Both the position numbers and the translations under genes were made by a program. The notes beneath the pieces were generated by a model. It made no database searches and was not told the DNA's origin. It saw only the letters and a program-made list of their open reading frames with translations. Shown in pieces: positions 1-53,131 of a stretch of 53,131 nucleotides of DNA (its first letter is position 1; every line of letters begins with the position of its first letter). This DNA is from an uncultured Bacteroidota bacterium (GTDB lineage Bacteria > Bacteroidota > Bacteroidia > Flavobacteriales_D > Crocinitomicaceae), in the NCBI GenBank assembly GCA_937899625.1, contig CALCCB010000053.1:1-53131 (forward strand), written 5' to 3'.

Positions 1-179
1 AATTAATTATTTCGTTGAATCAATTAACGAACAGATTATCTGCTAGCAACTTACCCCCTCTAAAGTTAAATATTAACTTCTTTCTCACCAATTAATTTGT
101 TCCTCCGAAAATACGCATTAACCAACAATTATCCCAACAAGAATAGTATATTTAACAAAAGAATCTGCAAGTTACCAAC

Positions 180-596
180 ATGAAATATTCTTTCGAAGAA
201 GAAACCAAATTAAGGGTTCGATATGCCGAAACAGATCAGATGGGTTATTGCTATTACGGAAATTACGCCACATATTTCGAAGTAGGGCGTGTTGAAGCAT
301 TGCGAAAAGCAGGAATGACCTATCGCAAAATGGAAGAAAATGGCATAATGCTTCCGGTATCCGAATTCCAGGTAAAGTACCTGGGGCCGGCAAAATACGA
401 CGATGAATTAACGATCACAACCAAAATAACAGAGATCAATGGCCCACGGATCTATTTTGAATACTCAATTAGTAACGAATCCGGCAAGTTGATCTCGACA
501 GCTTCAACCACTCTTGTTTTTGTCTCGAGGGAAACTATGAAGCCTCAAAGCCCACCAAACTATTTTTTAGACCTAATGTCGAACTATGAAATCTAA
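180..596 (+). CDS. Acyl-CoA thioesterase, 4HBT/YbgC-like hotdog fold
   Basis: A 138-residue single hotdog-domain protein, the usual length for YbgC/4-hydroxybenzoyl-CoA thioesterases. The N-terminal signature RYAETDQMGYCYYGNY contains the family's catalytic Asp (D19), followed by the long hotdog helix (about residues 30-50). It probably hydrolyses short or medium acyl-CoA thioesters in the cytoplasm; the substrate cannot be read from sequence. The gene starts with ATG about 25 bases after a near-consensus -7 box (TATATTTA, 147-154). Its last 11 bases overlap the next gene, which suggests co-transcription and translational coupling. Confidence 0.9.
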   Translation: MKYSFEEETKLRVRYAETDQMGYCYYGNYATYFEVGRVEALRKAGMTYRKMEENGIMLPVSEFQVKYLGPAKYDDELTITTKITEINGPRIYFEYSISNESGKLISTASTTLVFVSRETMKPQSPPNYFLDLMSNYEI

Positions 597-1563
597 CCTC
601 TCTTTCGAATTCCACCCATTCAATTCTGAGAAACTAACTTCCTTGTTTTCGGTTCGGGAAGGAGAAGAACGAATTGGACAAAAGGTTAAAACGAATGCGA
701 ACGACCCTTCTGTGAAATACGTGATACTGGGAATCTCTGAATCCATTGGTCCTCAGTCAAATGTAGGAAGGCCTGGCTCAGAAAATGGTTTCCAATCTTT
801 CTTAGGACGATTCCTTTCGATGCAATCCAATCAATTTATAGAAGGAAGTGAGATCTGTGTAGCAGGCGAAATCAGACAAAACGTAAAATTCAAATCAGAG
901 AAACAAGGTTGTGATTTGGTTCAAGAGCTTGACAGCCTAGTGCTCGACGTGCTCGGAGATCTTCTAACAGAAGACCAATGCTTAATTGTTATTGGAGGCG
1001 GGCATAATAATGCATATCCGATCATTGCTCATTATGCAAAAAACAAAAGGATCAACGTTATCAATCTCGACCCTCATGCGGATTGCAGAAAAACAGACAA
1101 CAGACACAGTGGAAACCCATTTTCATTTGCGATAGAATACGGTCATATTGAGAAATATCATGCAATTGGCCTACATAAAGCTTATAACAATCAATTCATC
1201 CTTGATTTTTTGAAAGAAAACCATTGTCACTATTCTTTTCTGGATGATTACATATTAAATAGAGGGCTTTTTCTTCAGGATATTTCTTCATTATCAGCAT
1301 CCATGCATAAAGAATTTAAATTGGGTATTGAATTAGACATGGACAGCATTGCATTGATGCCTACTTCTGCATTTACTCCTTCCGGGATATCAATGGACGA
1401 AGCTAGATTCTATGTTAAAACATTCGCTTCTCTTCCACAAGCTTGTTACCTGCACCTACCGGAAGCAGCCCCAAATAACCCTCACGAAGAAATGATAACC
1501 GGAAAAGCCCTGGCCTATTTGGCTTACGATTTTATTACCACGAATTTGCAATCACAACCATAA
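586..1563 (+). CDS. Arginase/formimidoylglutamase-family hydrolase
   Basis: 325 residues with the ureohydrolase metal-ligand pattern. It has GGGHNN (His ligand, near residue 143), the D-x-H-x-D motif in LDPHAD (near 164), and ELDMDS (near 250), where the family usually has S-x-D-x-D. The RHSGNPFSFA stretch after the D-x-H-x-D motif is typical of the Bacteroidota formimidoylglutamase-annotated branch. The reaction would be Mn-dependent hydrolysis of a guanidino or formimino group. The third motif lacks the DP that follows it in classical arginases, so the substrate is uncertain. No other histidine-degradation (hut) gene is adjacent. It overlaps the thioesterase by 11 bases. Confidence 0.8.
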   Translation: MKSNLSFEFHPFNSEKLTSLFSVREGEERIGQKVKTNANDPSVKYVILGISESIGPQSNVGRPGSENGFQSFLGRFLSMQSNQFIEGSEICVAGEIRQNVKFKSEKQGCDLVQELDSLVLDVLGDLLTEDQCLIVIGGGHNNAYPIIAHYAKNKRINVINLDPHADCRKTDNRHSGNPFSFAIEYGHIEKYHAIGLHKAYNNQFILDFLKENHCHYSFLDDYILNRGLFLQDISSLSASMHKEFKLGIELDMDSIALMPTSAFTPSGISMDEARFYVKTFASLPQACYLHLPEAAPNNPHEEMITGKALAYLAYDFITTNLQSQP

Positions 1564-1589
1564 TGCGTGAAGAAACGTCAAACATATAA

Positions 1590-3827
1590 ATGAAGTTTGA
1601 TTATGGTAAATGGACCGTTGTAGGATTTATCAGATCCTTTTTCCCTTTTCAGTTGATTCTGGGACAGCTGAAGTATAATCTTATTTCAATGTTCTACTGG
1701 GCATTGCTTTTTGCGATCATTGCCGATAGTTTTGGCAGCGCATTCGGAGTTCCATTTCTATTTCTATCACCGGAATATCAGGGCGAGGTAAATAATTGGG
1801 CATTCTTCCTTCTTGGCTTCTCTTTCGGCGGCTTTACAATGGCCTTCAATACATACAGTTACATAAAGCTTGGCCCGCGATACCAGTTCTTAGCTGCCGT
1901 ATCAAGACCATTCTTTAAGTTCTGCATAAACAATTCTTTGATTCCGCTCTCCTTCTTCATTTTTTACCTGTTACAAATGATCTCTTTTCAGAATCAACAG
2001 GAACTAACAGATTGGAAAACGATCACTATGTTTAGCTTGTCAGTCTTTCTGGGAGCACTGCTTTTTATCTTATTATCGATCTTTTATTTTTTCCCTACGA
2101 CAAAGAACAAGCATGTGGTATCTGATGAAGAAACACAGGGCACTCCAATCAGTTCAGTACTCAACAAACAACTGAAGTGGTACAATTATTTCAGAACAGA
2201 GCGAAAAAGGCCCTTCATCTATATTGGGAGGCACCTCAAGTTATACCAAAGTAGAAAGATTACACATCTTGATAAGGAAGTAATTGAGCGGGTTTTTGCT
2301 CAGAACAGGATCAACGCTACAATTTTTGAGATCCTGACCATATCTGCATTTTTTATTTTGAGCTTTTTCAGAGACTGGCCCGTTTTTGAAACTCCTGCAG
2401 CGATGAGCATCGTGCTTCTTTTGACGATGATCCACATGATCTTCTCTGCGATGATGTCCTGGTTTCACCGATGGACTTACCCGATCATTTTTATTGCAAT
2501 CTTCACAATGAACTACCTGAGCACACATACCGGAATGTTCAAATACACCAATTATGCTTATGGCCTGGATTATTCACCTGAAAAATTACAAGAGTTTTCA
2601 GTTGAGAGAATCAGAAATTCTGGTTCCGATACGTCCGTTCATGACAATTCAAAAAAGGAATTCATCTCCCTTTTGGAAAATTGGAAATCAAAAACGGACA
2701 CTGATAAACCTAAATTGATCATTGTAAATACATCCGGAGGAGGATCTCGAAGTGCACTTTGGACACTTACCGTTCTTCAGAATTGCGAAAAAGGAACCAA
2801 AGGAAAATTAACTTCTCATGTGCAAATGATCACAGGAGCATCCGGGGGAATGGTTGGAGCTGCCTATTTCAGGGAATTGATCCACCTTCAAAGAAATAAC
2901 AAGGTCAATGATCTTTACGATGAATCCTTCAGGAAAAATCTTGGCAAAGATCTATTGAACAAACTGGCATTTTCAGTTTCTACCAATGACCTGTTCGTGC
3001 GATTCCAAACGTTTGAACACAACGGACACGCTTATACAAAAGACAGAGGATATGCCTTTGAAGAACAACTGCATGAGAATACAAAAAATATTTTGAGGCA
3101 TGATCTGGGATATTATTCCCAACCGGAAAAAGATGCCAAAGTACCTGTAATGATCTTTTCTCCAACAATAGCAAACGATGGAAGACGATTATTAATCTCC
3201 TCTCAGTCTCTGAGGTTCCTTACAATTGGAAACACTAGCAAAGAAGAAAGATCAAATAGCTATGAAAACATTGACTATCAATCATTCTTTGCTAAAAATG
3301 ACCCTCAAAAGATCAGATTCTCATCTGTTCTTAGAGCAAACGCAACCTTCCCTTTCATTATGCCGATGGTAACCATGCCTACTTTCCCTGAAATGCAATT
3401 GATGGACGCAGGAATCAGAGACAATTACGGTACTAGAACGACGATTGAATACCTCACACAACTCACCGATTGGATCAAAGAAAATACAAGTGGTGTGATC
3501 ATCATCGAAATTAGGGATACGAAAAGGATCTTAAACAATGAGTCGTATCACTCTGTATCCATGCTCGATAAGATCACATTACCTTTTGGAAATATCTACA
3601 GCAATTTTCCAAGAACTCAAGACTTCGATCAAGAACAACTTCTTGAAGCTGCAACTAAATCATTCCCTTTTTCTCTGGATGTAATTACATTTAATTTACG
3701 AGAACATTCCAACGACAGGATCTCTCTTTCATGGCATTTAACAGCACAGGAAAAATACAAGATCGAACGAGCCTTTTATAGCAAGGCAAATCAAAGCGCT
3801 TACAGGAAACTCATGAAATCTCTCTGA
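1590..3827 (+). CDS. Membrane-anchored patatin-like phospholipase
   Basis: 745 residues. The N-terminal half is membrane-embedded: about four hydrophobic segments in residues 15-170 and about three more in 240-320. The C-terminal half is a patatin domain with an oxyanion loop in SGGGSRSA (near 378), the nucleophile elbow GASGG (near 415) and the catalytic Asp in DAGIRDNYG (near 605), where most patatins have DGG. The expected activity is a Ser-Asp lipid acyl hydrolase acting at the inner membrane. The start lies 26 bases after the arginase-family stop, so the three genes probably form an operon. Fusion of patatin to a multi-span membrane domain is less common than soluble patatins. Confidence 0.8.
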   Translation: MKFDYGKWTVVGFIRSFFPFQLILGQLKYNLISMFYWALLFAIIADSFGSAFGVPFLFLSPEYQGEVNNWAFFLLGFSFGGFTMAFNTYSYIKLGPRYQFLAAVSRPFFKFCINNSLIPLSFFIFYLLQMISFQNQQELTDWKTITMFSLSVFLGALLFILLSIFYFFPTTKNKHVVSDEETQGTPISSVLNKQLKWYNYFRTERKRPFIYIGRHLKLYQSRKITHLDKEVIERVFAQNRINATIFEILTISAFFILSFFRDWPVFETPAAMSIVLLLTMIHMIFSAMMSWFHRWTYPIIFIAIFTMNYLSTHTGMFKYTNYAYGLDYSPEKLQEFSVERIRNSGSDTSVHDNSKKEFISLLENWKSKTDTDKPKLIIVNTSGGGSRSALWTLTVLQNCEKGTKGKLTSHVQMITGASGGMVGAAYFRELIHLQRNNKVNDLYDESFRKNLGKDLLNKLAFSVSTNDLFVRFQTFEHNGHAYTKDRGYAFEEQLHENTKNILRHDLGYYSQPEKDAKVPVMIFSPTIANDGRRLLISSQSLRFLTIGNTSKEERSNSYENIDYQSFFAKNDPQKIRFSSVLRANATFPFIMPMVTMPTFPEMQLMDAGIRDNYGTRTTIEYLTQLTDWIKENTSGVIIIEIRDTKRILNNESYHSVSMLDKITLPFGNIYSNFPRTQDFDQEQLLEAATKSFPFSLDVITFNLREHSNDRISLSWHLTAQEKYKIERAFYSKANQSAYRKLMKSL

Positions 3828-4169
3828 TCATCTGGTTTTTTGAACATTCTCTACAGAGACAACCATATCAATCAAGGTACAACCGTCAGGCTGCATTGCC
3901 CTGCTTGGAATATAATTAAATAAGATCTTAGTTCCATCAACCTTAAATTCCTGAGGAAGATTCACCGGATAAAGTCTTTTTTGGTCTGCCCCACTATCGA
4001 CAATGATTAATACCGGGCAACCTTTTAAACTCACATACACAACTCCAGAAACAGCACCATCCTCAGAAACCTCTTCCATTATATCCTTATTTTCAGTTGC
4101 GACAACCTCCGCGGATTTACATGATGCAACCAATAATAAAACTACCAAACTCATAAATAATGCTTTCAT
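3828..4169 (-). CDS. Small lipoprotein of unknown function
   Basis: 113 residues from the start chosen here, MKALFMSLVVLLLVASCKS, which has a clear lipoprotein signal with lipobox VASC. A longer reading from 4202 would put a lysine-rich extension before the signal peptide, which is unlikely. The mature part is about 95 residues and predicted to be mostly beta; it contains a GCPVLIIVDSG segment. I recognise no family. The gene is convergent with the patatin gene and their stop codons abut (3827/3828). Confidence 0.65.
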   Translation of the reverse strand: MKALFMSLVVLLLVASCKSAEVVATENKDIMEEVSEDGAVSGVVYVSLKGCPVLIIVDSGADQKRLYPVNLPQEFKVDGTKILFNYIPSRAMQPDGCTLIDMVVSVENVQKTR

Positions 4170-4422
4170 GATCTTTTTTTTCTTTGAAGTTATAAAAACC
4201 ATACCAAACTACACTCCAACAAAATCTTTAAACAAAAAAAAGAGGCCCTGTAGGAGCCTCCCTTTTCTTAACCTGTAGATGTTAATAATTGATCCGTATC
4301 ATCTCTAACGCCTGTTAATTCAAAAGGTTTCAGTTTTTTTTACTTTAATTAACATTTTTCCATGAATAAAGATTTGGCATCACATCCAAATGACCTGAAT
4401 AGCTCATCTATATTTGTTGCAA

Positions 4423-5298
4423 GTGAAAGAACTCAGGGAAATACAAGCGCTTATTCAGCTGATCGACGATCCGGACGAAAATGTTTTCGAACATGTGAGA
4501 GATCGCTTGAGAACATATGGATCGGAAGCTATTCCCTTCCTTGAAAGCTCATGGGAACAAGAATCTATGGGCCTTCTTTTTCAAAGTAGAATTGAAAACC
4601 TTATCCACGAGATCCAATTCGAAGAAACCAAAAAAGATCTCACCCAGTGGGCTGAATCAGAAGATAAAGATTTGTTGAAGGGAGCTATTATTGTCTCAAG
4701 ATATCAATACCCTGGTCTGGATGAGCAAATGATCATCGAAACTATTCAGCAATTAAGAAGAGATGTCTGGCTGGAGTTAAATGATAGCATGACCGCTTTT
4801 GAGAAAGTTAATATCATGAACCGAATCTATTTCGGACTTTATAAATTTCATGGGGATACCAAGAATTTTCATTCTCCGATGAATTCTTTTCTAAATACTG
4901 TAATAGAATCAAGAAAAGGAAATCCGCTGAGCCTATGCTTGATCTACTCTATTGTTGCACAATCACTCGACCTGCCAATCTATGGTGTGAATCTTCCGAA
5001 TCACTTTATTCTGGCTTTTATGGACGAACATGGATCAGGTCAATACCTGAAGGAAAAGAATGATTATGGAATTTTATTTTACATAAATCCGTTTTCCAAA
5101 GGAACCATTTTCGGAATGAAGGATATTAAAGAATTTCTTGATGGGCTGAACTTACCTCACGAGCGTTCCTACTTTGAACCTTGCTCACATTCTGACATTA
5201 TCAGGCGTATGATCACTAATTTGATCGCCTCTTTTCAGCAGGTCGGAAATGCTCAGAAGGTTGATGAATTGACTCAGATGAGGGAACTCATCCCTTAA
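4423..5298 (+). CDS. SirB1-like transglutaminase-fold protein
   Basis: About 290 residues. The central region (KGNPLSLCLIYSIVAQSL, then LPNHFILAF) matches the SirB1/transglutaminase-like core, with Cys near residue 170 and His near 193. The N-terminal part is helical. Family members are cytoplasmic and poorly characterised. No ATG is available in frame upstream (stop at 4396-4398). Candidate starts are TTG at 4414 or 4417 and GTG at 4423. GTG is preferred because the protein then begins MKELREIQALIQLIDDPDE, like its relatives. The end overlaps the dnaE gene tail-to-tail by four bases. Confidence 0.7.
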   Translation: MKELREIQALIQLIDDPDENVFEHVRDRLRTYGSEAIPFLESSWEQESMGLLFQSRIENLIHEIQFEETKKDLTQWAESEDKDLLKGAIIVSRYQYPGLDEQMIIETIQQLRRDVWLELNDSMTAFEKVNIMNRIYFGLYKFHGDTKNFHSPMNSFLNTVIESRKGNPLSLCLIYSIVAQSLDLPIYGVNLPNHFILAFMDEHGSGQYLKEKNDYGILFYINPFSKGTIFGMKDIKEFLDGLNLPHERSYFEPCSHSDIIRRMITNLIASFQQVGNAQKVDELTQMRELIP

Positions 5299-8200
5299 GA
5301 CAACCTGAATTCCAGATTAAATTTCTGTAACTCTTTGAACAATTGACTATTCGGGTCGATTTTTATTGTCTTCGAAGGCATTCTTACTTCAATTCCATCC
5401 AATGGATCGAATACCGTAAAATTAACTGATACTCTACCTTCATTTTCCGTAAATAACTTGTAAAGATCTGTGATCATCACCTGATCAAGCTCCTTTGAAG
5501 AAACTTTAATACTTAACTCTGAAGCTTTAGCATCCTTTAATTCCTGGAGTAATGAGATGGTACTCACTACAAATTCAAGTTCGTTTCTTCTTAATGGCTT
5601 TTCAATTTTTCCTTTGAATGCAACAAATGTTCCAGGATGGAAAAAATGCTTGAACTTTAAATAGTTTTCCCTCCATAAGAACAACTTATGACTATCTGAA
5701 TAATCTTCGATGATCAGTGTCCCAAAAGGGTCACCATTTTTAGTAACTCTATGTTCGGCTTCTATAATGATGGCAGGAACAAGAATATCCTTTCCTTTGT
5801 GACTCTCAAGATCGTGAAGCATTGAAATGTTACCATTACAAAAAGCATCGATCTCCACTCTAAAGTCATCCAAGGGATGTCCGGAAATAAAGATGCCAAC
5901 CACCTCTTTTTCCTTCTTAAGCTTAAACATACTAGACCACTCTGTAGCCTTCGGAATTTCGGGTTCTGGCATTTTTGCTCCGGAACTTTCTCCAAATAAT
6001 GACACTTGTGAAGACGACTCGTTATCCTGAAAACTTGCCCCAAAACGCATTGCACTTTCCAGGAAAGTCTTGCCGGAAATATCCTCTTGAAAATACTGTG
6101 CTCTGTGCACATTTTTAAATGAATCAAATCCACCAGCATATGCAAGACTTTCAAAAGCCTTCTTATTACAAACTCTTAGATTGATTCGTTTTGCCATATC
6201 GAAAATCGACTGGAACGGGCCATTTTCACCCCTCTCTTCAATGATCGCTTCAACAGGACCACTACCTAATCCTTTGATAGCACCCAAACCAAATCGGATG
6301 GCACCCTCTTTATTTACTGTGAAGTGATAATTGGATTCATTCACATCCGGACCTAAAACAGGAATACCCATTCGTTTGCATTCTTCCATGAAGAAGGAAA
6401 TCTGTTTGATGTCATTCATGTTGTTAGAAAGAACCGAAGCCATGTACTCCGCAGGAAAATTCGCTTTTAAGTAAGCTGTTTGGTAAGCGATCCAGGCATA
6501 ACACGTAGAGTGAGATTTGTTAAAGGCGTATGAGGCAAAAGCTTCCCAGTCTTTCCAGATTTTCTCAAGTTTTTCTCGATCATGGCCTTTGGCTTCACCC
6601 TTTTCAAGGAAAGCCGGTTTCATTTTATCCAGGACATCCTTCTGTTTTTTACCCATCGCCTTACGGAGTGTATCCGCTTCACCTTTGGTAAAATCCGCGA
6701 GTTTCTGAGATAAAAGCATTACCTGCTCCTGATAGACAGTAATACCGTACGTTTCTTTCAGGTACTCTTCACAATCGTCAAGATCGTACACAATCTCCTC
6801 TTCAGCGTGTTTTCTACGAATAAAGGAAGGTATGTATTCAAGAGGACCAGGTCTGTATAAGGCATTCATCGCGATCAGATCGGCAAAGACAGTCGGCTTG
6901 AGCTCCCTCATGTACTTTTGCATCCCAGGAGATTCGTACTGGAATATCCCTACCGTTTCACCACGCTGAAATAATTCATAGGTAGGAACATCATCGATTG
7001 GAAACAAATCCGGATCCAATTCCAATCCCTTTGTCTCATTGATGTTCTTCACTGCATCCTTGATCAACGTAAGTGTTTTGAGACCAAGGAAGTCCATTTT
7101 TAGCAAACCTGCAGATTCAGCGACCGAGTTGTCGTATTGCGTACAATACATATCTGAATCTTTTGCTGTAGCTACAGGTACGAAATTCGTAATGTCATCA
7201 GGTGTAATGATCACACCACAGGCATGGATACCTGTATTTCGAACCGAACCCTCCAATTGCAAGGCTTTCTTAATCACCTTTGCGGAAAGATCTGTTCCTT
7301 CACACAATCTTTTTAGTTCTTTAGCCCTCGCGATATCGTCCTGATTATTCTTCAACTTATCAGCCAAAGAAGCATCATCAAGCGCGAAGATCTTATTGAG
7401 TGAAAGATCTGGAACGAGTTTAGCAATTCTGTCTGCATCCGGCAAAGGAAGATCGAGCACTCTTGCTGCGTCTCGAATACTTGATTTAGCAGCCATCGTG
7501 CCATAAGTAATGATCTGAGCCACCTGATTGGCACCGTATTTATTGATCACCCAATCAATTACACGACCACGTCCTTCATCATCGAAATCAATATCAATAT
7601 CGGGCATAGAAACCCTGTCCGGATTAAGGAAACGCTCAAATAGGAGATCGTATGCAATCGGATCGACATTGGTAATACCTATGCAATATGCAACTGCTGA
7701 TCCTGCCGCGGAACCTCTTCCTGGACCGACTGACACTCCCATTTCCCGAGCCGCATTGCAAAAATCCTGAACGATCAAGAAGTATCCGGGATAACCTGTT
7801 CTTTCAATTGTTGCTAATTCAAAATCAAGTCGATCCTTTATCTCGACGGTGACATCATCATATCGTCGTTTTGCGCCTTCATAGGTAAGGTGGCGCAGAT
7901 AATTGTTCTCACCCCGTTTTCCTCCATCCTCCAGGTCTTTAGCATCCTTGAATTCTTCTGGAATGTCAAAAGCGGGCAACAAAACGTCTCTTGCTAATCC
8001 GTAGGCTTCACATTTTGAAATGATCTCAGAAATATTCTCTATTGCTTCAGGAAGATCGATGAACAATTCTTTCATCTCTTCCTGAGATTTGAAATAATAC
8101 TGATTATTATCTAATCCGTAGCGGAATCCTCTTCCTCTACCCTTCGGCGTGGATACCAACTCGCTATCCTTAACACACAACAATACATCATGCGCTTCGG

Positions 8201-9659
8201 CATCCTCAGTATTCAGATAAAAGGTATTGTTTGTTGCCACCAGTTTTACCTGATGTTTTTCGGTAAATTTTATAAGCGTGGCATTTACTCGATTCTCATC
8301 TTCCTGACCATGACGCATGATCTCAAGGTAAAAATCATCTCCAAATTCCTTCTTCCACCACAGCAAAGCTTCCTCAGCCTGGATTTCACCTACATTTAAG
8401 ATCAATGATGAAATCTCACCATACAAATTCCCTGATAAAACGATGAGATCATCCTTATACTGAGAAATTAATTGCTTATCGATCCTTGGCACATAGTACA
8501 TACCTTCAGTGTAAGCAAATGAAGCCAGTTTTACCAGGTTATGATAACCATTTTTATTTTTTGCCAGGATAACGATCTGATAACCGTTGTCCTTTTGAGA
8601 TTTGTCCTTGTGATTTCTACAGACATTGAACTCACACCCAATGATCGGCAATAGTTCTTTTCCATCGTACGATTCCCCTTTCTCCTCAGCCTCTTTTCTG
8701 GCAGCTTTTACTTGCTTGTTATGCGAAGAAACAGCCTTTTCAAAGTGAAAGGCAGCCATCATGTTCCCCGTATCTGTCAAGGCCACCGCAGGCATTTTCA
8801 ATTCAATCGCTTTGTTCACCAATCCAGAGACATCAATGGTCGATTGTAGAATCGAAAATTGTGTATGATTATGCAAATGAGCAAATTCGGCTTTGTCAAG
8901 TCGAATTCTGTTTTCCTCGAAATCACCTTTTCGAATCTCAAATTCTTCCTTAAAGCCCTCTTTTAATTTGGCACTCTCCTGCTTTAGGTTGACATGTGTT
9001 AAACCAACTCTTCCAATTGGTGCGGGATTGAAAGATCTGAAATCTTCAAGGTACTCATCGATCTGATCCAGTTGTTCTATCGAATAATTCCCGATTCTGA
9101 TCAACTCAAGAAAACAACGGGTGGTTGCCTCAACATCGGCAGTTGCGTTGTGTGCCTCAGCAAAAGGCTCATTAAATAGGTGCTGATGGAGCTCTGTTAA
9201 TGTCGGCAACTTAAATCGTCCTCCCCTTCCTCCCGGAAGTCTGCATAATTCAGCAGTAACTTCGGTACAAGTGTCCAGAACAGGCATTCTGACAAGATCA
9301 GGATTAACACCCAACCTTACGAATTCACATCCGACTACATTAATATCAAATCCTACATTCTGACCAACAATGAAATTTGTTTGCTTCATTGCTATTTCGA
9401 ACTTTGAAAGTGCTATCTCAAGGGATATTCCCTTCTCGTTTGCAAGTTGCGTAGAAATACCGTGAATCCTTTCAGCGTCGTAAGGAATATCGAATCCATC
9501 AGGAGTAATAAGAAAATCCTGATGTTCGATCAATTTTCCCATATGATCATGCAATTGCCATGCGATCTGAACTACTCTGGGCCAATTGGATACGTCCGTG
9601 TATGGGGCGTTCCAATCACGCGGTAAACCAGTTGTTTCCGTATCAAAAATCAGGTACAT
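5295..9659 (-). CDS. dnaE: DNA polymerase III alpha subunit with fused N-terminal proofreading exonuclease
   Basis: 1454 residues. Residues 1-190 are a DnaQ-like 3'-5' exonuclease, with FDTETTG at 4-10 and the terminal HNATADVEAT block near 170. A PHP domain follows, beginning near 260 (HLHNHTQFSIL). The polymerase core has GPGRGSAAGS and the catalytic PDIDIDFDD near 685. A beta-clamp-binding type motif QVSLF lies near 1217, before a C-terminal OB fold (about 1250-1340). It replicates the chromosome as part of the Pol III holoenzyme. The exonuclease-DnaE fusion is a known arrangement in Bacteroidota and puts proofreading in cis. The start MYLIFDTETTG leaves no room for an upstream extension. 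Confidence 0.95.
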   Translation of the reverse strand: MYLIFDTETTGLPRDWNAPYTDVSNWPRVVQIAWQLHDHMGKLIEHQDFLITPDGFDIPYDAERIHGISTQLANEKGISLEIALSKFEIAMKQTNFIVGQNVGFDINVVGCEFVRLGVNPDLVRMPVLDTCTEVTAELCRLPGGRGGRFKLPTLTELHQHLFNEPFAEAHNATADVEATTRCFLELIRIGNYSIEQLDQIDEYLEDFRSFNPAPIGRVGLTHVNLKQESAKLKEGFKEEFEIRKGDFEENRIRLDKAEFAHLHNHTQFSILQSTIDVSGLVNKAIELKMPAVALTDTGNMMAAFHFEKAVSSHNKQVKAARKEAEEKGESYDGKELLPIIGCEFNVCRNHKDKSQKDNGYQIVILAKNKNGYHNLVKLASFAYTEGMYYVPRIDKQLISQYKDDLIVLSGNLYGEISSLILNVGEIQAEEALLWWKKEFGDDFYLEIMRHGQEDENRVNATLIKFTEKHQVKLVATNNTFYLNTEDAEAHDVLLCVKDSELVSTPKGRGRGFRYGLDNNQYYFKSQEEMKELFIDLPEAIENISEIISKCEAYGLARDVLLPAFDIPEEFKDAKDLEDGGKRGENNYLRHLTYEGAKRRYDDVTVEIKDRLDFELATIERTGYPGYFLIVQDFCNAAREMGVSVGPGRGSAAGSAVAYCIGITNVDPIAYDLLFERFLNPDRVSMPDIDIDFDDEGRGRVIDWVINKYGANQVAQIITYGTMAAKSSIRDAARVLDLPLPDADRIAKLVPDLSLNKIFALDDASLADKLKNNQDDIARAKELKRLCEGTDLSAKVIKKALQLEGSVRNTGIHACGVIITPDDITNFVPVATAKDSDMYCTQYDNSVAESAGLLKMDFLGLKTLTLIKDAVKNINETKGLELDPDLFPIDDVPTYELFQRGETVGIFQYESPGMQKYMRELKPTVFADLIAMNALYRPGPLEYIPSFIRRKHAEEEIVYDLDDCEEYLKETYGITVYQEQVMLLSQKLADFTKGEADTLRKAMGKKQKDVLDKMKPAFLEKGEAKGHDREKLEKIWKDWEAFASYAFNKSHSTCYAWIAYQTAYLKANFPAEYMASVLSNNMNDIKQISFFMEECKRMGIPVLGPDVNESNYHFTVNKEGAIRFGLGAIKGLGSGPVEAIIEERGENGPFQSIFDMAKRINLRVCNKKAFESLAYAGGFDSFKNVHRAQYFQEDISGKTFLESAMRFGASFQDNESSSQVSLFGESSGAKMPEPEIPKATEWSSMFKLKKEKEVVGIFISGHPLDDFRVEIDAFCNGNISMLHDLESHKGKDILVPAIIIEAEHRVTKNGDPFGTLIIEDYSDSHKLFLWRENYLKFKHFFHPGTFVAFKGKIEKPLRRNELEFVVSTISLLQELKDAKASELSIKVSSKELDQVMITDLYKLFTENEGRVSVNFTVFDPLDGIEVRMPSKTIKIDPNSQLFKELQKFNLEFRLS

Positions 9660-9732
9660 AATCCGGGAAAAATTCTTGGACTAAAGTTACAAATTAATAC
9701 AGGAAACTGAAGTAGAAGTTATGAACAACCTG

Positions 9733-10110
9733 TTACGGTTTTGGCTCAACGTAGATTTTAAACCGAAGCTTTTCGGTCTTCTTTTTTGTATTCATTTCCA
9801 GGTAGATGATGCGATCCTGGTAGAATGATTTTCCTTTCGTATCAAAGGATAAAATGATCTTACCTTTTTGACCGGGAAGGATTGGTTCTTTGGGAAGTTC
9901 AAGTTTTGTACATGGACAATCGACCTTATAGGAACTAATGATCAAAGGAGCCTTACCTGTATTGGTGAATTCGTAGATATGCTCTACCTGATCACCTTCT
10001 TTAGCTTTAGGAAGCTTAATTGTTGGGGACTTAATACTAAATTCCGCCAGCTGGCCGAAACCAGTGGCGGAACTCAATGCTATAATTATGATCGCGAATA
10101 ATAGCCTCAT
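9733..10110 (-). CDS. DUF1573 exported protein (short paralogue)
   Basis: 125 residues: a signal peptide (about 1-19), then one DUF1573 Ig-like domain with the pattern EYxFTNTGKAPLIIS...CPC (near 70), LPKEPILPGQKG and a final beta strand. The fold is related to the ASPM-SPD2-Hydin group, and the function in bacteria is unknown. It lies one base after the stop of its paralogue (10112-10555), so the two are a tandem duplication in one transcript. Its conserved cysteine pair is CPC, where the neighbour has CGC. Confidence 0.85.
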   Translation of the reverse strand: MRLLFAIIIIALSSATGFGQLAEFSIKSPTIKLPKAKEGDQVEHIYEFTNTGKAPLIISSYKVDCPCTKLELPKEPILPGQKGKIILSFDTKGKSFYQDRIIYLEMNTKKKTEKLRFKIYVEPKP

Positions 10111-10111
10111 C

Positions 10112-10555
10112 TTAGTTGTTTGCAGGAGCGCCTCCGCTATTCACAGGAGCACTACCTTCTGGAGCTGGCAATACATTTCCTTTGATGCGAATAACCTTAG
10201 TAGGCTCGTTCACTGCATTTGAAGTGATTGTTACACTTTTGTTGATCGCTCCAGGACGCTTTGTGTCATACTTCACTTTAATTGATCCTTTTGCTCCAGG
10301 TGCAATTGGCTCCTTCGGCCATTCCGGAACTGTACATCCACAAGATCCTTTTGCGTTTGAAATGATCAATGGAGCATTTCCAGTATTCTTGAATTCGAAA
10401 GTACATGTACCATCAGCACCATACTTGATCGTACCATAATCATGTGTTTCTTTTGTAAACTCGATTTTTGGCCCAGCTTCGATCTGAGCAGATACTTTGT
10501 TCAATGCTACTGAAGCAACGAACATCATCAATAGAGAAAATATTACCTTTTTCAT
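10112..10555 (-). CDS. DUF1573 exported protein
   Basis: 147 residues: a signal peptide ending near residue 23 (NKVSAQ), a DUF1573 domain with HDYGTIKYGADGTCTFEFKN, APLIIS, GSCGCT, WPKEPIAPGAKG and VTITSNA, and a short Pro/Ala/Asn-rich tail. It is probably periplasmic or outer-membrane associated; the role is unknown. It is closely similar in layout to the gene at 43885-44304. It is preceded by an exact minus-strand -7 box (10588-10595) with a leader of about 30 bases, so it may have its own promoter. Confidence 0.9.
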   Translation of the reverse strand: MKKVIFSLLMMFVASVALNKVSAQIEAGPKIEFTKETHDYGTIKYGADGTCTFEFKNTGNAPLIISNAKGSCGCTVPEWPKEPIAPGAKGSIKVKYDTKRPGAINKSVTITSNAVNEPTKVIRIKGNVLPAPEGSAPVNSGGAPANN

Positions 10556-10587
10556 AACTGTATAATTTAAATTTTCAGGTTCTATAC

Positions 10588-10595
10588 CAAAGATA
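10588..10595 (-). promoter_or_regulatory. -7 promoter box for the DUF1573 pair
   Basis: The minus strand reads TATCTTTG, an exact match to the Bacteroidota -7 consensus TAnnTTTG, 32 bases before the ATG of the DUF1573 gene. No TTG is visible at the expected -33 position, so only the -7 element supports it. Confidence 0.5.
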
Positions 10596-10642
10596 GTTCC
10601 ACAATTTGGGCAGACCCATTTTTTAACACATCGTTAACACCA

Positions 10643-11221
10643 TCAATTTTTAGCAAAATTGCTCATGTTCATTTCAATGAATTCATCAAATGAAAGATGG
10701 TTGTACTTCAATCGATTTTTAATCCCCTGTTTTTTATCCTTGTCCATTTTTGGATTTTCCTTCAAAAGCATTTCATAGTAATATCTCACCTTCGCTGAAT
10801 CTCTTGGCTGAATAAATATGTCGAATGTGCTACCCTGACTTTCAAGTACCATTGCACGATTGACATAGTCTGGATATTTTTCCAATAAAGTGTCTGCATA
10901 TTCAGAAGCTCTGGGATACACATTGATACTCGTGTAGATCATATGCACCTTGTCCAGACATTCAGGACTATATTTGTCATCCTCCGGGTAGAAATGATAG
11001 TAATCCAACAAGCGGTTGATCAACTCCATCTTCGTAAGATTTGGAATCTGTTTAATCTCATGAAGATCCGACTGTAATCCTTTCAGAGAATCTTCCATGT
11101 GCTTGATCTTCTCTTTCAATTCTTCCTGAGAAGGTCTCTCCGACAAAGACTTCTCGTCTGAACCACCGCATCCTGAGAACAATGAAACCAGGATGATCCC
11201 AATAAAAAATACTTGCTTCAT
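10643..11221 (-). CDS. TPR-like lipoprotein
   Basis: 192 residues. MKQVFFIGIILVSLFSGC is a lipoprotein signal (Cys18). A charged, probably coiled-coil stretch (about 28-60) is followed by helical hairpins resembling tetratricopeptide repeats (about 65-170). The function is unknown. The ATG shares bases with the stop codon of def (TAATG on the minus strand at 11219-11223), a strong sign of translational coupling to peptide deformylase. Confidence 0.7.
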   Translation of the reverse strand: MKQVFFIGIILVSLFSGCGGSDEKSLSERPSQEELKEKIKHMEDSLKGLQSDLHEIKQIPNLTKMELINRLLDYYHFYPEDDKYSPECLDKVHMIYTSINVYPRASEYADTLLEKYPDYVNRAMVLESQGSTFDIFIQPRDSAKVRYYYEMLLKENPKMDKDKKQGIKNRLKYNHLSFDEFIEMNMSNFAKN

Positions 11222-11820
11222 TATCTACCTTTTTTAACTAATGGAAACTTCATTTTATAATCTACACTTATATCTCCTTTCGAGATATTCTGGAGCTTTT
11301 TATTCAATAATCTTCGTTTGAGGGGTGAAAGATGATCTGTGAAAAGTATACCGTCGATGTGATCATATTCGTGCTGAATGATCCTTGCAGCATATCCATC
11401 ATACACTTCTTCTTTGAACTCCCAGTTTTCATTGAAATAACTGATGTGCACTTTCTCCTTTCGAAATACCTCTTCACGAATCTTTGGTATAGACAAACAA
11501 CCTTCGTGAAAACCCCACTCTTCTCCTTCCTCTTCCTCAATGATCGGATTAATGAAAACCTTTTTAAAATCTTCCATTCCAACGGCTCTTGGATCTGGTT
11601 CTTCATCCTCATCTTCGTCATCTGCAAAAGGACTTCCATCAACAATAAACAGCCTAATTGATTTTCCGATCTGAGGCGCTGCAAGACCAACTCCCTGAGC
11701 ACTATACATGGTTTCATACATGTCTTCGATCAGTTTTTTCAAATCCGGAAAATCCTTATCAATCTCCTCTGCCTCTTTCTTAAGAACTGAATCACCATAT
11801 GCAACTATCGGAAATATCAT
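11221..11820 (-). CDS. def: Peptide deformylase with an acidic insertion
   Basis: 199 residues. It removes the N-formyl group from nascent proteins and binds one metal ion. All three motifs are present: GVGLAAPQIG (near 43-52), EGCLSIP (near 107, Cys ligand) and QHEYDHIDG (near 149, HExxH). Between motifs 1 and 2 lies an acidic insertion (about residues 67-85, rich in Asp/Glu) that lengthens the loop relative to the E. coli enzyme of about 170 residues. The start MIFPIVAYGDSVLKKEA is the usual one. Confidence 0.95.
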   Translation of the reverse strand: MIFPIVAYGDSVLKKEAEEIDKDFPDLKKLIEDMYETMYSAQGVGLAAPQIGKSIRLFIVDGSPFADDEDEDEEPDPRAVGMEDFKKVFINPIIEEEEGEEWGFHEGCLSIPKIREEVFRKEKVHISYFNENWEFKEEVYDGYAARIIQHEYDHIDGILFTDHLSPLKRRLLNKKLQNISKGDISVDYKMKFPLVKKGR

Positions 11821-11836
11821 GTTTTCAATTTTACTG

Positions 11837-11864
11837 CAAAATTAACTCTTTCAAGGAATACCAA
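11837..11864 (-). promoter_or_regulatory. Promoter of def
   Basis: On the minus strand a TTG (11862-11864) is followed after 17 bases by TAATTTTG (11837-11844), an exact -7 box, ending 16 bases before the def ATG. Both elements of a Bacteroidota housekeeping promoter are therefore present. Confidence 0.6.
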
Positions 11865-11883
11865 ATTTTAAAAAAAGGAAAAT

Positions 11884-12297
11884 TCAGCGCTTTCGATCAA
11901 GATAGGACTGTAGAATAACTGAAGCACTTACCTTGTCAATTATTCCTTTTTCCTGACGTTTACTTTTTTTTGTCCCTCCCTGAATCATCGCGTTAATAGC
12001 AATGGATGAAGAGAATCTTTCATCCTGCAAATCAACAAGTACTGAAGGAAATTGTTTTTCTAAGGCCTCTTTGAGCAAATAGATATTCGCCGTTATGTCT
12101 GTCGGAGTATTATTCAAATTCATTGGTAATCCAAGAACAATCACACTAATTTTTTCCTTTTCAACCAAAGCAATCAGACGGCCCATCAATTCAGATGATT
12201 CGACGTATTCCAAAGGAGAAGCAATAATGTTTGCTGCATCCGTCATCGCCAATCCAGTTCTTTTCAAACCAAAATCAATACCCAACATCTTCGCCAT
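11884..12297 (-). CDS. ruvX: RuvX/YqgF Holliday junction resolvase-like nuclease
   Basis: 137 residues, the normal YqgF length. The RNase H-like fold has MLGIDFGLKRTGLAMTD at the N-terminus (catalytic Asp in strand 1), VLGLPMNLNN (second acidic/loop region), DERFSS (third acidic site) and a C-terminal KVSASVILQSYL helix. The family is linked to Holliday junction resolution and to 16S pre-rRNA 5'-end processing. The start at 12297 (MAKMLGID) is chosen over 12327 because the -7 box at 12302-12309 would lie inside the longer reading. The box predicts transcription starting at or next to this ATG. Confidence 0.9.
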   Translation of the reverse strand: MAKMLGIDFGLKRTGLAMTDAANIIASPLEYVESSELMGRLIALVEKEKISVIVLGLPMNLNNTPTDITANIYLLKEALEKQFPSVLVDLQDERFSSSIAINAMIQGGTKKSKRQEKGIIDKVSASVILQSYLDRKR

Positions 12298-12301
12298 ACC
12301 A

Positions 12302-12309
12302 CAAAGATA
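12302..12309 (-). promoter_or_regulatory. -7 box of ruvX, four bases from ATG
   Basis: Exact TATCTTTG on the minus strand, ending four bases before the ruvX ATG (TATCTTTG-TGGT-ATG). This predicts a leaderless or nearly leaderless transcript. It lies 27 bases from the opposite-facing dapD box. Confidence 0.65.
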
Positions 12310-12336
12310 GACCAAACTTCTATTCAACCTATTGCT

Positions 12337-12344
12337 TATCTTTG
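12337..12344 (+). promoter_or_regulatory. -7 box of dapD
   Basis: Exact TATCTTTG on the plus strand, ending 17 bases before the dapD ATG at 12362. It also excludes a TTG start at 12332, which would be upstream of the transcript. No clear -33 TTG is visible. Confidence 0.6.
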
Positions 12345-12361
12345 ATCCTCAAATTCGAAAC

Positions 12362-13171
12362 ATGAGATCTATTATTGAAGCGGCCTGGGAAAACAGGGAA
12401 TTATTGAAAGAAAAAGAAACGATTGCAGCTATTGAGCATGTTATTGATGAGATCGATAAGGGAATTTTGCGTGTGGCAGAACCCAACGAAGACGGAAGCT
12501 GGACTGTAAATGAGTGGGTTAAAAAAGCCGTGGTTCTTTATTTTCCTATTCGTCAAATGGAAACGATCGAAGTAGGTCCTTTTGAATTCCATGATAAAAT
12601 GGCTTTGAAAAGAAACTATAAAGAATTGAATGTTCGAGTTGTACCTCATGCCATTGCACGTTATGGAGCATATATCGCTCCAGGTGTGATCATGATGCCT
12701 TCTTATGTAAATATTGGAGCTTATGTCGACAGTGGGACCATGGTAGACACTTGGGCGACAGTTGGTTCTTGTGCTCAGATCGGAAAGAATGTACATCTAA
12801 GTGGTGGTGTGGGTATTGGAGGTGTACTTGAACCTCTTCAAGCTGCACCAGTCATTATAGAAGACAATGCTTTCATTGGTTCACGTTGTATCGTTGTTGA
12901 AGGAGTTCGAGTGGGTAAAGAAGCGGTGTTAGGGGCAAATGTGGTTTTGACCAAATCAACAAAGATCATAGATGTATCAGGTGACCATCCAGTGGAGCAT
13001 CGCGGACATGTTCCGGACCGAAGTGTCGTGATCCCTGGTTCTTACACCAAGAAATTTCCGGCAGGAGATTATCAGGTTCCTTGTGCACTGATCATAGGAA
13101 AAAGAAAAGCATCTACGGATCTTAAAACATCACTGAATGATGCTTTAAGAGAGTATAACGTGGCAGTTTAA
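12362..13171 (+). CDS. dapD: Tetrahydrodipicolinate N-succinyltransferase
   Basis: 269 residues from MRSIIEAAWENRELL. It transfers succinyl from succinyl-CoA to tetrahydrodipicolinate in the succinylase branch of lysine/diaminopimelate synthesis, supplying peptidoglycan and lysine. An N-terminal helical domain (1-100) is followed by a left-handed beta-helix of hexapeptide repeats (about 105-235), including GAYIAPGVIMMPSYVNIGAYV and the conserved GGVGIGGVLEPLQAAPVIIED segment. It is divergent from ruvX, with back-to-back promoters. Confidence 0.95.
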   Translation: MRSIIEAAWENRELLKEKETIAAIEHVIDEIDKGILRVAEPNEDGSWTVNEWVKKAVVLYFPIRQMETIEVGPFEFHDKMALKRNYKELNVRVVPHAIARYGAYIAPGVIMMPSYVNIGAYVDSGTMVDTWATVGSCAQIGKNVHLSGGVGIGGVLEPLQAAPVIIEDNAFIGSRCIVVEGVRVGKEAVLGANVVLTKSTKIIDVSGDHPVEHRGHVPDRSVVIPGSYTKKFPAGDYQVPCALIIGKRKASTDLKTSLNDALREYNVAV

Positions 13172-13228
13172 CCTGTTCATTAAGTTAGAGACAAAAATTA
13201 TTAACTTCGCAACACAAAATTTTAGGAT

Positions 13229-14620
13229 ATGAATTATGACATCATAGTAGTGGGAAGTGGACCAGGTGGATATGTTACCGCTATCAGGGCTTCTCAGCTG
13301 GGTTTGAAAACTGCAGTTGTTGAACGCGAATCTTTAGGAGGAATCTGTTTGAACTGGGGTTGTATTCCAACAAAAGCGCTTTTGAAAAGTGCAAATGTTT
13401 TCGAGTATTTGACTCACGCCAATGATTATGGTATTTCCGTGAAAGAAGCGAAAGCGGATTTCTCAGCAATGATCGAAAGAAGTCGTGGAGTTGCTAACGG
13501 AATGTCAAATGGTATCCAGTTTTTGATGAAGAAAAACAAGATCGACGTTCTGAAAGGAAATGGAGTTGTAAAAGCCGGAAAAAAGGTGGCTGTTACTGCT
13601 GAAGACGGAACAGTTACTGAATATACAGCTGATAAAGGTATTATCATCGCGACTGGTGCCAGATCCAGAGAACTTCCTAATCTTCCGCAGGATGGAGAAA
13701 AGATCATCGGATACCGTAAGGCAATGACCTTAAAAAAGCAACCGAAGAAAATGGTTGTGGTTGGTTCTGGAGCTATTGGGGTTGAATTCGCCTATTTTTA
13801 TAATGCGATCGGAACAGAGGTAATCGTTGTTGAATACATGCCGAACATTGTTCCAATTGAGGACGAGGACGTATCAAAGCAGCTAGAGAAATCATTCAAG
13901 AAAATGGGAATCTCAGTGATGACAAGTTCATCTGTTGAAGCTGTAGATACCTCAGGAAAAGGTTGTGTCGTTACCGTTAAAACAGCAAAGGGAGAAGAAA
14001 AGATCGAATGTGATGTGGTTCTTTCAGCTGTTGGTATTCAGGCGAATATTGAAAATCTTGGATTGGAAGAACTTGGAATCGTTGTTGACAAAGGACGTAT
14101 CCTTGTTAATGATTACTACCAGACAAACATCCCTGGATACTACGCTATCGGAGATGTTATCCCTACTGCAGCACTTGCACACGTTGCTTCCGCAGAAGGT
14201 ATTATTTGCGTTGAAAAGATTGCAGGTCATCATCCGCAACCTCTTGATTACAACAACATCCCTGGATGTACATACTGTTCGCCAGAGATCGCTTCTGTTG
14301 GATATACAGAAAAAGCAGCAAAGGATGCTGGTTATGACATCAAAGTTGGTAAGTTCCCATTCTCAGCTTCAGGAAAAGCAAGTGCGGCAGGAGCAAAAGA
14401 TGGCTTCGTTAAACTGATCTTTGATGCAAAATATGGTGAATTACTTGGTGCTCATATGATCGGTGCAAATGTTACCGAAATGATCGCTGAATGTGTTGCC
14501 GTTAGAAAACTGGAAACAACTGGTGAAGAACTAATCAAAACAGTTCACCCTCACCCTACAATGTCTGAAGCAGTTATGGAAGCTGCGGCAGCTGCATATG
14601 GAGAGGTTATTCACTTGTAA
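13229..14620 (+). CDS. lpd: Dihydrolipoyl dehydrogenase
   Basis: 463 residues. It is the E3 flavoprotein that re-oxidises dihydrolipoamide in pyruvate/2-oxoglutarate dehydrogenase or glycine cleavage, using FAD and NAD+. It has GSGPGG at 9-14 for FAD, the redox disulfide C40-x4-C45 (GGICLNWGCIPTK), the second nucleotide-binding motif GSGAIGVEFA (near 179-188), YAIGDV (near 311) and the C-terminal catalytic HPHPTMSEA. The partner E1/E2 genes are not in the window, so the complex cannot be assigned. A near-consensus -7 box TAACTTCG (13202-13209) precedes it by 19 bases, and a strong hairpin terminator follows. Confidence 0.95.
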   Translation: MNYDIIVVGSGPGGYVTAIRASQLGLKTAVVERESLGGICLNWGCIPTKALLKSANVFEYLTHANDYGISVKEAKADFSAMIERSRGVANGMSNGIQFLMKKNKIDVLKGNGVVKAGKKVAVTAEDGTVTEYTADKGIIIATGARSRELPNLPQDGEKIIGYRKAMTLKKQPKKMVVVGSGAIGVEFAYFYNAIGTEVIVVEYMPNIVPIEDEDVSKQLEKSFKKMGISVMTSSSVEAVDTSGKGCVVTVKTAKGEEKIECDVVLSAVGIQANIENLGLEELGIVVDKGRILVNDYYQTNIPGYYAIGDVIPTAALAHVASAEGIICVEKIAGHHPQPLDYNNIPGCTYCSPEIASVGYTEKAAKDAGYDIKVGKFPFSASGKASAAGAKDGFVKLIFDAKYGELLGAHMIGANVTEMIAECVAVRKLETTGEELIKTVHPHPTMSEAVMEAAAAAYGEVIHL

Positions 14621-14641
14621 AAAAGTAGAAGACATAAAAAG

Positions 14642-14663
14642 AAAAGCGGCAAATGCCGCTTTT
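14642..14663. terminator. Bidirectional hairpin terminator between lpd and the nucleotidase operon
   Basis: A perfect 9-bp stem, AAAAGCGGC (14642-14650) and GCCGCTTTT (14655-14663), with loop AAAT, followed by a T run on the plus strand and a T-rich stretch on the minus strand. It lies between two convergent stop codons (14620 and 14666), so it can end transcription from both sides. Confidence 0.85.
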
Positions 14664-14665
14664 TT

Positions 14666-15562
14666 TTATTTTACCTCAATATGATCCTTACACTTAAGTT
14701 TTCGTTCTCTGATGTCAAAATCGATCCTTCCAATATTAATCCCGGCATAACCTACTTGATTCACCAGTACGGTTTCTCCCTTCTTGTTTTTAACCTGCGT
14801 TGGTTCATTGAGAAACGTATGCGTATGGCCTCCAATGATCAAATGAATATGTTCACTTTGAGCGGCCAATTTGAGATCACTGATCTTTTCAGTTTCATAT
14901 GAATATCCCAAATGGGATAAACAGATGATCAGATCACATCCTTGATTTTTTAATGATAGCGCCTCTGAATTGGCACTTTCAACAGGATCAAGATATTTAG
15001 TGTCACCGTATTTGCTTGCAGGAACCAATCCTTCCAATTCAACCCCGATCCCTAGTATACCGATCTTCAAACCATCCTTTTCAATGATCACCGACCTTTT
15101 TATCTTACCATTTAGACTTGTTTCACTAAAATCATAATTAGCAGAGACAAACGGAAATTCTGCAAACTCAACCGCTTGCATAAATCCATCCAATCCTATG
15201 TCGAAATCGTGATTCCCAAGTGTAGCGACATCATATTTCATTTTTGTCATGAGCTTCATCTCAAGAACCCCTTTGTATACATTAAAATAAGGTGTTCCCT
15301 GAAAGATATCTCCAGCATCCAGTAGTAATACATTTTCTTCTTCAGACCTAATCTTTTCAATCAACGCATAACGCGTTGCGACTCCACCTCTATTGGGATA
15401 TTTACTATGGTTAGCTGGAAAAGGATCGATCTGTGAGTGGGTATCGTTGGTATGGAGGATCGTAATTGACGTAGATTTCTTTGCCAATAAAGGAACCGAA
15501 GGAGCGACCATGAGCCCTCCTGCTACAAGCGTATTCTTCTTGATGAAATCTCGTCTCTTCAT
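14666..15562 (-). CDS. 5'-nucleotidase catalytic half (metallophosphoesterase, Tat-like signal)
   Basis: 298 residues. It corresponds only to the N-terminal metallophosphoesterase domain of UshA-type enzymes (normally about 550 residues). Metal and catalytic motifs are complete: HTNDTH (D40, H42), LDAGD (D85), GNHD (N117, H118), SHLG (H217) and GGHTH (H246, H248). The N-terminus MKRRDFIKKNTLVAGG has the twin-arginine pattern RRxFIKK followed by a hydrophobic segment, suggesting Tat export as a folded metalloprotein. The expected reaction is removal of phosphate from nucleotides in the periplasm. The substrate-binding C-domain is encoded by the gene immediately upstream, whose stop codon overlaps this ATG (TAATG at 15560-15564). 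Confidence 0.9.
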   Translation of the reverse strand: MKRRDFIKKNTLVAGGLMVAPSVPLLAKKSTSITILHTNDTHSQIDPFPANHSKYPNRGGVATRYALIEKIRSEEENVLLLDAGDIFQGTPYFNVYKGVLEMKLMTKMKYDVATLGNHDFDIGLDGFMQAVEFAEFPFVSANYDFSETSLNGKIKRSVIIEKDGLKIGILGIGVELEGLVPASKYGDTKYLDPVESANSEALSLKNQGCDLIICLSHLGYSYETEKISDLKLAAQSEHIHLIIGGHTHTFLNEPTQVKNKKGETVLVNQVGYAGINIGRIDFDIRERKLKCKDHIEVK

Positions 15563-16272
15563 TAGAAATTCATTCGATTTTCGGTATTCACGATCAAGGT
15601 ATCCTGAGCAATTGCCGCATTAATAAATACATCTCTTAAAAACCTTCCAGTGAGTACTTTTTCTGTTGCGCTTTTAAAGAAGTTCATGTTGTCACCTCCA
15701 TTCATCAGATAATCAGAAGTGATTACCCAAAACTCTTCAACATCCGTCGCTTGAGAGGAGAAGACAAGTCCATTATCATCGATGATCGCATTTGATATCG
15801 GATCACCTCCTTTGCTATGATAATAAGCAACGATCTCAGCGATTGTTGATGATGGTAATTTTACCCAAACTACTTCGTTGTCAAATGGCATCAGCCTGTA
15901 AAAATCTCCAACTGTCAAATCTCCCTGATTCAATGAAGACCTTAATCCTCCCGTATTTAATATCGCAATTGCCGGAATAGAAAGACGCACATTCTTGGTT
16001 TCTTCCGATAACAATGCATCAGCTGCCCAGTTACTCAAGGTGCCTGAAGGTTTTCTGGAAACTGTAAGATCAACCTTCGAATAGGCTATAATCTCATCCA
16101 TCTCTCCCCTTAAGCTATCCCTGTAGATCGAGATCAAGGAGTCCAAAATCAGATCTTTCTGCTCCCCATCTACATGAACGACCTCATCAGTTGCAATTAT
16201 TTCAACATGCGAAGAGCAGGCCATTAAGCCTGCTCCTAACACAGAAAGTAATACTTTCTTTATCTTGTTCAT
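15562..16272 (-). CDS. 5'-nucleotidase C-terminal domain lipoprotein
   Basis: 236 residues. MNKIKKVLLSVLGAGLMAC is a Sec lipoprotein signal with Cys19. The rest is the 5'-nucleotidase C-terminal (substrate-binding) domain, with family landmarks AILNTGGLRSSLNQGDLTVGDFY and the DYLMNGGDNMNFF block near the end. It has no metal-binding motifs, so it should not be catalytic by itself. It probably pairs with the Tat-type catalytic half encoded next in the operon. Its ATG directly follows the TAA of the endonuclease gene (16273-16275) with no gap. Confidence 0.88.
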   Translation of the reverse strand: MNKIKKVLLSVLGAGLMACSSHVEIIATDEVVHVDGEQKDLILDSLISIYRDSLRGEMDEIIAYSKVDLTVSRKPSGTLSNWAADALLSEETKNVRLSIPAIAILNTGGLRSSLNQGDLTVGDFYRLMPFDNEVVWVKLPSSTIAEIVAYYHSKGGDPISNAIIDDNGLVFSSQATDVEEFWVITSDYLMNGGDNMNFFKSATEKVLTGRFLRDVFINAAIAQDTLIVNTENRMNF

Positions 16273-18543
16273 TTACTCAATGATCAATTTTTGTGAAGTG
16301 GATCCTTCTGGTGTAGATACATTTATGATGTATAATCCAGCGTTAAAATCAGATGATTCAAGGATCAACACATCCATTGATATATCCTTTACAGACTTAA
16401 CAACTGACCCTTTCATATCAACAATTTCGTAAGATTCAATTTTTGTTCCGTTCACCTGAACATAGACCTTATCATTTGAAGGAACAGGGAATATTACCAC
16501 ATTCGCATCAAGAAGCTCTTGAATTGAACTTGAAGCACAACCATCCGCATTGTATGAGTTGTCATCAACATTGATGTAACAAGCAAAATCTACAGAGTCA
16601 ATGAATGGGTTTCTATTTCCCTGTAGATCATAAATGTATTCGTGTCGTGCAATCTCATAATTATCAGGCAAATCCTGGAAATGCCAGTCTATCAATGTTT
16701 GGACAACCTGCTTATCAGAATTAACATTTCCAGTTAGTGGGAAGTCATATGCAACTGAAGTATACATTATTGATCTGGCTGCATTACCTTTTTGAGAATT
16801 AGTCGGTTCAAAAACCAATTGAGAGCCATTATAACCAACAGCACAGTCTAGAAACGTATACAGAGTCGAACCAGTAATGTTATCTAAAGGTAGATTACTT
16901 CTTGGCGTATTAGCCCCTTGCAAATTGGTTGGATAGAGATGGTGCTGGTCCGTATATTCAGGTTGCTCAGGACTGTCCGCAGGAAAGCTAGGCATCCAAG
17001 AATGCGAAAAGGTATGCTCTCTGGAATATCCGGTTTGAGTCCAATCGAAAGGATCATCAAATACTTTTCTTTCACCTGAATATACACATGTAACATAAGA
17101 CTGACCATTTGTTGTGTCTTTGATCTCAAACTCGTTCATCATTGTTTGCTTATACATGAAGTAGGTGATCTGAGTATGTGGGTTGATTAATGCTTCGAGA
17201 TCAGTTACCAAAGTAGGAGACGAAGAAGAAATCCCATTGTAATAAGCTCCAATATTCGAACCTGTGCTCGACACATTCCCGGTAGCTGGGGAAGTGGTAA
17301 GGTAATTTTCGTATCCACCCTGTCCATTGAACGCATAAACTGCGAAATAATAGTTTTGGTTCGCAATAATACCTCGCGGCGTAAACCCTAAACCAGAACC
17401 AACATAAGCTACTCTTGCATCTCCAACGACATCTCCTCTCATATAGGTGTTACCGTTGGCAGGAACTCCAGTAATAGCGCTACCATTTTTCCATAAAACT
17501 ATGTACTTTGATGCACCAGTTCCAGCGTTATACGTACCAGACAGAGTGTATGCCTTTACATTTGAAAAACTCAATCCAGTTGGATTTGTAGTAGGTTCAG
17601 TTGCAAGGTTGTTGGTTCCTACCCCTTCGAAGTTGATAATGTAAGGATTTTCATCTGCATCGTCATTTCCAATTGAAATTGTTGCAAATCTGGAACCCGT
17701 GCTTGCAGGTAAAAATGTAATTGTGTAGGAATTACTAGCACCACCAGCAACTGTTCCTGCAGTGATATTAGATGAAAAATCAGCAGAATTAATACCTGAA
17801 AAACTATGTCCTGAAATTGTTAAATTATTTACACCTAAGTTTTCAATAGAAACAATCAGAGTTGCAGCCGGACCGACAAAGTAATTCGAACCTGTCAATA
17901 CATCCACTCCATTGATCAACACATTTATTTCCTTATCCGGTGCCACATAAGGAACGATATCATTAAGATCCCTTGGCACAACCTGATAGTTCGTGTTGAA
18001 CTGTCCCATTTCTCCAGTGATCGTTATTGGACCTGTTGGAATTGGGGTACCATCAATGTTAGTCGATCCATTGATCCTCACATCCAGTGTATTGGCTCCA
18101 TCCGTAACCTGTACCGTACTGTTTCCAGTAGCAAAGTTGCCTGTTTGAACGAAAGTAACATTCTGGAATTGAACGAGTTTTGACTCATGTACTTCGCCAG
18201 CCGATGTAATACCCAATTGTAAAGGCGTTGGTGTGATCACTGCAGGACCATGATTCGTGTAAGAGTTAATTGGTGAAATTTCCAATAACCCAGAAAAATC
18301 AAGAAGAACACCTGTTACAGTAATCGAATCATATCGCTGAACAGAATTCAAGGTTGTTCCATAGGCGGCGATTGCTGCTGTTCCATCCTGTAAGTATCGA
18401 ATTGGACCTAATTCCGAACCATTCGTTACTACTCCACTTACAGTAACTGTTTGACCGACACCCAATGCACGAGCATCTGCAATCGTTTGAGCGGAAGCAA
18501 TTCCTGTTAAACAGATGGCAATAAATAATAAAACTTTTTTCAT
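16273..18543 (-). CDS. T9SS-secreted endonuclease I with N-terminal OB folds
   Basis: 756 residues. In order: a signal peptide (1-18, ending ASAQ); two OB-fold-like, possibly nucleic-acid-binding units (about 20-195, with VGQTVTVSGVVT and YLQDGTAAI); a choice-of-anchor-D/Hydin-like Ig domain (about 200-310); an FN3-like module (about 315-425); a ββα-Me endonuclease I domain (about 430-665) with REHTFSHSWMP (near 504) and DQHHLYPTN...RSNLP (near 531); and a T9SS sorting domain (about 684-756, ending QKLIIE). It should cut extracellular DNA (perhaps RNA) at the cell surface or after release. It sits 13 bases after the TonB receptor start-to-stop junction, in a five-gene operon. Confidence 0.88.
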   Translation of the reverse strand: MKKVLLFIAICLTGIASAQTIADARALGVGQTVTVSGVVTNGSELGPIRYLQDGTAAIAAYGTTLNSVQRYDSITVTGVLLDFSGLLEISPINSYTNHGPAVITPTPLQLGITSAGEVHESKLVQFQNVTFVQTGNFATGNSTVQVTDGANTLDVRINGSTNIDGTPIPTGPITITGEMGQFNTNYQVVPRDLNDIVPYVAPDKEINVLINGVDVLTGSNYFVGPAATLIVSIENLGVNNLTISGHSFSGINSADFSSNITAGTVAGGASNSYTITFLPASTGSRFATISIGNDDADENPYIINFEGVGTNNLATEPTTNPTGLSFSNVKAYTLSGTYNAGTGASKYIVLWKNGSAITGVPANGNTYMRGDVVGDARVAYVGSGLGFTPRGIIANQNYYFAVYAFNGQGGYENYLTTSPATGNVSSTGSNIGAYYNGISSSSPTLVTDLEALINPHTQITYFMYKQTMMNEFEIKDTTNGQSYVTCVYSGERKVFDDPFDWTQTGYSREHTFSHSWMPSFPADSPEQPEYTDQHHLYPTNLQGANTPRSNLPLDNITGSTLYTFLDCAVGYNGSQLVFEPTNSQKGNAARSIMYTSVAYDFPLTGNVNSDKQVVQTLIDWHFQDLPDNYEIARHEYIYDLQGNRNPFIDSVDFACYINVDDNSYNADGCASSSIQELLDANVVIFPVPSNDKVYVQVNGTKIESYEIVDMKGSVVKSVKDISMDVLILESSDFNAGLYIINVSTPEGSTSQKLIIE

Positions 18544-18556
18544 TTTTTATAGTGTA

Positions 18557-21301
18557 TTAAAATTCAAAACCTAACGACAAATTAAAGGTCAAACCTTGAC
18601 CAACAAATACTCCAGCTGATTGAGCGCCAAAATCAGAACCATTCTGATTGTTTCTCGCGTCTGAAATGTACCATGAGTTCAATGCATTGAATACATTGGC
18701 TTTAAAATGTAAAGAACTTTTCTCAAATCTCACTCGGTATCCTGCGTGAACACTCATCAATCCATAAGAAGGAATCTTCCATGACTCTCTGCCTCCATTT
18801 CCCGAAGAAGGAGTTAATGAGAATGGATCGAAATTACTGAAGTAACGATCAAAATAAGTGTATTTAATTTTTACATATCCCGACTTCAGGAAAGAGTATC
18901 TAACACTTGCGGCATAGGTTGACTGAGCTGCATCTCCAACATGAACTCCTTTCGCATCAAATTCGAAAACTGTCCCTAATACATCGATCTGCTCAGATGA
19001 CTGCCAAGTCCAGTCGCCAATTGAGATCATCCCTTCAAATGTCAATTTCTTTGATACGTTGTAAGCTGCATCGAATTCAATTCCCATGTGCAATGCATCC
19101 ATTCCGTTAACGTTTGCTCTGACAAATTCAAGTGGATCCAATGGGTTAGGAATGCTCACGCCAAAAGGAAATGGCTTATTCTGCCAGAAGGTAAAGTAAC
19201 CGTTTGAATTCAAGCTAAACTTCTTTGATCGGTATCCATAACCAACTTCGAAGGCATAGATCTTTTCATTCAGGATCTCCTCAAACACTGAATTCGTGTT
19301 ATTATCAATGACATTTGAGAATTGCGGAGTTCTAGATAAGTAACCCAAATTCATGAACACATTCGAACGATCACTCACATTTAGGTTCGCCCCGGCCTTA
19401 ACAGTATATCCGGCCTTCCATACTGTTTCAGTCTGACTGTAGATCAACTCAGGAGAATCAGTTGTATATGTTTTACCATTGTATTCAACTGTATCTGAAT
19501 ACCCGACATAAATCACCGTATCTCCATCATGCAGCTCTTTCTTTTTAAAGTAGTCAACACCCAGATAATTATTGACAACACTAGACGCGTTAACGAAGGC
19601 TGTCCAACGTCCGTGAGAATATTCAGCCTGTCCAAATCCTCCCATCCATTGCATAATGGCGTCTCTGTGATTTTGATATGGCAGATCTTCACGAGCGATC
19701 TTGTCACCGACTTGCATCATAGTAGTCGGTGCATTCTGATTCGCTTCATTGATAAAGTAATCACCTCCCAGTAAGTCTGTCAATTCAGTATAGTGTGTTC
19801 CTTTATAATATCTATAATCCAAACCTCCAGAAACATTCCATTTGCTATTGACCTTAAGATCAAATTGAGAGATACCCCCAACCCAGAAATGGTTATTCAT
19901 TGAAGCAGATGCAACAACCGAGGACTTAAGCATTGTAGAATCATAGGCAAAATCAGTGGTGGGATAGGTATTTCCGAATAAAACTTTCCATTTATTGTTG
20001 TATACCATTTGATCCCAATCTACTTGACCGGTAGAATCAAACAAAATCGCACTTGATGAATTAAAAATTCGCTCTCCTCCACCTCTACCGATGGAAACAT
20101 AAGCCATGTTTGACCAAGAAAGTTTATCATTCACTTTCCAGAAATCTTTCAATGTAATCTGTGGTTTATGGTAAAAATTTCTTCGCTCATTTTTAATTGT
20201 TCTAGTACCATCATCACTCGTCAAATATCCCCAGTGCTGATTGAAACGAGTTCCATGGTCAATATTTGAAGAGTCTACTGATGTAACACCCAGATCATAT
20301 GCTCTATCTGCATTCCAATAGGCAATCGGTTGATTGAATGATCGTTGACCATGTTGCTGAGGAGCACCAAATCCACTTAAACTCGTCACATGGTTTTTCC
20401 ATTTCTTTTGAACCTTCAAATAATAGAATGCACCTTGCGAGTTCAGTCCATCAACCCAACCATTACCTTGTTTGTATGACCCTGAAAACAAAACACCCCA
20501 TCCATTCTTAAGCGTTCCAGATTTGTAGGATAAAGAAGTTCGTAAAAAGGTTCCGCTCCCATACTCCTGCTCAGCTTTGATCTCTCTTTTACCAGCTGTA
20601 TTATCTGTGATGATGTTCATCGTTCCGCCGACGGATGGCATTGCAAGCTTAGTGGCGCCCAATCCTCTTTGTACCTGGATTTGTTGAGTTATATCGTCCA
20701 AACCAAACCAGTTCGACCAGTACACCCAACCGTTTTCCATGTCGTTCACCGGAACCCCATCGATCATTACACCAACATTACGCTGATCAAATCCACGGAT
20801 CGTAATTCGAGCGTCTCCATCACCTCCACCTTGCTGTGTGGCATGTACACCCGGCTTTGAATTGAGGATCATTGGAAGATCCTGAGATCCTAATTCTTCT
20901 GTTAATTCTTTTTTCCCAAGGGTAGACACCGCAACAGGTGTTTTTCTATCCTGAGCAATGTTCCCGATCACTTTGACCTCTTCAAGCTCCTGGCTTCCTC
21001 CAAGAAGAACATCTTGAGAAACTTCCGGCTGATCAATTGAAATTTGAATACGAACGGTGTCAAATGAGATCATCGCTACAGTCAGGGTATAATTACCATA
21101 AGCCAGATCACTAATTCGATATAGACCGTCAAAATCTGAACGAGCCTGACCTTTGATCTCGTTGTTTTCATACATGATCACCCTGGCACCTACTACAGGT
21201 TGCTTAGTTGCATTATCTACTATCTTACCCGATAAATTACCAGATTGAGAAAAGATCGAGCAGGTGATCGTCAGAAAGAAAAGTGAAAGAATGGTCTTCA
21301 T
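18557..21301 (-). CDS. TonB-dependent outer-membrane receptor with carboxypeptidase-regulatory domain
   Basis: 914 residues: a signal peptide (1-18), a CarboxypepD_reg-like beta-sandwich (about 20-105, GKIVDNATKQPVVGARV), a plug domain (about 115-240, with ITIRGFDQRNVGVMIDGVPVNDMENG and GGTMNIIT) and a 22-strand-type barrel ending in an aromatic residue (LSLGFEF). It imports a ligand across the outer membrane using TonB energy. No SusD-type lipoprotein is adjacent, so it is not a classical glycan SusCD pair. Between a secreted nuclease and a lamin-tail protein, the likely cargo is nucleic-acid fragments, nucleosides or phosphate; this is inference from context. Confidence 0.88.
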   Translation of the reverse strand: MKTILSLFFLTITCSIFSQSGNLSGKIVDNATKQPVVGARVIMYENNEIKGQARSDFDGLYRISDLAYGNYTLTVAMISFDTVRIQISIDQPEVSQDVLLGGSQELEEVKVIGNIAQDRKTPVAVSTLGKKELTEELGSQDLPMILNSKPGVHATQQGGGDGDARITIRGFDQRNVGVMIDGVPVNDMENGWVYWSNWFGLDDITQQIQVQRGLGATKLAMPSVGGTMNIITDNTAGKREIKAEQEYGSGTFLRTSLSYKSGTLKNGWGVLFSGSYKQGNGWVDGLNSQGAFYYLKVQKKWKNHVTSLSGFGAPQQHGQRSFNQPIAYWNADRAYDLGVTSVDSSNIDHGTRFNQHWGYLTSDDGTRTIKNERRNFYHKPQITLKDFWKVNDKLSWSNMAYVSIGRGGGERIFNSSSAILFDSTGQVDWDQMVYNNKWKVLFGNTYPTTDFAYDSTMLKSSVVASASMNNHFWVGGISQFDLKVNSKWNVSGGLDYRYYKGTHYTELTDLLGGDYFINEANQNAPTTMMQVGDKIAREDLPYQNHRDAIMQWMGGFGQAEYSHGRWTAFVNASSVVNNYLGVDYFKKKELHDGDTVIYVGYSDTVEYNGKTYTTDSPELIYSQTETVWKAGYTVKAGANLNVSDRSNVFMNLGYLSRTPQFSNVIDNNTNSVFEEILNEKIYAFEVGYGYRSKKFSLNSNGYFTFWQNKPFPFGVSIPNPLDPLEFVRANVNGMDALHMGIEFDAAYNVSKKLTFEGMISIGDWTWQSSEQIDVLGTVFEFDAKGVHVGDAAQSTYAASVRYSFLKSGYVKIKYTYFDRYFSNFDPFSLTPSSGNGGRESWKIPSYGLMSVHAGYRVRFEKSSLHFKANVFNALNSWYISDARNNQNGSDFGAQSAGVFVGQGLTFNLSLGFEF

Positions 21302-21363
21302 TATCCTGTTTTCATGAAAAGAGGTCGATTGCTCGACCTCTTTGGATTATTTACTGATAAATA

Positions 21364-22338
21364 TTATTTTACCACTACTCTTTTAGAAACTTGTTCTCCT
21401 TGAGCATTTGTCAATCGAACAAAGTACACTCCTTTGGAAGCGCTAAGATCAACAGACATAACAGTTTTTCCATTTGTAGAGGAAGAATATACTGACTGTC
21501 CAAGAGCATTTGTGATCTCAATATTGTCAAATGATGCAATGTTCTTTACGTAAACAACTCCATTCGTTGGGTTAGGATATACTCGAACCGACTCTAACAT
21601 CTCTTCATCCACAGAAGCTGGCTCACAATCGCAAGTATGAACTCCAAGAGATTCCCAATTACCAAATAACTGGCCTCCTATATCAACTACCGCTGGAATT
21701 GAATCATACTCTAAAAGAGGATCAAAAAACGATAACAACACGTTCGTTTCACCTTTTTTGATTGTAGCCTTTCTGATCATTGAATGGTCTGCTGTCACGA
21801 TATCTCCAGGTCCGTTGTAAGGAAAAGCAGATGTCCAAGCTGTTCCAGGATCTTGTCCTATCTTACCGAAGATATCAACTACCACAGCATTCGCAATGTC
21901 AGTCGCACTTCCCTTTGCCAAAACAACGGCATCATTTCCGTTCCAGTAGAATGCATATGAATCTGCATAAACTGGACAATAAAATTCATCCGCCTTAGCC
22001 TGAAGATCATCCCAAACAGGTGCTTCCTGTCCAGTTCCCATCGGATCTCTTTTATCAAGAACCCCAACATGAGTGCTGTAAGGAGCAATGGTTCCAGTCA
22101 ACTGGATCGCAATAGAAGCCGTAGCACCAGAAGTATTAGAAGTTGAACCGTTGTTGTATCTCGCTACGAAATACTGACTCAAATCAATTGAATTGGCTGT
22201 AGGATTGTAAATCTCTAACGCTTTGTTGTTAGACCATCCTTCAACGTACTCTGAAATAAATAATTCAGAACAGTCGGCTGTCTGACCGAAAGTAAACCCG
22301 GTCAATAATGTAGATAGGAAAAGTAAAACTTTTTTCAT
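21364..22338 (-). CDS. Lamin-tail-domain protein with T9SS sorting signal
   Basis: 324 residues: a signal peptide (1-18), a lamin-tail domain (about 22-235) starting CSELFISEYVEGWSNNKALE, and a T9SS C-terminal domain (about 250-324, VRVYPNPTNG through SKRVVVK). This lamin-tail subtype is the one found at the N-terminus of ExeM-like extracellular nucleases, where it is thought to help surface association or substrate contact. It has no catalytic domain of its own. It is first in the nucleic-acid operon, 62 bases ahead of the TonB receptor gene. Confidence 0.82.
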   Translation of the reverse strand: MKKVLLFLSTLLTGFTFGQTADCSELFISEYVEGWSNNKALEIYNPTANSIDLSQYFVARYNNGSTSNTSGATASIAIQLTGTIAPYSTHVGVLDKRDPMGTGQEAPVWDDLQAKADEFYCPVYADSYAFYWNGNDAVVLAKGSATDIANAVVVDIFGKIGQDPGTAWTSAFPYNGPGDIVTADHSMIRKATIKKGETNVLLSFFDPLLEYDSIPAVVDIGGQLFGNWESLGVHTCDCEPASVDEEMLESVRVYPNPTNGVVYVKNIASFDNIEITNALGQSVYSSSTNGKTVMSVDLSASKGVYFVRLTNAQGEQVSKRVVVK

Positions 22339-22677
22339 TGGATTAATTTAGATTATAGATTGATCGAAAAATTACATTGGATACCGAACGAAAAGGATGC
22401 AAAGTTGGGATATAGCTGTGCACGTATACTATTGATAAATTCAACGCACTGCTGTATCTCTTGAAAGACATTTACTTGCTCATTGCTCTCTCATTCTTAT
22501 TCTTTCCCGGTTTCAGCTCAATTGAATAGCCTCAAGGACAACAAGAAAGAATTTTGCACAAATGTAGGACATTCTACTCAACCATTCTTTATGAAATTGT
22601 TAACATTGGGAAAAGGTTTTTCACGATTCCTAAGTGTTCAATGCAATCATTTCTATTTTTACAATAAAAAGTATACT
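22339..22677. other. Divergent intergenic region, nucleic-acid operon / S9 peptidase
   Basis: 339 bases without a supported gene. An in-frame extension of the peptidase gene to 22483 is open, but it would place 65 non-homologous residues before a good signal peptide. On the minus strand a TAATTTTT (22367-22374) is a 7-of-8 match to the -7 consensus 28 bases before the lamin-tail gene. On the plus strand a weak TATTTTTA lies shortly before 22678. I see no convincing operator or hairpin. Confidence 0.4.
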
Positions 22678-24855
22678 ATGCAAAAGGCTCTATTTTTCTT
22701 CATTCTGGGGATGATCATTCACCCTTTAACTGCCCAAAAGGAGTTAACGGTTGAATCCATCTGGAAAAAATATGAATTCTACTCTCAAGGAGTGAGTGGA
22801 TTTAATGGGATGAACGACGGGATCCACTTCACGAAACTTACCGAAGACAAAGGAAAACAGAGCATCACCAAGCATAAGATCACGGATTATGCGGGAAGTG
22901 GAGATGTGCTGGTGAAGTCGGAAGAACTGATCTATAACGGAAAAAGCATTGATGTTTCTGATTATCAATTTAATGAAGACGAATCAAAAATCTTATTGAT
23001 CACAGAAGAGACAAGCATCTACAGAAGAAGCTACAATGCCGTTCACTACCTGATGGACATGAAAACCAAAAAGATAGAACCATTAGATACTGAGCATAGT
23101 CCACAAACATTAGCAGAGTATTCGCCGGATGGGATGAAGGTTTCATACATCTATAAAAATGATCTTTTTGTGAAGGACCTGGCTTCTGGTAAAGTCAAGC
23201 AGCTTACAGAAGATGGAAAGAAGAACAAAGTTATCAATGGTACTACAGATTGGGTGTATGAAGAGGAATTCGCACTTACGAAAGCTTATGACTGGTCTCC
23301 GGACAGTAAAACGATTGCCTTTTTAAGGTTCAATGAGAAGAAGGTGAAAGAATTCACGATGACTTACTATAAGAATGAACTTTATCCGGAAGAATATACG
23401 TTCAAATATCCAAAAGCAGGCGAAGAAAATTCTAAGGTTACGCTTCATACTGTATCCGTTTCAAAAGGTAAGGTTTCGAATATCAATCTTGGTGAATACG
23501 AGTACATTCCGCGTTTGACCTATTCGCCAATTGACAATCAACTGATCGTGCAAACCCTCAACAGACATCAAAATCACGTAAAATATCACATCATTAATAC
23601 ATCAGCTAAAAAACCAGTTTCAAAAGTATTCCATGAAGAAATTGATAAAGCGTACGTGGAAATTGATGATAATCTGTTGATCCTGAATGATGGAAAATCA
23701 TTGATCCGAACAAGTGAAAAGGACGGTTACAATCATATTTATAAGGTTGGGTTTGATGGAAGTACTACACAAATCACAAAAGGAAGCTGGGATGTGATCG
23801 AGTTGCACGGAATTGATACAAAGAATGAAAATATCTATTTCAGTTCAGCCGAATTCGGAACGATATCAAAAACCATTTCAAAGATCAGAGTAGACGGAAG
23901 CAACAAAACACTGATCTCATCAGATCATGGCTATAACGATGCTGAATTTACGAATGGAATGAATTATTTCGTAAAAACATATTCGGACGCCAACAGACCT
24001 CCGGTTTCAACCCTATGCGACAACGCAGGAAAAGAACTTGCGGTCCTTCAAGATAACTCAGCATTGAATGAAAAACTATCATCATATACTTTAGGAAAAA
24101 AGGAATTCTTTACCTTGGAGCTGGAGGGCAGATCATTGAACGCCTGGATGTTGAAACCAGCTAATTTCGATCCAGCTAAAAAATACCCAGTTTACATGAT
24201 CGTATATGGCGGTCCAGGGCACAATGAAGTGATCGATAGCTGGGGCGGAATGAACTTGATGTATCATCAGTTGTTGGCCCAAAAAGGATACATCGTTGTT
24301 TCAGTTGATCCAAGAGGAACGATGTACAGAGGTGCTGAATTCAAGAAATCAACCTACTTACAATTAGGAAAGCTGGAAACTGAAGATTTCATTGATGCTG
24401 CGAAATACCTTCAAAAACAATCGTATATCGATCCGGCGAGAATCGGTATTCAGGGTTGGAGTTATGGTGGGTTTATGTCATCTCTTTGTATTACGAAAGG
24501 AGCAGACGTATTTAAAGCAGCGATCGCTGTAGCTCCAGTAACCAACTGGAAATTCTATGACAACATTTATACGGAAAGGTTTATGCGAACTCCGGAAGAA
24601 AACCCGAATGGATATGAGGAAAATTCTCCTGTGAATTTCGCAAAGCTTTTAAAAGGAAAATACTTGTTGATTCATGGATCTGGAGATGATAACGTTCATT
24701 ATCAAAACACCATGGAAATGATCAATGCAATGGTTGCTGCAGACAAGGATTTTGAACATTTCATCTACCCTAACAAAAACCACGGGATTTATGGTGGAAA
24801 TACTCGAAATCATTTATTCAGAATGATGCTGAACTTTACTATGGAAAATCTTTAA
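22678..24855 (+). CDS. S9 family prolyl oligopeptidase, dipeptidyl peptidase IV type
   Basis: 725 residues from MQKALFFFILGMIIHPLTAQ, which is a signal peptide. Residues about 40-470 form the DPP4 beta-propeller (contains DWVYEEEF, the region that binds the free N-terminus). The C-terminal alpha/beta hydrolase has the nucleophile in GWSYGG (S595), Asp in GDDNVH (near 670) and His in NKNHGI (H702). It removes X-Pro or X-Ala dipeptides in the periplasm. Length and motif spacing match bacterial DPP4. The start at 22483 is rejected for lack of homology and because it hides the signal peptide. Confidence 0.92.
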   Translation: MQKALFFFILGMIIHPLTAQKELTVESIWKKYEFYSQGVSGFNGMNDGIHFTKLTEDKGKQSITKHKITDYAGSGDVLVKSEELIYNGKSIDVSDYQFNEDESKILLITEETSIYRRSYNAVHYLMDMKTKKIEPLDTEHSPQTLAEYSPDGMKVSYIYKNDLFVKDLASGKVKQLTEDGKKNKVINGTTDWVYEEEFALTKAYDWSPDSKTIAFLRFNEKKVKEFTMTYYKNELYPEEYTFKYPKAGEENSKVTLHTVSVSKGKVSNINLGEYEYIPRLTYSPIDNQLIVQTLNRHQNHVKYHIINTSAKKPVSKVFHEEIDKAYVEIDDNLLILNDGKSLIRTSEKDGYNHIYKVGFDGSTTQITKGSWDVIELHGIDTKNENIYFSSAEFGTISKTISKIRVDGSNKTLISSDHGYNDAEFTNGMNYFVKTYSDANRPPVSTLCDNAGKELAVLQDNSALNEKLSSYTLGKKEFFTLELEGRSLNAWMLKPANFDPAKKYPVYMIVYGGPGHNEVIDSWGGMNLMYHQLLAQKGYIVVSVDPRGTMYRGAEFKKSTYLQLGKLETEDFIDAAKYLQKQSYIDPARIGIQGWSYGGFMSSLCITKGADVFKAAIAVAPVTNWKFYDNIYTERFMRTPEENPNGYEENSPVNFAKLLKGKYLLIHGSGDDNVHYQNTMEMINAMVAADKDFEHFIYPNKNHGIYGGNTRNHLFRMMLNFTMENL

Positions 24856-24956
24856 TGACCTTTCAAAATATTTTTCCCGTATCTCTTGATATAATATATC
24901 CTAAACATTAACTTAGGCGACCGATAACGATTGAATAACACAATTTAAATTAAGCC

Positions 24957-26240
24957 ATGAGCGAAACTGTAAAACTTGTCATTGGAGACAATTCTTATGA
25001 ATTTCCTGTGATCGAAGGAACTGAAAATGAAAAAGCGATCGACATTGGTAAGCTAAGAGACCTTACCGGTTACATTACTATGGATCCTGGATACAAAAAT
25101 ACAGGAGCATGTTCAAGTAACATTACATACCTTGATGGTGAGAATGGAATTCTACATTATCGCGGTTATTCAATCGAATCATTAGCTGAGCAATCAACAT
25201 TCCTTGAAGTATCCTATTTATTGATCTTCGGAGAATTGCCTTCAAAGGCGCAATTGACCAAATTTGAAAACGACATTCGCAAATACACCCTTGTGAATGA
25301 AGAAATGAAAAATATCCTTGACGGATTCCCAAAAACGGCACATCCGATGGGAGTTCTTTCTTCGCTTACAAGTGCATTAACAGCATTTAACCCTAAGGCT
25401 GTTAACGTGAATAACGAAAAGGAGATGTATGATGCGATCTGTAAGACAATGGCCAAGTTCATTGTGATCGCAACATGGACATACAGAAAGAGTATGGGTT
25501 ATCCTTTGAATTATTACGATAACACAAAAGGATACGTCGATAATTTCCTTCGTTTGATGTTTGAGTTACCTACTGGTCCTTATAACATTGACCCGAAGAT
25601 CGTTTCTGCTTTGGATAAGTTATTCATTCTTCACGCGGACCACGAGCAGAACTGTTCTACTTCAACGGTAAGAATGGTTGGTTCTTCTCATGCAGGACTG
25701 TTTGCTTCAATCTCTTCAGGTGTTTCTGCACTTTGGGGACCTCTTCACGGTGGAGCCAACCAGGCGGTACTTGAAATGTTAGAGCAGATCAAAAATGATG
25801 GTGGCGACGTTGATAAGTACGTTCTTAAAGCAAAAGATAAGGATGATCCTTTCAGATTGATGGGATTCGGACATAGAGTATACAAGAACTTTGACCCAAG
25901 AGCGAGAATCATTAAGAAAGCTGCTGACGACGTTCTAGGTACATTGGGAGTTGATGATCCGGTTCTTGAGATCGCGAAGAAATTGGAGAAAGTAGCATTG
26001 GAGGACGAGTACTTCAAGGCTAGAAATCTTTATCCGAATGTTGACTTCTACTCAGGAATCATTTACCGTGCATTAGGTATTCCAGTGGATATGTTCACTG
26101 TAATGTTTGCAATTGGACGTCTACCAGGATGGATTGCTCAGTGGAAAGAAATGAGGGCTAACAAAGAACCGATCGGTCGTCCAAGACAGATCTATAACGG
26201 AGCTACTCCAAGAGACTACGTTAGCTTAGATAAAAGATAA
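24957..26240 (+). CDS. gltA: Citrate synthase
   Basis: 427 residues, type II bacterial citrate synthase, condensing acetyl-CoA and oxaloacetate at entry to the TCA cycle. Conserved blocks seen: FILHADHEQNCSTSTVRMVGS, WGPLHGGANQAVL (catalytic His), GFGHRVYKNFDPRA (catalytic His and Arg) and DFYSGI (catalytic Asp). The N-terminal beta-rich domain (about 1-45) typical of the hexameric Gram-negative form is present. A strong hairpin terminator lies immediately after the stop codon. Confidence 0.96.
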   Translation: MSETVKLVIGDNSYEFPVIEGTENEKAIDIGKLRDLTGYITMDPGYKNTGACSSNITYLDGENGILHYRGYSIESLAEQSTFLEVSYLLIFGELPSKAQLTKFENDIRKYTLVNEEMKNILDGFPKTAHPMGVLSSLTSALTAFNPKAVNVNNEKEMYDAICKTMAKFIVIATWTYRKSMGYPLNYYDNTKGYVDNFLRLMFELPTGPYNIDPKIVSALDKLFILHADHEQNCSTSTVRMVGSSHAGLFASISSGVSALWGPLHGGANQAVLEMLEQIKNDGGDVDKYVLKAKDKDDPFRLMGFGHRVYKNFDPRARIIKKAADDVLGTLGVDDPVLEIAKKLEKVALEDEYFKARNLYPNVDFYSGIIYRALGIPVDMFTVMFAIGRLPGWIAQWKEMRANKEPIGRPRQIYNGATPRDYVSLDKR

Positions 26241-26244
26241 TAAG

Positions 26245-26270
26245 AAAGGCGCCCTTGAGGCGCCTTTTCT
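26245..26270. terminator. Hairpin terminator after gltA
   Basis: A 9-bp stem AAAGGCGCC (26245-26253) / GGCGCCTTT (26259-26267) with a 5-base loop CTTGA, followed by TCTTTTG on the plus strand. It lies between convergent gltA and the methyltransferase gene and may act in both directions. Confidence 0.85.
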
Positions 26271-26285
26271 TTTGTTGCTATTTTC

Positions 26286-27467
26286 TTAATTTATTTCTGA
26301 ATTGTCAGCTGTTTTCTTGCTACCCTCGTAGATCACATATTTTCTGAATTCACATTCAAGATCTCCATTGAACAATTTCAATTTTTTGTCCGGTTTCAAT
26401 CCGATAGCTATGAAACCTTCATTACTTGCAGATAACACCCAGCAATTGAATCCAGGCATGTCATGTTTCATCCATGTACCCAGCTCTCCATATAATTCTT
26501 CAATTTCTTCCCCTATTCGAACCCCATACGGCGGATTCGAGATCATTGTACCTGTAGATTCTGCTTTTTTAAATTCCTGAAATGAAGTTGGCGAAATTTC
26601 AATGAATCGGCCAAAAGGTAGTCCTCTGAGGTTTCTTCTTGCTTTTAGAACCATTTCATCGCTAATGTCGCCTCCCTGTATTTTACATGGCAGTGCTGTT
26701 AATTTTCGATTGATTCCTTCTTGAATTTTTCCCCATGCATCGCGATCAAAATTCTTTAGATTCTTAAATGCAAAATGCTGTCTTTCCATTTGTGATGGTA
26801 ATCCCGTCGCCAGAAATCCAGCTTCAATCAGAATCGTTCCTGAACCGCAAAAAGGATCCATTAAATAACTTTTCCGGTCCCAGCCAGATAAGCGAAGCAT
26901 TCCTGCCGCAACCACCTCATTCAAAGGAGCTTCTCCCGCACTTTGTCGATAGCCTCTTTGAAATAATGGCGCTCCACTCGTATTCACCCCAATGGTCACT
27001 TCGTTCTCTTTCACATATAGGTCAAAAACTACTTGAGGACTCTTTATGTTGATGTCAGGTCTGTCACCTACTTTATTTCTAAAGGTATCGACGATAGCGT
27101 CCTTCACCAAAAGATAAGGGAAATGGGTATTCTTGAATAAGGTAGAAAAGACTGCTCCTTTCACCGCAAAACTATTCTTAATATCAAAGATGGAAGTCCA
27201 ATCGATCTTCATGCACTTGTCATAAAGATCCTTATCATCTCGAATTCGGAAATTCGCTAAAGTCACCAAAACAGAAATTGCACAACTTGAATACAAGTTT
27301 AGACGATAAACGTCCTCCCAAGTTCCTTTGATCTGAACGGCTCTATTTAAGACCATAACATCACTATATCCGAGTTCTATCAATTCCTCCTTCAACGCAT
27401 TTTCCAATCCGAAAAATGTTTTCAATGTAATTGTGAGGATTCCTGAGGTGTTTAATACATTAGCCAT
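26286..27467 (-). CDS. THUMP-domain 23S rRNA/RNA methyltransferase (RlmL-like)
   Basis: 393 residues. An N-terminal ferredoxin-like/THUMP RNA-binding region (about 10-160) is followed by a class I SAM-dependent methyltransferase, with DPFCGSGTILIEAG (near 200, SAM-binding motif I) and the N-methylase active-site motif NPPYG (near 310). The layout matches the N-terminal half of E. coli RlmL (23S rRNA m2G2445) without the RlmK half. The exact target base is not shown by sequence. It is convergent with gltA and divergent from the patatin-barrel gene. Confidence 0.88.
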   Translation of the reverse strand: MANVLNTSGILTITLKTFFGLENALKEELIELGYSDVMVLNRAVQIKGTWEDVYRLNLYSSCAISVLVTLANFRIRDDKDLYDKCMKIDWTSIFDIKNSFAVKGAVFSTLFKNTHFPYLLVKDAIVDTFRNKVGDRPDINIKSPQVVFDLYVKENEVTIGVNTSGAPLFQRGYRQSAGEAPLNEVVAAGMLRLSGWDRKSYLMDPFCGSGTILIEAGFLATGLPSQMERQHFAFKNLKNFDRDAWGKIQEGINRKLTALPCKIQGGDISDEMVLKARRNLRGLPFGRFIEISPTSFQEFKKAESTGTMISNPPYGVRIGEEIEELYGELGTWMKHDMPGFNCWVLSASNEGFIAIGLKPDKKLKLFNGDLECEFRKYVIYEGSKKTADNSEIN

Positions 27468-27483
27468 ATTCGCTATGAAAACT

Positions 27484-27491
27484 TATTTTTG
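27484..27491 (+). promoter_or_regulatory. -7 box of the patatin-barrel gene
   Basis: Exact TATTTTTG match to TAnnTTTG, 15 bases before the TTG at 27507. It covers the alternative TTG at 27489, which therefore would not be transcribed as a start codon. Confidence 0.55.
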
Positions 27492-27506
27492 TACAAAAGA
27501 AAGCAT

Positions 27507-29795
27507 TTGAAACCAAACCGAACCTATTTACTTTTACTCTTCTTGCTTTTGCAAACCGCTTCTTTTGGGCAGCAAAAAGTAGGTTTAGTGTTGTCAGGAG
27601 GTGGTGCAGCAGGTTTTGCACATATTGGAGTTCTAAAGGCTCTTGAAGAACGAGGTGTTCCCATTGATTATATTACTGGAACTTCTGCTGGTGCACTAGT
27701 CGGGTCATTGTATGCAATTGGTCTAAGTCCTCAAGAGATCGAAGCATATGTTCTTGACGAATCATTCCAGCTCATGACCAAGGGGAAGGTAGACCCTTCA
27801 AAACGTTTTGTTTACAGAGAACAAGACGTCAATGCTTCCCTGATCGATTTCAGCTTTTCAAAGGATAGTGTACTCAGAAAATCCTTACCTACCAATTTTA
27901 TTTCGAGTTCATTTTTGGATTTTGAAATGTTGAAACACTTAGGCATGGCTGGCGCTTGTGCAGGAAATGACTTCGATAGTTTATTCGTTCCTTTCCGTTG
28001 CGTAGCTTCTGACATTGCAGACAAGCGCAGTGTTGTTTTTAGTTCTGGAGATCTGAACAAAGCGGTCAGAGCATCAATGACCTTTCCTTTTTATCTGAAT
28101 CCAATCAGGATAAATGATGTGTTGCTTTTTGACGGTGGACTCTATGACAACTTCCCTGCAGATGTCATGTACAGTGATTTCAACCCGGATTTTATTATAG
28201 GAAGTAATGTCTCCTACAATGCAGCTCCACCAGATGAAGGAAGTCTTATTTCTCAGGTTACAAATATGCTTGTGTTCTACCAAACATACACGCTACCCTG
28301 TGATGCTGGTGTGATCATTGAGCCAAAAACAGAGGTTTCGACCTTTGGATTTAATGAAGTACAGAAAGCAATAGAGGATGGATACAACTCCGCAATCATG
28401 TATCTGGATTCGATAGAATTGCATTTAGAACAAAAAATAACAAAAGAAGAGATCATAGCCAGGAGACTTGAGTTTAGATCAAAAATACAACCCTTGTACG
28501 TCAGCTCGATCACGAACAACTATTACAGAAAGAAAGACATTAAATATTCTCGAAAATCAATGCTTCGTTCAAGAAAAAATGAGATCATTGACAAGGAAAC
28601 GGTTGAGCGTAGATATTACAGATTATATGCAACTCCTCAGATCGATTTTATTTATCCAACACTTAAACTGAAACAAGACAGCACCTATGATCTGAATCTT
28701 GAGATAAGAAAAGCCAAGGATTTCAATCTTGAGGTAGGCGGTCATTTTTCATCCCGTGCAGTAAATACAGGGTATATAGGCCTCACCTATCGAAGCATTG
28801 GTAAACTCGCATCATCTGTACATGCCGAATCTTATTTTGGGAAATTCTATGGTTCTGCAAAAGCTGAGTATTCTCTCGAGCTACCTTCTATTTACCCCAT
28901 CTCAGGATCCATTTATTTCGTTATGAACAGATGGGATTATTTCAGAAGTTTCGCGACCTTTTTTGAAGACGTAAAGCCTTCTTTCCTGATACAAAATGAA
29001 ATGTATTATGGAATGAAACTCAAGCACCCAATTGGAAATACGATCAAAAGTACGTTTGACCTAAGGCTCGTTAATCTTGAAGATGACTATTATCAAACGG
29101 AAAATTTCACCAATAAAGACACTGCTGATTTCACTATTTTCAGTGGAGGAACAGTATCCTGGGAATTTGTTCAAAACACGCTGAATCGAAAGCAATTTGC
29201 TAGTTCTGGACACTTCTTCCAATTCAGGGCCAGATATGTAAATGGCGTTGAGGAGAGCTTTCCCGGTTCCACTTCATCGCAAATCGAGCCTCAGAGAAAA
29301 TCTCATGAATGGATCAATTTAAACATGGAATTCAGATCATTCCTTATTGACAGGGAATCATTTCATTTTGGAATTCACGGTAAAGGTGTTTTCAATTCAC
29401 AATCACTTTACACCAACTACACAGCAACATTACTTGCCCTCACAAGCTTTTCTCCGATCCCTGACATTGACACGTACTTTCTCCCTGAATACCGATCACC
29501 TCAATACATTGGAGTCGGCACAAATATCATTTTCTCATTTCCCAAGAATATAGATCTCCGTTTCGATGGTTACCTATTTCAACCTTTCGTGCAGTTGATC
29601 AATAACGATGACGGTACCCAGACCTATTCAAAACCTTTTAAAGGAGATACTTTCCTTGCATCGGCATCGATCATCTACCATTCATTTCTTGGACCTCTTC
29701 GAGCAACTGTCAATTACTTCCCTAAACAAACGAATCCACTTGCTTTCCAGGTGAGTTATGGATATGTTCTTTTCAATGAAAGGGCGATCCGTTGA
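27507..29795 (+). CDS. Patatin phospholipase fused to an outer-membrane beta-barrel (PlpD/type Vd-like)
   Basis: 762 residues from a TTG start, chosen because it begins just before the signal peptide (YLLLLFLLLQTASFGQ) and downstream of the -7 box. The patatin domain occupies about 23-310: oxyanion loop SGGGAAGFAHIG (near 29-40), nucleophile GTSAG (near 58) and catalytic DGG (near 210). A linker/POTRA-like region (about 325-400) and a C-terminal barrel related to the BamA/Omp85 group (about 400-762) follow. This matches type Vd autotransporter phospholipases, which display a lipase at the surface, although many Bacteroidota homologues are uncharacterised. No ATG start is available. Confidence 0.85.
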   Translation: MKPNRTYLLLLFLLLQTASFGQQKVGLVLSGGGAAGFAHIGVLKALEERGVPIDYITGTSAGALVGSLYAIGLSPQEIEAYVLDESFQLMTKGKVDPSKRFVYREQDVNASLIDFSFSKDSVLRKSLPTNFISSSFLDFEMLKHLGMAGACAGNDFDSLFVPFRCVASDIADKRSVVFSSGDLNKAVRASMTFPFYLNPIRINDVLLFDGGLYDNFPADVMYSDFNPDFIIGSNVSYNAAPPDEGSLISQVTNMLVFYQTYTLPCDAGVIIEPKTEVSTFGFNEVQKAIEDGYNSAIMYLDSIELHLEQKITKEEIIARRLEFRSKIQPLYVSSITNNYYRKKDIKYSRKSMLRSRKNEIIDKETVERRYYRLYATPQIDFIYPTLKLKQDSTYDLNLEIRKAKDFNLEVGGHFSSRAVNTGYIGLTYRSIGKLASSVHAESYFGKFYGSAKAEYSLELPSIYPISGSIYFVMNRWDYFRSFATFFEDVKPSFLIQNEMYYGMKLKHPIGNTIKSTFDLRLVNLEDDYYQTENFTNKDTADFTIFSGGTVSWEFVQNTLNRKQFASSGHFFQFRARYVNGVEESFPGSTSSQIEPQRKSHEWINLNMEFRSFLIDRESFHFGIHGKGVFNSQSLYTNYTATLLALTSFSPIPDIDTYFLPEYRSPQYIGVGTNIIFSFPKNIDLRFDGYLFQPFVQLINNDDGTQTYSKPFKGDTFLASASIIYHSFLGPLRATVNYFPKQTNPLAFQVSYGYVLFNERAIR

Positions 29796-29849
29796 GTTAT
29801 CGGTAGTTATGATGCAGCCATCGCATATGTATTATTTGTCAAATTGTAG

Positions 29850-29857
29850 TACATTTG
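29850..29857 (+). promoter_or_regulatory. -7 box of the lipoprotein gene at 29875
   Basis: Exact TACATTTG, 17 bases before ATG. No TTG is visible at the optimal -33 distance. Confidence 0.5.
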
Positions 29858-29874
29858 AAATCTAACAAAGAACT

Positions 29875-30963
29875 ATGAAATCTCTTCTCCAATATTCTTT
29901 TATCCTTTTCATTCTTGGATTCGTTTTAAACTCCTGTAATGAAGAAGTTGAGTTAATCGGTGACTTTCAGGAAACAGCTGTAGTTTATGGTATTCTGGAT
30001 CAAGCTGATTCTATTCATTATGTGAAGATCAACCGAGCGTTTATTGGTCCGGGTAATGCCTATGAAATAGCTCAGATCCCTGACTCAAGTTACTTTACTG
30101 ACGTCAACGCGACAATTAAAGAATATGTGAATGGGGCGCTTACCAGAACGTGGACTTTGACTGACACACTCATCGATAACAAGGATGAAAATGGAGTATT
30201 CTATGCTCCTCAACAGAAAATGTATTATTTCCATACGATCAACCAATCACCATTAAACCCGAGCGCAACATATAAATTGAATATTGACATCAACAATGGT
30301 GAACTTATTGTTACTGGAGAGACGCAACTCGTTACAGGTCTGTCAACTACCGCTTCTAGTCAGAATTATACATTTAAATTTGCTGATAACCCTGGCTCTT
30401 ATACCTCTTCTAGCGTTGCAGTTGGAACGGGAAATGCTTATGTGGTAAATGCTTCACTTGACATCTCTTTCAATGAATTCATAGGAGCGTCATCAACACC
30501 AAAATCATTCAAATGGACATTAGGAGAGTCTGAAGTTGTTCCGGGAACCTCAAAAACTTTTTCAGCGAATGGTCAGACATTTTACAATCTGATCAAGTCT
30601 AATATCACGAATGATCCGTTGATTGATAGAAGAACATTTGGTTCGATCACTGTTACCATAACAGGGGGTGCTGAAGAGTTGTACAATTACATGACCGTAA
30701 ATAAACCGTCAAGTAGTTTGGCTCAAAGTAAGCCAACTTATACGAATTTGAGCATTGAAGGTGAGGGACGAGTAATCGGAATTTTCTCGTCCAGACAGAC
30801 CTTAAAGTTTGTGAAACCATTCTTTGTGTCTGCTGCACAAGCTTATATCAGAGCTATTGATCAGAAAAGCACCAGAGAGTTATGTACAGGACCGATCACT
30901 GGATTGCTTTATTTCTGCAGCAATCACCCTGGTGATCAAACGCAAACCTTCGCTTGTCAGTAA
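29875..30963 (+). CDS. Lipoprotein of unknown function
   Basis: 362 residues. MKSLLQYSFILFILGFVLNSC is a lipoprotein signal (lipobox LNSC, Cys21). The mature protein is predicted to be mostly beta and opens with ETAVVYGILDQADSIHYVKINRAF, a pattern seen in uncharacterised Bacteroidota surface lipoproteins (possibly DUF4249-like; not certain). Three cysteines occur near the C-terminus (ELCTG, FCSNH, FACQ). It lies between the patatin-barrel gene and priA, with its own promoter box. No function is proposed. Confidence 0.7.
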   Translation: MKSLLQYSFILFILGFVLNSCNEEVELIGDFQETAVVYGILDQADSIHYVKINRAFIGPGNAYEIAQIPDSSYFTDVNATIKEYVNGALTRTWTLTDTLIDNKDENGVFYAPQQKMYYFHTINQSPLNPSATYKLNIDINNGELIVTGETQLVTGLSTTASSQNYTFKFADNPGSYTSSSVAVGTGNAYVVNASLDISFNEFIGASSTPKSFKWTLGESEVVPGTSKTFSANGQTFYNLIKSNITNDPLIDRRTFGSITVTITGGAEELYNYMTVNKPSSSLAQSKPTYTNLSIEGEGRVIGIFSSRQTLKFVKPFFVSAAQAYIRAIDQKSTRELCTGPITGLLYFCSNHPGDQTQTFACQ

Positions 30964-31001
30964 AGTTTATTCCAGAACTTTCTGTTTTCTCGTTTACTTG
31001 T

Positions 31002-31009
31002 TAATTTTA
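31002..31009 (+). promoter_or_regulatory. -7 box of priA, four bases from ATG
   Basis: TAATTTTA, 7 of 8 bases of TAnnTTTG, followed by GGGT and the priA ATG at 31014. The spacing matches the exact boxes of ruvX, the tyrosine phosphatase and mutS2. Confidence 0.45.
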
Positions 31010-31013
31010 GGGT

Positions 31014-33497
31014 ATGTCCGAACGCTTGACCCTTTTTGCTGATGTCATTCTTCCAGTTCCCATTAGGCAGACTTTCACGTATCGTGTGCCATATGAAATG
31101 AATGAGCATATTTTCGCAGGGATTCGATTAATTGTTCCATTCGGCAAAGGAAAACTGCTAACCGGTATCGTGGTTTCAGTGCACGAGAAAATACCTGAAA
31201 ACTATCAAGCTAAGTACATCGAACATCTTTTAGATGATCAAGCCATTATAACCCTTGAGCAATACAAATTGTGGGAATGGATGTCATCCTACTATATGTC
31301 TCCAATTGGAGATGTCATGAATGCAGCGCTCCCTGCAAATTTCAAACTGGCAAGCGAAACAAAGATCGTTCTGCATCCTGATTTCGAGATCAATGGAAAA
31401 GCATTGACCGAACGAGAAGAAACAATCATCGAAGTACTTGAGACGAGAGAATCGCTTGATCTGAAGGAAATCTCTGAAATCATTGGGATCAAAACCATAC
31501 AGCCGATCATCAAGCAGATGATCGATAAACGAATGATCATTTCTGTTGAAGAACTGAATCAAAGATTCAGCCCAAAAACAGCTGTCTTCTATAAACTCAA
31601 TGATGTGTTTTTAAAAGAAGAGGCCATCAATGAACTTCTTCAGAGTCTGGAAACAAAAAAGAGTGGTCAAAAACAGGCAGAGGCTCTATTAAAACTTTTG
31701 GACATGGGTCGTTATGAAGGATCATCAATGATCCCAGTAATGAAGAAAGAACTCAGTCAATCAGGTGTCTCCGACTCTACCTTGAGAACTCTTGAAAAGA
31801 ATGGATTCGTCCTTTCCGAAAAGTACGAGATTGGAAGATTTAATGATTCCATTGATTCTACGGATGTCTTTAAACCATTAAGTAAGGAACAACAACATGC
31901 GCTTGAGCAGATCGAAAGTAATTTTGAGAGGACAAATACAGTTTTGCTACATGGCGTAACCGGTTCAGGAAAAACCGAGATCTATGTCCAACTCATCCAA
32001 CAACAGTTAGACTTAGGTAAACAAATATTATTTCTTTTACCTGAAATAGCCCTTACAACACAATTAATTCAACGACTTTCTAAGTATTTCGGTGAACAGA
32101 TAGGAGTTTATCATTCAAAGTTCAATCAAAACGAGCGTGTTGAAATCTGGAATCACGTATTAAATAATAACCAAGATCGATTCAGAATAATTCTAGGAGC
32201 GAGATCATCTGTTTTCTTGCCGTTTAAGGATTTGGGCCTAATAATAGTGGACGAGGAACATGAAAACACATTCAAGCAGTATGATCCTTCACCACGTTAC
32301 AATGCAAGAGATACGGCCATTGTGCTGGGCGCAATGCACAAGGCAAAGGTCCTTCTCGGATCAGCTACTCCTTCAATGGAAAGTTATTTCAATGCCAAAA
32401 ACGGAAAATACGGTTTGGTTGAGCTCAATTCCAGATACGGTGATATAACACTCCCAGAGGTATTTGTAGCAGATATCAAAAAGGAAAGAAGACAAAAAAC
32501 AATGGAGTCTCATTATTCTTCTTTTCTGCTTGAACACATGAAAAATGCATTGAACAACAATGAACAGATCATTCTATTCCAGAATAGAAGAGGTTATACA
32601 CCACTTTGGTCATGTGAGATCTGTAATTGGACGCCAAAATGCAAGAATTGTGATGTGAGTCTCACCTATCACAAACATTCGAACACGCTCAAATGTCATT
32701 ATTGCAGCAGTATCACTCCACCAATGGGAACATGCTCTGCCTGTGGAAGTAACCGCCTCAAGATGATCGGTTTCGGGACGGAAAAGATAGAGGATGAGCT
32801 TCAACTTATTTTCCCGGACAAGATCATACAACGAATGGATCTTGACAGCACTAGATCGAAGAATGCCTATGAAAATATCATTCAGGACTTTTCTGATGGG
32901 AAAGTGGATATTTTGATCGGAACTCAAATGGTCACCAAAGGATTGGACTTTGACAATGTTAGTCTTGTGGGAATTCTTGATGCCGACATGTTGCTGAACA
33001 GACCTGATTTCAGAGCTTTGGAGCGTTCTTTTCAGTTAATGACCCAGGTTGCAGGTAGAGCCGGTAGAAAACATAAAAGAGGCCAAGTTATTATTCAATC
33101 TGGTGATCCAGAAAACTGGGTGATCCGTAAAGTGATCGACCATGATTTTATAGGATTTTATGAAAGTGAAATTCTCGAACGAAGAAATTTTCATTACCCA
33201 CCGTTCTATAAGGTCATCAATATTACTTTAAAACATAAAGACCCCGACTTACTGGATAGTGTTACCAATTCTTTTGCGCTTGAACTCAGAAAGGTGTTTA
33301 ACGAAAGAGTCCTTGGTCCGGATTACCCATTGATCAGAAGGATCAATAATCTTTATCAGAAAAATGTAATGCTTAAGATCGAAAGGGATCTATCGGATAA
33401 AAAAATAAAGGAACGCCTTCAGCAACTTATTGATGCTTTCTATGGCGTTCCTTTAAACAAATCGATTCGAATGATCGTAGACGTTGATCCCGCTTAA
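31014..33497 (+). CDS. priA: Primosomal replication restart helicase PriA
   Basis: 827 residues. The N-terminal 3'-DNA-binding domain (about 1-100) and winged helix are followed by an SF2 helicase: Walker [10 protein letters not shown] (near 316), DEEH box ([11 protein letters not shown], near 411), a zinc-binding region with CEIC...CKNC...CHYC...CSAC (near 540-580, all eight cysteines present), then motifs V-VI ([20 protein letters not shown]). It reloads the replicative helicase at stalled forks. The stop codon overlaps that of convergent rpoD by four bases. Confidence 0.95.
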
Positions 33498-34363
33498 CCT
33501 AGGTATGATTTTAACATCCGGCTTCGGGAAGTATGCTTCAATCTTCGAATTGCTTTTTCTTTAATTTGTCTTACTCTTTCGCGAGTCAGATCGAATCTTT
33601 CACCAATCTCTTCAAGAGTCATTGGATGTTTTCCGTTCAATCCATAATACAAACGAACTACATCGCCTTCACGTTGGGTGAGCGTAGATAATGATCGTTC
33701 GATGTCCTTTCTAAGTGATTCTACAACCAGTTCTTTATCCGGTCCAGGCAATGAATCATTGAGCAATACATCGTACATGCTCGATGAACTTTCATCACCA
33801 TCCACCAATGGTGCATCCATTGATACGTGACGACCAGAATTCGAAAGGGATTGCTTCACCTCTTCTGTCGAACACTCAAGGTATTCTGCCAATTCTTCCG
33901 CTGAAGGCGGTCTCTCAAATTGCTGTTCAAGTTCAGAAAAGGCGCGGTTGATCTTATTGATTGTACCGATTTTATTCAAAGGTAAACGCACAATTCTGGC
34001 TTGTTCTGCCAACGCTTGAAGGATCGATTGTCTGATCCACCAAACGGCGTATGAAATAAATTTAAAACCTCTAGTTTCATCAAATCTTTCGGCTGCCTTG
34101 ATCAATCCAAGATTTCCTTCATTGATAAGATCTGGTAGCGAAAGACCCTGATTCTGATATTGTTTAGAGACAGAAACCACAAATCGTAAATTTGCTTTTG
34201 TCAATCGCTCCAATGCTAAACGGTCTCCTTCACGAATACGTCTTGCCAATTCTACCTCCTCATCAGCTGTTATCAGATCTACCCGACCAATTTCCTGCAA
34301 GTACTTATCCAGAGAAGCTGTCTCTCTGTTTGTGACCTGCTTTGTGATTTTTAGCTGTCTCAT
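33494..34363 (-). CDS. rpoD: Primary sigma factor RpoD/SigA, Bacteroidota type
   Basis: 289 residues, much shorter than E. coli RpoD because region 1.1 and the non-conserved insertion are missing, as is usual in Bacteroidota. Region 1.2 ([16 protein letters not shown]), regions 2.1-2.4 ([17 protein letters not shown], then [15 protein letters not shown]), region 3 and region 4.2 ([23 protein letters not shown]) are all clear. It directs transcription from the TTG/TAnnTTTG promoters seen at many genes in this window. It is convergent with priA, with four bases of overlap. Confidence 0.96.
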
Positions 34364-34532
34364 TTTGTTGGTTTTTAGTTAAACTGTTCAAGTATATAAC
34401 GTTTAATTTAACGAATGGTTGGGGTTTTTACCATAAAAAAACTTTAAATGTGATAACAAATGAATATACGGTACTTTCCAATGAATATTCCGTTCAAACT
34501 TATTAGTAACGCGTCCAAGTCAGTTAGTTTCA

Positions 34533-34540
34533 TAATTTTG
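34533..34540 (+). promoter_or_regulatory. -7 box of the tyrosine phosphatase gene, four bases from ATG
   Basis: Exact TAATTTTG followed by CCAA and then ATG at 34545. Transcription would begin at or beside the A of the start codon, predicting a leaderless mRNA. Confidence 0.6.
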
Positions 34541-34544
34541 CCAA

Positions 34545-35003
34545 ATGAAAATTCTAATGGTTTGTCTTGGAAACATTTGTCGGTCACCAATGGCTGATGG
34601 AATACTGCGAAAGAAAGTAAACGATCTGAATCTAGCTGTGGCCGTAGATTCAGCCGGTACAGCGGGATATCACATTGGTGAAAAACCAGATCCAAGAATG
34701 AGACAAACTGCTAGGTCCTTCGGTGTTGACATAGAAGGTCTTCGTTCACGCCAATTTTCGCGACAAGACTTTAAAGATTTCGATCTAATCTATGCGATGG
34801 ACAAGAGTAATTTGAAGAACATTTTAAGTCTTGCTGAAAGTGAATCAGATCGACAAAAAGTGAAGCTAATTCTAAACGAATTGTATCCTGGACAAGACAA
34901 AGAAGTACCCGATCCATATTACGGTGGAGAACAAGGATTTATTGAAGTATATACGATGCTGGATCAAGCAACAGACATCATCATCAAACAAATAACAAAG
35001 TGA
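34545..35003 (+). CDS. Low-molecular-weight protein-tyrosine phosphatase
   Basis: 152 residues, the family length. The P-loop CLGNICRS (C7, R13) is at the N-terminus, and the general-acid loop DPYYGG is near residue 127. It removes phosphate from tyrosine in the cytoplasm; the partner kinase is not in the window. Its last four bases overlap the GTG start of the next gene (GTGA), so translation is probably coupled. Confidence 0.93.
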   Translation: MKILMVCLGNICRSPMADGILRKKVNDLNLAVAVDSAGTAGYHIGEKPDPRMRQTARSFGVDIEGLRSRQFSRQDFKDFDLIYAMDKSNLKNILSLAESESDRQKVKLILNELYPGQDKEVPDPYYGGEQGFIEVYTMLDQATDIIIKQITK

Positions 35004-35710
35004 GAGGAAAACTCTATTTAATACCGAATACATTAGGTGGCGAGACACTATCTAACATACTTCCTCAGGAAGTTATCGATACAAGCACAAAAATCAGATT
35101 TTTTGCTGTCGAAGAGCTACGTTCAGCCAGAAGATTACTTCGTAAAATGGACAGAGAGTTTCCTATAGATTCGTCTACATTCATTGAACTGAACAAAAGA
35201 ACTGAAAAACCTTCTCTTTATTTTCTAATCCAACAATTGAAAAAGGGAATTGATGTTGGAATCATCTCTGAGGCAGGTTGTCCCGGAATTGCGGATCCTG
35301 GCGCAGTATTGGTTGCGATGGCTCATGAGGAGGGTATAGAAGTCTCTCCTCTGGTTGGACCTTCATCTATTCTTTTGGCTCTTATCGGAAGTGGATTCTC
35401 AGGACAAAAGTTCACATTTCACGGCTATTTACCGAAAGAACGAAAAGACAGAATTAAATCACTCAAGGATTTTGAAGCGGATAGCAGGAGACATGGACAT
35501 ACGCACATTTTCATGGATACTCCTTTCAGGAACATGAATGTTTTGGACGACCTCCTTAATGAACTTGCAGATCCAACTGAATTGTGCATTGCATCAAATC
35601 TTACGTTGCTGGATCAGCGAATAAGAACTATGTCGGTGAAAAACTGGCGAGAGAATGCATATGATCTTGCCAAGATACCAGCAATGTTTCTTATCGGAAA
35701 ATCAGAATGA
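35000..35710 (+). CDS. SAM-dependent tetrapyrrole-methylase-fold methyltransferase (RsmI-like)
   Basis: 236 residues from GTG. The fold is that of RsmI, which 2'-O-methylates C1402 of 16S rRNA: ISEAGCPGIADPG (near 90) and VGPSSILLALIGSGF (near 118) are the RsmI-type motifs. It is shorter than E. coli RsmI (286), lacking the C-terminal domain, as in a Bacteroidota paralogue group, so the target is not certain. The stop codon abuts that of the convergent J-domain gene (35710/35711). Confidence 0.8.
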   Translation: MRGKLYLIPNTLGGETLSNILPQEVIDTSTKIRFFAVEELRSARRLLRKMDREFPIDSSTFIELNKRTEKPSLYFLIQQLKKGIDVGIISEAGCPGIADPGAVLVAMAHEEGIEVSPLVGPSSILLALIGSGFSGQKFTFHGYLPKERKDRIKSLKDFEADSRRHGHTHIFMDTPFRNMNVLDDLLNELADPTELCIASNLTLLDQRIRTMSVKNWRENAYDLAKIPAMFLIGKSE

Positions 35711-36481
35711 TCATTTGAAGCCGCGTTGCTTCTTGATCGCCTCATAGGAATCCTGAATTTTCTGGAATTTCTCTTTGGCTCCTTGTTGGTATTCTTCACC
35801 CATCTGTGCGACTTTATCCGGGTGAAATTTAATTGCCATCTGTCGGTAAGCTTTCTTGATCTCGTCATCAGAGGCATCTGGTTCAATTCCAAGTACACGA
35901 TAATCTGAATTCGTGTCTCTGTAGAACATGTTCTTAACACTCTCAAATTCCACCTCCGGAATCCCCATCTTCCTGGAAAGATCGTGGATTACATTGATCT
36001 CTGTGTCAGAAACGTGACCATCAGCTTTTGCAATCCCAAACAAATAGTGAATCAGCTGAACCCGAACTTCAGGCTGCATTCTCATTCGAATATCTGAACA
36101 GATCTGATCTAATGGTATTTGTCCTGAATCAAGAAATCTTTTGAGGGTTTGAAGATGCTCTCTATTGAATTGTGGACCAAACTGACGAGCAAAAAAGTTT
36201 TTGACGTAGTCAAGCTCAGATTTCACAACTTTCCCATCCGCCTTCATTACAGCTGCCGAAAGCGCCATCAACATAGTAGCCACATCGCTTACAGCTGTTC
36301 TTTGCTGATAATAATTGAAAAGGTCTTCAGAAGACATTCTCCTTCCTCCTTCTCTAGAGGCTCTCGCCATAACCTGCTGGTAATTATCAATGAAAGAACC
36401 GACGATGAACCCGATCAACCCCATGAATAAGCTTCTTCCAAATAGAAAGTAGCTACCAATACCTATAATCCACTTAAACAA
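35711..36481 (-). CDS. Membrane-anchored TerB/J-domain co-chaperone (DjlA-like)
   Basis: 256 residues. A short hydrophobic N-terminus (about 5-30) is followed by a TerB-like helical domain (about 45-165) and a C-terminal J domain (about 190-256) with the HPD motif (IKFHPDKV, near 225). This is the order found in DjlA, which stimulates DnaK ATPase at the membrane. The start is TTG at 36481; an in-frame stop lies 15 bases upstream and no ATG gives the hydrophobic segment. It lies 39 bases after htpG on the same strand, separated by a perfect palindrome. Confidence 0.82.
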   Translation of the reverse strand: MFKWIIGIGSYFLFGRSLFMGLIGFIVGSFIDNYQQVMARASREGGRRMSSEDLFNYYQQRTAVSDVATMLMALSAAVMKADGKVVKSELDYVKNFFARQFGPQFNREHLQTLKRFLDSGQIPLDQICSDIRMRMQPEVRVQLIHYLFGIAKADGHVSDTEINVIHDLSRKMGIPEVEFESVKNMFYRDTNSDYRVLGIEPDASDDEIKKAYRQMAIKFHPDKVAQMGEEYQQGAKEKFQKIQDSYEAIKKQRGFK

Positions 36482-36497
36482 CTGATATAAAAATTAA

Positions 36498-36515
36498 CAG
36501 GGGTCATGACCCCTG
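36498..36515 (-). terminator. Perfect 18-base palindrome between htpG and the J-domain gene
   Basis: CAGGGGTCATGACCCCTG is self-complementary over all 18 bases. As RNA it can form a 7-bp GC-rich stem with loop CATG, followed on the minus strand by TTAATTTTTATA. This looks like an intrinsic terminator that may partly separate htpG from the downstream gene; a two-fold symmetric operator is the alternative. Confidence 0.6.
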
Positions 36516-36520
36516 CGAAG

Positions 36521-38410
36521 TTATTGTAAATGTTCTATGTTCCTTTCAATGAAGGAATTTAATGCCTCTCCTTTTAACATACCTTGTGAAAGTAATGTCA
36601 GATCGACAAGCTGTTTCACCATTTCAGATTGATCCTCTTCTGACTTTGAAAGTATCATACCGACTTTAGGGTGATTCGCATTTACCTGAACATTATACAT
36701 CTCCGGGAATGCTCCGTAGAAACCTCCTCCACCTAAACGCTGCTGCTCCATCATTCTTCTGATAAACTCAGGTTGAGTAATGATCAGAGGCGCCTCATCT
36801 TCACTCATGCTTTCTACCTTCACAGTATATTTCTCCTTGTTCAAGGCATTTTCAAAAAGAGGCTTTAGTTTCTCTTCTTCTTCCTTCGAAAGTTTACTAG
36901 GAATTTCGTCCGACTTCTTGATCAGATTATCCAGAGAATCTGAATCTACTCTTGTAAAACTAATGTTATCAATCTCCTGTTCAAGCTTTGCGATCCAGTG
37001 AGGCACAAGAGGACCATCCAGAATAAGAACATCGTAACCTCTGTCTTTGGCTTTTTTCACAAAGCTGAAATGACCCTCGGCATCATTCGTATATAATACA
37101 ACCGTCTTTCCGTCTTTATCGGTCTGCAGCGCTTTAATCTTTTCTTTATATTCTTCAATAGTTGAATAAACTCCGTCACTGCTTTTGACAAGGGAGAATC
37201 CTTTCGCTTTTTCAGCAAATTTTTCATCCGATAATGTTCCATACTGAATGAAAATTTGAAGATCTTCCCATTTTGACTCAAAATCTGCGCGATCCTTCTT
37301 GAACATGTCAGAAAGTTTATCCGCTACCTTTTTGGTAATGTGCGATGAAATCTTCTTGACATTTCCATCGGATTGCAAATAAGACCTAGAAACATTTAAG
37401 GGAATATCAGGAGAATCAATTACACCATGAAGTAACGTAAGGAATTCAGGAACGATTTCTTCAACGCTATCTGTAATAAAGACCTGGTTTGAATAAAGAT
37501 TGATCTTATTTCTTTGAACCTCAACGTTCTCCTTGATCTTTGGGAAGTAAAGTATTCCTGTCAAATTGAATGGATAATCTACATTCAAATGAATATGAAA
37601 CAATGGATCCTCGAAAGTCATTGGGTAAAGCTCCCTATAGAACGTTGCGTAATCCTCATCTTTAAGATCGACAGGAGCCTTTGTCCACGCCGGAGCTGTG
37701 TTGTTGATCTGATTAGGAACTTCGACTGCTACCCTCTTCAATTTACCATTTTCATCTTTTTCACCTTCGGGTGAATCAATGTATTCAGTTTTATTTCCAA
37801 AGAAAACCGGAACTGGTAAAAACTTACAATACTTTGTCAGGATCCCTTCAACTCTTGATTTCTCAAGAAATTCCATTGAATCTTCTGCGATGTACAGAAC
37901 AATATCCGTTCCTCGATCATCTTTTTCGATTTCTGAAATGGTATATTCCGGAGAACCGTTGCTTTCCCATTGCACTGCCTGAGACCCTTCATGTCTTGAT
38001 AAGGTTCGGATCTGAACCTTCTCTGCAACCATAAATGCAGAATAGAATCCTAGTCCAAAATGACCAATGATCTGTTCAGCACCTTCTTTTCCTTTATACT
38101 GTTGTACAAATTCTTCGGCACCAGAAAAAGCGATCTGATTAATGTACTTATCGATCTCATCAGCTGTCATACCAATCCCTCGATCTCTGATCGTCAGCAT
38201 TTTATTCTCCTTATCGAGAATTACTTCCACTTTCAATTCACCAAGATCTCCTTTAAACTCACCATTTTTTGCCAGAACTTTAAGTTTCTGACTCGCATCT
38301 ACAGCGTTTGAAACCAATTCTCTTAAAAAGATCTCATGGTCTGAATAAAGAAACTTTTTAATGATCGGAAAGATATTTTCCGTTTGCACGTTGATCTGCC
38401 CTGTTCTCAT
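36521..38410 (-). CDS. htpG: Molecular chaperone Hsp90
   Basis: 629 residues from MRTGQINVQTENIFPIIKK. The N-terminal GHKL ATPase has ELVSNAVDAS (metal/ATP Asn), RDRGIGM (Bergerat motif; E. coli HtpG has DNGIGM) and GHFGLGFYSAF. The middle domain includes the catalytic Arg region (SRSYLQSD), and the C-terminal dimer domain begins near 500. It refolds or holds client proteins in the cytoplasm. The start is placed at 38410 rather than 38434 because HtpG proteins begin close to this residue. It probably shares a transcript with the J-domain gene. Confidence 0.95.
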   Translation of the reverse strand: MRTGQINVQTENIFPIIKKFLYSDHEIFLRELVSNAVDASQKLKVLAKNGEFKGDLGELKVEVILDKENKMLTIRDRGIGMTADEIDKYINQIAFSGAEEFVQQYKGKEGAEQIIGHFGLGFYSAFMVAEKVQIRTLSRHEGSQAVQWESNGSPEYTISEIEKDDRGTDIVLYIAEDSMEFLEKSRVEGILTKYCKFLPVPVFFGNKTEYIDSPEGEKDENGKLKRVAVEVPNQINNTAPAWTKAPVDLKDEDYATFYRELYPMTFEDPLFHIHLNVDYPFNLTGILYFPKIKENVEVQRNKINLYSNQVFITDSVEEIVPEFLTLLHGVIDSPDIPLNVSRSYLQSDGNVKKISSHITKKVADKLSDMFKKDRADFESKWEDLQIFIQYGTLSDEKFAEKAKGFSLVKSSDGVYSTIEEYKEKIKALQTDKDGKTVVLYTNDAEGHFSFVKKAKDRGYDVLILDGPLVPHWIAKLEQEIDNISFTRVDSDSLDNLIKKSDEIPSKLSKEEEEKLKPLFENALNKEKYTVKVESMSEDEAPLIITQPEFIRRMMEQQRLGGGGFYGAFPEMYNVQVNANHPKVGMILSKSEEDQSEMVKQLVDLTLLSQGMLKGEALNSFIERNIEHLQ

Positions 38411-38543
38411 AATAATTTCAATTTGTGATATCATTTTTCAATCTTTGTGCCATGGTCATTTTACTGACAGAATGACCTGAATCAAAGACAAATTGACCAC
38501 AATCAATCCGTAGTTATTTCTATTTTTACGACAAATTGATAGT

Positions 38544-40013
38544 GTGATCTTTTACGATATCTTCATTTTCCTGCTCATCTTCGTGGCATTCAGATATATT
38601 GGTATCCTGAAAATTAAAGATTTAGGGAATTGGACTTTTTCATTTGCCTATCTAATAAAAGTTTTAGCCGGTATTTTTTTCATTTTCGTTTATTCTGTCC
38701 TTTACGGCAGAGGAGCACTTTCTGCTGACGCAGGGGCCTTTATGAGAGAAAGCCGGATCCTTTTTGATGTTTTTAGTATATCTCCAATTGATTATCTCAA
38801 ACTTCTGACTGGAATTGGTGAATCTAAAGAGATCATACATCATTACTTATCCCAAACCAATCACTGGGATGTTGGTAATCTAACCCTGATCAATGATTCA
38901 AAAAATGTGCTTCGTGTACATAGTCTGATCCATTTTATCTCTTTTCATCGTGAAACGGTGCACATGCTAATTATAGCCGCAGTATCGTTGCTGTCAACAA
39001 AACAGCTGTATTTAACCTTCAAAAAGTTAACTTCACTTTCTCCAGTACTTTTCTTCTGGATCCTTATTCTTGTGCCGAGTACTCTTTTCTGGACGTCAGG
39101 AATACTTAAAGAACCATTCATGTTTCTCGGTATCACCTTGCTCTTAAGAGCCATTATAGACAATTCAATGTCTATTGTCAGGAAAATTTTTTTCGGTTCA
39201 CTTGGACTTCTTTTAAGTTTTATGTTCAAACCTTATATCCTTTTTTGTGCCATACCCGCCTTTCTGTTTTATCTGATATTCAAATACATTTCCCGAGGAA
39301 GGGTAATGATCGCTTCCATAGGCTTTCTTCTGATCATAACAGGAGCTTTTGTAGTTATTCCTTCGCTTGGAAAAAATACAGTGACTTACATCTCCAGGAA
39401 ACAGTTTGACTTCAACAATGTTGGAAAAGGAGGGATCCATGTTTTAAGTGATTCACTTTACTATTATTTTACTCCTGATCAGAATAAACTACTCCGCTAT
39501 GATAATGGCGATGTCTATCTGACCGAACCAACAGATGCGTATGTCATTTATTTTGGAAAGGTTAAAAGACCAATACCGGTAAAGCTAAAACCGAACACCA
39601 CACCATGGAAGCTAGCCTTTCATTCGGTAGGTTGTGAAAGCTATATTGAACCGACACTTATACTTGAAGATCCGGCTCAAATGATCAAAAACATACCGGA
39701 AGCATTCTCTTTTAGCATACTAAGACCTTTCCCTACAGATAAAGGCAGCTGGCTCAAATTCCCATCGTTTATTGAACTTTGGTTGATCTTCTTTCTGTTT
39801 GCATTTTCAATTCTACGGAGGAGATCGCTCTCATTTGATGAAAAAAATATCTATTTTTCTCTTATTGTTTTTGCCCTGGCATTGTTCCTTTTAATCGGGT
39901 GGACAACACCTGTAATTGGAGCAATTGCGAGATACAGATTTCCGGCCCAGCTGGCTCTTGTATTAGCGGCTTGCATTATCGTTGATCCTAAAAAAATATT
40001 CAGACATGAATGA
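38544..40013 (+). CDS. Multi-span membrane protein of unknown function
   Basis: 489 residues with about 10 hydrophobic segments, a soluble stretch at about 290-400, and a periplasmic-type loop near 60-130. The motifs GALSADAGAFM and PSTLFWTSGILKEPFMFLG recall polysaccharide polymerase/GT-C-like membrane proteins (EpsG-type), but I cannot assign a family. It starts with GTG at 38544, about 15 bases after a 7-of-8 -7 box (TATTTTTA, 38521-38528). It overlaps the next gene by eight bases (ATGAATGA), so it heads a four-gene coupled cluster. Confidence 0.65.
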   Translation: MIFYDIFIFLLIFVAFRYIGILKIKDLGNWTFSFAYLIKVLAGIFFIFVYSVLYGRGALSADAGAFMRESRILFDVFSISPIDYLKLLTGIGESKEIIHHYLSQTNHWDVGNLTLINDSKNVLRVHSLIHFISFHRETVHMLIIAAVSLLSTKQLYLTFKKLTSLSPVLFFWILILVPSTLFWTSGILKEPFMFLGITLLLRAIIDNSMSIVRKIFFGSLGLLLSFMFKPYILFCAIPAFLFYLIFKYISRGRVMIASIGFLLIITGAFVVIPSLGKNTVTYISRKQFDFNNVGKGGIHVLSDSLYYYFTPDQNKLLRYDNGDVYLTEPTDAYVIYFGKVKRPIPVKLKPNTTPWKLAFHSVGCESYIEPTLILEDPAQMIKNIPEAFSFSILRPFPTDKGSWLKFPSFIELWLIFFLFAFSILRRRSLSFDEKNIYFSLIVFALALFLLIGWTTPVIGAIARYRFPAQLALVLAACIIVDPKKIFRHE

Positions 40014-40767
40014 TTATGTTTTCATTACTGGTGCGACATCGGGTTTCGGAGCAGCATGCGCTCGTCTATTTGCATCAAAAGGGTATCCATTGATCATTAC
40101 CGGAAGAAGAGAGGACCGTCTTCTTTCTCTTCAGAATGAGCTGAAAGAAAAGTATAAAGTGGATGTCCAGTCTCTTGTTATGGATGTTCGTGATGAACAA
40201 ATGGTGAACAAAGCTGTCATATCTTTGCCCGATCCGATCAAAAAAAATATCAGTATTCTCATCAATAATGCTGGCCTAGCAGTTGGCAGGGGTCCAATTG
40301 ATTCTGGTATTACAGATGACTGGAATCGAATGATAGATACGAATGTCAAGGGACTACTTTACGTTACAAAAGCTGTTGTTCCATATCTAAAACTTCAACC
40401 GGGTCGTCAGATCATAAATATCGCCAGTATTGCAGGAAAGGAAGTCTATCCCGGAGGAAATGTGTATTGTGCTTCAAAACATGCAGTTGATGCCCTTTCA
40501 AGAGCTATGCGAATCGATCTGATAGAGTATGGGATAAAGGTCACGAACATTGCTCCTGGGGCTGCTGAAACAGAATTCTCCATCGTTCGATTCAAGGGTG
40601 ACCAGAAAACTGCAGATTCAGTATACGATGGTTACGATCCACTTGTCGCTCAGGATATAGCGGAAACAGTTTGGTTTGTTGCAAGCAGACCATCGCACGT
40701 TACCATAAATGATATTGTCATTATGCCAACCGCACAAGCAAGTGCTACGGTGTTAACCAAAAAATAG
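40006..40767 (+). CDS. Short-chain dehydrogenase/reductase (YdfG-like)
   Basis: 253 residues from MNDYVFITGATSGFG. It is a classical SDR: cofactor motif TGATSGFG (8-15), NNAG (near 87-90), and catalytic S141, Y154 and K158 in the YxxxK pattern (YCASK). RR at 33-34 after the second strand suggests NADP(H). The closest described type is YdfG, which oxidises serine and related 3-hydroxy acids. The substrate is not shown by sequence. The start overlaps the end of the membrane-protein gene; 39982 is rejected as it would add an unrelated tail. Confidence 0.88.
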   Translation: MNDYVFITGATSGFGAACARLFASKGYPLIITGRREDRLLSLQNELKEKYKVDVQSLVMDVRDEQMVNKAVISLPDPIKKNISILINNAGLAVGRGPIDSGITDDWNRMIDTNVKGLLYVTKAVVPYLKLQPGRQIINIASIAGKEVYPGGNVYCASKHAVDALSRAMRIDLIEYGIKVTNIAPGAAETEFSIVRFKGDQKTADSVYDGYDPLVAQDIAETVWFVASRPSHVTINDIVIMPTAQASATVLTKK

Positions 40768-40777
40768 ATCAGCAGAA

Positions 40778-42385
40778 ATGAGGGTATTCTTTGTAATAAT
40801 TGCAATGATCTCAATTGTCGTTTCCTCTTGTGACAACAAGAGCAACGGAAAAAAGACCAAGAAAGTCAAAGTTGAAAATAGTAAACCTGAAGATCAATCG
40901 CCAAGAGAACCGGTTACTTTTTCCAGACCCGGTGTAAATCTCCCCAATTCTGCACTTGCAGATTTCCAGAGGGCTAGTAAAAAACATAAACACCTTCCCT
41001 TCTTATGTATAACTCAAGATGGAAACCTATTCGTATCTGCCAATAAAAAATTTGATCTCTACTCCCTGCATGATTCCAAAGTACTCAATACTTTAAAGTT
41101 TGGATTGGTAGGATCGGACGGTGACACCCTACTGCCCAATGAATATTCAAAAATCGGGAATCCAGGTCAAATTGCCTATGGATACGTTGAAGTCAAAGAC
41201 ACAAAGGGATACCAGCTTTTTGACTATTTGAATAAGCGTTTTGTAGGATCAACATATGATCAAATCTTTCCTAGTCAAATTATGGGTTACCTGGCAATTG
41301 GCAAAAAAGGTGATCTCTATGAAAAATTATACGATGACGGTACAGTTAAAAAAATTAATGAAGAGGAATTTCCAGGATACAGATCATTGTTGCCCAATCT
41401 AAAAATTGACGTTCAATCAGAAGATTTTGGTCTTTGGATAAATACGGAATTATTCAATGATGAATATAAGGAAGAGAATTATGCCGGTTTATATGTCAGC
41501 CCGTCGTTCCTCTATTCTCTTGGAGTGGTTCCACAATTTGTTACAGGGGTTATGTTAAAGGATTCTTCCCTTGGAATCGAAGAATTGAAAGCGAATAAAG
41601 TACTAGCCAAGACAAATAAAAAGAACAACACCGCACTACTCTATTCATTTTATGAAAGGGGGGTAGATGGTCGTGGCTGGATGACTGAAGAACAATACCT
41701 AGTATCTATCGACAAGAAAAACACAGTGAAGAAAAAAGTAAAGCTGAATGAATTCTCTGACTATAGTCTGCAGAACAAATGCAGTGAATGCGGAGAGAAT
41801 ACTTTTTCATTCATTGGCGATTCAATAGCCGAAATTCAATACTGGATTTTTAACGATAACGAATATGCCAAAAAGGGAATGGACTCTTTGTTTATCGCTA
41901 TGACCATGTATAATTATTACAAAATAAATGATAATGGCACAATTACTCCACTTTATGCTGGATGCTTGTTCCCAATGGCGAGCGTTAAAAAACTATCAGA
42001 AAAAGATTTAAAAGGTTGTTTTTTGAAGAATGATCAACACATCAATAACATTACAAAATTCCCCGTTTCACCAAATTTCAGTGATTGGGAGGATGACGGA
42101 TACGATGGCTGGGTTGTTGAATACAATCATTTAACTGCGAATGATATTCGTTACGTGATCAATGAAATCTATGCCAGACACGGCTGTCTGTTTAGTGATC
42201 CTAAGATCAACTCACATTTTAGATCACTTTCATGGTATAAACCTGTCTCTAAAAATGTTGATCATCTCCTGACACCTATCGAAAAGCAGAACATTTATTT
42301 TCTTCAAAATATGGAAAAGACCCTAAGGTCCACAAAGGAGTCTGAATTAAAACCTCAAAGAAGAGTTGTTGTCTGGGCAGGATAA
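40778..42385 (+). CDS. YARHG-domain lipoprotein
   Basis: 535 residues. MRVFFVIIAMISIVVSSC is a lipoprotein signal (Cys18), followed by a very basic, Ser/Pro-rich linker (about 20-55). Then comes a large mostly-beta region with repeated sheet-like segments, and a C-terminal YARHG domain (about 448-515) with IRYVINEIYARHG and FRSLSWYKP. YARHG domains are extracellular and of unknown function, and often follow lipoprotein or membrane anchors. It begins 10 bases after the SDR stop and overlaps the next gene by about 20 bases. Confidence 0.82.
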   Translation: MRVFFVIIAMISIVVSSCDNKSNGKKTKKVKVENSKPEDQSPREPVTFSRPGVNLPNSALADFQRASKKHKHLPFLCITQDGNLFVSANKKFDLYSLHDSKVLNTLKFGLVGSDGDTLLPNEYSKIGNPGQIAYGYVEVKDTKGYQLFDYLNKRFVGSTYDQIFPSQIMGYLAIGKKGDLYEKLYDDGTVKKINEEEFPGYRSLLPNLKIDVQSEDFGLWINTELFNDEYKEENYAGLYVSPSFLYSLGVVPQFVTGVMLKDSSLGIEELKANKVLAKTNKKNNTALLYSFYERGVDGRGWMTEEQYLVSIDKKNTVKKKVKLNEFSDYSLQNKCSECGENTFSFIGDSIAEIQYWIFNDNEYAKKGMDSLFIAMTMYNYYKINDNGTITPLYAGCLFPMASVKKLSEKDLKGCFLKNDQHINNITKFPVSPNFSDWEDDGYDGWVVEYNHLTANDIRYVINEIYARHGCLFSDPKINSHFRSLSWYKPVSKNVDHLLTPIEKQNIYFLQNMEKTLRSTKESELKPQRRVVVWAG

Positions 42386-42980
42386 AAAGATTATTTCGAT
42401 TATAATACTAGGTATTTCCGGACTGATTTTGTTCGGAGCGATGAGCTATTTACATCGACCTGAGAAGACAGGGTATCTTCTTTTAGTTCCTGATCATCAA
42501 TTGAATTTGATGCGCTGGACAATTGGATTGCATGGATTTTCGGCCTTCATACTAATTCTATTAACTAGTATTTTAATCTTTGGAAGAATAGAACACAAAT
42601 GGCCTAATTTTCATAGAAAACTTGGAAAAATAACCCTGTTTATAGGTATTATTCTTCTCATTCCTACAGGGTTCATATTGAGCTTTTTAAATTCTTCAGG
42701 AACAAAATCTTCCGTTTTATTCATCGCGCTCACATCCCTCAGTCTGATGTCTATAATAAGTGGCTGGAAAAAAATCCGCTCTGGTGATCAGTTGACCCAC
42801 TCTATCTGGATGAAACGTTTTTATATTTTGCTGACAAGTGCCATTTGGTTGCGGATCAATATGTTTATTGCGTTCGAATTTTTCATTCCAGATCAAAACA
42901 TTTATTTTTATTGTGTCCTTTTAAGTTGGGTACCGCAGCTAATTGTTTATGAGTTCTGGGAAGGTCATTTTAGAACATAA
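42366..42980 (+). CDS. Small integral membrane protein (possibly DUF2306-like)
   Basis: About 200 residues with six or seven hydrophobic helices. Conserved-looking polar residues include HGFSAF, the HRKLGK loop and RIN near the end, a pattern reminiscent of DUF2306 membrane proteins (weak assignment). No ATG is available near the start: TTG at 42366 or 42369 overlaps the preceding gene by about 20 bases, and the first in-frame ATG is at 42441. It is last in the four-gene cluster. Confidence 0.6.
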   Translation: MLSGQDKKIISIIILGISGLILFGAMSYLHRPEKTGYLLLVPDHQLNLMRWTIGLHGFSAFILILLTSILIFGRIEHKWPNFHRKLGKITLFIGIILLIPTGFILSFLNSSGTKSSVLFIALTSLSLMSIISGWKKIRSGDQLTHSIWMKRFYILLTSAIWLRINMFIAFEFFIPDQNIYFYCVLLSWVPQLIVYEFWEGHFRT

Positions 42981-43040
42981 TTCTTAGATTTATTTGGACA
43001 TAACATTAAATAATAAGAGCGACAATAAAAGTGATTCAAA

Positions 43041-43761
43041 TCAATCTTTTATGCATCGAATAGAAAGTCGATAAATCTTAAGAAAATTGAATGAGAACAC
43101 GTTATTATTTTCAAAATTCAAGTAACTAAAAGATGCTGTAAATTCATTGATCGAGCTACTACTCCACCAATAACTTAAACTTCCAAACTGATCAAAAGAA
43201 CCATCAGCCATTCTTAAGCCACCAGGAAGCCCTAAAAATCCATCATTTTCAGAGCCATTTCCGTCTTTCTCCCATCCTGAGGTACTTTTCAGCATTAGAA
43301 CTGCGAAGTCTGAGGTGCCAAGAAAAACAATTAAGGTATTCCATTCATCATTGGATGGTATATGATATCCCTCTGGTGCTATTCCGCGTGGGTCATTAAC
43401 AGCATACCAATTGTATAATTTACCATAACTAGAGTCAATTGAAGAATCATTTTCGTAATAACTCCAAATCGTTTTTTTTTCTGAACCTGCCTTCACCCAT
43501 TCTTCTGCGGATTTGGCCTATTGAATAGTGTCTCCGTTTCTAAAGATTGAGGTATTAAATTTTTTTTTTGCATCCAAATTTGAGAACCAATTTGTACTTC
43601 TTGACAGATTGGAAATTACCAAAATCGTTTCTTTCACAGAGACATACATAACCTTTGACTTTCTTACCAGACATGCAATCTATCAGTTCACTTGTAATCG
43701 GAATTTGAGAAAAAAGAGCCGACGAATAAATGAAGAACGAGAGAAAAAACACAGTTTTCAT
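43041..43761 (-). pseudogene. Decayed FISUMP-domain exported protein
   Basis: The 3' part (43041-43496) encodes a typical Fibrobacter succinogenes major paralogous domain: YGKLYNWYAVNDPRG, GYHIPSNDEWN, LPGGLR, YWWSSS, SIRCIKD. Upstream, FRNGDTIQ is followed by an in-frame TAG (43518-43520), then AKSAEEWVKAG. Further upstream the family motif KVQIGSQIWMQKKNL is in a second frame, and the signal peptide MKTVFFLSFFIYSSALFSQ (start 43761) in a third. So the gene carries one nonsense codon and two frameshifts (about 43551-43570, next to an A10 run, and about 43588-43600). No single reading makes the protein. Confidence 0.78.
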
Positions 43762-43836
43762 AATTTTTTTTAAATCAATATAGTAATTTTTACTTAAAAT
43801 ATTTGAATTGAAAAGGGTAAACAAAAATGCACTCGC

Positions 43837-43862
43837 AAAAAAAAGGTGGGATTTCCCACCTT
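43837..43862 (-). terminator. Terminator of the DUF1573 gene at 43885
   Basis: On the minus strand, stem AAGGTGGG/CCCACCTT (43843-43850 with 43855-43862) with a 4-base loop is followed by a run of T. It lies 22 bases downstream of the stop codon and shields the FISUMP pseudogene from read-through. Confidence 0.85.
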
Positions 43863-43884
43863 CTCAATTATATTTCGAAATGTT

Positions 43885-44304
43885 TTATTCCTTCGTTTCC
43901 TGAGGAAGAACAGTCCCTTTAATCGTAAGAACTATTGGTTCTGAAACATTTGACGTAACTGTGATCGTTTTCGTAAAGTTACCTACTCGTTTTGTGTCAT
44001 ACTTTACTACGATCTTCGATTTCTTACCCGGTTTGATTGGCTCAGATGGCTTTTCAGCAGCTGTACAACCACAACTTGTCTGAACTCCTTGAATGATCGC
44101 TGGAATTTTAGAATCATTTTTGAATTCAAAAATAAATGACTCATCCGACCCATAAGGAATATCATTTCTAACGATTTCCAATTTTGTAAACGTAAGTCCT
44201 TTAGCAGGCTTCTTCACTTCTTTCTTTGTTTCTTTTACAACTGTTTCCTGAGCAAATGACGGAGTTGCAAGTAAAACTACCAAGGCAACGAATAATGTTT
44301 TCAT
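43885..44304 (-). CDS. DUF1573 exported protein (third paralogue)
   Basis: 139 residues: a signal peptide (1-18, SFAQ), a short lysine-rich linker, then a DUF1573 domain with NDIPYGSDESFIFEFKN, IPAIIQGVQTSCGCT, PSEPIKPGKKSKIVVKYDTKRVG and VTSNVSEPI. It shares the CGC cysteine pair and overall layout with the protein encoded at 10112-10555. It is probably periplasmic and of unknown role. A strong terminator follows and no co-transcribed neighbour is evident. Confidence 0.88.
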   Translation of the reverse strand: MKTLFVALVVLLATPSFAQETVVKETKKEVKKPAKGLTFTKLEIVRNDIPYGSDESFIFEFKNDSKIPAIIQGVQTSCGCTAAEKPSEPIKPGKKSKIVVKYDTKRVGNFTKTITVTSNVSEPIVLTIKGTVLPQETKE

Positions 44305-44369
44305 GTTAAATTATTTTGTTTGGTAAGATTACAACAAAAGTTTTACCAAAAATGAGTTTTAACAAAAAA

Positions 44370-44978
44370 TTATTTCTTCAGTACTTGATATTTAGAAAGA
44401 ACGTGGTCGATGGTAAAGAACGTATTTGATCGAACAATTTCCAGTTCTGAATCACCTATCCAGCTTACTTCAGTAATTCCTTCTTCAACTTGAGGAAAGC
44501 CCTTCTTTATATTATTTGTAGTTAAATAATACCAGTACGTTTTCTTTATTGTTGGTATTCCATGATAATCATACGTGTGCAGGGTTTCGCAGATCTTGGA
44601 GCGAATTTCCAGCTCGGTAATACCACATTCTTCTTCGATTTCACGAATTGCTGTTTCCTTTATCTCCTCTCCATCATCAACTTTACCCTTTGGAATATCC
44701 CACTTACCATTCCGAAAGATAAAGAGACTTTTATCTTCTGCCCTGACAATTCCTCCAGCCGCATCTACCTTATCATGTATTGAAAAGATTGTCTCGAAAT
44801 CATTGTGCAAATGATCCAATTCAATAGTTAGTTGATCAAATGGTTTTGCCATTTTCACAAGTGGCATAAGATAATCAACATAAGGGTCCGTCAACTCTTT
44901 AAATTGATCTACCCCGTTAATATCACCTCTTTTTTGTGTAAAAATTACCTTTCTGTCGTCTATAAAAACTTCGTACAT
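44370..44978 (-). CDS. NUDIX hydrolase
   Basis: 202 residues. The Nudix box is complete (GKVDDGEEIKETAIREIEEECG, near 98-119: G-x5-E-x7-RE-x2-EE-x-G), so it should hydrolyse a nucleoside diphosphate linked to another group; the substrate is unknown. The N-terminal 75 residues are an extra domain typical of the Bacteroidota version found beside pyrE. It is divergent from pyrE, with only 10 bases between the two start codons. Confidence 0.9.
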   Translation of the reverse strand: MYEVFIDDRKVIFTQKRGDINGVDQFKELTDPYVDYLMPLVKMAKPFDQLTIELDHLHNDFETIFSIHDKVDAAGGIVRAEDKSLFIFRNGKWDIPKGKVDDGEEIKETAIREIEEECGITELEIRSKICETLHTYDYHGIPTIKKTYWYYLTTNNIKKGFPQVEEGITEVSWIGDSELEIVRSNTFFTIDHVLSKYQVLKK

Positions 44979-44981
44979 TTG
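44974..44981 (+). promoter_or_regulatory. -7 box of pyrE, overlapping the NUDIX start codon
   Basis: Exact TACATTTG, ending seven bases before the pyrE ATG. The bases CAT at 44976-44978 are at the same time the complement of the NUDIX start codon, so the pyrE promoter lies inside the beginning of the NUDIX gene. Confidence 0.6.
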
Positions 44982-44988
44982 GGCCGCT

Positions 44989-45630
44989 ATGATAGTTAAT
45001 AACGATAAAGCCCTAAAGGTAGCCGAATTTCTGTTACAAGTTAAAGCAGTAAAACTTCAACCAAACGCTCCTTTTACTTGGGCTTCCGGATGGAATTCTC
45101 CAATCTATTGTGACAATAGAATTACCCTTTCTTATCCAAATATCAGAACCTTTATTCGTCAATCGTATTCAGAATCGATTATTGAATGTTTTGGAAAACC
45201 TGATGTCATTGCAGGAGTTGCTACTGGAGGTATTCCACAAGGAGCACTTATTGCTCAGGAGCTAGGCCTACCATTTATCTACGTGCGAAGTTCAGCTAAA
45301 GAGCATGGGATGGGAAATCAGGTTGAAGGTCACTTTGAAAAAGGTCAGAAAGTAGTTGTTATTGAGGATTTGATCTCAACAGGGGGGAGCAGTATTAAGG
45401 CCATTGAAGCCTTGAAATCAGCAGGACTCGATGTTAAAGGACTTGTGGCAACATTCACCTATGGATTTAAGATTGCTGATGAGAAATTCAGAGAAGCAAA
45501 TTGTCCGTATGTTACACTTACAAACTATGATTTCTTGATCGAAGAAGCATTGCAAAAAGAATACATTACAGAGAGTGATCTCCAATCTTTAAGAGAATGG
45601 AAAGATCAGCCTGAAACGTGGAAAAAATAA
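44989..45630 (+). CDS. pyrE: Orotate phosphoribosyltransferase
   Basis: 213 residues. It joins orotate and PRPP to give OMP in pyrimidine synthesis. The PRPP-binding motif VVVIEDLISTGGSS is near residues 121-134; WASGWNSPIYCDNR (near 26-39) and the flexible lysine loop (SSAKEHGMGNQVEG) are also present. The end is followed almost at once by the SRPBCC gene, a neighbour it commonly has in Bacteroidota. Confidence 0.95.
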   Translation: MIVNNDKALKVAEFLLQVKAVKLQPNAPFTWASGWNSPIYCDNRITLSYPNIRTFIRQSYSESIIECFGKPDVIAGVATGGIPQGALIAQELGLPFIYVRSSAKEHGMGNQVEGHFEKGQKVVVIEDLISTGGSSIKAIEALKSAGLDVKGLVATFTYGFKIADEKFREANCPYVTLTNYDFLIEEALQKEYITESDLQSLREWKDQPETWKK

Positions 45631-45635
45631 TCATC

Positions 45636-46034
45636 ATGAAGATCGATAGTAATAAGGTAATCGTTGCGGCAAATCGGGAAAAGATCGTTGAATTTTTGTT
45701 GAATGCTGAGAACCTTATTCATTTGCTTCCGCAAGATAAAATTACAGATTGGAAGGCGGTTCCTTCAGAATGTTCATTTAAAGTTCAGGGCGGGGTAATT
45801 ATTCCATTGATCCATGATGGTCAGGATGGTCTAAACAAGATCTTCATGAAATCTGGACAAGGTGCTCCATTTTCGTTCAAACTGACTATACATCTTCAAG
45901 AGCAAGATGATTCTACTGAGGGATACATTGAATTCGATGGCGACGTGAACATATTCCTCAAAATGATGGTGGAAAAGCCTTTAACAGCCCTATTTAATCT
46001 GATGTCAGAAAAACTTAAAGAGTATTTCGCTTAA
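45636..46034 (+). CDS. SRPBCC-fold protein
   Basis: 132 residues from MKIDSNKVIV; a GTG at 45618 is possible but would overlap pyrE. The pattern of a short N-terminal strand and helix (REKIVEFLLNAENLIHLLPQ), a beta-rich middle and a long C-terminal helix (LTALFNLMSEKLKEYF) fits the START/SRPBCC small-molecule-binding fold. Its ligand is unknown. It is probably co-transcribed with pyrE. It overlaps birA tail-to-tail by 20 bases. Confidence 0.8.
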   Translation: MKIDSNKVIVAANREKIVEFLLNAENLIHLLPQDKITDWKAVPSECSFKVQGGVIIPLIHDGQDGLNKIFMKSGQGAPFSFKLTIHLQEQDDSTEGYIEFDGDVNIFLKMMVEKPLTALFNLMSEKLKEYFA

Positions 46035-46761
46035 GAAATTTCACTTCTTTAAGGTCATATGGAGTTGCCTCCCCAGATCGGTTTTCGATCAACAAGTATC
46101 CTTGCGCATCTATACCTATGATCTTTCCTTCAAATGGTTCCGAGTTTTCTTGGTATAAACACCATTCATCTATCTGATAAAGCCTGGAAAGGTATTGTTT
46201 CCTCAGATTTTCAATCCCTAAACGGGAATACTCGTCGATTCTATTCTCAATACGCGAACAAAGGGACACTGCGATTTCTTTCATGGAGGAGAATTCTCCA
46301 TTCACTTGCCTGATCGAAATCGCTTCCAAACCTTCAAAATCGATCTGATTGACATTCAGTCCTATACCCAAAACTGTGCTTGAAATCGTCCCATTTTTAA
46401 CCTGGTTTTCAATCAGCATCCCGCATATTTTCTGATCATCGACATAAATGTCATTCGGCCATTTGATCTTTGAAGGAATGTTCAGATCATTCAAAAGGTC
46501 GGAAACTGCTAATGAACTGACAATGATCAAATCAAACTGATCTTTCGCTGACATATTGTCCTGAAGAAGAATAACTGACATCAAAAGGTTTAATCCCCCG
46601 CCAGAGTACCAGTTCGCACCTCTTTGTCCCCTACCATTAGTTTGCTCTTCTGCCAAAATTACCTGACCATGTATGGCTCTACCCTCCTTTATGAGGTTGG
46701 CAGCAAAATTGTTGGTGGAATCTACAGAATCAAGCGATATGATTTTTTTACCTATTTGCAT
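46015..46761 (-). CDS. birA: Biotin-[acetyl-CoA-carboxylase] ligase
   Basis: 248 residues from MQIGKKIISLDSV. It activates biotin to biotinyl-AMP and attaches it to the carboxylase carrier protein. It has the nucleotide loop TNGRGQRG (near 47-54), KIKWPNDIYVDDQKICGMLIE (near 100-120) and a small C-terminal SH3-like domain. It lacks the N-terminal helix-turn-helix of E. coli BirA, so it is a ligase only and not a repressor. An upstream TTG at 46779 is possible but less likely. Confidence 0.92.
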   Translation of the reverse strand: MQIGKKIISLDSVDSTNNFAANLIKEGRAIHGQVILAEEQTNGRGQRGANWYSGGGLNLLMSVILLQDNMSAKDQFDLIIVSSLAVSDLLNDLNIPSKIKWPNDIYVDDQKICGMLIENQVKNGTISSTVLGIGLNVNQIDFEGLEAISIRQVNGEFSSMKEIAVSLCSRIENRIDEYSRLGIENLRKQYLSRLYQIDEWCLYQENSEPFEGKIIGIDAQGYLLIENRSGEATPYDLKEVKFLKRNTL

Positions 46762-46791
46762 AAACAAATCAGAGGACAAGGGGTTATACGG

Positions 46792-46823
46792 TTGAGTAAA
46801 GTTAAAATATAAAGTTAGATTTG
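46792..46823 (+). promoter_or_regulatory. Promoter of the rsfS-ftsH-cdsA-psd operon
   Basis: TTG at 46792-46794, 21 bases, then exact TAGATTTG at 46816-46823, 19 bases before the rsfS ATG. Both -33 and -7 elements match the Bacteroidota consensus with ideal spacing. Confidence 0.7.
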
Positions 46824-46842
46824 TACATTCTAAAAACAGCGA

Positions 46843-47217
46843 ATGCGTAAGGTAAATAAGGAAGTTGACTCAAAAGTATTGTGTGATGCGATAGTGGAGG
46901 GAATGCAGGAAAACAAAGCTCAGGACATCGTAGTTCTTGATCTAAGAGAAATCACCAATGCAGTATGTGACTTCTTTGTGATCTGCAGTGGTGAATCAAG
47001 TACTCAGGTGGAAGGTATAAGTAACACGGTTACGAGACACACAAGAAAAGAGTTAAAAGAAAAACCTTGGCATATAGAAGGTAAGACGAATTCAGAATGG
47101 GTTCTTCTGGACTATATCAACGTTGTTGCTCATATCTTTTACAAAGATGCGCGTCCTTTTTACGATCTTGAAGATCTGTGGGCGGATGCAGTGCGCAAGG
47201 ATGTACCCAACTTATAA
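46843..47217 (+). CDS. rsfS: Ribosome silencing factor RsfS
   Basis: 124 residues. It binds ribosomal protein L14 on the 50S subunit and blocks joining of the subunits when nutrients are scarce. The family pattern is clear: DIVVLDLREITNAVCDFFVICSGESSTQV (near 24-52) and WVLLDYINVVAHIFYKDARPFYDLEDLWADA (near 86-116). It is first in an operon with ftsH, cdsA and psd, behind a good promoter. Confidence 0.94.
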   Translation: MRKVNKEVDSKVLCDAIVEGMQENKAQDIVVLDLREITNAVCDFFVICSGESSTQVEGISNTVTRHTRKELKEKPWHIEGKTNSEWVLLDYINVVAHIFYKDARPFYDLEDLWADAVRKDVPNL

Positions 47218-47229
47218 TGAAGTAAAAAG

Positions 47230-49365
47230 ATGTCAGAACAAAACAAAAAAAAGAATCCTTTTTCCATATACTGGATCTATGCAATAATTGGGGTTGCTTT
47301 AATCGGATTTCAACTTTTCAGTGGATCCGTAGGACGTATCCCTGTGAAATTCCAGAGCACTTTCGATCATCTTGCTGAGCAAGGATATGTTACCGAAGTT
47401 GAATTGATCAATAAGGTTAGAGTTGATTTTAAACTTACTATTGAAGGAAAGGAATATGTGAAGAAATCGAATGACAAGAAACTAAAAACGATCAAGGAAT
47501 CTCTGAACAATAATTCAGCTTTGAGACAATCAGAGCCGGTTTATGAATTAACCATAGTGGATGCAGGTAACTTTGAATCAAAAGTAGATGAGATCAATAA
47601 AAAGATCAAAGAAGAGAATACTAAGCTGAGTACTGAGGATAAAGAAACGATTCCTCTTCTTGAATTTACTACCGATGAAGAAATCAATTATATCGGAAGC
47701 ATCCTACAATTCTTACTCCCTATTGGTCTAATGATCGTTATCTGGATCTTTGTAATGAGAAGAATGTCCGGCGGAGGTGGTGCAGGAGGTGCAGGAGGAC
47801 AGATCTTTAATATTGGAAAATCAAAGGCACAGGTCTATGAAAAAGGTAAAACGACCAATGTAACGTTTAAAGATGTTGCCGGTCTGGAAGGTGCCAAAGA
47901 AGAGATCGTAGAGATCGTTGAATTCCTTAAGAATCCGAAGAAATATACTGAGTTAGGAGCAAAAATTCCAAAAGGTGCCTTACTGGTAGGTCCTCCGGGG
48001 ACAGGTAAGACCTTACTTGCGAAAGCCGTTGCCGGTGAAGCGAAGGTGCCATTCTTTTCATTATCCGGGTCAGACTTCGTAGAGATGTTTGTTGGAGTTG
48101 GAGCTTCAAGAGTAAGAGACCTTTTCAAACAAGCAAAAGAAAAAGCCCCATCGATCATTTTCATCGATGAAATCGATGCCATAGGTAGAGCAAGAGGAAA
48201 AAACAATGGATTCAATTCGAATGACGAACGTGAAAACACATTGAACCAGTTGCTTACGGAAATGGATGGATTTGGCACCAATTCAGGTGTGATCATCCTT
48301 GCTGCAACAAACAGAGCTGATGTATTGGATTCTGCATTGATGAGAGCCGGTCGATTTGACCGTCAGATCTATGTTGATATGCCAGATATCAATGAGCGAA
48401 AAGAGATCTTCAAAGTTCACTTGAAGCCAATCAAACTGGAGCCAGGTATCGATATAGACTTTTTAGCAAGACAAACTCCTGGTTTCTCTGGAGCAGATAT
48501 TGCAAACCTATGTAATGAAGCTGCGCTTATTGCAGCAAGAAAAGAGAAAAAATTCGTTCAGAAACAAGATTTCCTTGATGCTGTAGATCGAATTGTCGGA
48601 GGACTTGAAAAGAAGAACAAGATCATCACGAAGGATGAAAAACAAGTAATTGCGTTCCATGAAGCTGGTCACGCTACAATTTCTTGGTTGCTTGAACATG
48701 CATCTCCTTTGGTTAAAGTAACAATTGTTCCAAGAGGTCAATCTTTAGGAGCAGCATGGTATCTTCCGGAAGAAAGAAGTATCACGATGACGGATCAGAT
48801 CCTGGACGAAATGTGTTCGGCACTTGGAGGTAGAGCCGCGGAGAAGGTGATCTTTGGAAGAATCAGTACAGGAGCATTGAGTGATTTGGAGAAGGTCACA
48901 AAACAGTCATATGCCATGGTTACGATGTATGGTTTGAATGATAAGATCGGAAATATCTCATACTATGATTCTCAGGGAAGAGATGCTTTCACAAAGCCTT
49001 ATTCTGATGATACCGCACGTATCATTGATGAGGAGGTAAGCAAGATCATTGAGACTCAATATGCACGTGCAATCGAGATACTTAAAAATCATGAGGATCA
49101 ACTAAGACAACTTGCTAATAAGCTTTTAACTTCTGAAGTCATTTTTAAAGAAGATCTGATCGAGATTTTTGGCAAAAGACCTTGGGATCCGGAAGATGAA
49201 CATGTCATCCCTTCTGAAGAGACCAGTGCTGAAGAGATCGTTGAAGAAAAGTCTAGCGAGACGGAAGTAATTTCGGAAGAGTCTAACGAGGTTGAAAGCA
49301 ATGTAAAGACAGACGAATCTTCTTCAGACGATGAAGACTCAGTTACTGATAAAGAAGATCAATAA
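47230..49365 (+). CDS. ftsH: ATP-dependent zinc metalloprotease FtsH
   Basis: 711 residues. Two membrane helices (about 12-30 and 152-175) flank a periplasmic domain. A glycine-rich linker (SGGGGAGGAGG) leads to the AAA+ domain: Walker A GPPGTGKT (near 254), Walker B FIDEIDAIG (near 313) and SRH MRAGRFDRQ (near 370). The protease domain has HEAGH (near 477-481). The C-terminal 60 residues are very acidic and Ser/Glu-rich, a long tail compared with E. coli FtsH (644). It degrades misfolded membrane and some cytoplasmic proteins at the inner membrane. Confidence 0.96.
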   Translation: MSEQNKKKNPFSIYWIYAIIGVALIGFQLFSGSVGRIPVKFQSTFDHLAEQGYVTEVELINKVRVDFKLTIEGKEYVKKSNDKKLKTIKESLNNNSALRQSEPVYELTIVDAGNFESKVDEINKKIKEENTKLSTEDKETIPLLEFTTDEEINYIGSILQFLLPIGLMIVIWIFVMRRMSGGGGAGGAGGQIFNIGKSKAQVYEKGKTTNVTFKDVAGLEGAKEEIVEIVEFLKNPKKYTELGAKIPKGALLVGPPGTGKTLLAKAVAGEAKVPFFSLSGSDFVEMFVGVGASRVRDLFKQAKEKAPSIIFIDEIDAIGRARGKNNGFNSNDERENTLNQLLTEMDGFGTNSGVIILAATNRADVLDSALMRAGRFDRQIYVDMPDINERKEIFKVHLKPIKLEPGIDIDFLARQTPGFSGADIANLCNEAALIAARKEKKFVQKQDFLDAVDRIVGGLEKKNKIITKDEKQVIAFHEAGHATISWLLEHASPLVKVTIVPRGQSLGAAWYLPEERSITMTDQILDEMCSALGGRAAEKVIFGRISTGALSDLEKVTKQSYAMVTMYGLNDKIGNISYYDSQGRDAFTKPYSDDTARIIDEEVSKIIETQYARAIEILKNHEDQLRQLANKLLTSEVIFKEDLIEIFGKRPWDPEDEHVIPSEETSAEEIVEEKSSETEVISEESNEVESNVKTDESSSDDEDSVTDKEDQ

Positions 49366-49393
49366 GTCTTCGAAAAGAACCTAAATGAAGTAA

Positions 49394-50209
49394 ATGAGTA
49401 ATTTACTGCTGAGAGCTATAACGGGTGCAATTTTTGTCACCATTATTATTGGATCAATATTATATGGTCCATATGCTCAGTTAGGCGTTTTTTCATTGGT
49501 TACGATTCTTGGATTGAACGAGTTTTTTTCCCTTTTTAAGGGACACACAATTGTTGCTGTTAGTAGAGAAATTGGTTTATTCATTGGACTTTTCATCTTC
49601 TTCATTCTTGTTGGAATTAGCCTCGAGTGGATCCCGGTGATCTCGCTTGTCCTTATCGCTCCCTTGTTTTTTACGCTTATCCTTAGTGAGCTATGGAAGA
49701 AAAAAGAACATCCATTGATCAACATTTCAGTTTTATTCTTTGGTATCATTTACGTTGTTTTGCCTTTTTATCTTGCTGTAGATCTGAACTTGAGAAATGA
49801 CCAGTTTATGCCTTCCGTGATTGGCATGTTCATTTTGATCTGGACAAATGACACTTTCGCCTATCTTTCAGGTCGGGCATTTGGGAAAACAAAACTCTTT
49901 GAGCGCATCTCTCCTAAAAAAACCTGGGAAGGAACGATTGGCGGGATTATTATGACCTTGATCTTTGGTTGGTTGATTGGTGCGTATATTAATCAGGGTC
50001 ACGAATTATTCTGGATGGTTTCAGCTGCAATTATTGCTCCTTGTGCCATATATGGTGATCTTCTGGAAAGCCTATTCAAAAGAAGTTTAAACATCAAAGA
50101 TTCCGGAACAATCCTTCCAGGTCATGGAGGAATTCTTGATCGTTTTGATGCAGCTTTATTTGCTATTCCTTTTTTCTATAGCTGGTCAATGATTTATAGC
50201 TATTTTTGA
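49394..50209 (+). CDS. cdsA: Phosphatidate cytidylyltransferase
   Basis: 271 residues with about eight membrane helices. It makes CDP-diacylglycerol from phosphatidate and CTP, feeding phospholipid synthesis. The signature is GDLLESLFKRSLNIKDSG then LPGHGGILDRFDA (about 216-252), and SPKKTWEGTIGG (near 172) is also conserved. The start is ATG at 49394, 28 bases after ftsH. It is followed 15 bases later by psd, so two steps of the same pathway are adjacent. Confidence 0.93.
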   Translation: MSNLLLRAITGAIFVTIIIGSILYGPYAQLGVFSLVTILGLNEFFSLFKGHTIVAVSREIGLFIGLFIFFILVGISLEWIPVISLVLIAPLFFTLILSELWKKKEHPLINISVLFFGIIYVVLPFYLAVDLNLRNDQFMPSVIGMFILIWTNDTFAYLSGRAFGKTKLFERISPKKTWEGTIGGIIMTLIFGWLIGAYINQGHELFWMVSAAIIAPCAIYGDLLESLFKRSLNIKDSGTILPGHGGILDRFDAALFAIPFFYSWSMIYSYF

Positions 50210-50224
50210 CAAAATTTTTTTGAA

Positions 50225-50890
50225 ATGACCTTACATCGAGAGGGCTATGTTATCATGACTGTAGGACTCATTCTATTGAGTCTCATACAAGTAGGTAATT
50301 ATTTTTTATTCAATTTCCTGGGCTGGTCCTGGTTATTTTACTTGCTTACAGCTGGTGTTCTGGTAATGGCATACCTGATCATTCAATTCTTCAGAATACC
50401 AAACAGAAGCTGCATGTTTGCTGCAGACGATGTCATGTGTCCTGCTGATGGAAAAGTAGTGGTAATTGAAGAGGTGGAAGAATCAGAATATTTCAAGGAC
50501 AAAAGAATTCAAGTAAGTATCTTCATGTCTCCTCTAAATGTTCATGCCAACTACAACCCAATTTCAGGAATTATTAAGTACGTCAAATATCACCCTGGAT
50601 TATTTCTTGTTGCTTGGCATCCGAAGAGCAGTACTGATAATGAAAGAACGACAATAGTAATCGAACATTCTTCTGGCAAGGAAGTTTTATTCAGACAAAT
50701 CGCAGGGGCGGTAGCAAGAAGAATTTGCTATTATGTTCAAGATGAACAAAAAGTAAGAACAGGAGAAGAATTCGGGTTTATCAAATTTGGTTCAAGAATT
50801 GATGTATTCTTACCACTGGATTCAAAAATAAATGTTAAAATCGGTGACGTCGTAAAGGCAAAACTGACGAAAATTGGGGAACTAGTATAA
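50225..50890 (+). CDS. psd: Phosphatidylserine decarboxylase, short type
   Basis: 221 residues. It converts phosphatidylserine to phosphatidylethanolamine. Two membrane helices (about 10-58) are followed by the soluble domain with CPADGKVVVIEE, the conserved His in MSPLNVHANYNP (near 104) and the self-cleavage site Gly-Ser in FIKFGSRIDVF (near 188-189), which yields the pyruvoyl group. This is the short archaeal/Bacteroidota form (FGSR), not the long LGST form of E. coli. The start MTLHREGYV lies 15 bases after cdsA. Confidence 0.93.
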   Translation: MTLHREGYVIMTVGLILLSLIQVGNYFLFNFLGWSWLFYLLTAGVLVMAYLIIQFFRIPNRSCMFAADDVMCPADGKVVVIEEVEESEYFKDKRIQVSIFMSPLNVHANYNPISGIIKYVKYHPGLFLVAWHPKSSTDNERTTIVIEHSSGKEVLFRQIAGAVARRICYYVQDEQKVRTGEEFGFIKFGSRIDVFLPLDSKINVKIGDVVKAKLTKIGELV

Positions 50891-50905
50891 ATTTTATTAA
50901 TTTTA
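50874..50905 (+). promoter_or_regulatory. Promoter candidate for the Lys/Cys-rich small protein
   Basis: TTG at 50874-50876, 21 bases, then TAATTTTA (50898-50905), 7 of 8 bases of the -7 consensus, 14 bases before ATG. The -33 element lies in the end of psd. Confidence 0.5.
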
Positions 50906-50919
50906 TAAAAAAATTGGCC

Positions 50920-51144
50920 ATGAAAAAAGTACTTTTTGCAATCGCATTGATCACTTTCACTGGTTCAGTTGCTTCAACTGCATATGCAGCTTCAACTGGA
51001 GTTAAGACTGAAATCAAGAAAGATGATAAGAAAAAGAAGAAAAAGAAGAAAGCATCTTGTTGTTCAGCTGAGTCTAAAGCAACTGCTGGATCATGTTCTT
51101 CTAAGTCTACTGAAGGAAAATCTTGCTGCTCAAAGAAGCAGTAA
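50920..51144 (+). CDS. Small exported Lys/Cys-rich protein
   Basis: 74 residues from MKKVLFAIALITFTGSVASTAYA, a clear Sec signal peptide. The mature part is about 51 residues: a block of eight consecutive lysines preceded by KKDD, then five cysteines arranged CC-x9-C-x9-CC, spaced by Ser/Lys/Gly. About 30 percent of the mature residues are Lys, so it is very basic. I recognise no family. The cysteines could form disulfides or bind metal, and the lysines could bind polyanions; both are guesses. It has its own promoter and a strong terminator, which argues it is really expressed. Confidence 0.65.
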   Translation: MKKVLFAIALITFTGSVASTAYAASTGVKTEIKKDDKKKKKKKKASCCSAESKATAGSCSSKSTEGKSCCSKKQ

Positions 51145-51160
51145 TTAGATTTGCTTTAAT

Positions 51161-51189
51161 AATAAAGGCCGCTTTTAGCGGCCTTTATT
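51161..51189. terminator. Bidirectional terminator, small-protein gene / xth
   Basis: A perfect 12-bp stem, AATAAAGGCCGC (51161-51172) and GCGGCCTTTATT (51178-51189), with loop TTTTA, between convergent genes. Its right end overlaps the stop codon of the exonuclease gene (51188-51190). Confidence 0.88.
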
Positions 51190-51949
51190 ATTTTATTAAT
51201 ATTCCTACCGGACAATGGTCTGACCCATGAATTTCATTCAGTATGAATGATTCCTTTACCTTGGGTAAGAAGGATTCAGACACCATAAAATAATCAATTC
51301 TCCAGCCAATGTTCTTCCCTCTGGCTCCGGCGCGATAACTCCACCATGAGTATTTGACCTCATCTCCGTTCAAGACTCTGAAAGTATCGATTAATCCCGC
51401 TTTCGAGTAAGCATCCATGCCGTCGATCTCCTCCTGCATAAATCCAGCAGCCTTATTGTAATTCTGTTTTGGTCTTGCAAGATCGATCTCCTTATGTGCA
51501 ACATTGAAATCACCGCAAACCACTACTGGTTTTGATTCCTCCAGTTTTTTAAGGTATTTAAGAAACTCCTGATCCCATGACTGTCGATAATCAAGACGAA
51601 GTAATTCACTTCCTGAATTAGGTACATACACATTGATCAGATAAAACTCCTCAAACTCAGCACAAGTTATTCTACCCTCATTATCGTGTTTTCCAACTCC
51701 AATATAATAGGTTACCGAAATAGGCTGATGTTTCGTCAGAATGGCAGTGCCTGAATAGCCTTTCCTTTCCGCTTCATTTGCATAAACATGATAATCTTTG
51801 AGGGGTGCAACGGTCTCTTTTACCTGATCAACAGTAGCTTTCGTTTCTTGAAGGCAAATGATATCGGCATCAAGCTCACGCATATCTTTCAAAAACGACT
51901 TTTGCATGATCGCCCTGATTCCGTTGACATTGAAAGAAATGATCTTCAT
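51188..51949 (-). CDS. xth: Exodeoxyribonuclease III / AP endonuclease
   Basis: 253 residues of the EEP (endonuclease-exonuclease-phosphatase) fold for base-excision repair. It cuts at abasic sites and removes 3' blocks. Motifs seen: NVNGIRA (6-12), LQETK (near 34), YVPNSG, GDFNVAH (near 148), SWW...RIDYFMVS (near 205-228) and the catalytic GSDHCPVG at the end. There is no signal peptide, so it is cytoplasmic. It is divergent from mutS2, another DNA-maintenance gene. Confidence 0.94.
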   Translation of the reverse strand: MKIISFNVNGIRAIMQKSFLKDMRELDADIICLQETKATVDQVKETVAPLKDYHVYANEAERKGYSGTAILTKHQPISVTYYIGVGKHDNEGRITCAEFEEFYLINVYVPNSGSELLRLDYRQSWDQEFLKYLKKLEESKPVVVCGDFNVAHKEIDLARPKQNYNKAAGFMQEEIDGMDAYSKAGLIDTFRVLNGDEVKYSWWSYRAGARGKNIGWRIDYFMVSESFLPKVKESFILNEIHGSDHCPVGILIK

Positions 51950-51979
51950 TTTTTATTTTAAAATTAGGTAATATCCATG

Positions 51980-51987
51980 CAAAATTA
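51980..51987 (-). promoter_or_regulatory. -7 box of xth
   Basis: Exact TAATTTTG on the minus strand, 30 bases before the xth ATG; back to back with the mutS2 box at 52013. Confidence 0.5.
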
Positions 51988-52012
51988 GTGTTCCAGACGA
52001 AGAATTCCCCAT

Positions 52013-52020
52013 TATCTTTG
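52013..52020 (+). promoter_or_regulatory. -7 box of mutS2, four bases from ATG
   Basis: Exact TATCTTTG followed by TGAC and the ATG at 52025, predicting a leaderless transcript. Confidence 0.6.
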
Positions 52021-52024
52021 TGAC

Positions 52025-53131
52025 ATGCAAGCTTTTGACCTTCAAACTATACAGGATCTGGAATTTGACACACTGATCAACTGGTTGGAGGAATATGCTA
52101 TTGGAGGAACTTCCAGAAAGCGAATTCAGGAACTTAAACCTTCAAACAAATTCGATCAGATCACAAAAGATCTGAATACCGTGAATGAGCTCTTGACGAT
52201 CAGGACAACCGGTGAAAGTTTTCCTGCTTTGGATTTCGAAGAACTTGAGACTGAACTGAGAATATTACCGGTGAAAAATTCAGTCCTTCAACTGGAGGGT
52301 TATATTCGGATCAGTGTTGCTTCAGATCTGATCAATCGCTTATTGTATTTTTTTGACAAACGGGAGAAAGACTATCCTCTGCTCTCTGATCTTTTCAAAG
52401 AGGCTTATTTCACGAACGAAATTATTGAAGCAATCGATCAGATCTTTGATCGAAATGGTAATGTTAAAGATGATGCCTCCCCCCTGCTGTTTGAGATCCG
52501 ACAGAAAATTAAGGTGGTCAGAAATCAGATCAACAGAAATTTCGACAAGGAATTAAGGCGATTAACCAAGGACAATTTGTTGGCAGAAACGAGGGAAACT
52601 TTCATCAACGAAAGACGGGTCTTGACCGTTTTATCAACTCATAAAAGAAAGATTTCCGGAACGGTTGTGGGATCCAGTAAAACAGGAAGCTTAACCTTCA
52701 TTGAGCCACAAATAAACATTCAAGTGAACAATGAACTGGAGCTCTTGCTGGACGATGAACGAAAAGAGATCTATCGAATTCTACAGGAGCTTACAAGAAC
52801 CCTTGCGACCTTCCTTCCGTTGATCAAAACATATCAGTTCATTTTAACTGAACTTGATTTCATCAATGCAAAAACAAAACTCGCGATCAACTTGAATTGT
52901 GTATTACCAGGAATCGTGAATGAAACACGACTGGAATTGATCGACGCATTTCACCCAATTTTATGGTTGAACAATAAAAATAATGGAAAGAAGACTATTC
53001 CACAGTTCATTACCATGGATCGATCAAGCCGAATGCTTGTCATTTCAGGACCAAATGCAGGAGGTAAAAGTATTACTCTAAAAACGATTGGGTTACTGCA
53101 GTTAATGCTTCAATCCGGACTCCTTGTCCCA
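52025..53131 (+). CDS. mutS2: Endonuclease MutS2, N-terminal part (runs off the window)
   Basis: 369 codons are present and the frame is open at the window edge. Residues about 1-290 are the MutS core/lever-like helices (FETERRVL-type region seen as FINERRVLTVLSTHKRK, followed by GTVVGSSKTGSLTFIEP, typical of MutS2). The ATPase domain begins near 300 (FHPILWL) with Walker A GPNAGGKS at 342-349. MutS2 proteins lack the mismatch-binding N-domain and act on branched DNA or on collided ribosomes. The missing part should include the remaining ATPase motifs and a C-terminal Smr nuclease domain. Confidence 0.92.
   Translation, partial: MQAFDLQTIQDLEFDTLINWLEEYAIGGTSRKRIQELKPSNKFDQITKDLNTVNELLTIRTTGESFPALDFEELETELRILPVKNSVLQLEGYIRISVASDLINRLLYFFDKREKDYPLLSDLFKEAYFTNEIIEAIDQIFDRNGNVKDDASPLLFEIRQKIKVVRNQINRNFDKELRRLTKDNLLAETRETFINERRVLTVLSTHKRKISGTVVGSSKTGSLTFIEPQINIQVNNELELLLDDERKEIYRILQELTRTLATFLPLIKTYQFILTELDFINAKTKLAINLNCVLPGIVNETRLELIDAFHPILWLNNKNNGKKTIPQFITMDRSSRMLVISGPNAGGKSITLKTIGLLQLMLQSGLLVP

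What the first reader, a model, noticed from the sequence alone, without database searches (positions are those of the whole stretch)
14666..22338. Five-gene block predicted to break down and import extracellular nucleic acid
Seen: lamin-tail T9SS protein, TonB receptor, T9SS endonuclease I with OB folds, 5'-nucleotidase C-domain lipoprotein and 5'-nucleotidase catalytic half lie on one strand with gaps of 62 and 13 bases, no gap, and a 1-base TAATG overlap. Known: endonuclease I, UshA-type 5'-nucleotidase and ExeM-type lamin-tail domains all act on nucleic acids or nucleotides. Inferred: DNA is cut at the surface, products pass through the TonB receptor, and the split nucleotidase frees phosphate and nucleosides in the periplasm. 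No SusD is present, so the receptor may define a nucleotide- or nucleic-acid-uptake class distinct from glycan SusCD systems.
Basis: partly seen in the sequence, partly recalled or inferred. Interest (0 to 1): 0.75.

Follow-up and report, generated by a model that had tools for sequence, protein, structure and literature searches.

The report
Likely DNA-scavenging outer-membrane uptake operon
A five-gene block in a Bacteroidota bacterium looks like a kit for cutting up, importing and dephosphorylating DNA from outside the cell, and its core appears interchangeable with a gene cassette of the kind that a related bacterium needs for taking up DNA.

Summary
Observation confirmed: five minus-strand ORFs (LTD surface protein, TonB-dependent receptor, T9SS endonuclease I, nucleotidase C-domain lipoprotein, nucleotidase catalytic half), gaps 62, 13, 0 and -1. 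It is not a chance neighbourhood: among 80 named relatives of the receptor, LTD lies directly upstream in 73 of 76 evaluable loci and a secreted nuclease directly downstream in 63 of 67. The nuclease domain changes between endonuclease I and PLD at least 8 times on the receptor tree. The nucleotidase pair is linked in only 24 of 53.

New: the LTD cassette excludes a second cassette, a different receptor with a DUF5689/choice-anchor-J protein. Of 150 genomes of the order, 101 have one, 32 the other, none both. In three genera the two replace each other between shared flanking genes (one of these sites, by one flank, is the window's locus), and nucleotidase or PLD genes stay in two of them. The second cassette has the architecture reported for a Riemerella pair essential for natural transformation.

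Best reading: an outer-membrane DNA capture and import module for nutrition, possibly also transformation. Transport is not shown, and the Riemerella match is by architecture, not sequence.

The parts
21364..22338 (-). Surface protein with lamin tail domain (LTD) and T9SS type A sorting tail, 324 aa; proposed surface capture partner
   Evidence: Pfam LTD 1.8e-12 and Por_Secre_tail 1.5e-12; hit to the N-terminal part of the ExeM model far below its cut-off; LTD and tail in 48 of 48 rows scanned, window included, of 96 available
18557..21301 (-). TonB-dependent outer-membrane receptor with CarbopepD_reg domain, 914 aa; proposed importer
   Evidence: Plug 5.9e-15 and CarbopepD_reg_2 3.5e-12; no PDB sequence match at E 0.01; model pLDDT 86.8, nearest PqqU, Fiu, YncD, FhuA; lies in one clade of 89 rows that holds all 87 LTD-linked rows of the tree
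16273..18543 (-). T9SS-type nuclease, 756 aa: N-terminal DUF5689/OB-like region, Ig-like domains, endonuclease I domain, T9SS tail
   Evidence: Endonuclease_1 1.1e-23, DUF5689 3.6e-13, tail 1.6e-9; aligned to solved endonuclease I nucleases over residues 531-649; E509, H510 and N545 invariant in 38 rows, window included, their roles recalled; model pLDDT 85.9
15562..16272 (-). 5'-nucleotidase C-terminal (substrate) domain as a separate lipoprotein, 236 aa
   Evidence: 5_nucleotid_C 6.9e-16; 3ivd nucleotidase 5.9e-10; lipobox-like pattern in 31 of 40 homologues of 220 aa or more
14666..15562 (-). 5'-nucleotidase catalytic (metallophosphatase) half as a separate protein with Tat-type signal, 298 aa
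   Evidence: Metallophos 6.6e-19; 2z1a 5'-nucleotidase 1.9e-42, also CD73 and UshA; motifs at 39, 82, 116, 216 and 244; RR signal pattern in 34 of 37 homologues
22483..24855 (+). Flank: DPP IV-type peptidase, marks the locus (not part of the system)
   Evidence: homologues (58-62%) flank both cassette types in genus g184
24957..26240 (+). Flank: citrate synthase, marks the locus (not part of the system)
   Evidence: homologues (66-67%) next to the DPP IV gene in G476 (LTD cassette) and G505 (second cassette), not found beside it in G435

Best explanation
The block is an outer-membrane system for capturing, cutting and importing extracellular nucleic acid, most likely DNA. The LTD protein and the DUF5689/OB-endonuclease I protein are exported by T9SS and held at the surface, where they bind and cut DNA. 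The TonB-dependent receptor moves DNA or oligonucleotides into the periplasm. The Tat-exported catalytic half and the lipoprotein C-domain together act as a 5'-nucleotidase that frees phosphate and nucleosides. The receptor cassette is functionally interchangeable with a receptor-DUF5689 cassette of the kind needed for DNA uptake in Riemerella transformation. Shown by sequence: gene content, conserved linkage, catalytic-domain switching, mutual exclusion, exchange in place. Inferred: surface location, substrate, transport, order of steps, and whether imported DNA also feeds transformation.
For: Conserved three-gene core: LTD 73 of 76 and nuclease 63 of 67 in named loci, against 0 of 19 and 0 of 20 in control receptors. 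Catalytic slot: Endonuclease_1 in 39 and PLDc_2 in 20 of 59 scanned, of 76 available; 20 proteins carry HKD motifs, two each; at least 8 EndoI/PLD changes among 81 scored rows; the joint profile matches solved endonuclease I nucleases and mitochondrial cardiolipin hydrolases (the latter include the piRNA nuclease Zucchini, recalled). Nucleotidase linkage changes 4 times (32 with, 33 without, 24 not evaluable). Mutual exclusion with the second cassette in 150 genomes of the order: 101 vs 32, both 0, neither 17, Fisher 1.4e-20; inside family f1, 47 and 9 of 60, both 0, chance 4.8e-8. In the window's own genus 20 of 25 genomes have the LTD-type receptor, and 3 of the 5 without it were looked at and carry the second receptor (L029-L031, 45-50% identity to L205); none of the 6 LTD-type genomes of that genus searched has it at E 1e-30. 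Specificity control: sister receptors of the LTD clade coexist with the second receptor in 23 of its 44 genomes. Exchange in place in genera g13, g207 and g184; the PLD nuclease is retained in g207 and CTD/CAT in g184; the window's right-hand flanking genes mark the g184 site. CTD/CAT lies beside the second cassette in 8 of 20 fetched loci. The second cassette's partner has DUF5689, DUF5017 and choice_anch_J, as reported for RA0C_RS04920, whose markerless deletion, like that of RA0C_RS04915, put transformation below detection (PMC8459023, sections 18, 19 and 21 read). ComEC, DprA, HHH_3 proteins and a CNT nucleoside transporter are in the genome.
Against: No transport, binding or expression data exist. 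Identity of the second cassette with the Riemerella pair rests on domain architecture and on an NCBIfam subfamily named from a Riemerella locus tag, hit well below its cut-off; no Riemerella sequence was compared, and that tag appears in a paper's passages as an LPS-associated gene (PMC4976936, passages). Mutual exclusion is partly phylogenetic: of the genera in the 150-genome sample only 3 hold both types. Only 34 of the 102 hits were newly inspected (33 with LTD, L235 without); one hit (G548) proved to be a sister receptor and was dropped, and G541 was not resolved. For g184 the shared flank is on one side only. The receptor model's nearest solved structures are small-ligand receptors; its pore was not examined. 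The nucleotidase pair is missing from most of the more distant named loci. What LTD binds is unknown.
Confidence: 0.7

Rival explanations
1. Transformation module: the cassette is mainly the outer-membrane DNA-uptake device of natural transformation in this clade, replacing the Riemerella-type pair, and nutrition is secondary. (Overlaps with the best explanation, so the odds do not add up to one.)
For: Mutual exclusion and in-place exchange with the Riemerella-like cassette; ComEC, DprA and HHH_3 proteins present while the only DUF5689 in the genome is the one in the block and the second receptor is absent at E 1e-30.
Against: A surface nuclease and a nucleotidase pair in one operon point to breakdown of DNA to nucleosides; CTD/CAT is also linked to the second cassette. 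ComEC, DprA and HHH_3 families are also found in 10, 11 and 11 of 14 control genomes, so their presence is weak evidence.
Confidence: 0.2
2. Secreted nucleases for biofilm or matrix remodelling or defence, with a receptor that imports something else, e.g. iron or a cofactor; linkage reflects shared surface expression only.
For: Foldseek neighbours of the receptor model are siderophore, haem, PQQ, zinc and copper receptors; sister receptors often have unrelated neighbours.
Against: Receptor, LTD and nuclease stay together in records titled Flavobacteriales, Bacteroidales and Saprospiraceae while the nuclease domain changes; the receptor is exchanged together with its surface partners; nucleotidase linkage changes several times.
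Confidence: 0.1
3. Uptake of free nucleotides, RNA or nucleotide cofactors (NAD, nucleotide sugars) rather than DNA.
For: The catalytic half is also close to NAD nucleotidase and UshA; sister receptors sit directly before a nucleotide pyrophosphatase-family gene in 9 of 59; endonuclease I enzymes can cut RNA (recalled).
Against: A secreted endonuclease is not needed for free nucleotides; the exchangeable cassette resembles one tied to DNA uptake.
Confidence: 0.2

Closest known systems
Riemerella anatipestifer natural-transformation pair RA0C_RS04915/RA0C_RS04920 (PMC8459023; abstract, passages, sections 18, 19, 21 read)
   Same: Outer-membrane protein with carboxypeptidase-regulatory domain plus a DUF5689 protein in one predicted operon; a cassette of that architecture occupies the corresponding chromosomal site in relatives of the window's organism
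   Different: Receptor of another clade than the cassettes of that architecture; here DUF5689 is fused to a T9SS nuclease, an LTD protein is added, there is no choice-of-anchor J domain, and a nucleotidase pair follows
ExeM/NucH extracellular nucleases (LTD, OB fold and EEP nuclease in one chain; architecture recalled)
   Same: LTD and OB-like parts combined with a secreted nuclease; the LTD protein hits the ExeM model over residues 24-167
   Different: Parts split over two proteins, endonuclease I or PLD instead of EEP, and a dedicated receptor
UshA/CD73-type 5'-nucleotidase
   Same: Both halves found, with the metallophosphatase motifs in the catalytic half
   Different: Split into two genes in the order C-domain then catalytic half, with lipoprotein and Tat-type signals
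SusCD glycan-uptake loci
   Same: Receptor plus surface partner plus degrading enzymes in one operon
   Different: No SusC/RagA model and no SusD hit; T9SS-type surface partner instead of a SusD lipoprotein

Membership tests
SusCD uptake locus | SusC/RagA-family receptor | tested here: not met
   No SusC/RagA model among the NCBIfam hits at E 0.001; no SusC in the 50 Foldseek rows shown of 979 matches
SusCD uptake locus | SusD-family lipoprotein beside the receptor | tested here: not met
   No SusD domain in the five genes or five flanking genes scanned
Receptor-DUF5689 cassette (Riemerella-like) | Receptor of the same clade | tested here: not met
   The three second-type receptors in the tree (L201, L205, L208) branch outside the 150-row clade that holds the window receptor
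Receptor-DUF5689 cassette (Riemerella-like) | Adjacent DUF5689 protein with DUF5017/choice-of-anchor J | tested here: not met
   A DUF5689 part is present but fused to a T9SS nuclease; no choice-anchor J or DUF5017 hit
Receptor-DUF5689 cassette (Riemerella-like) | Required for DNA uptake | not testable with these tools
   A genetic result exists for Riemerella only (PMC8459023)
ExeM/NucH extracellular nuclease | LTD, OB fold and EEP nuclease in one chain | tested here: not met
   LTD in one protein, endonuclease I in another; definition recalled
5'-nucleotidase (UshA/CD73) | Metallophosphatase domain with its motifs | tested here: met
5'-nucleotidase (UshA/CD73) | C-terminal substrate domain | tested here: met
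   Present, but as a separate lipoprotein
T9SS cargo | C-terminal sorting tail | tested here: met
   Por_Secre_tail in the LTD and nuclease proteins
Endonuclease I | Endonuclease_1 domain with conserved His and Asn positions | tested here: met
   Domain 444-650; E509, H510 and N545 invariant in 38 rows; N545 lies in the stretch aligned to solved nucleases, E509/H510 do not, and their catalytic roles are recalled

The most novel reading that the evidence does not exclude
TonB-dependent receptors of at least two clades are the missing outer-membrane DNA channels of Bacteroidota. They come as exchangeable cassettes (receptor plus T9SS-type or lipoprotein OB-fold capture proteins) that occupy one chromosomal site, and they serve both DNA nutrition and natural transformation in bacteria without a DNA-uptake pilus.
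Probability: 0.4. Interest if true: 0.92.

Novelty: new variant of a known kind. Interest (0 to 1): 0.78.

Why it matters
How DNA crosses the outer membrane in Bacteroidota is open; the Riemerella study offered a receptor-like protein only as part of a speculative model (PMC8459023, Discussion). Here comparative genomics supplies an independent receptor family, tied to nucleases and nucleotidases and exchanged in place with a Riemerella-like cassette. [quoted passage not shown]

Tried and rejected
Treating the nucleotidase pair as a core part was rejected: it is linked in 24 of 53 named loci. Counting all receptor hits of the phylum sample as the same system was rejected: of 99 genomes with a hit only G000, G080 and G032 score over 1000 bits, and 0 of 59 sister loci examined have LTD. 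Sister receptors show other neighbours: nucleotide pyrophosphatase next in 9 of 59, endonuclease I within 6 kb in 4 of 58, the housekeeping gene pgi upstream in 14 of 59. The four controls with DUF5689 downstream (L201, L205, L208, L209) turned out to be the second cassette, so they are not neutral controls for DUF5689. Foldseek of the whole nuclease protein showed mainly Ig- and fibronectin-like matches in the 50 rows listed and did not confirm the OB folds; the OB reading rests on the strand pattern of the model and the DUF5689 match. phmmer of the receptor against PDB sequences gave nothing. Rows dropped from the tree: six loci that I took for near-duplicates (L032, L035, L054, L059, L087, L093) and L007; as L035/L093 and L007/L059 are each one sequence seen twice, those two receptors are not represented at all. 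Also dropped: cut-off or short receptors and 12 of 20 controls. The tree is FastTree, has 37 open forks of 155, and carries a warning that long branches meet at the outgroup.

Literature: searches listed 3, 1, 2, 0, 3 and 3 papers, and none of the titles or abstract openings shown describes an LTD-receptor-nuclease operon; two of those papers were looked into by passages. Searches concerned DUF5689 and Riemerella (1, 37 with 20 listed, 12 and 7 papers). The library is open-access only.
Full report
Observation. The five ORFs are present as described. Pfam and NCBIfam give LTD plus T9SS tail; TonB plug plus CarbopepD_reg; endonuclease I with a partial DUF5689 match, Ig-like parts and a T9SS tail; 5'-nucleotidase C-domain; and metallophosphatase. 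The catalytic half aligns with the 5'-nucleotidase 2z1a over residues 1-285 and has the NDTHS, DAGD, GNHD, SHLGY and GGHTH motifs; the C-domain aligns with 3ivd. The catalytic half starts with a Tat-type RR signal and the C-domain with a lipobox; in homologues these patterns are found in 34 of 37 and 31 of 40. The genome search gave no other 5_nucleotid_C match.

Conserved core. I collected relatives of the receptor from 40 genomes, the window's own included, and 80 named loci, the best of 576 relatives. With profiles built from the window genes, LTD lies within 300 bp upstream in 71 of 74 named loci with receptor score over 1000 and in 2 of 2 with cut-off receptors, and EndoI or PLD starts within 300 bp downstream in 63 of 67. 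In the unnamed related genomes the figures are 21 of 23 plus 1 of 1 for LTD and 14 + 4 of 19 for EndoI or PLD. The exceptions: L080, L099 and L136 are overlaps from start-codon calling, L134 has a longer gap, L094 has LTD and tail in separate ORFs, L119 has the PLD protein upstream of LTD; L113 lacks LTD and a nuclease domain; L048 and L053 lack LTD and fall outside the LTD clade of the tree. In 20 control receptors from the window's genus and order (L202 from the window's own genome), LTD is next in 0 of 19, EndoI in 0 of 20 and PLD in 0 of 20. Gaps have medians of 40 (LTD-receptor, n=99), 17 (receptor-nuclease, n=86), -1 (nuclease-CTD, n=42) and -1 (CTD-CAT, n=38). The nucleotidase pair is within 6 kb in 24 of 53 named loci.

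Swapped nuclease. Of 59 slot proteins scanned (of 76 available), 39 carry Endonuclease_1 and 20 PLDc_2; 20 of the 59 carry HKD motifs, two each. Their joint profile matches solved endonuclease I nucleases and mitochondrial cardiolipin hydrolases (the latter include Zucchini, recalled). On a 158-row receptor tree one clade of 89 rows (local support 100, FastTree) holds all 87 LTD-linked rows plus L113 and L074 (L074 has no upstream sequence); within it EndoI and PLD change at least 8 times among 81 scored rows and nucleotidase linkage 4 times among 65. A receptor and capture protein that keep their place while the cutting domain changes argue that the bond cut, a phosphodiester of nucleic acid, is the shared target. 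PLD enzymes can also be phospholipases (recalled), so this is not proof.

Sister receptors. In a phylum sample of 395 genomes, 99 have a receptor hit at 1e-100, but only three are of the LTD type by score. Of 59 sister loci examined, a nucleotide pyrophosphatase-family gene is next in 9, endonuclease I lies within 6 kb in 4 of 58, and many have unrelated neighbours.

A second, exchangeable cassette. A literature search for DUF5689 found one paper: in Riemerella anatipestifer, markerless deletion of RA0C_RS04915 (predicted outer membrane, carboxypeptidase-regulatory domain) or RA0C_RS04920 (DUF5689, DUF5017, choice-of-anchor J) put transformation below detection; the authors propose, as a speculative model, that DNA binds 04920 and may pass through 04915 (PMC8459023; abstract, passages, sections 18, 19, 21). 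A companion paper reports that mutation of two tonB genes inhibits transformation, one of them explained by iron deficiency (PMC8383284, abstract only). Four of my control loci carried a receptor-DUF5689 pair. In L285 the partner has DUF5689, DUF5017 and choice_anch_J together, as reported for RA0C_RS04920. I did not compare Riemerella sequences.

Mutual exclusion. In 150 genomes of the window's order (completeness at least 90), the LTD-type receptor profile hits 102 and the second receptor 32. I dropped G548, whose locus lacks LTD (L252), leaving 101; G541 is unresolved. No genome has both and 17 have neither (Fisher one-sided 1.4e-20). The test ignores kinship; within family f1 alone (47 and 9 of 60) the chance of no overlap is 4.8e-8, and five families and three genera of the sample hold both types in different genomes. 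Neighbourhoods were newly inspected for 34 LTD-type hits (33 with LTD; L235 without) and 20 of 32 second-type hits (20 with DUF5689 next, 0 with LTD). The window's own genus shows the same: 20 of 25 genomes have the LTD-type receptor; of the five without it, three were looked at and carry the second receptor (L029, L030, L031; 45-50% identity to the L205 receptor), two were not; and none of six LTD-type genomes of that genus searched has the second receptor at E 1e-30. As a control, sister receptors coexist with the second receptor in 23 of its 44 genomes in the phylum sample, more than expected (odds ratio 4.2, p 2e-5).

Exchange in place. In genus g13, G037 has LTD-receptor-EndoI and G454 has receptor-DUF5689-partner between the same flanks: nine genes on one side at 87-97% identity and six on the other at 85-94%. 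In g207, G455 has LTD-receptor-PLD and G445 has receptor-DUF5689-partner-PLD, the PLD nuclease retained at 54%, with related genes on both sides, though on one side unmatched genes lie between. In g184, G476 has LTD-receptor-EndoI-CTD-CAT, and G435 and G505 have receptor-DUF5689-partner-CTD-CAT; a DPP IV gene on one side is shared by all three and a citrate synthase gene by G476 and G505, while the other flank is not shared. These two genes are homologues of the window's own right flank at 22483-26240 (58-67% identity), and the window's left neighbour, lpd, has an 84% match on the other side of the block in G476, so by one flank this exchange lies at the window's locus. CTD/CAT lies beside the second cassette in 8 of 20 loci, in two of them directly downstream on the same strand, and two EEP-family genes, one with a T9SS tail, stand next to it in L278. 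Exchange of one cassette for the other at one site, leaving shared enzymes in place, is what replacement of one device by another of the same function would leave behind.

Receptor and downstream steps. The receptor model (pLDDT 86.8) is nearest to PqqU, Fiu, YncD and FhuA, so the fold alone does not speak for DNA. The genome carries ComEC, DprA, HHH_3 proteins and one CNT nucleoside transporter, so both fates, recombination and nucleoside use, are possible. ComEC, DprA and HHH_3 also occur in 10, 11 and 11 of 14 control genomes and CNT in 4, so the first three are weak evidence.

Verdict. Nucleic-acid capture and import is the best-supported reading (0.7). Shown: gene content, linkage, domain switching, exclusion, exchange. 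Inferred: surface location, substrate, import, product release. DNA use is known for other Bacteroidota: Lutibacter incorporated DNA-derived carbon, and Bacteroidota commonly carry extracellular nucleases and periplasmic nucleotidases (PMC8289736, passages); the string TonB does not occur in that paper's text. Searches of the open-access library listed no description of this operon.

Noticed in passing
L149, L164, L167, L169, L172, L174, L177, L191, L192: Sister receptors of the LTD clade sit directly upstream of a type I phosphodiesterase/nucleotide pyrophosphatase-family gene (9 of 59; Pfam-checked in L149 and L174 only), a possible third phosphodiester-linked receptor group.
   Followed up: partly
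L134: LTD-receptor locus followed by three endonuclease I proteins in a row; L118 also has two nuclease proteins.
   Followed up: no
L294: A second-type receptor preceded by a 638-aa protein that matches both the LTD profile and the DUF5689 protein, perhaps a mixed form of the two cassettes.
   Followed up: no
L278 12776-15109: Two endonuclease/exonuclease/phosphatase-family genes, one with a T9SS tail, lie divergently beside the second cassette; a gene of the first kind also lies beside the LTD cassette in L034.
   Followed up: partly
L285 6011-8218: A DUF5689-PLD nuclease, otherwise seen in the LTD cassette, stands downstream of a second-type cassette.
   Followed up: yes
window 14666-16272: The split 5'-nucleotidase has the C-domain gene before the catalytic gene, the reverse of the domain order in UshA (recalled); the pair also occurs away from the LTD cassette (L195, L257, L258, L260-L263).
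   Followed up: partly
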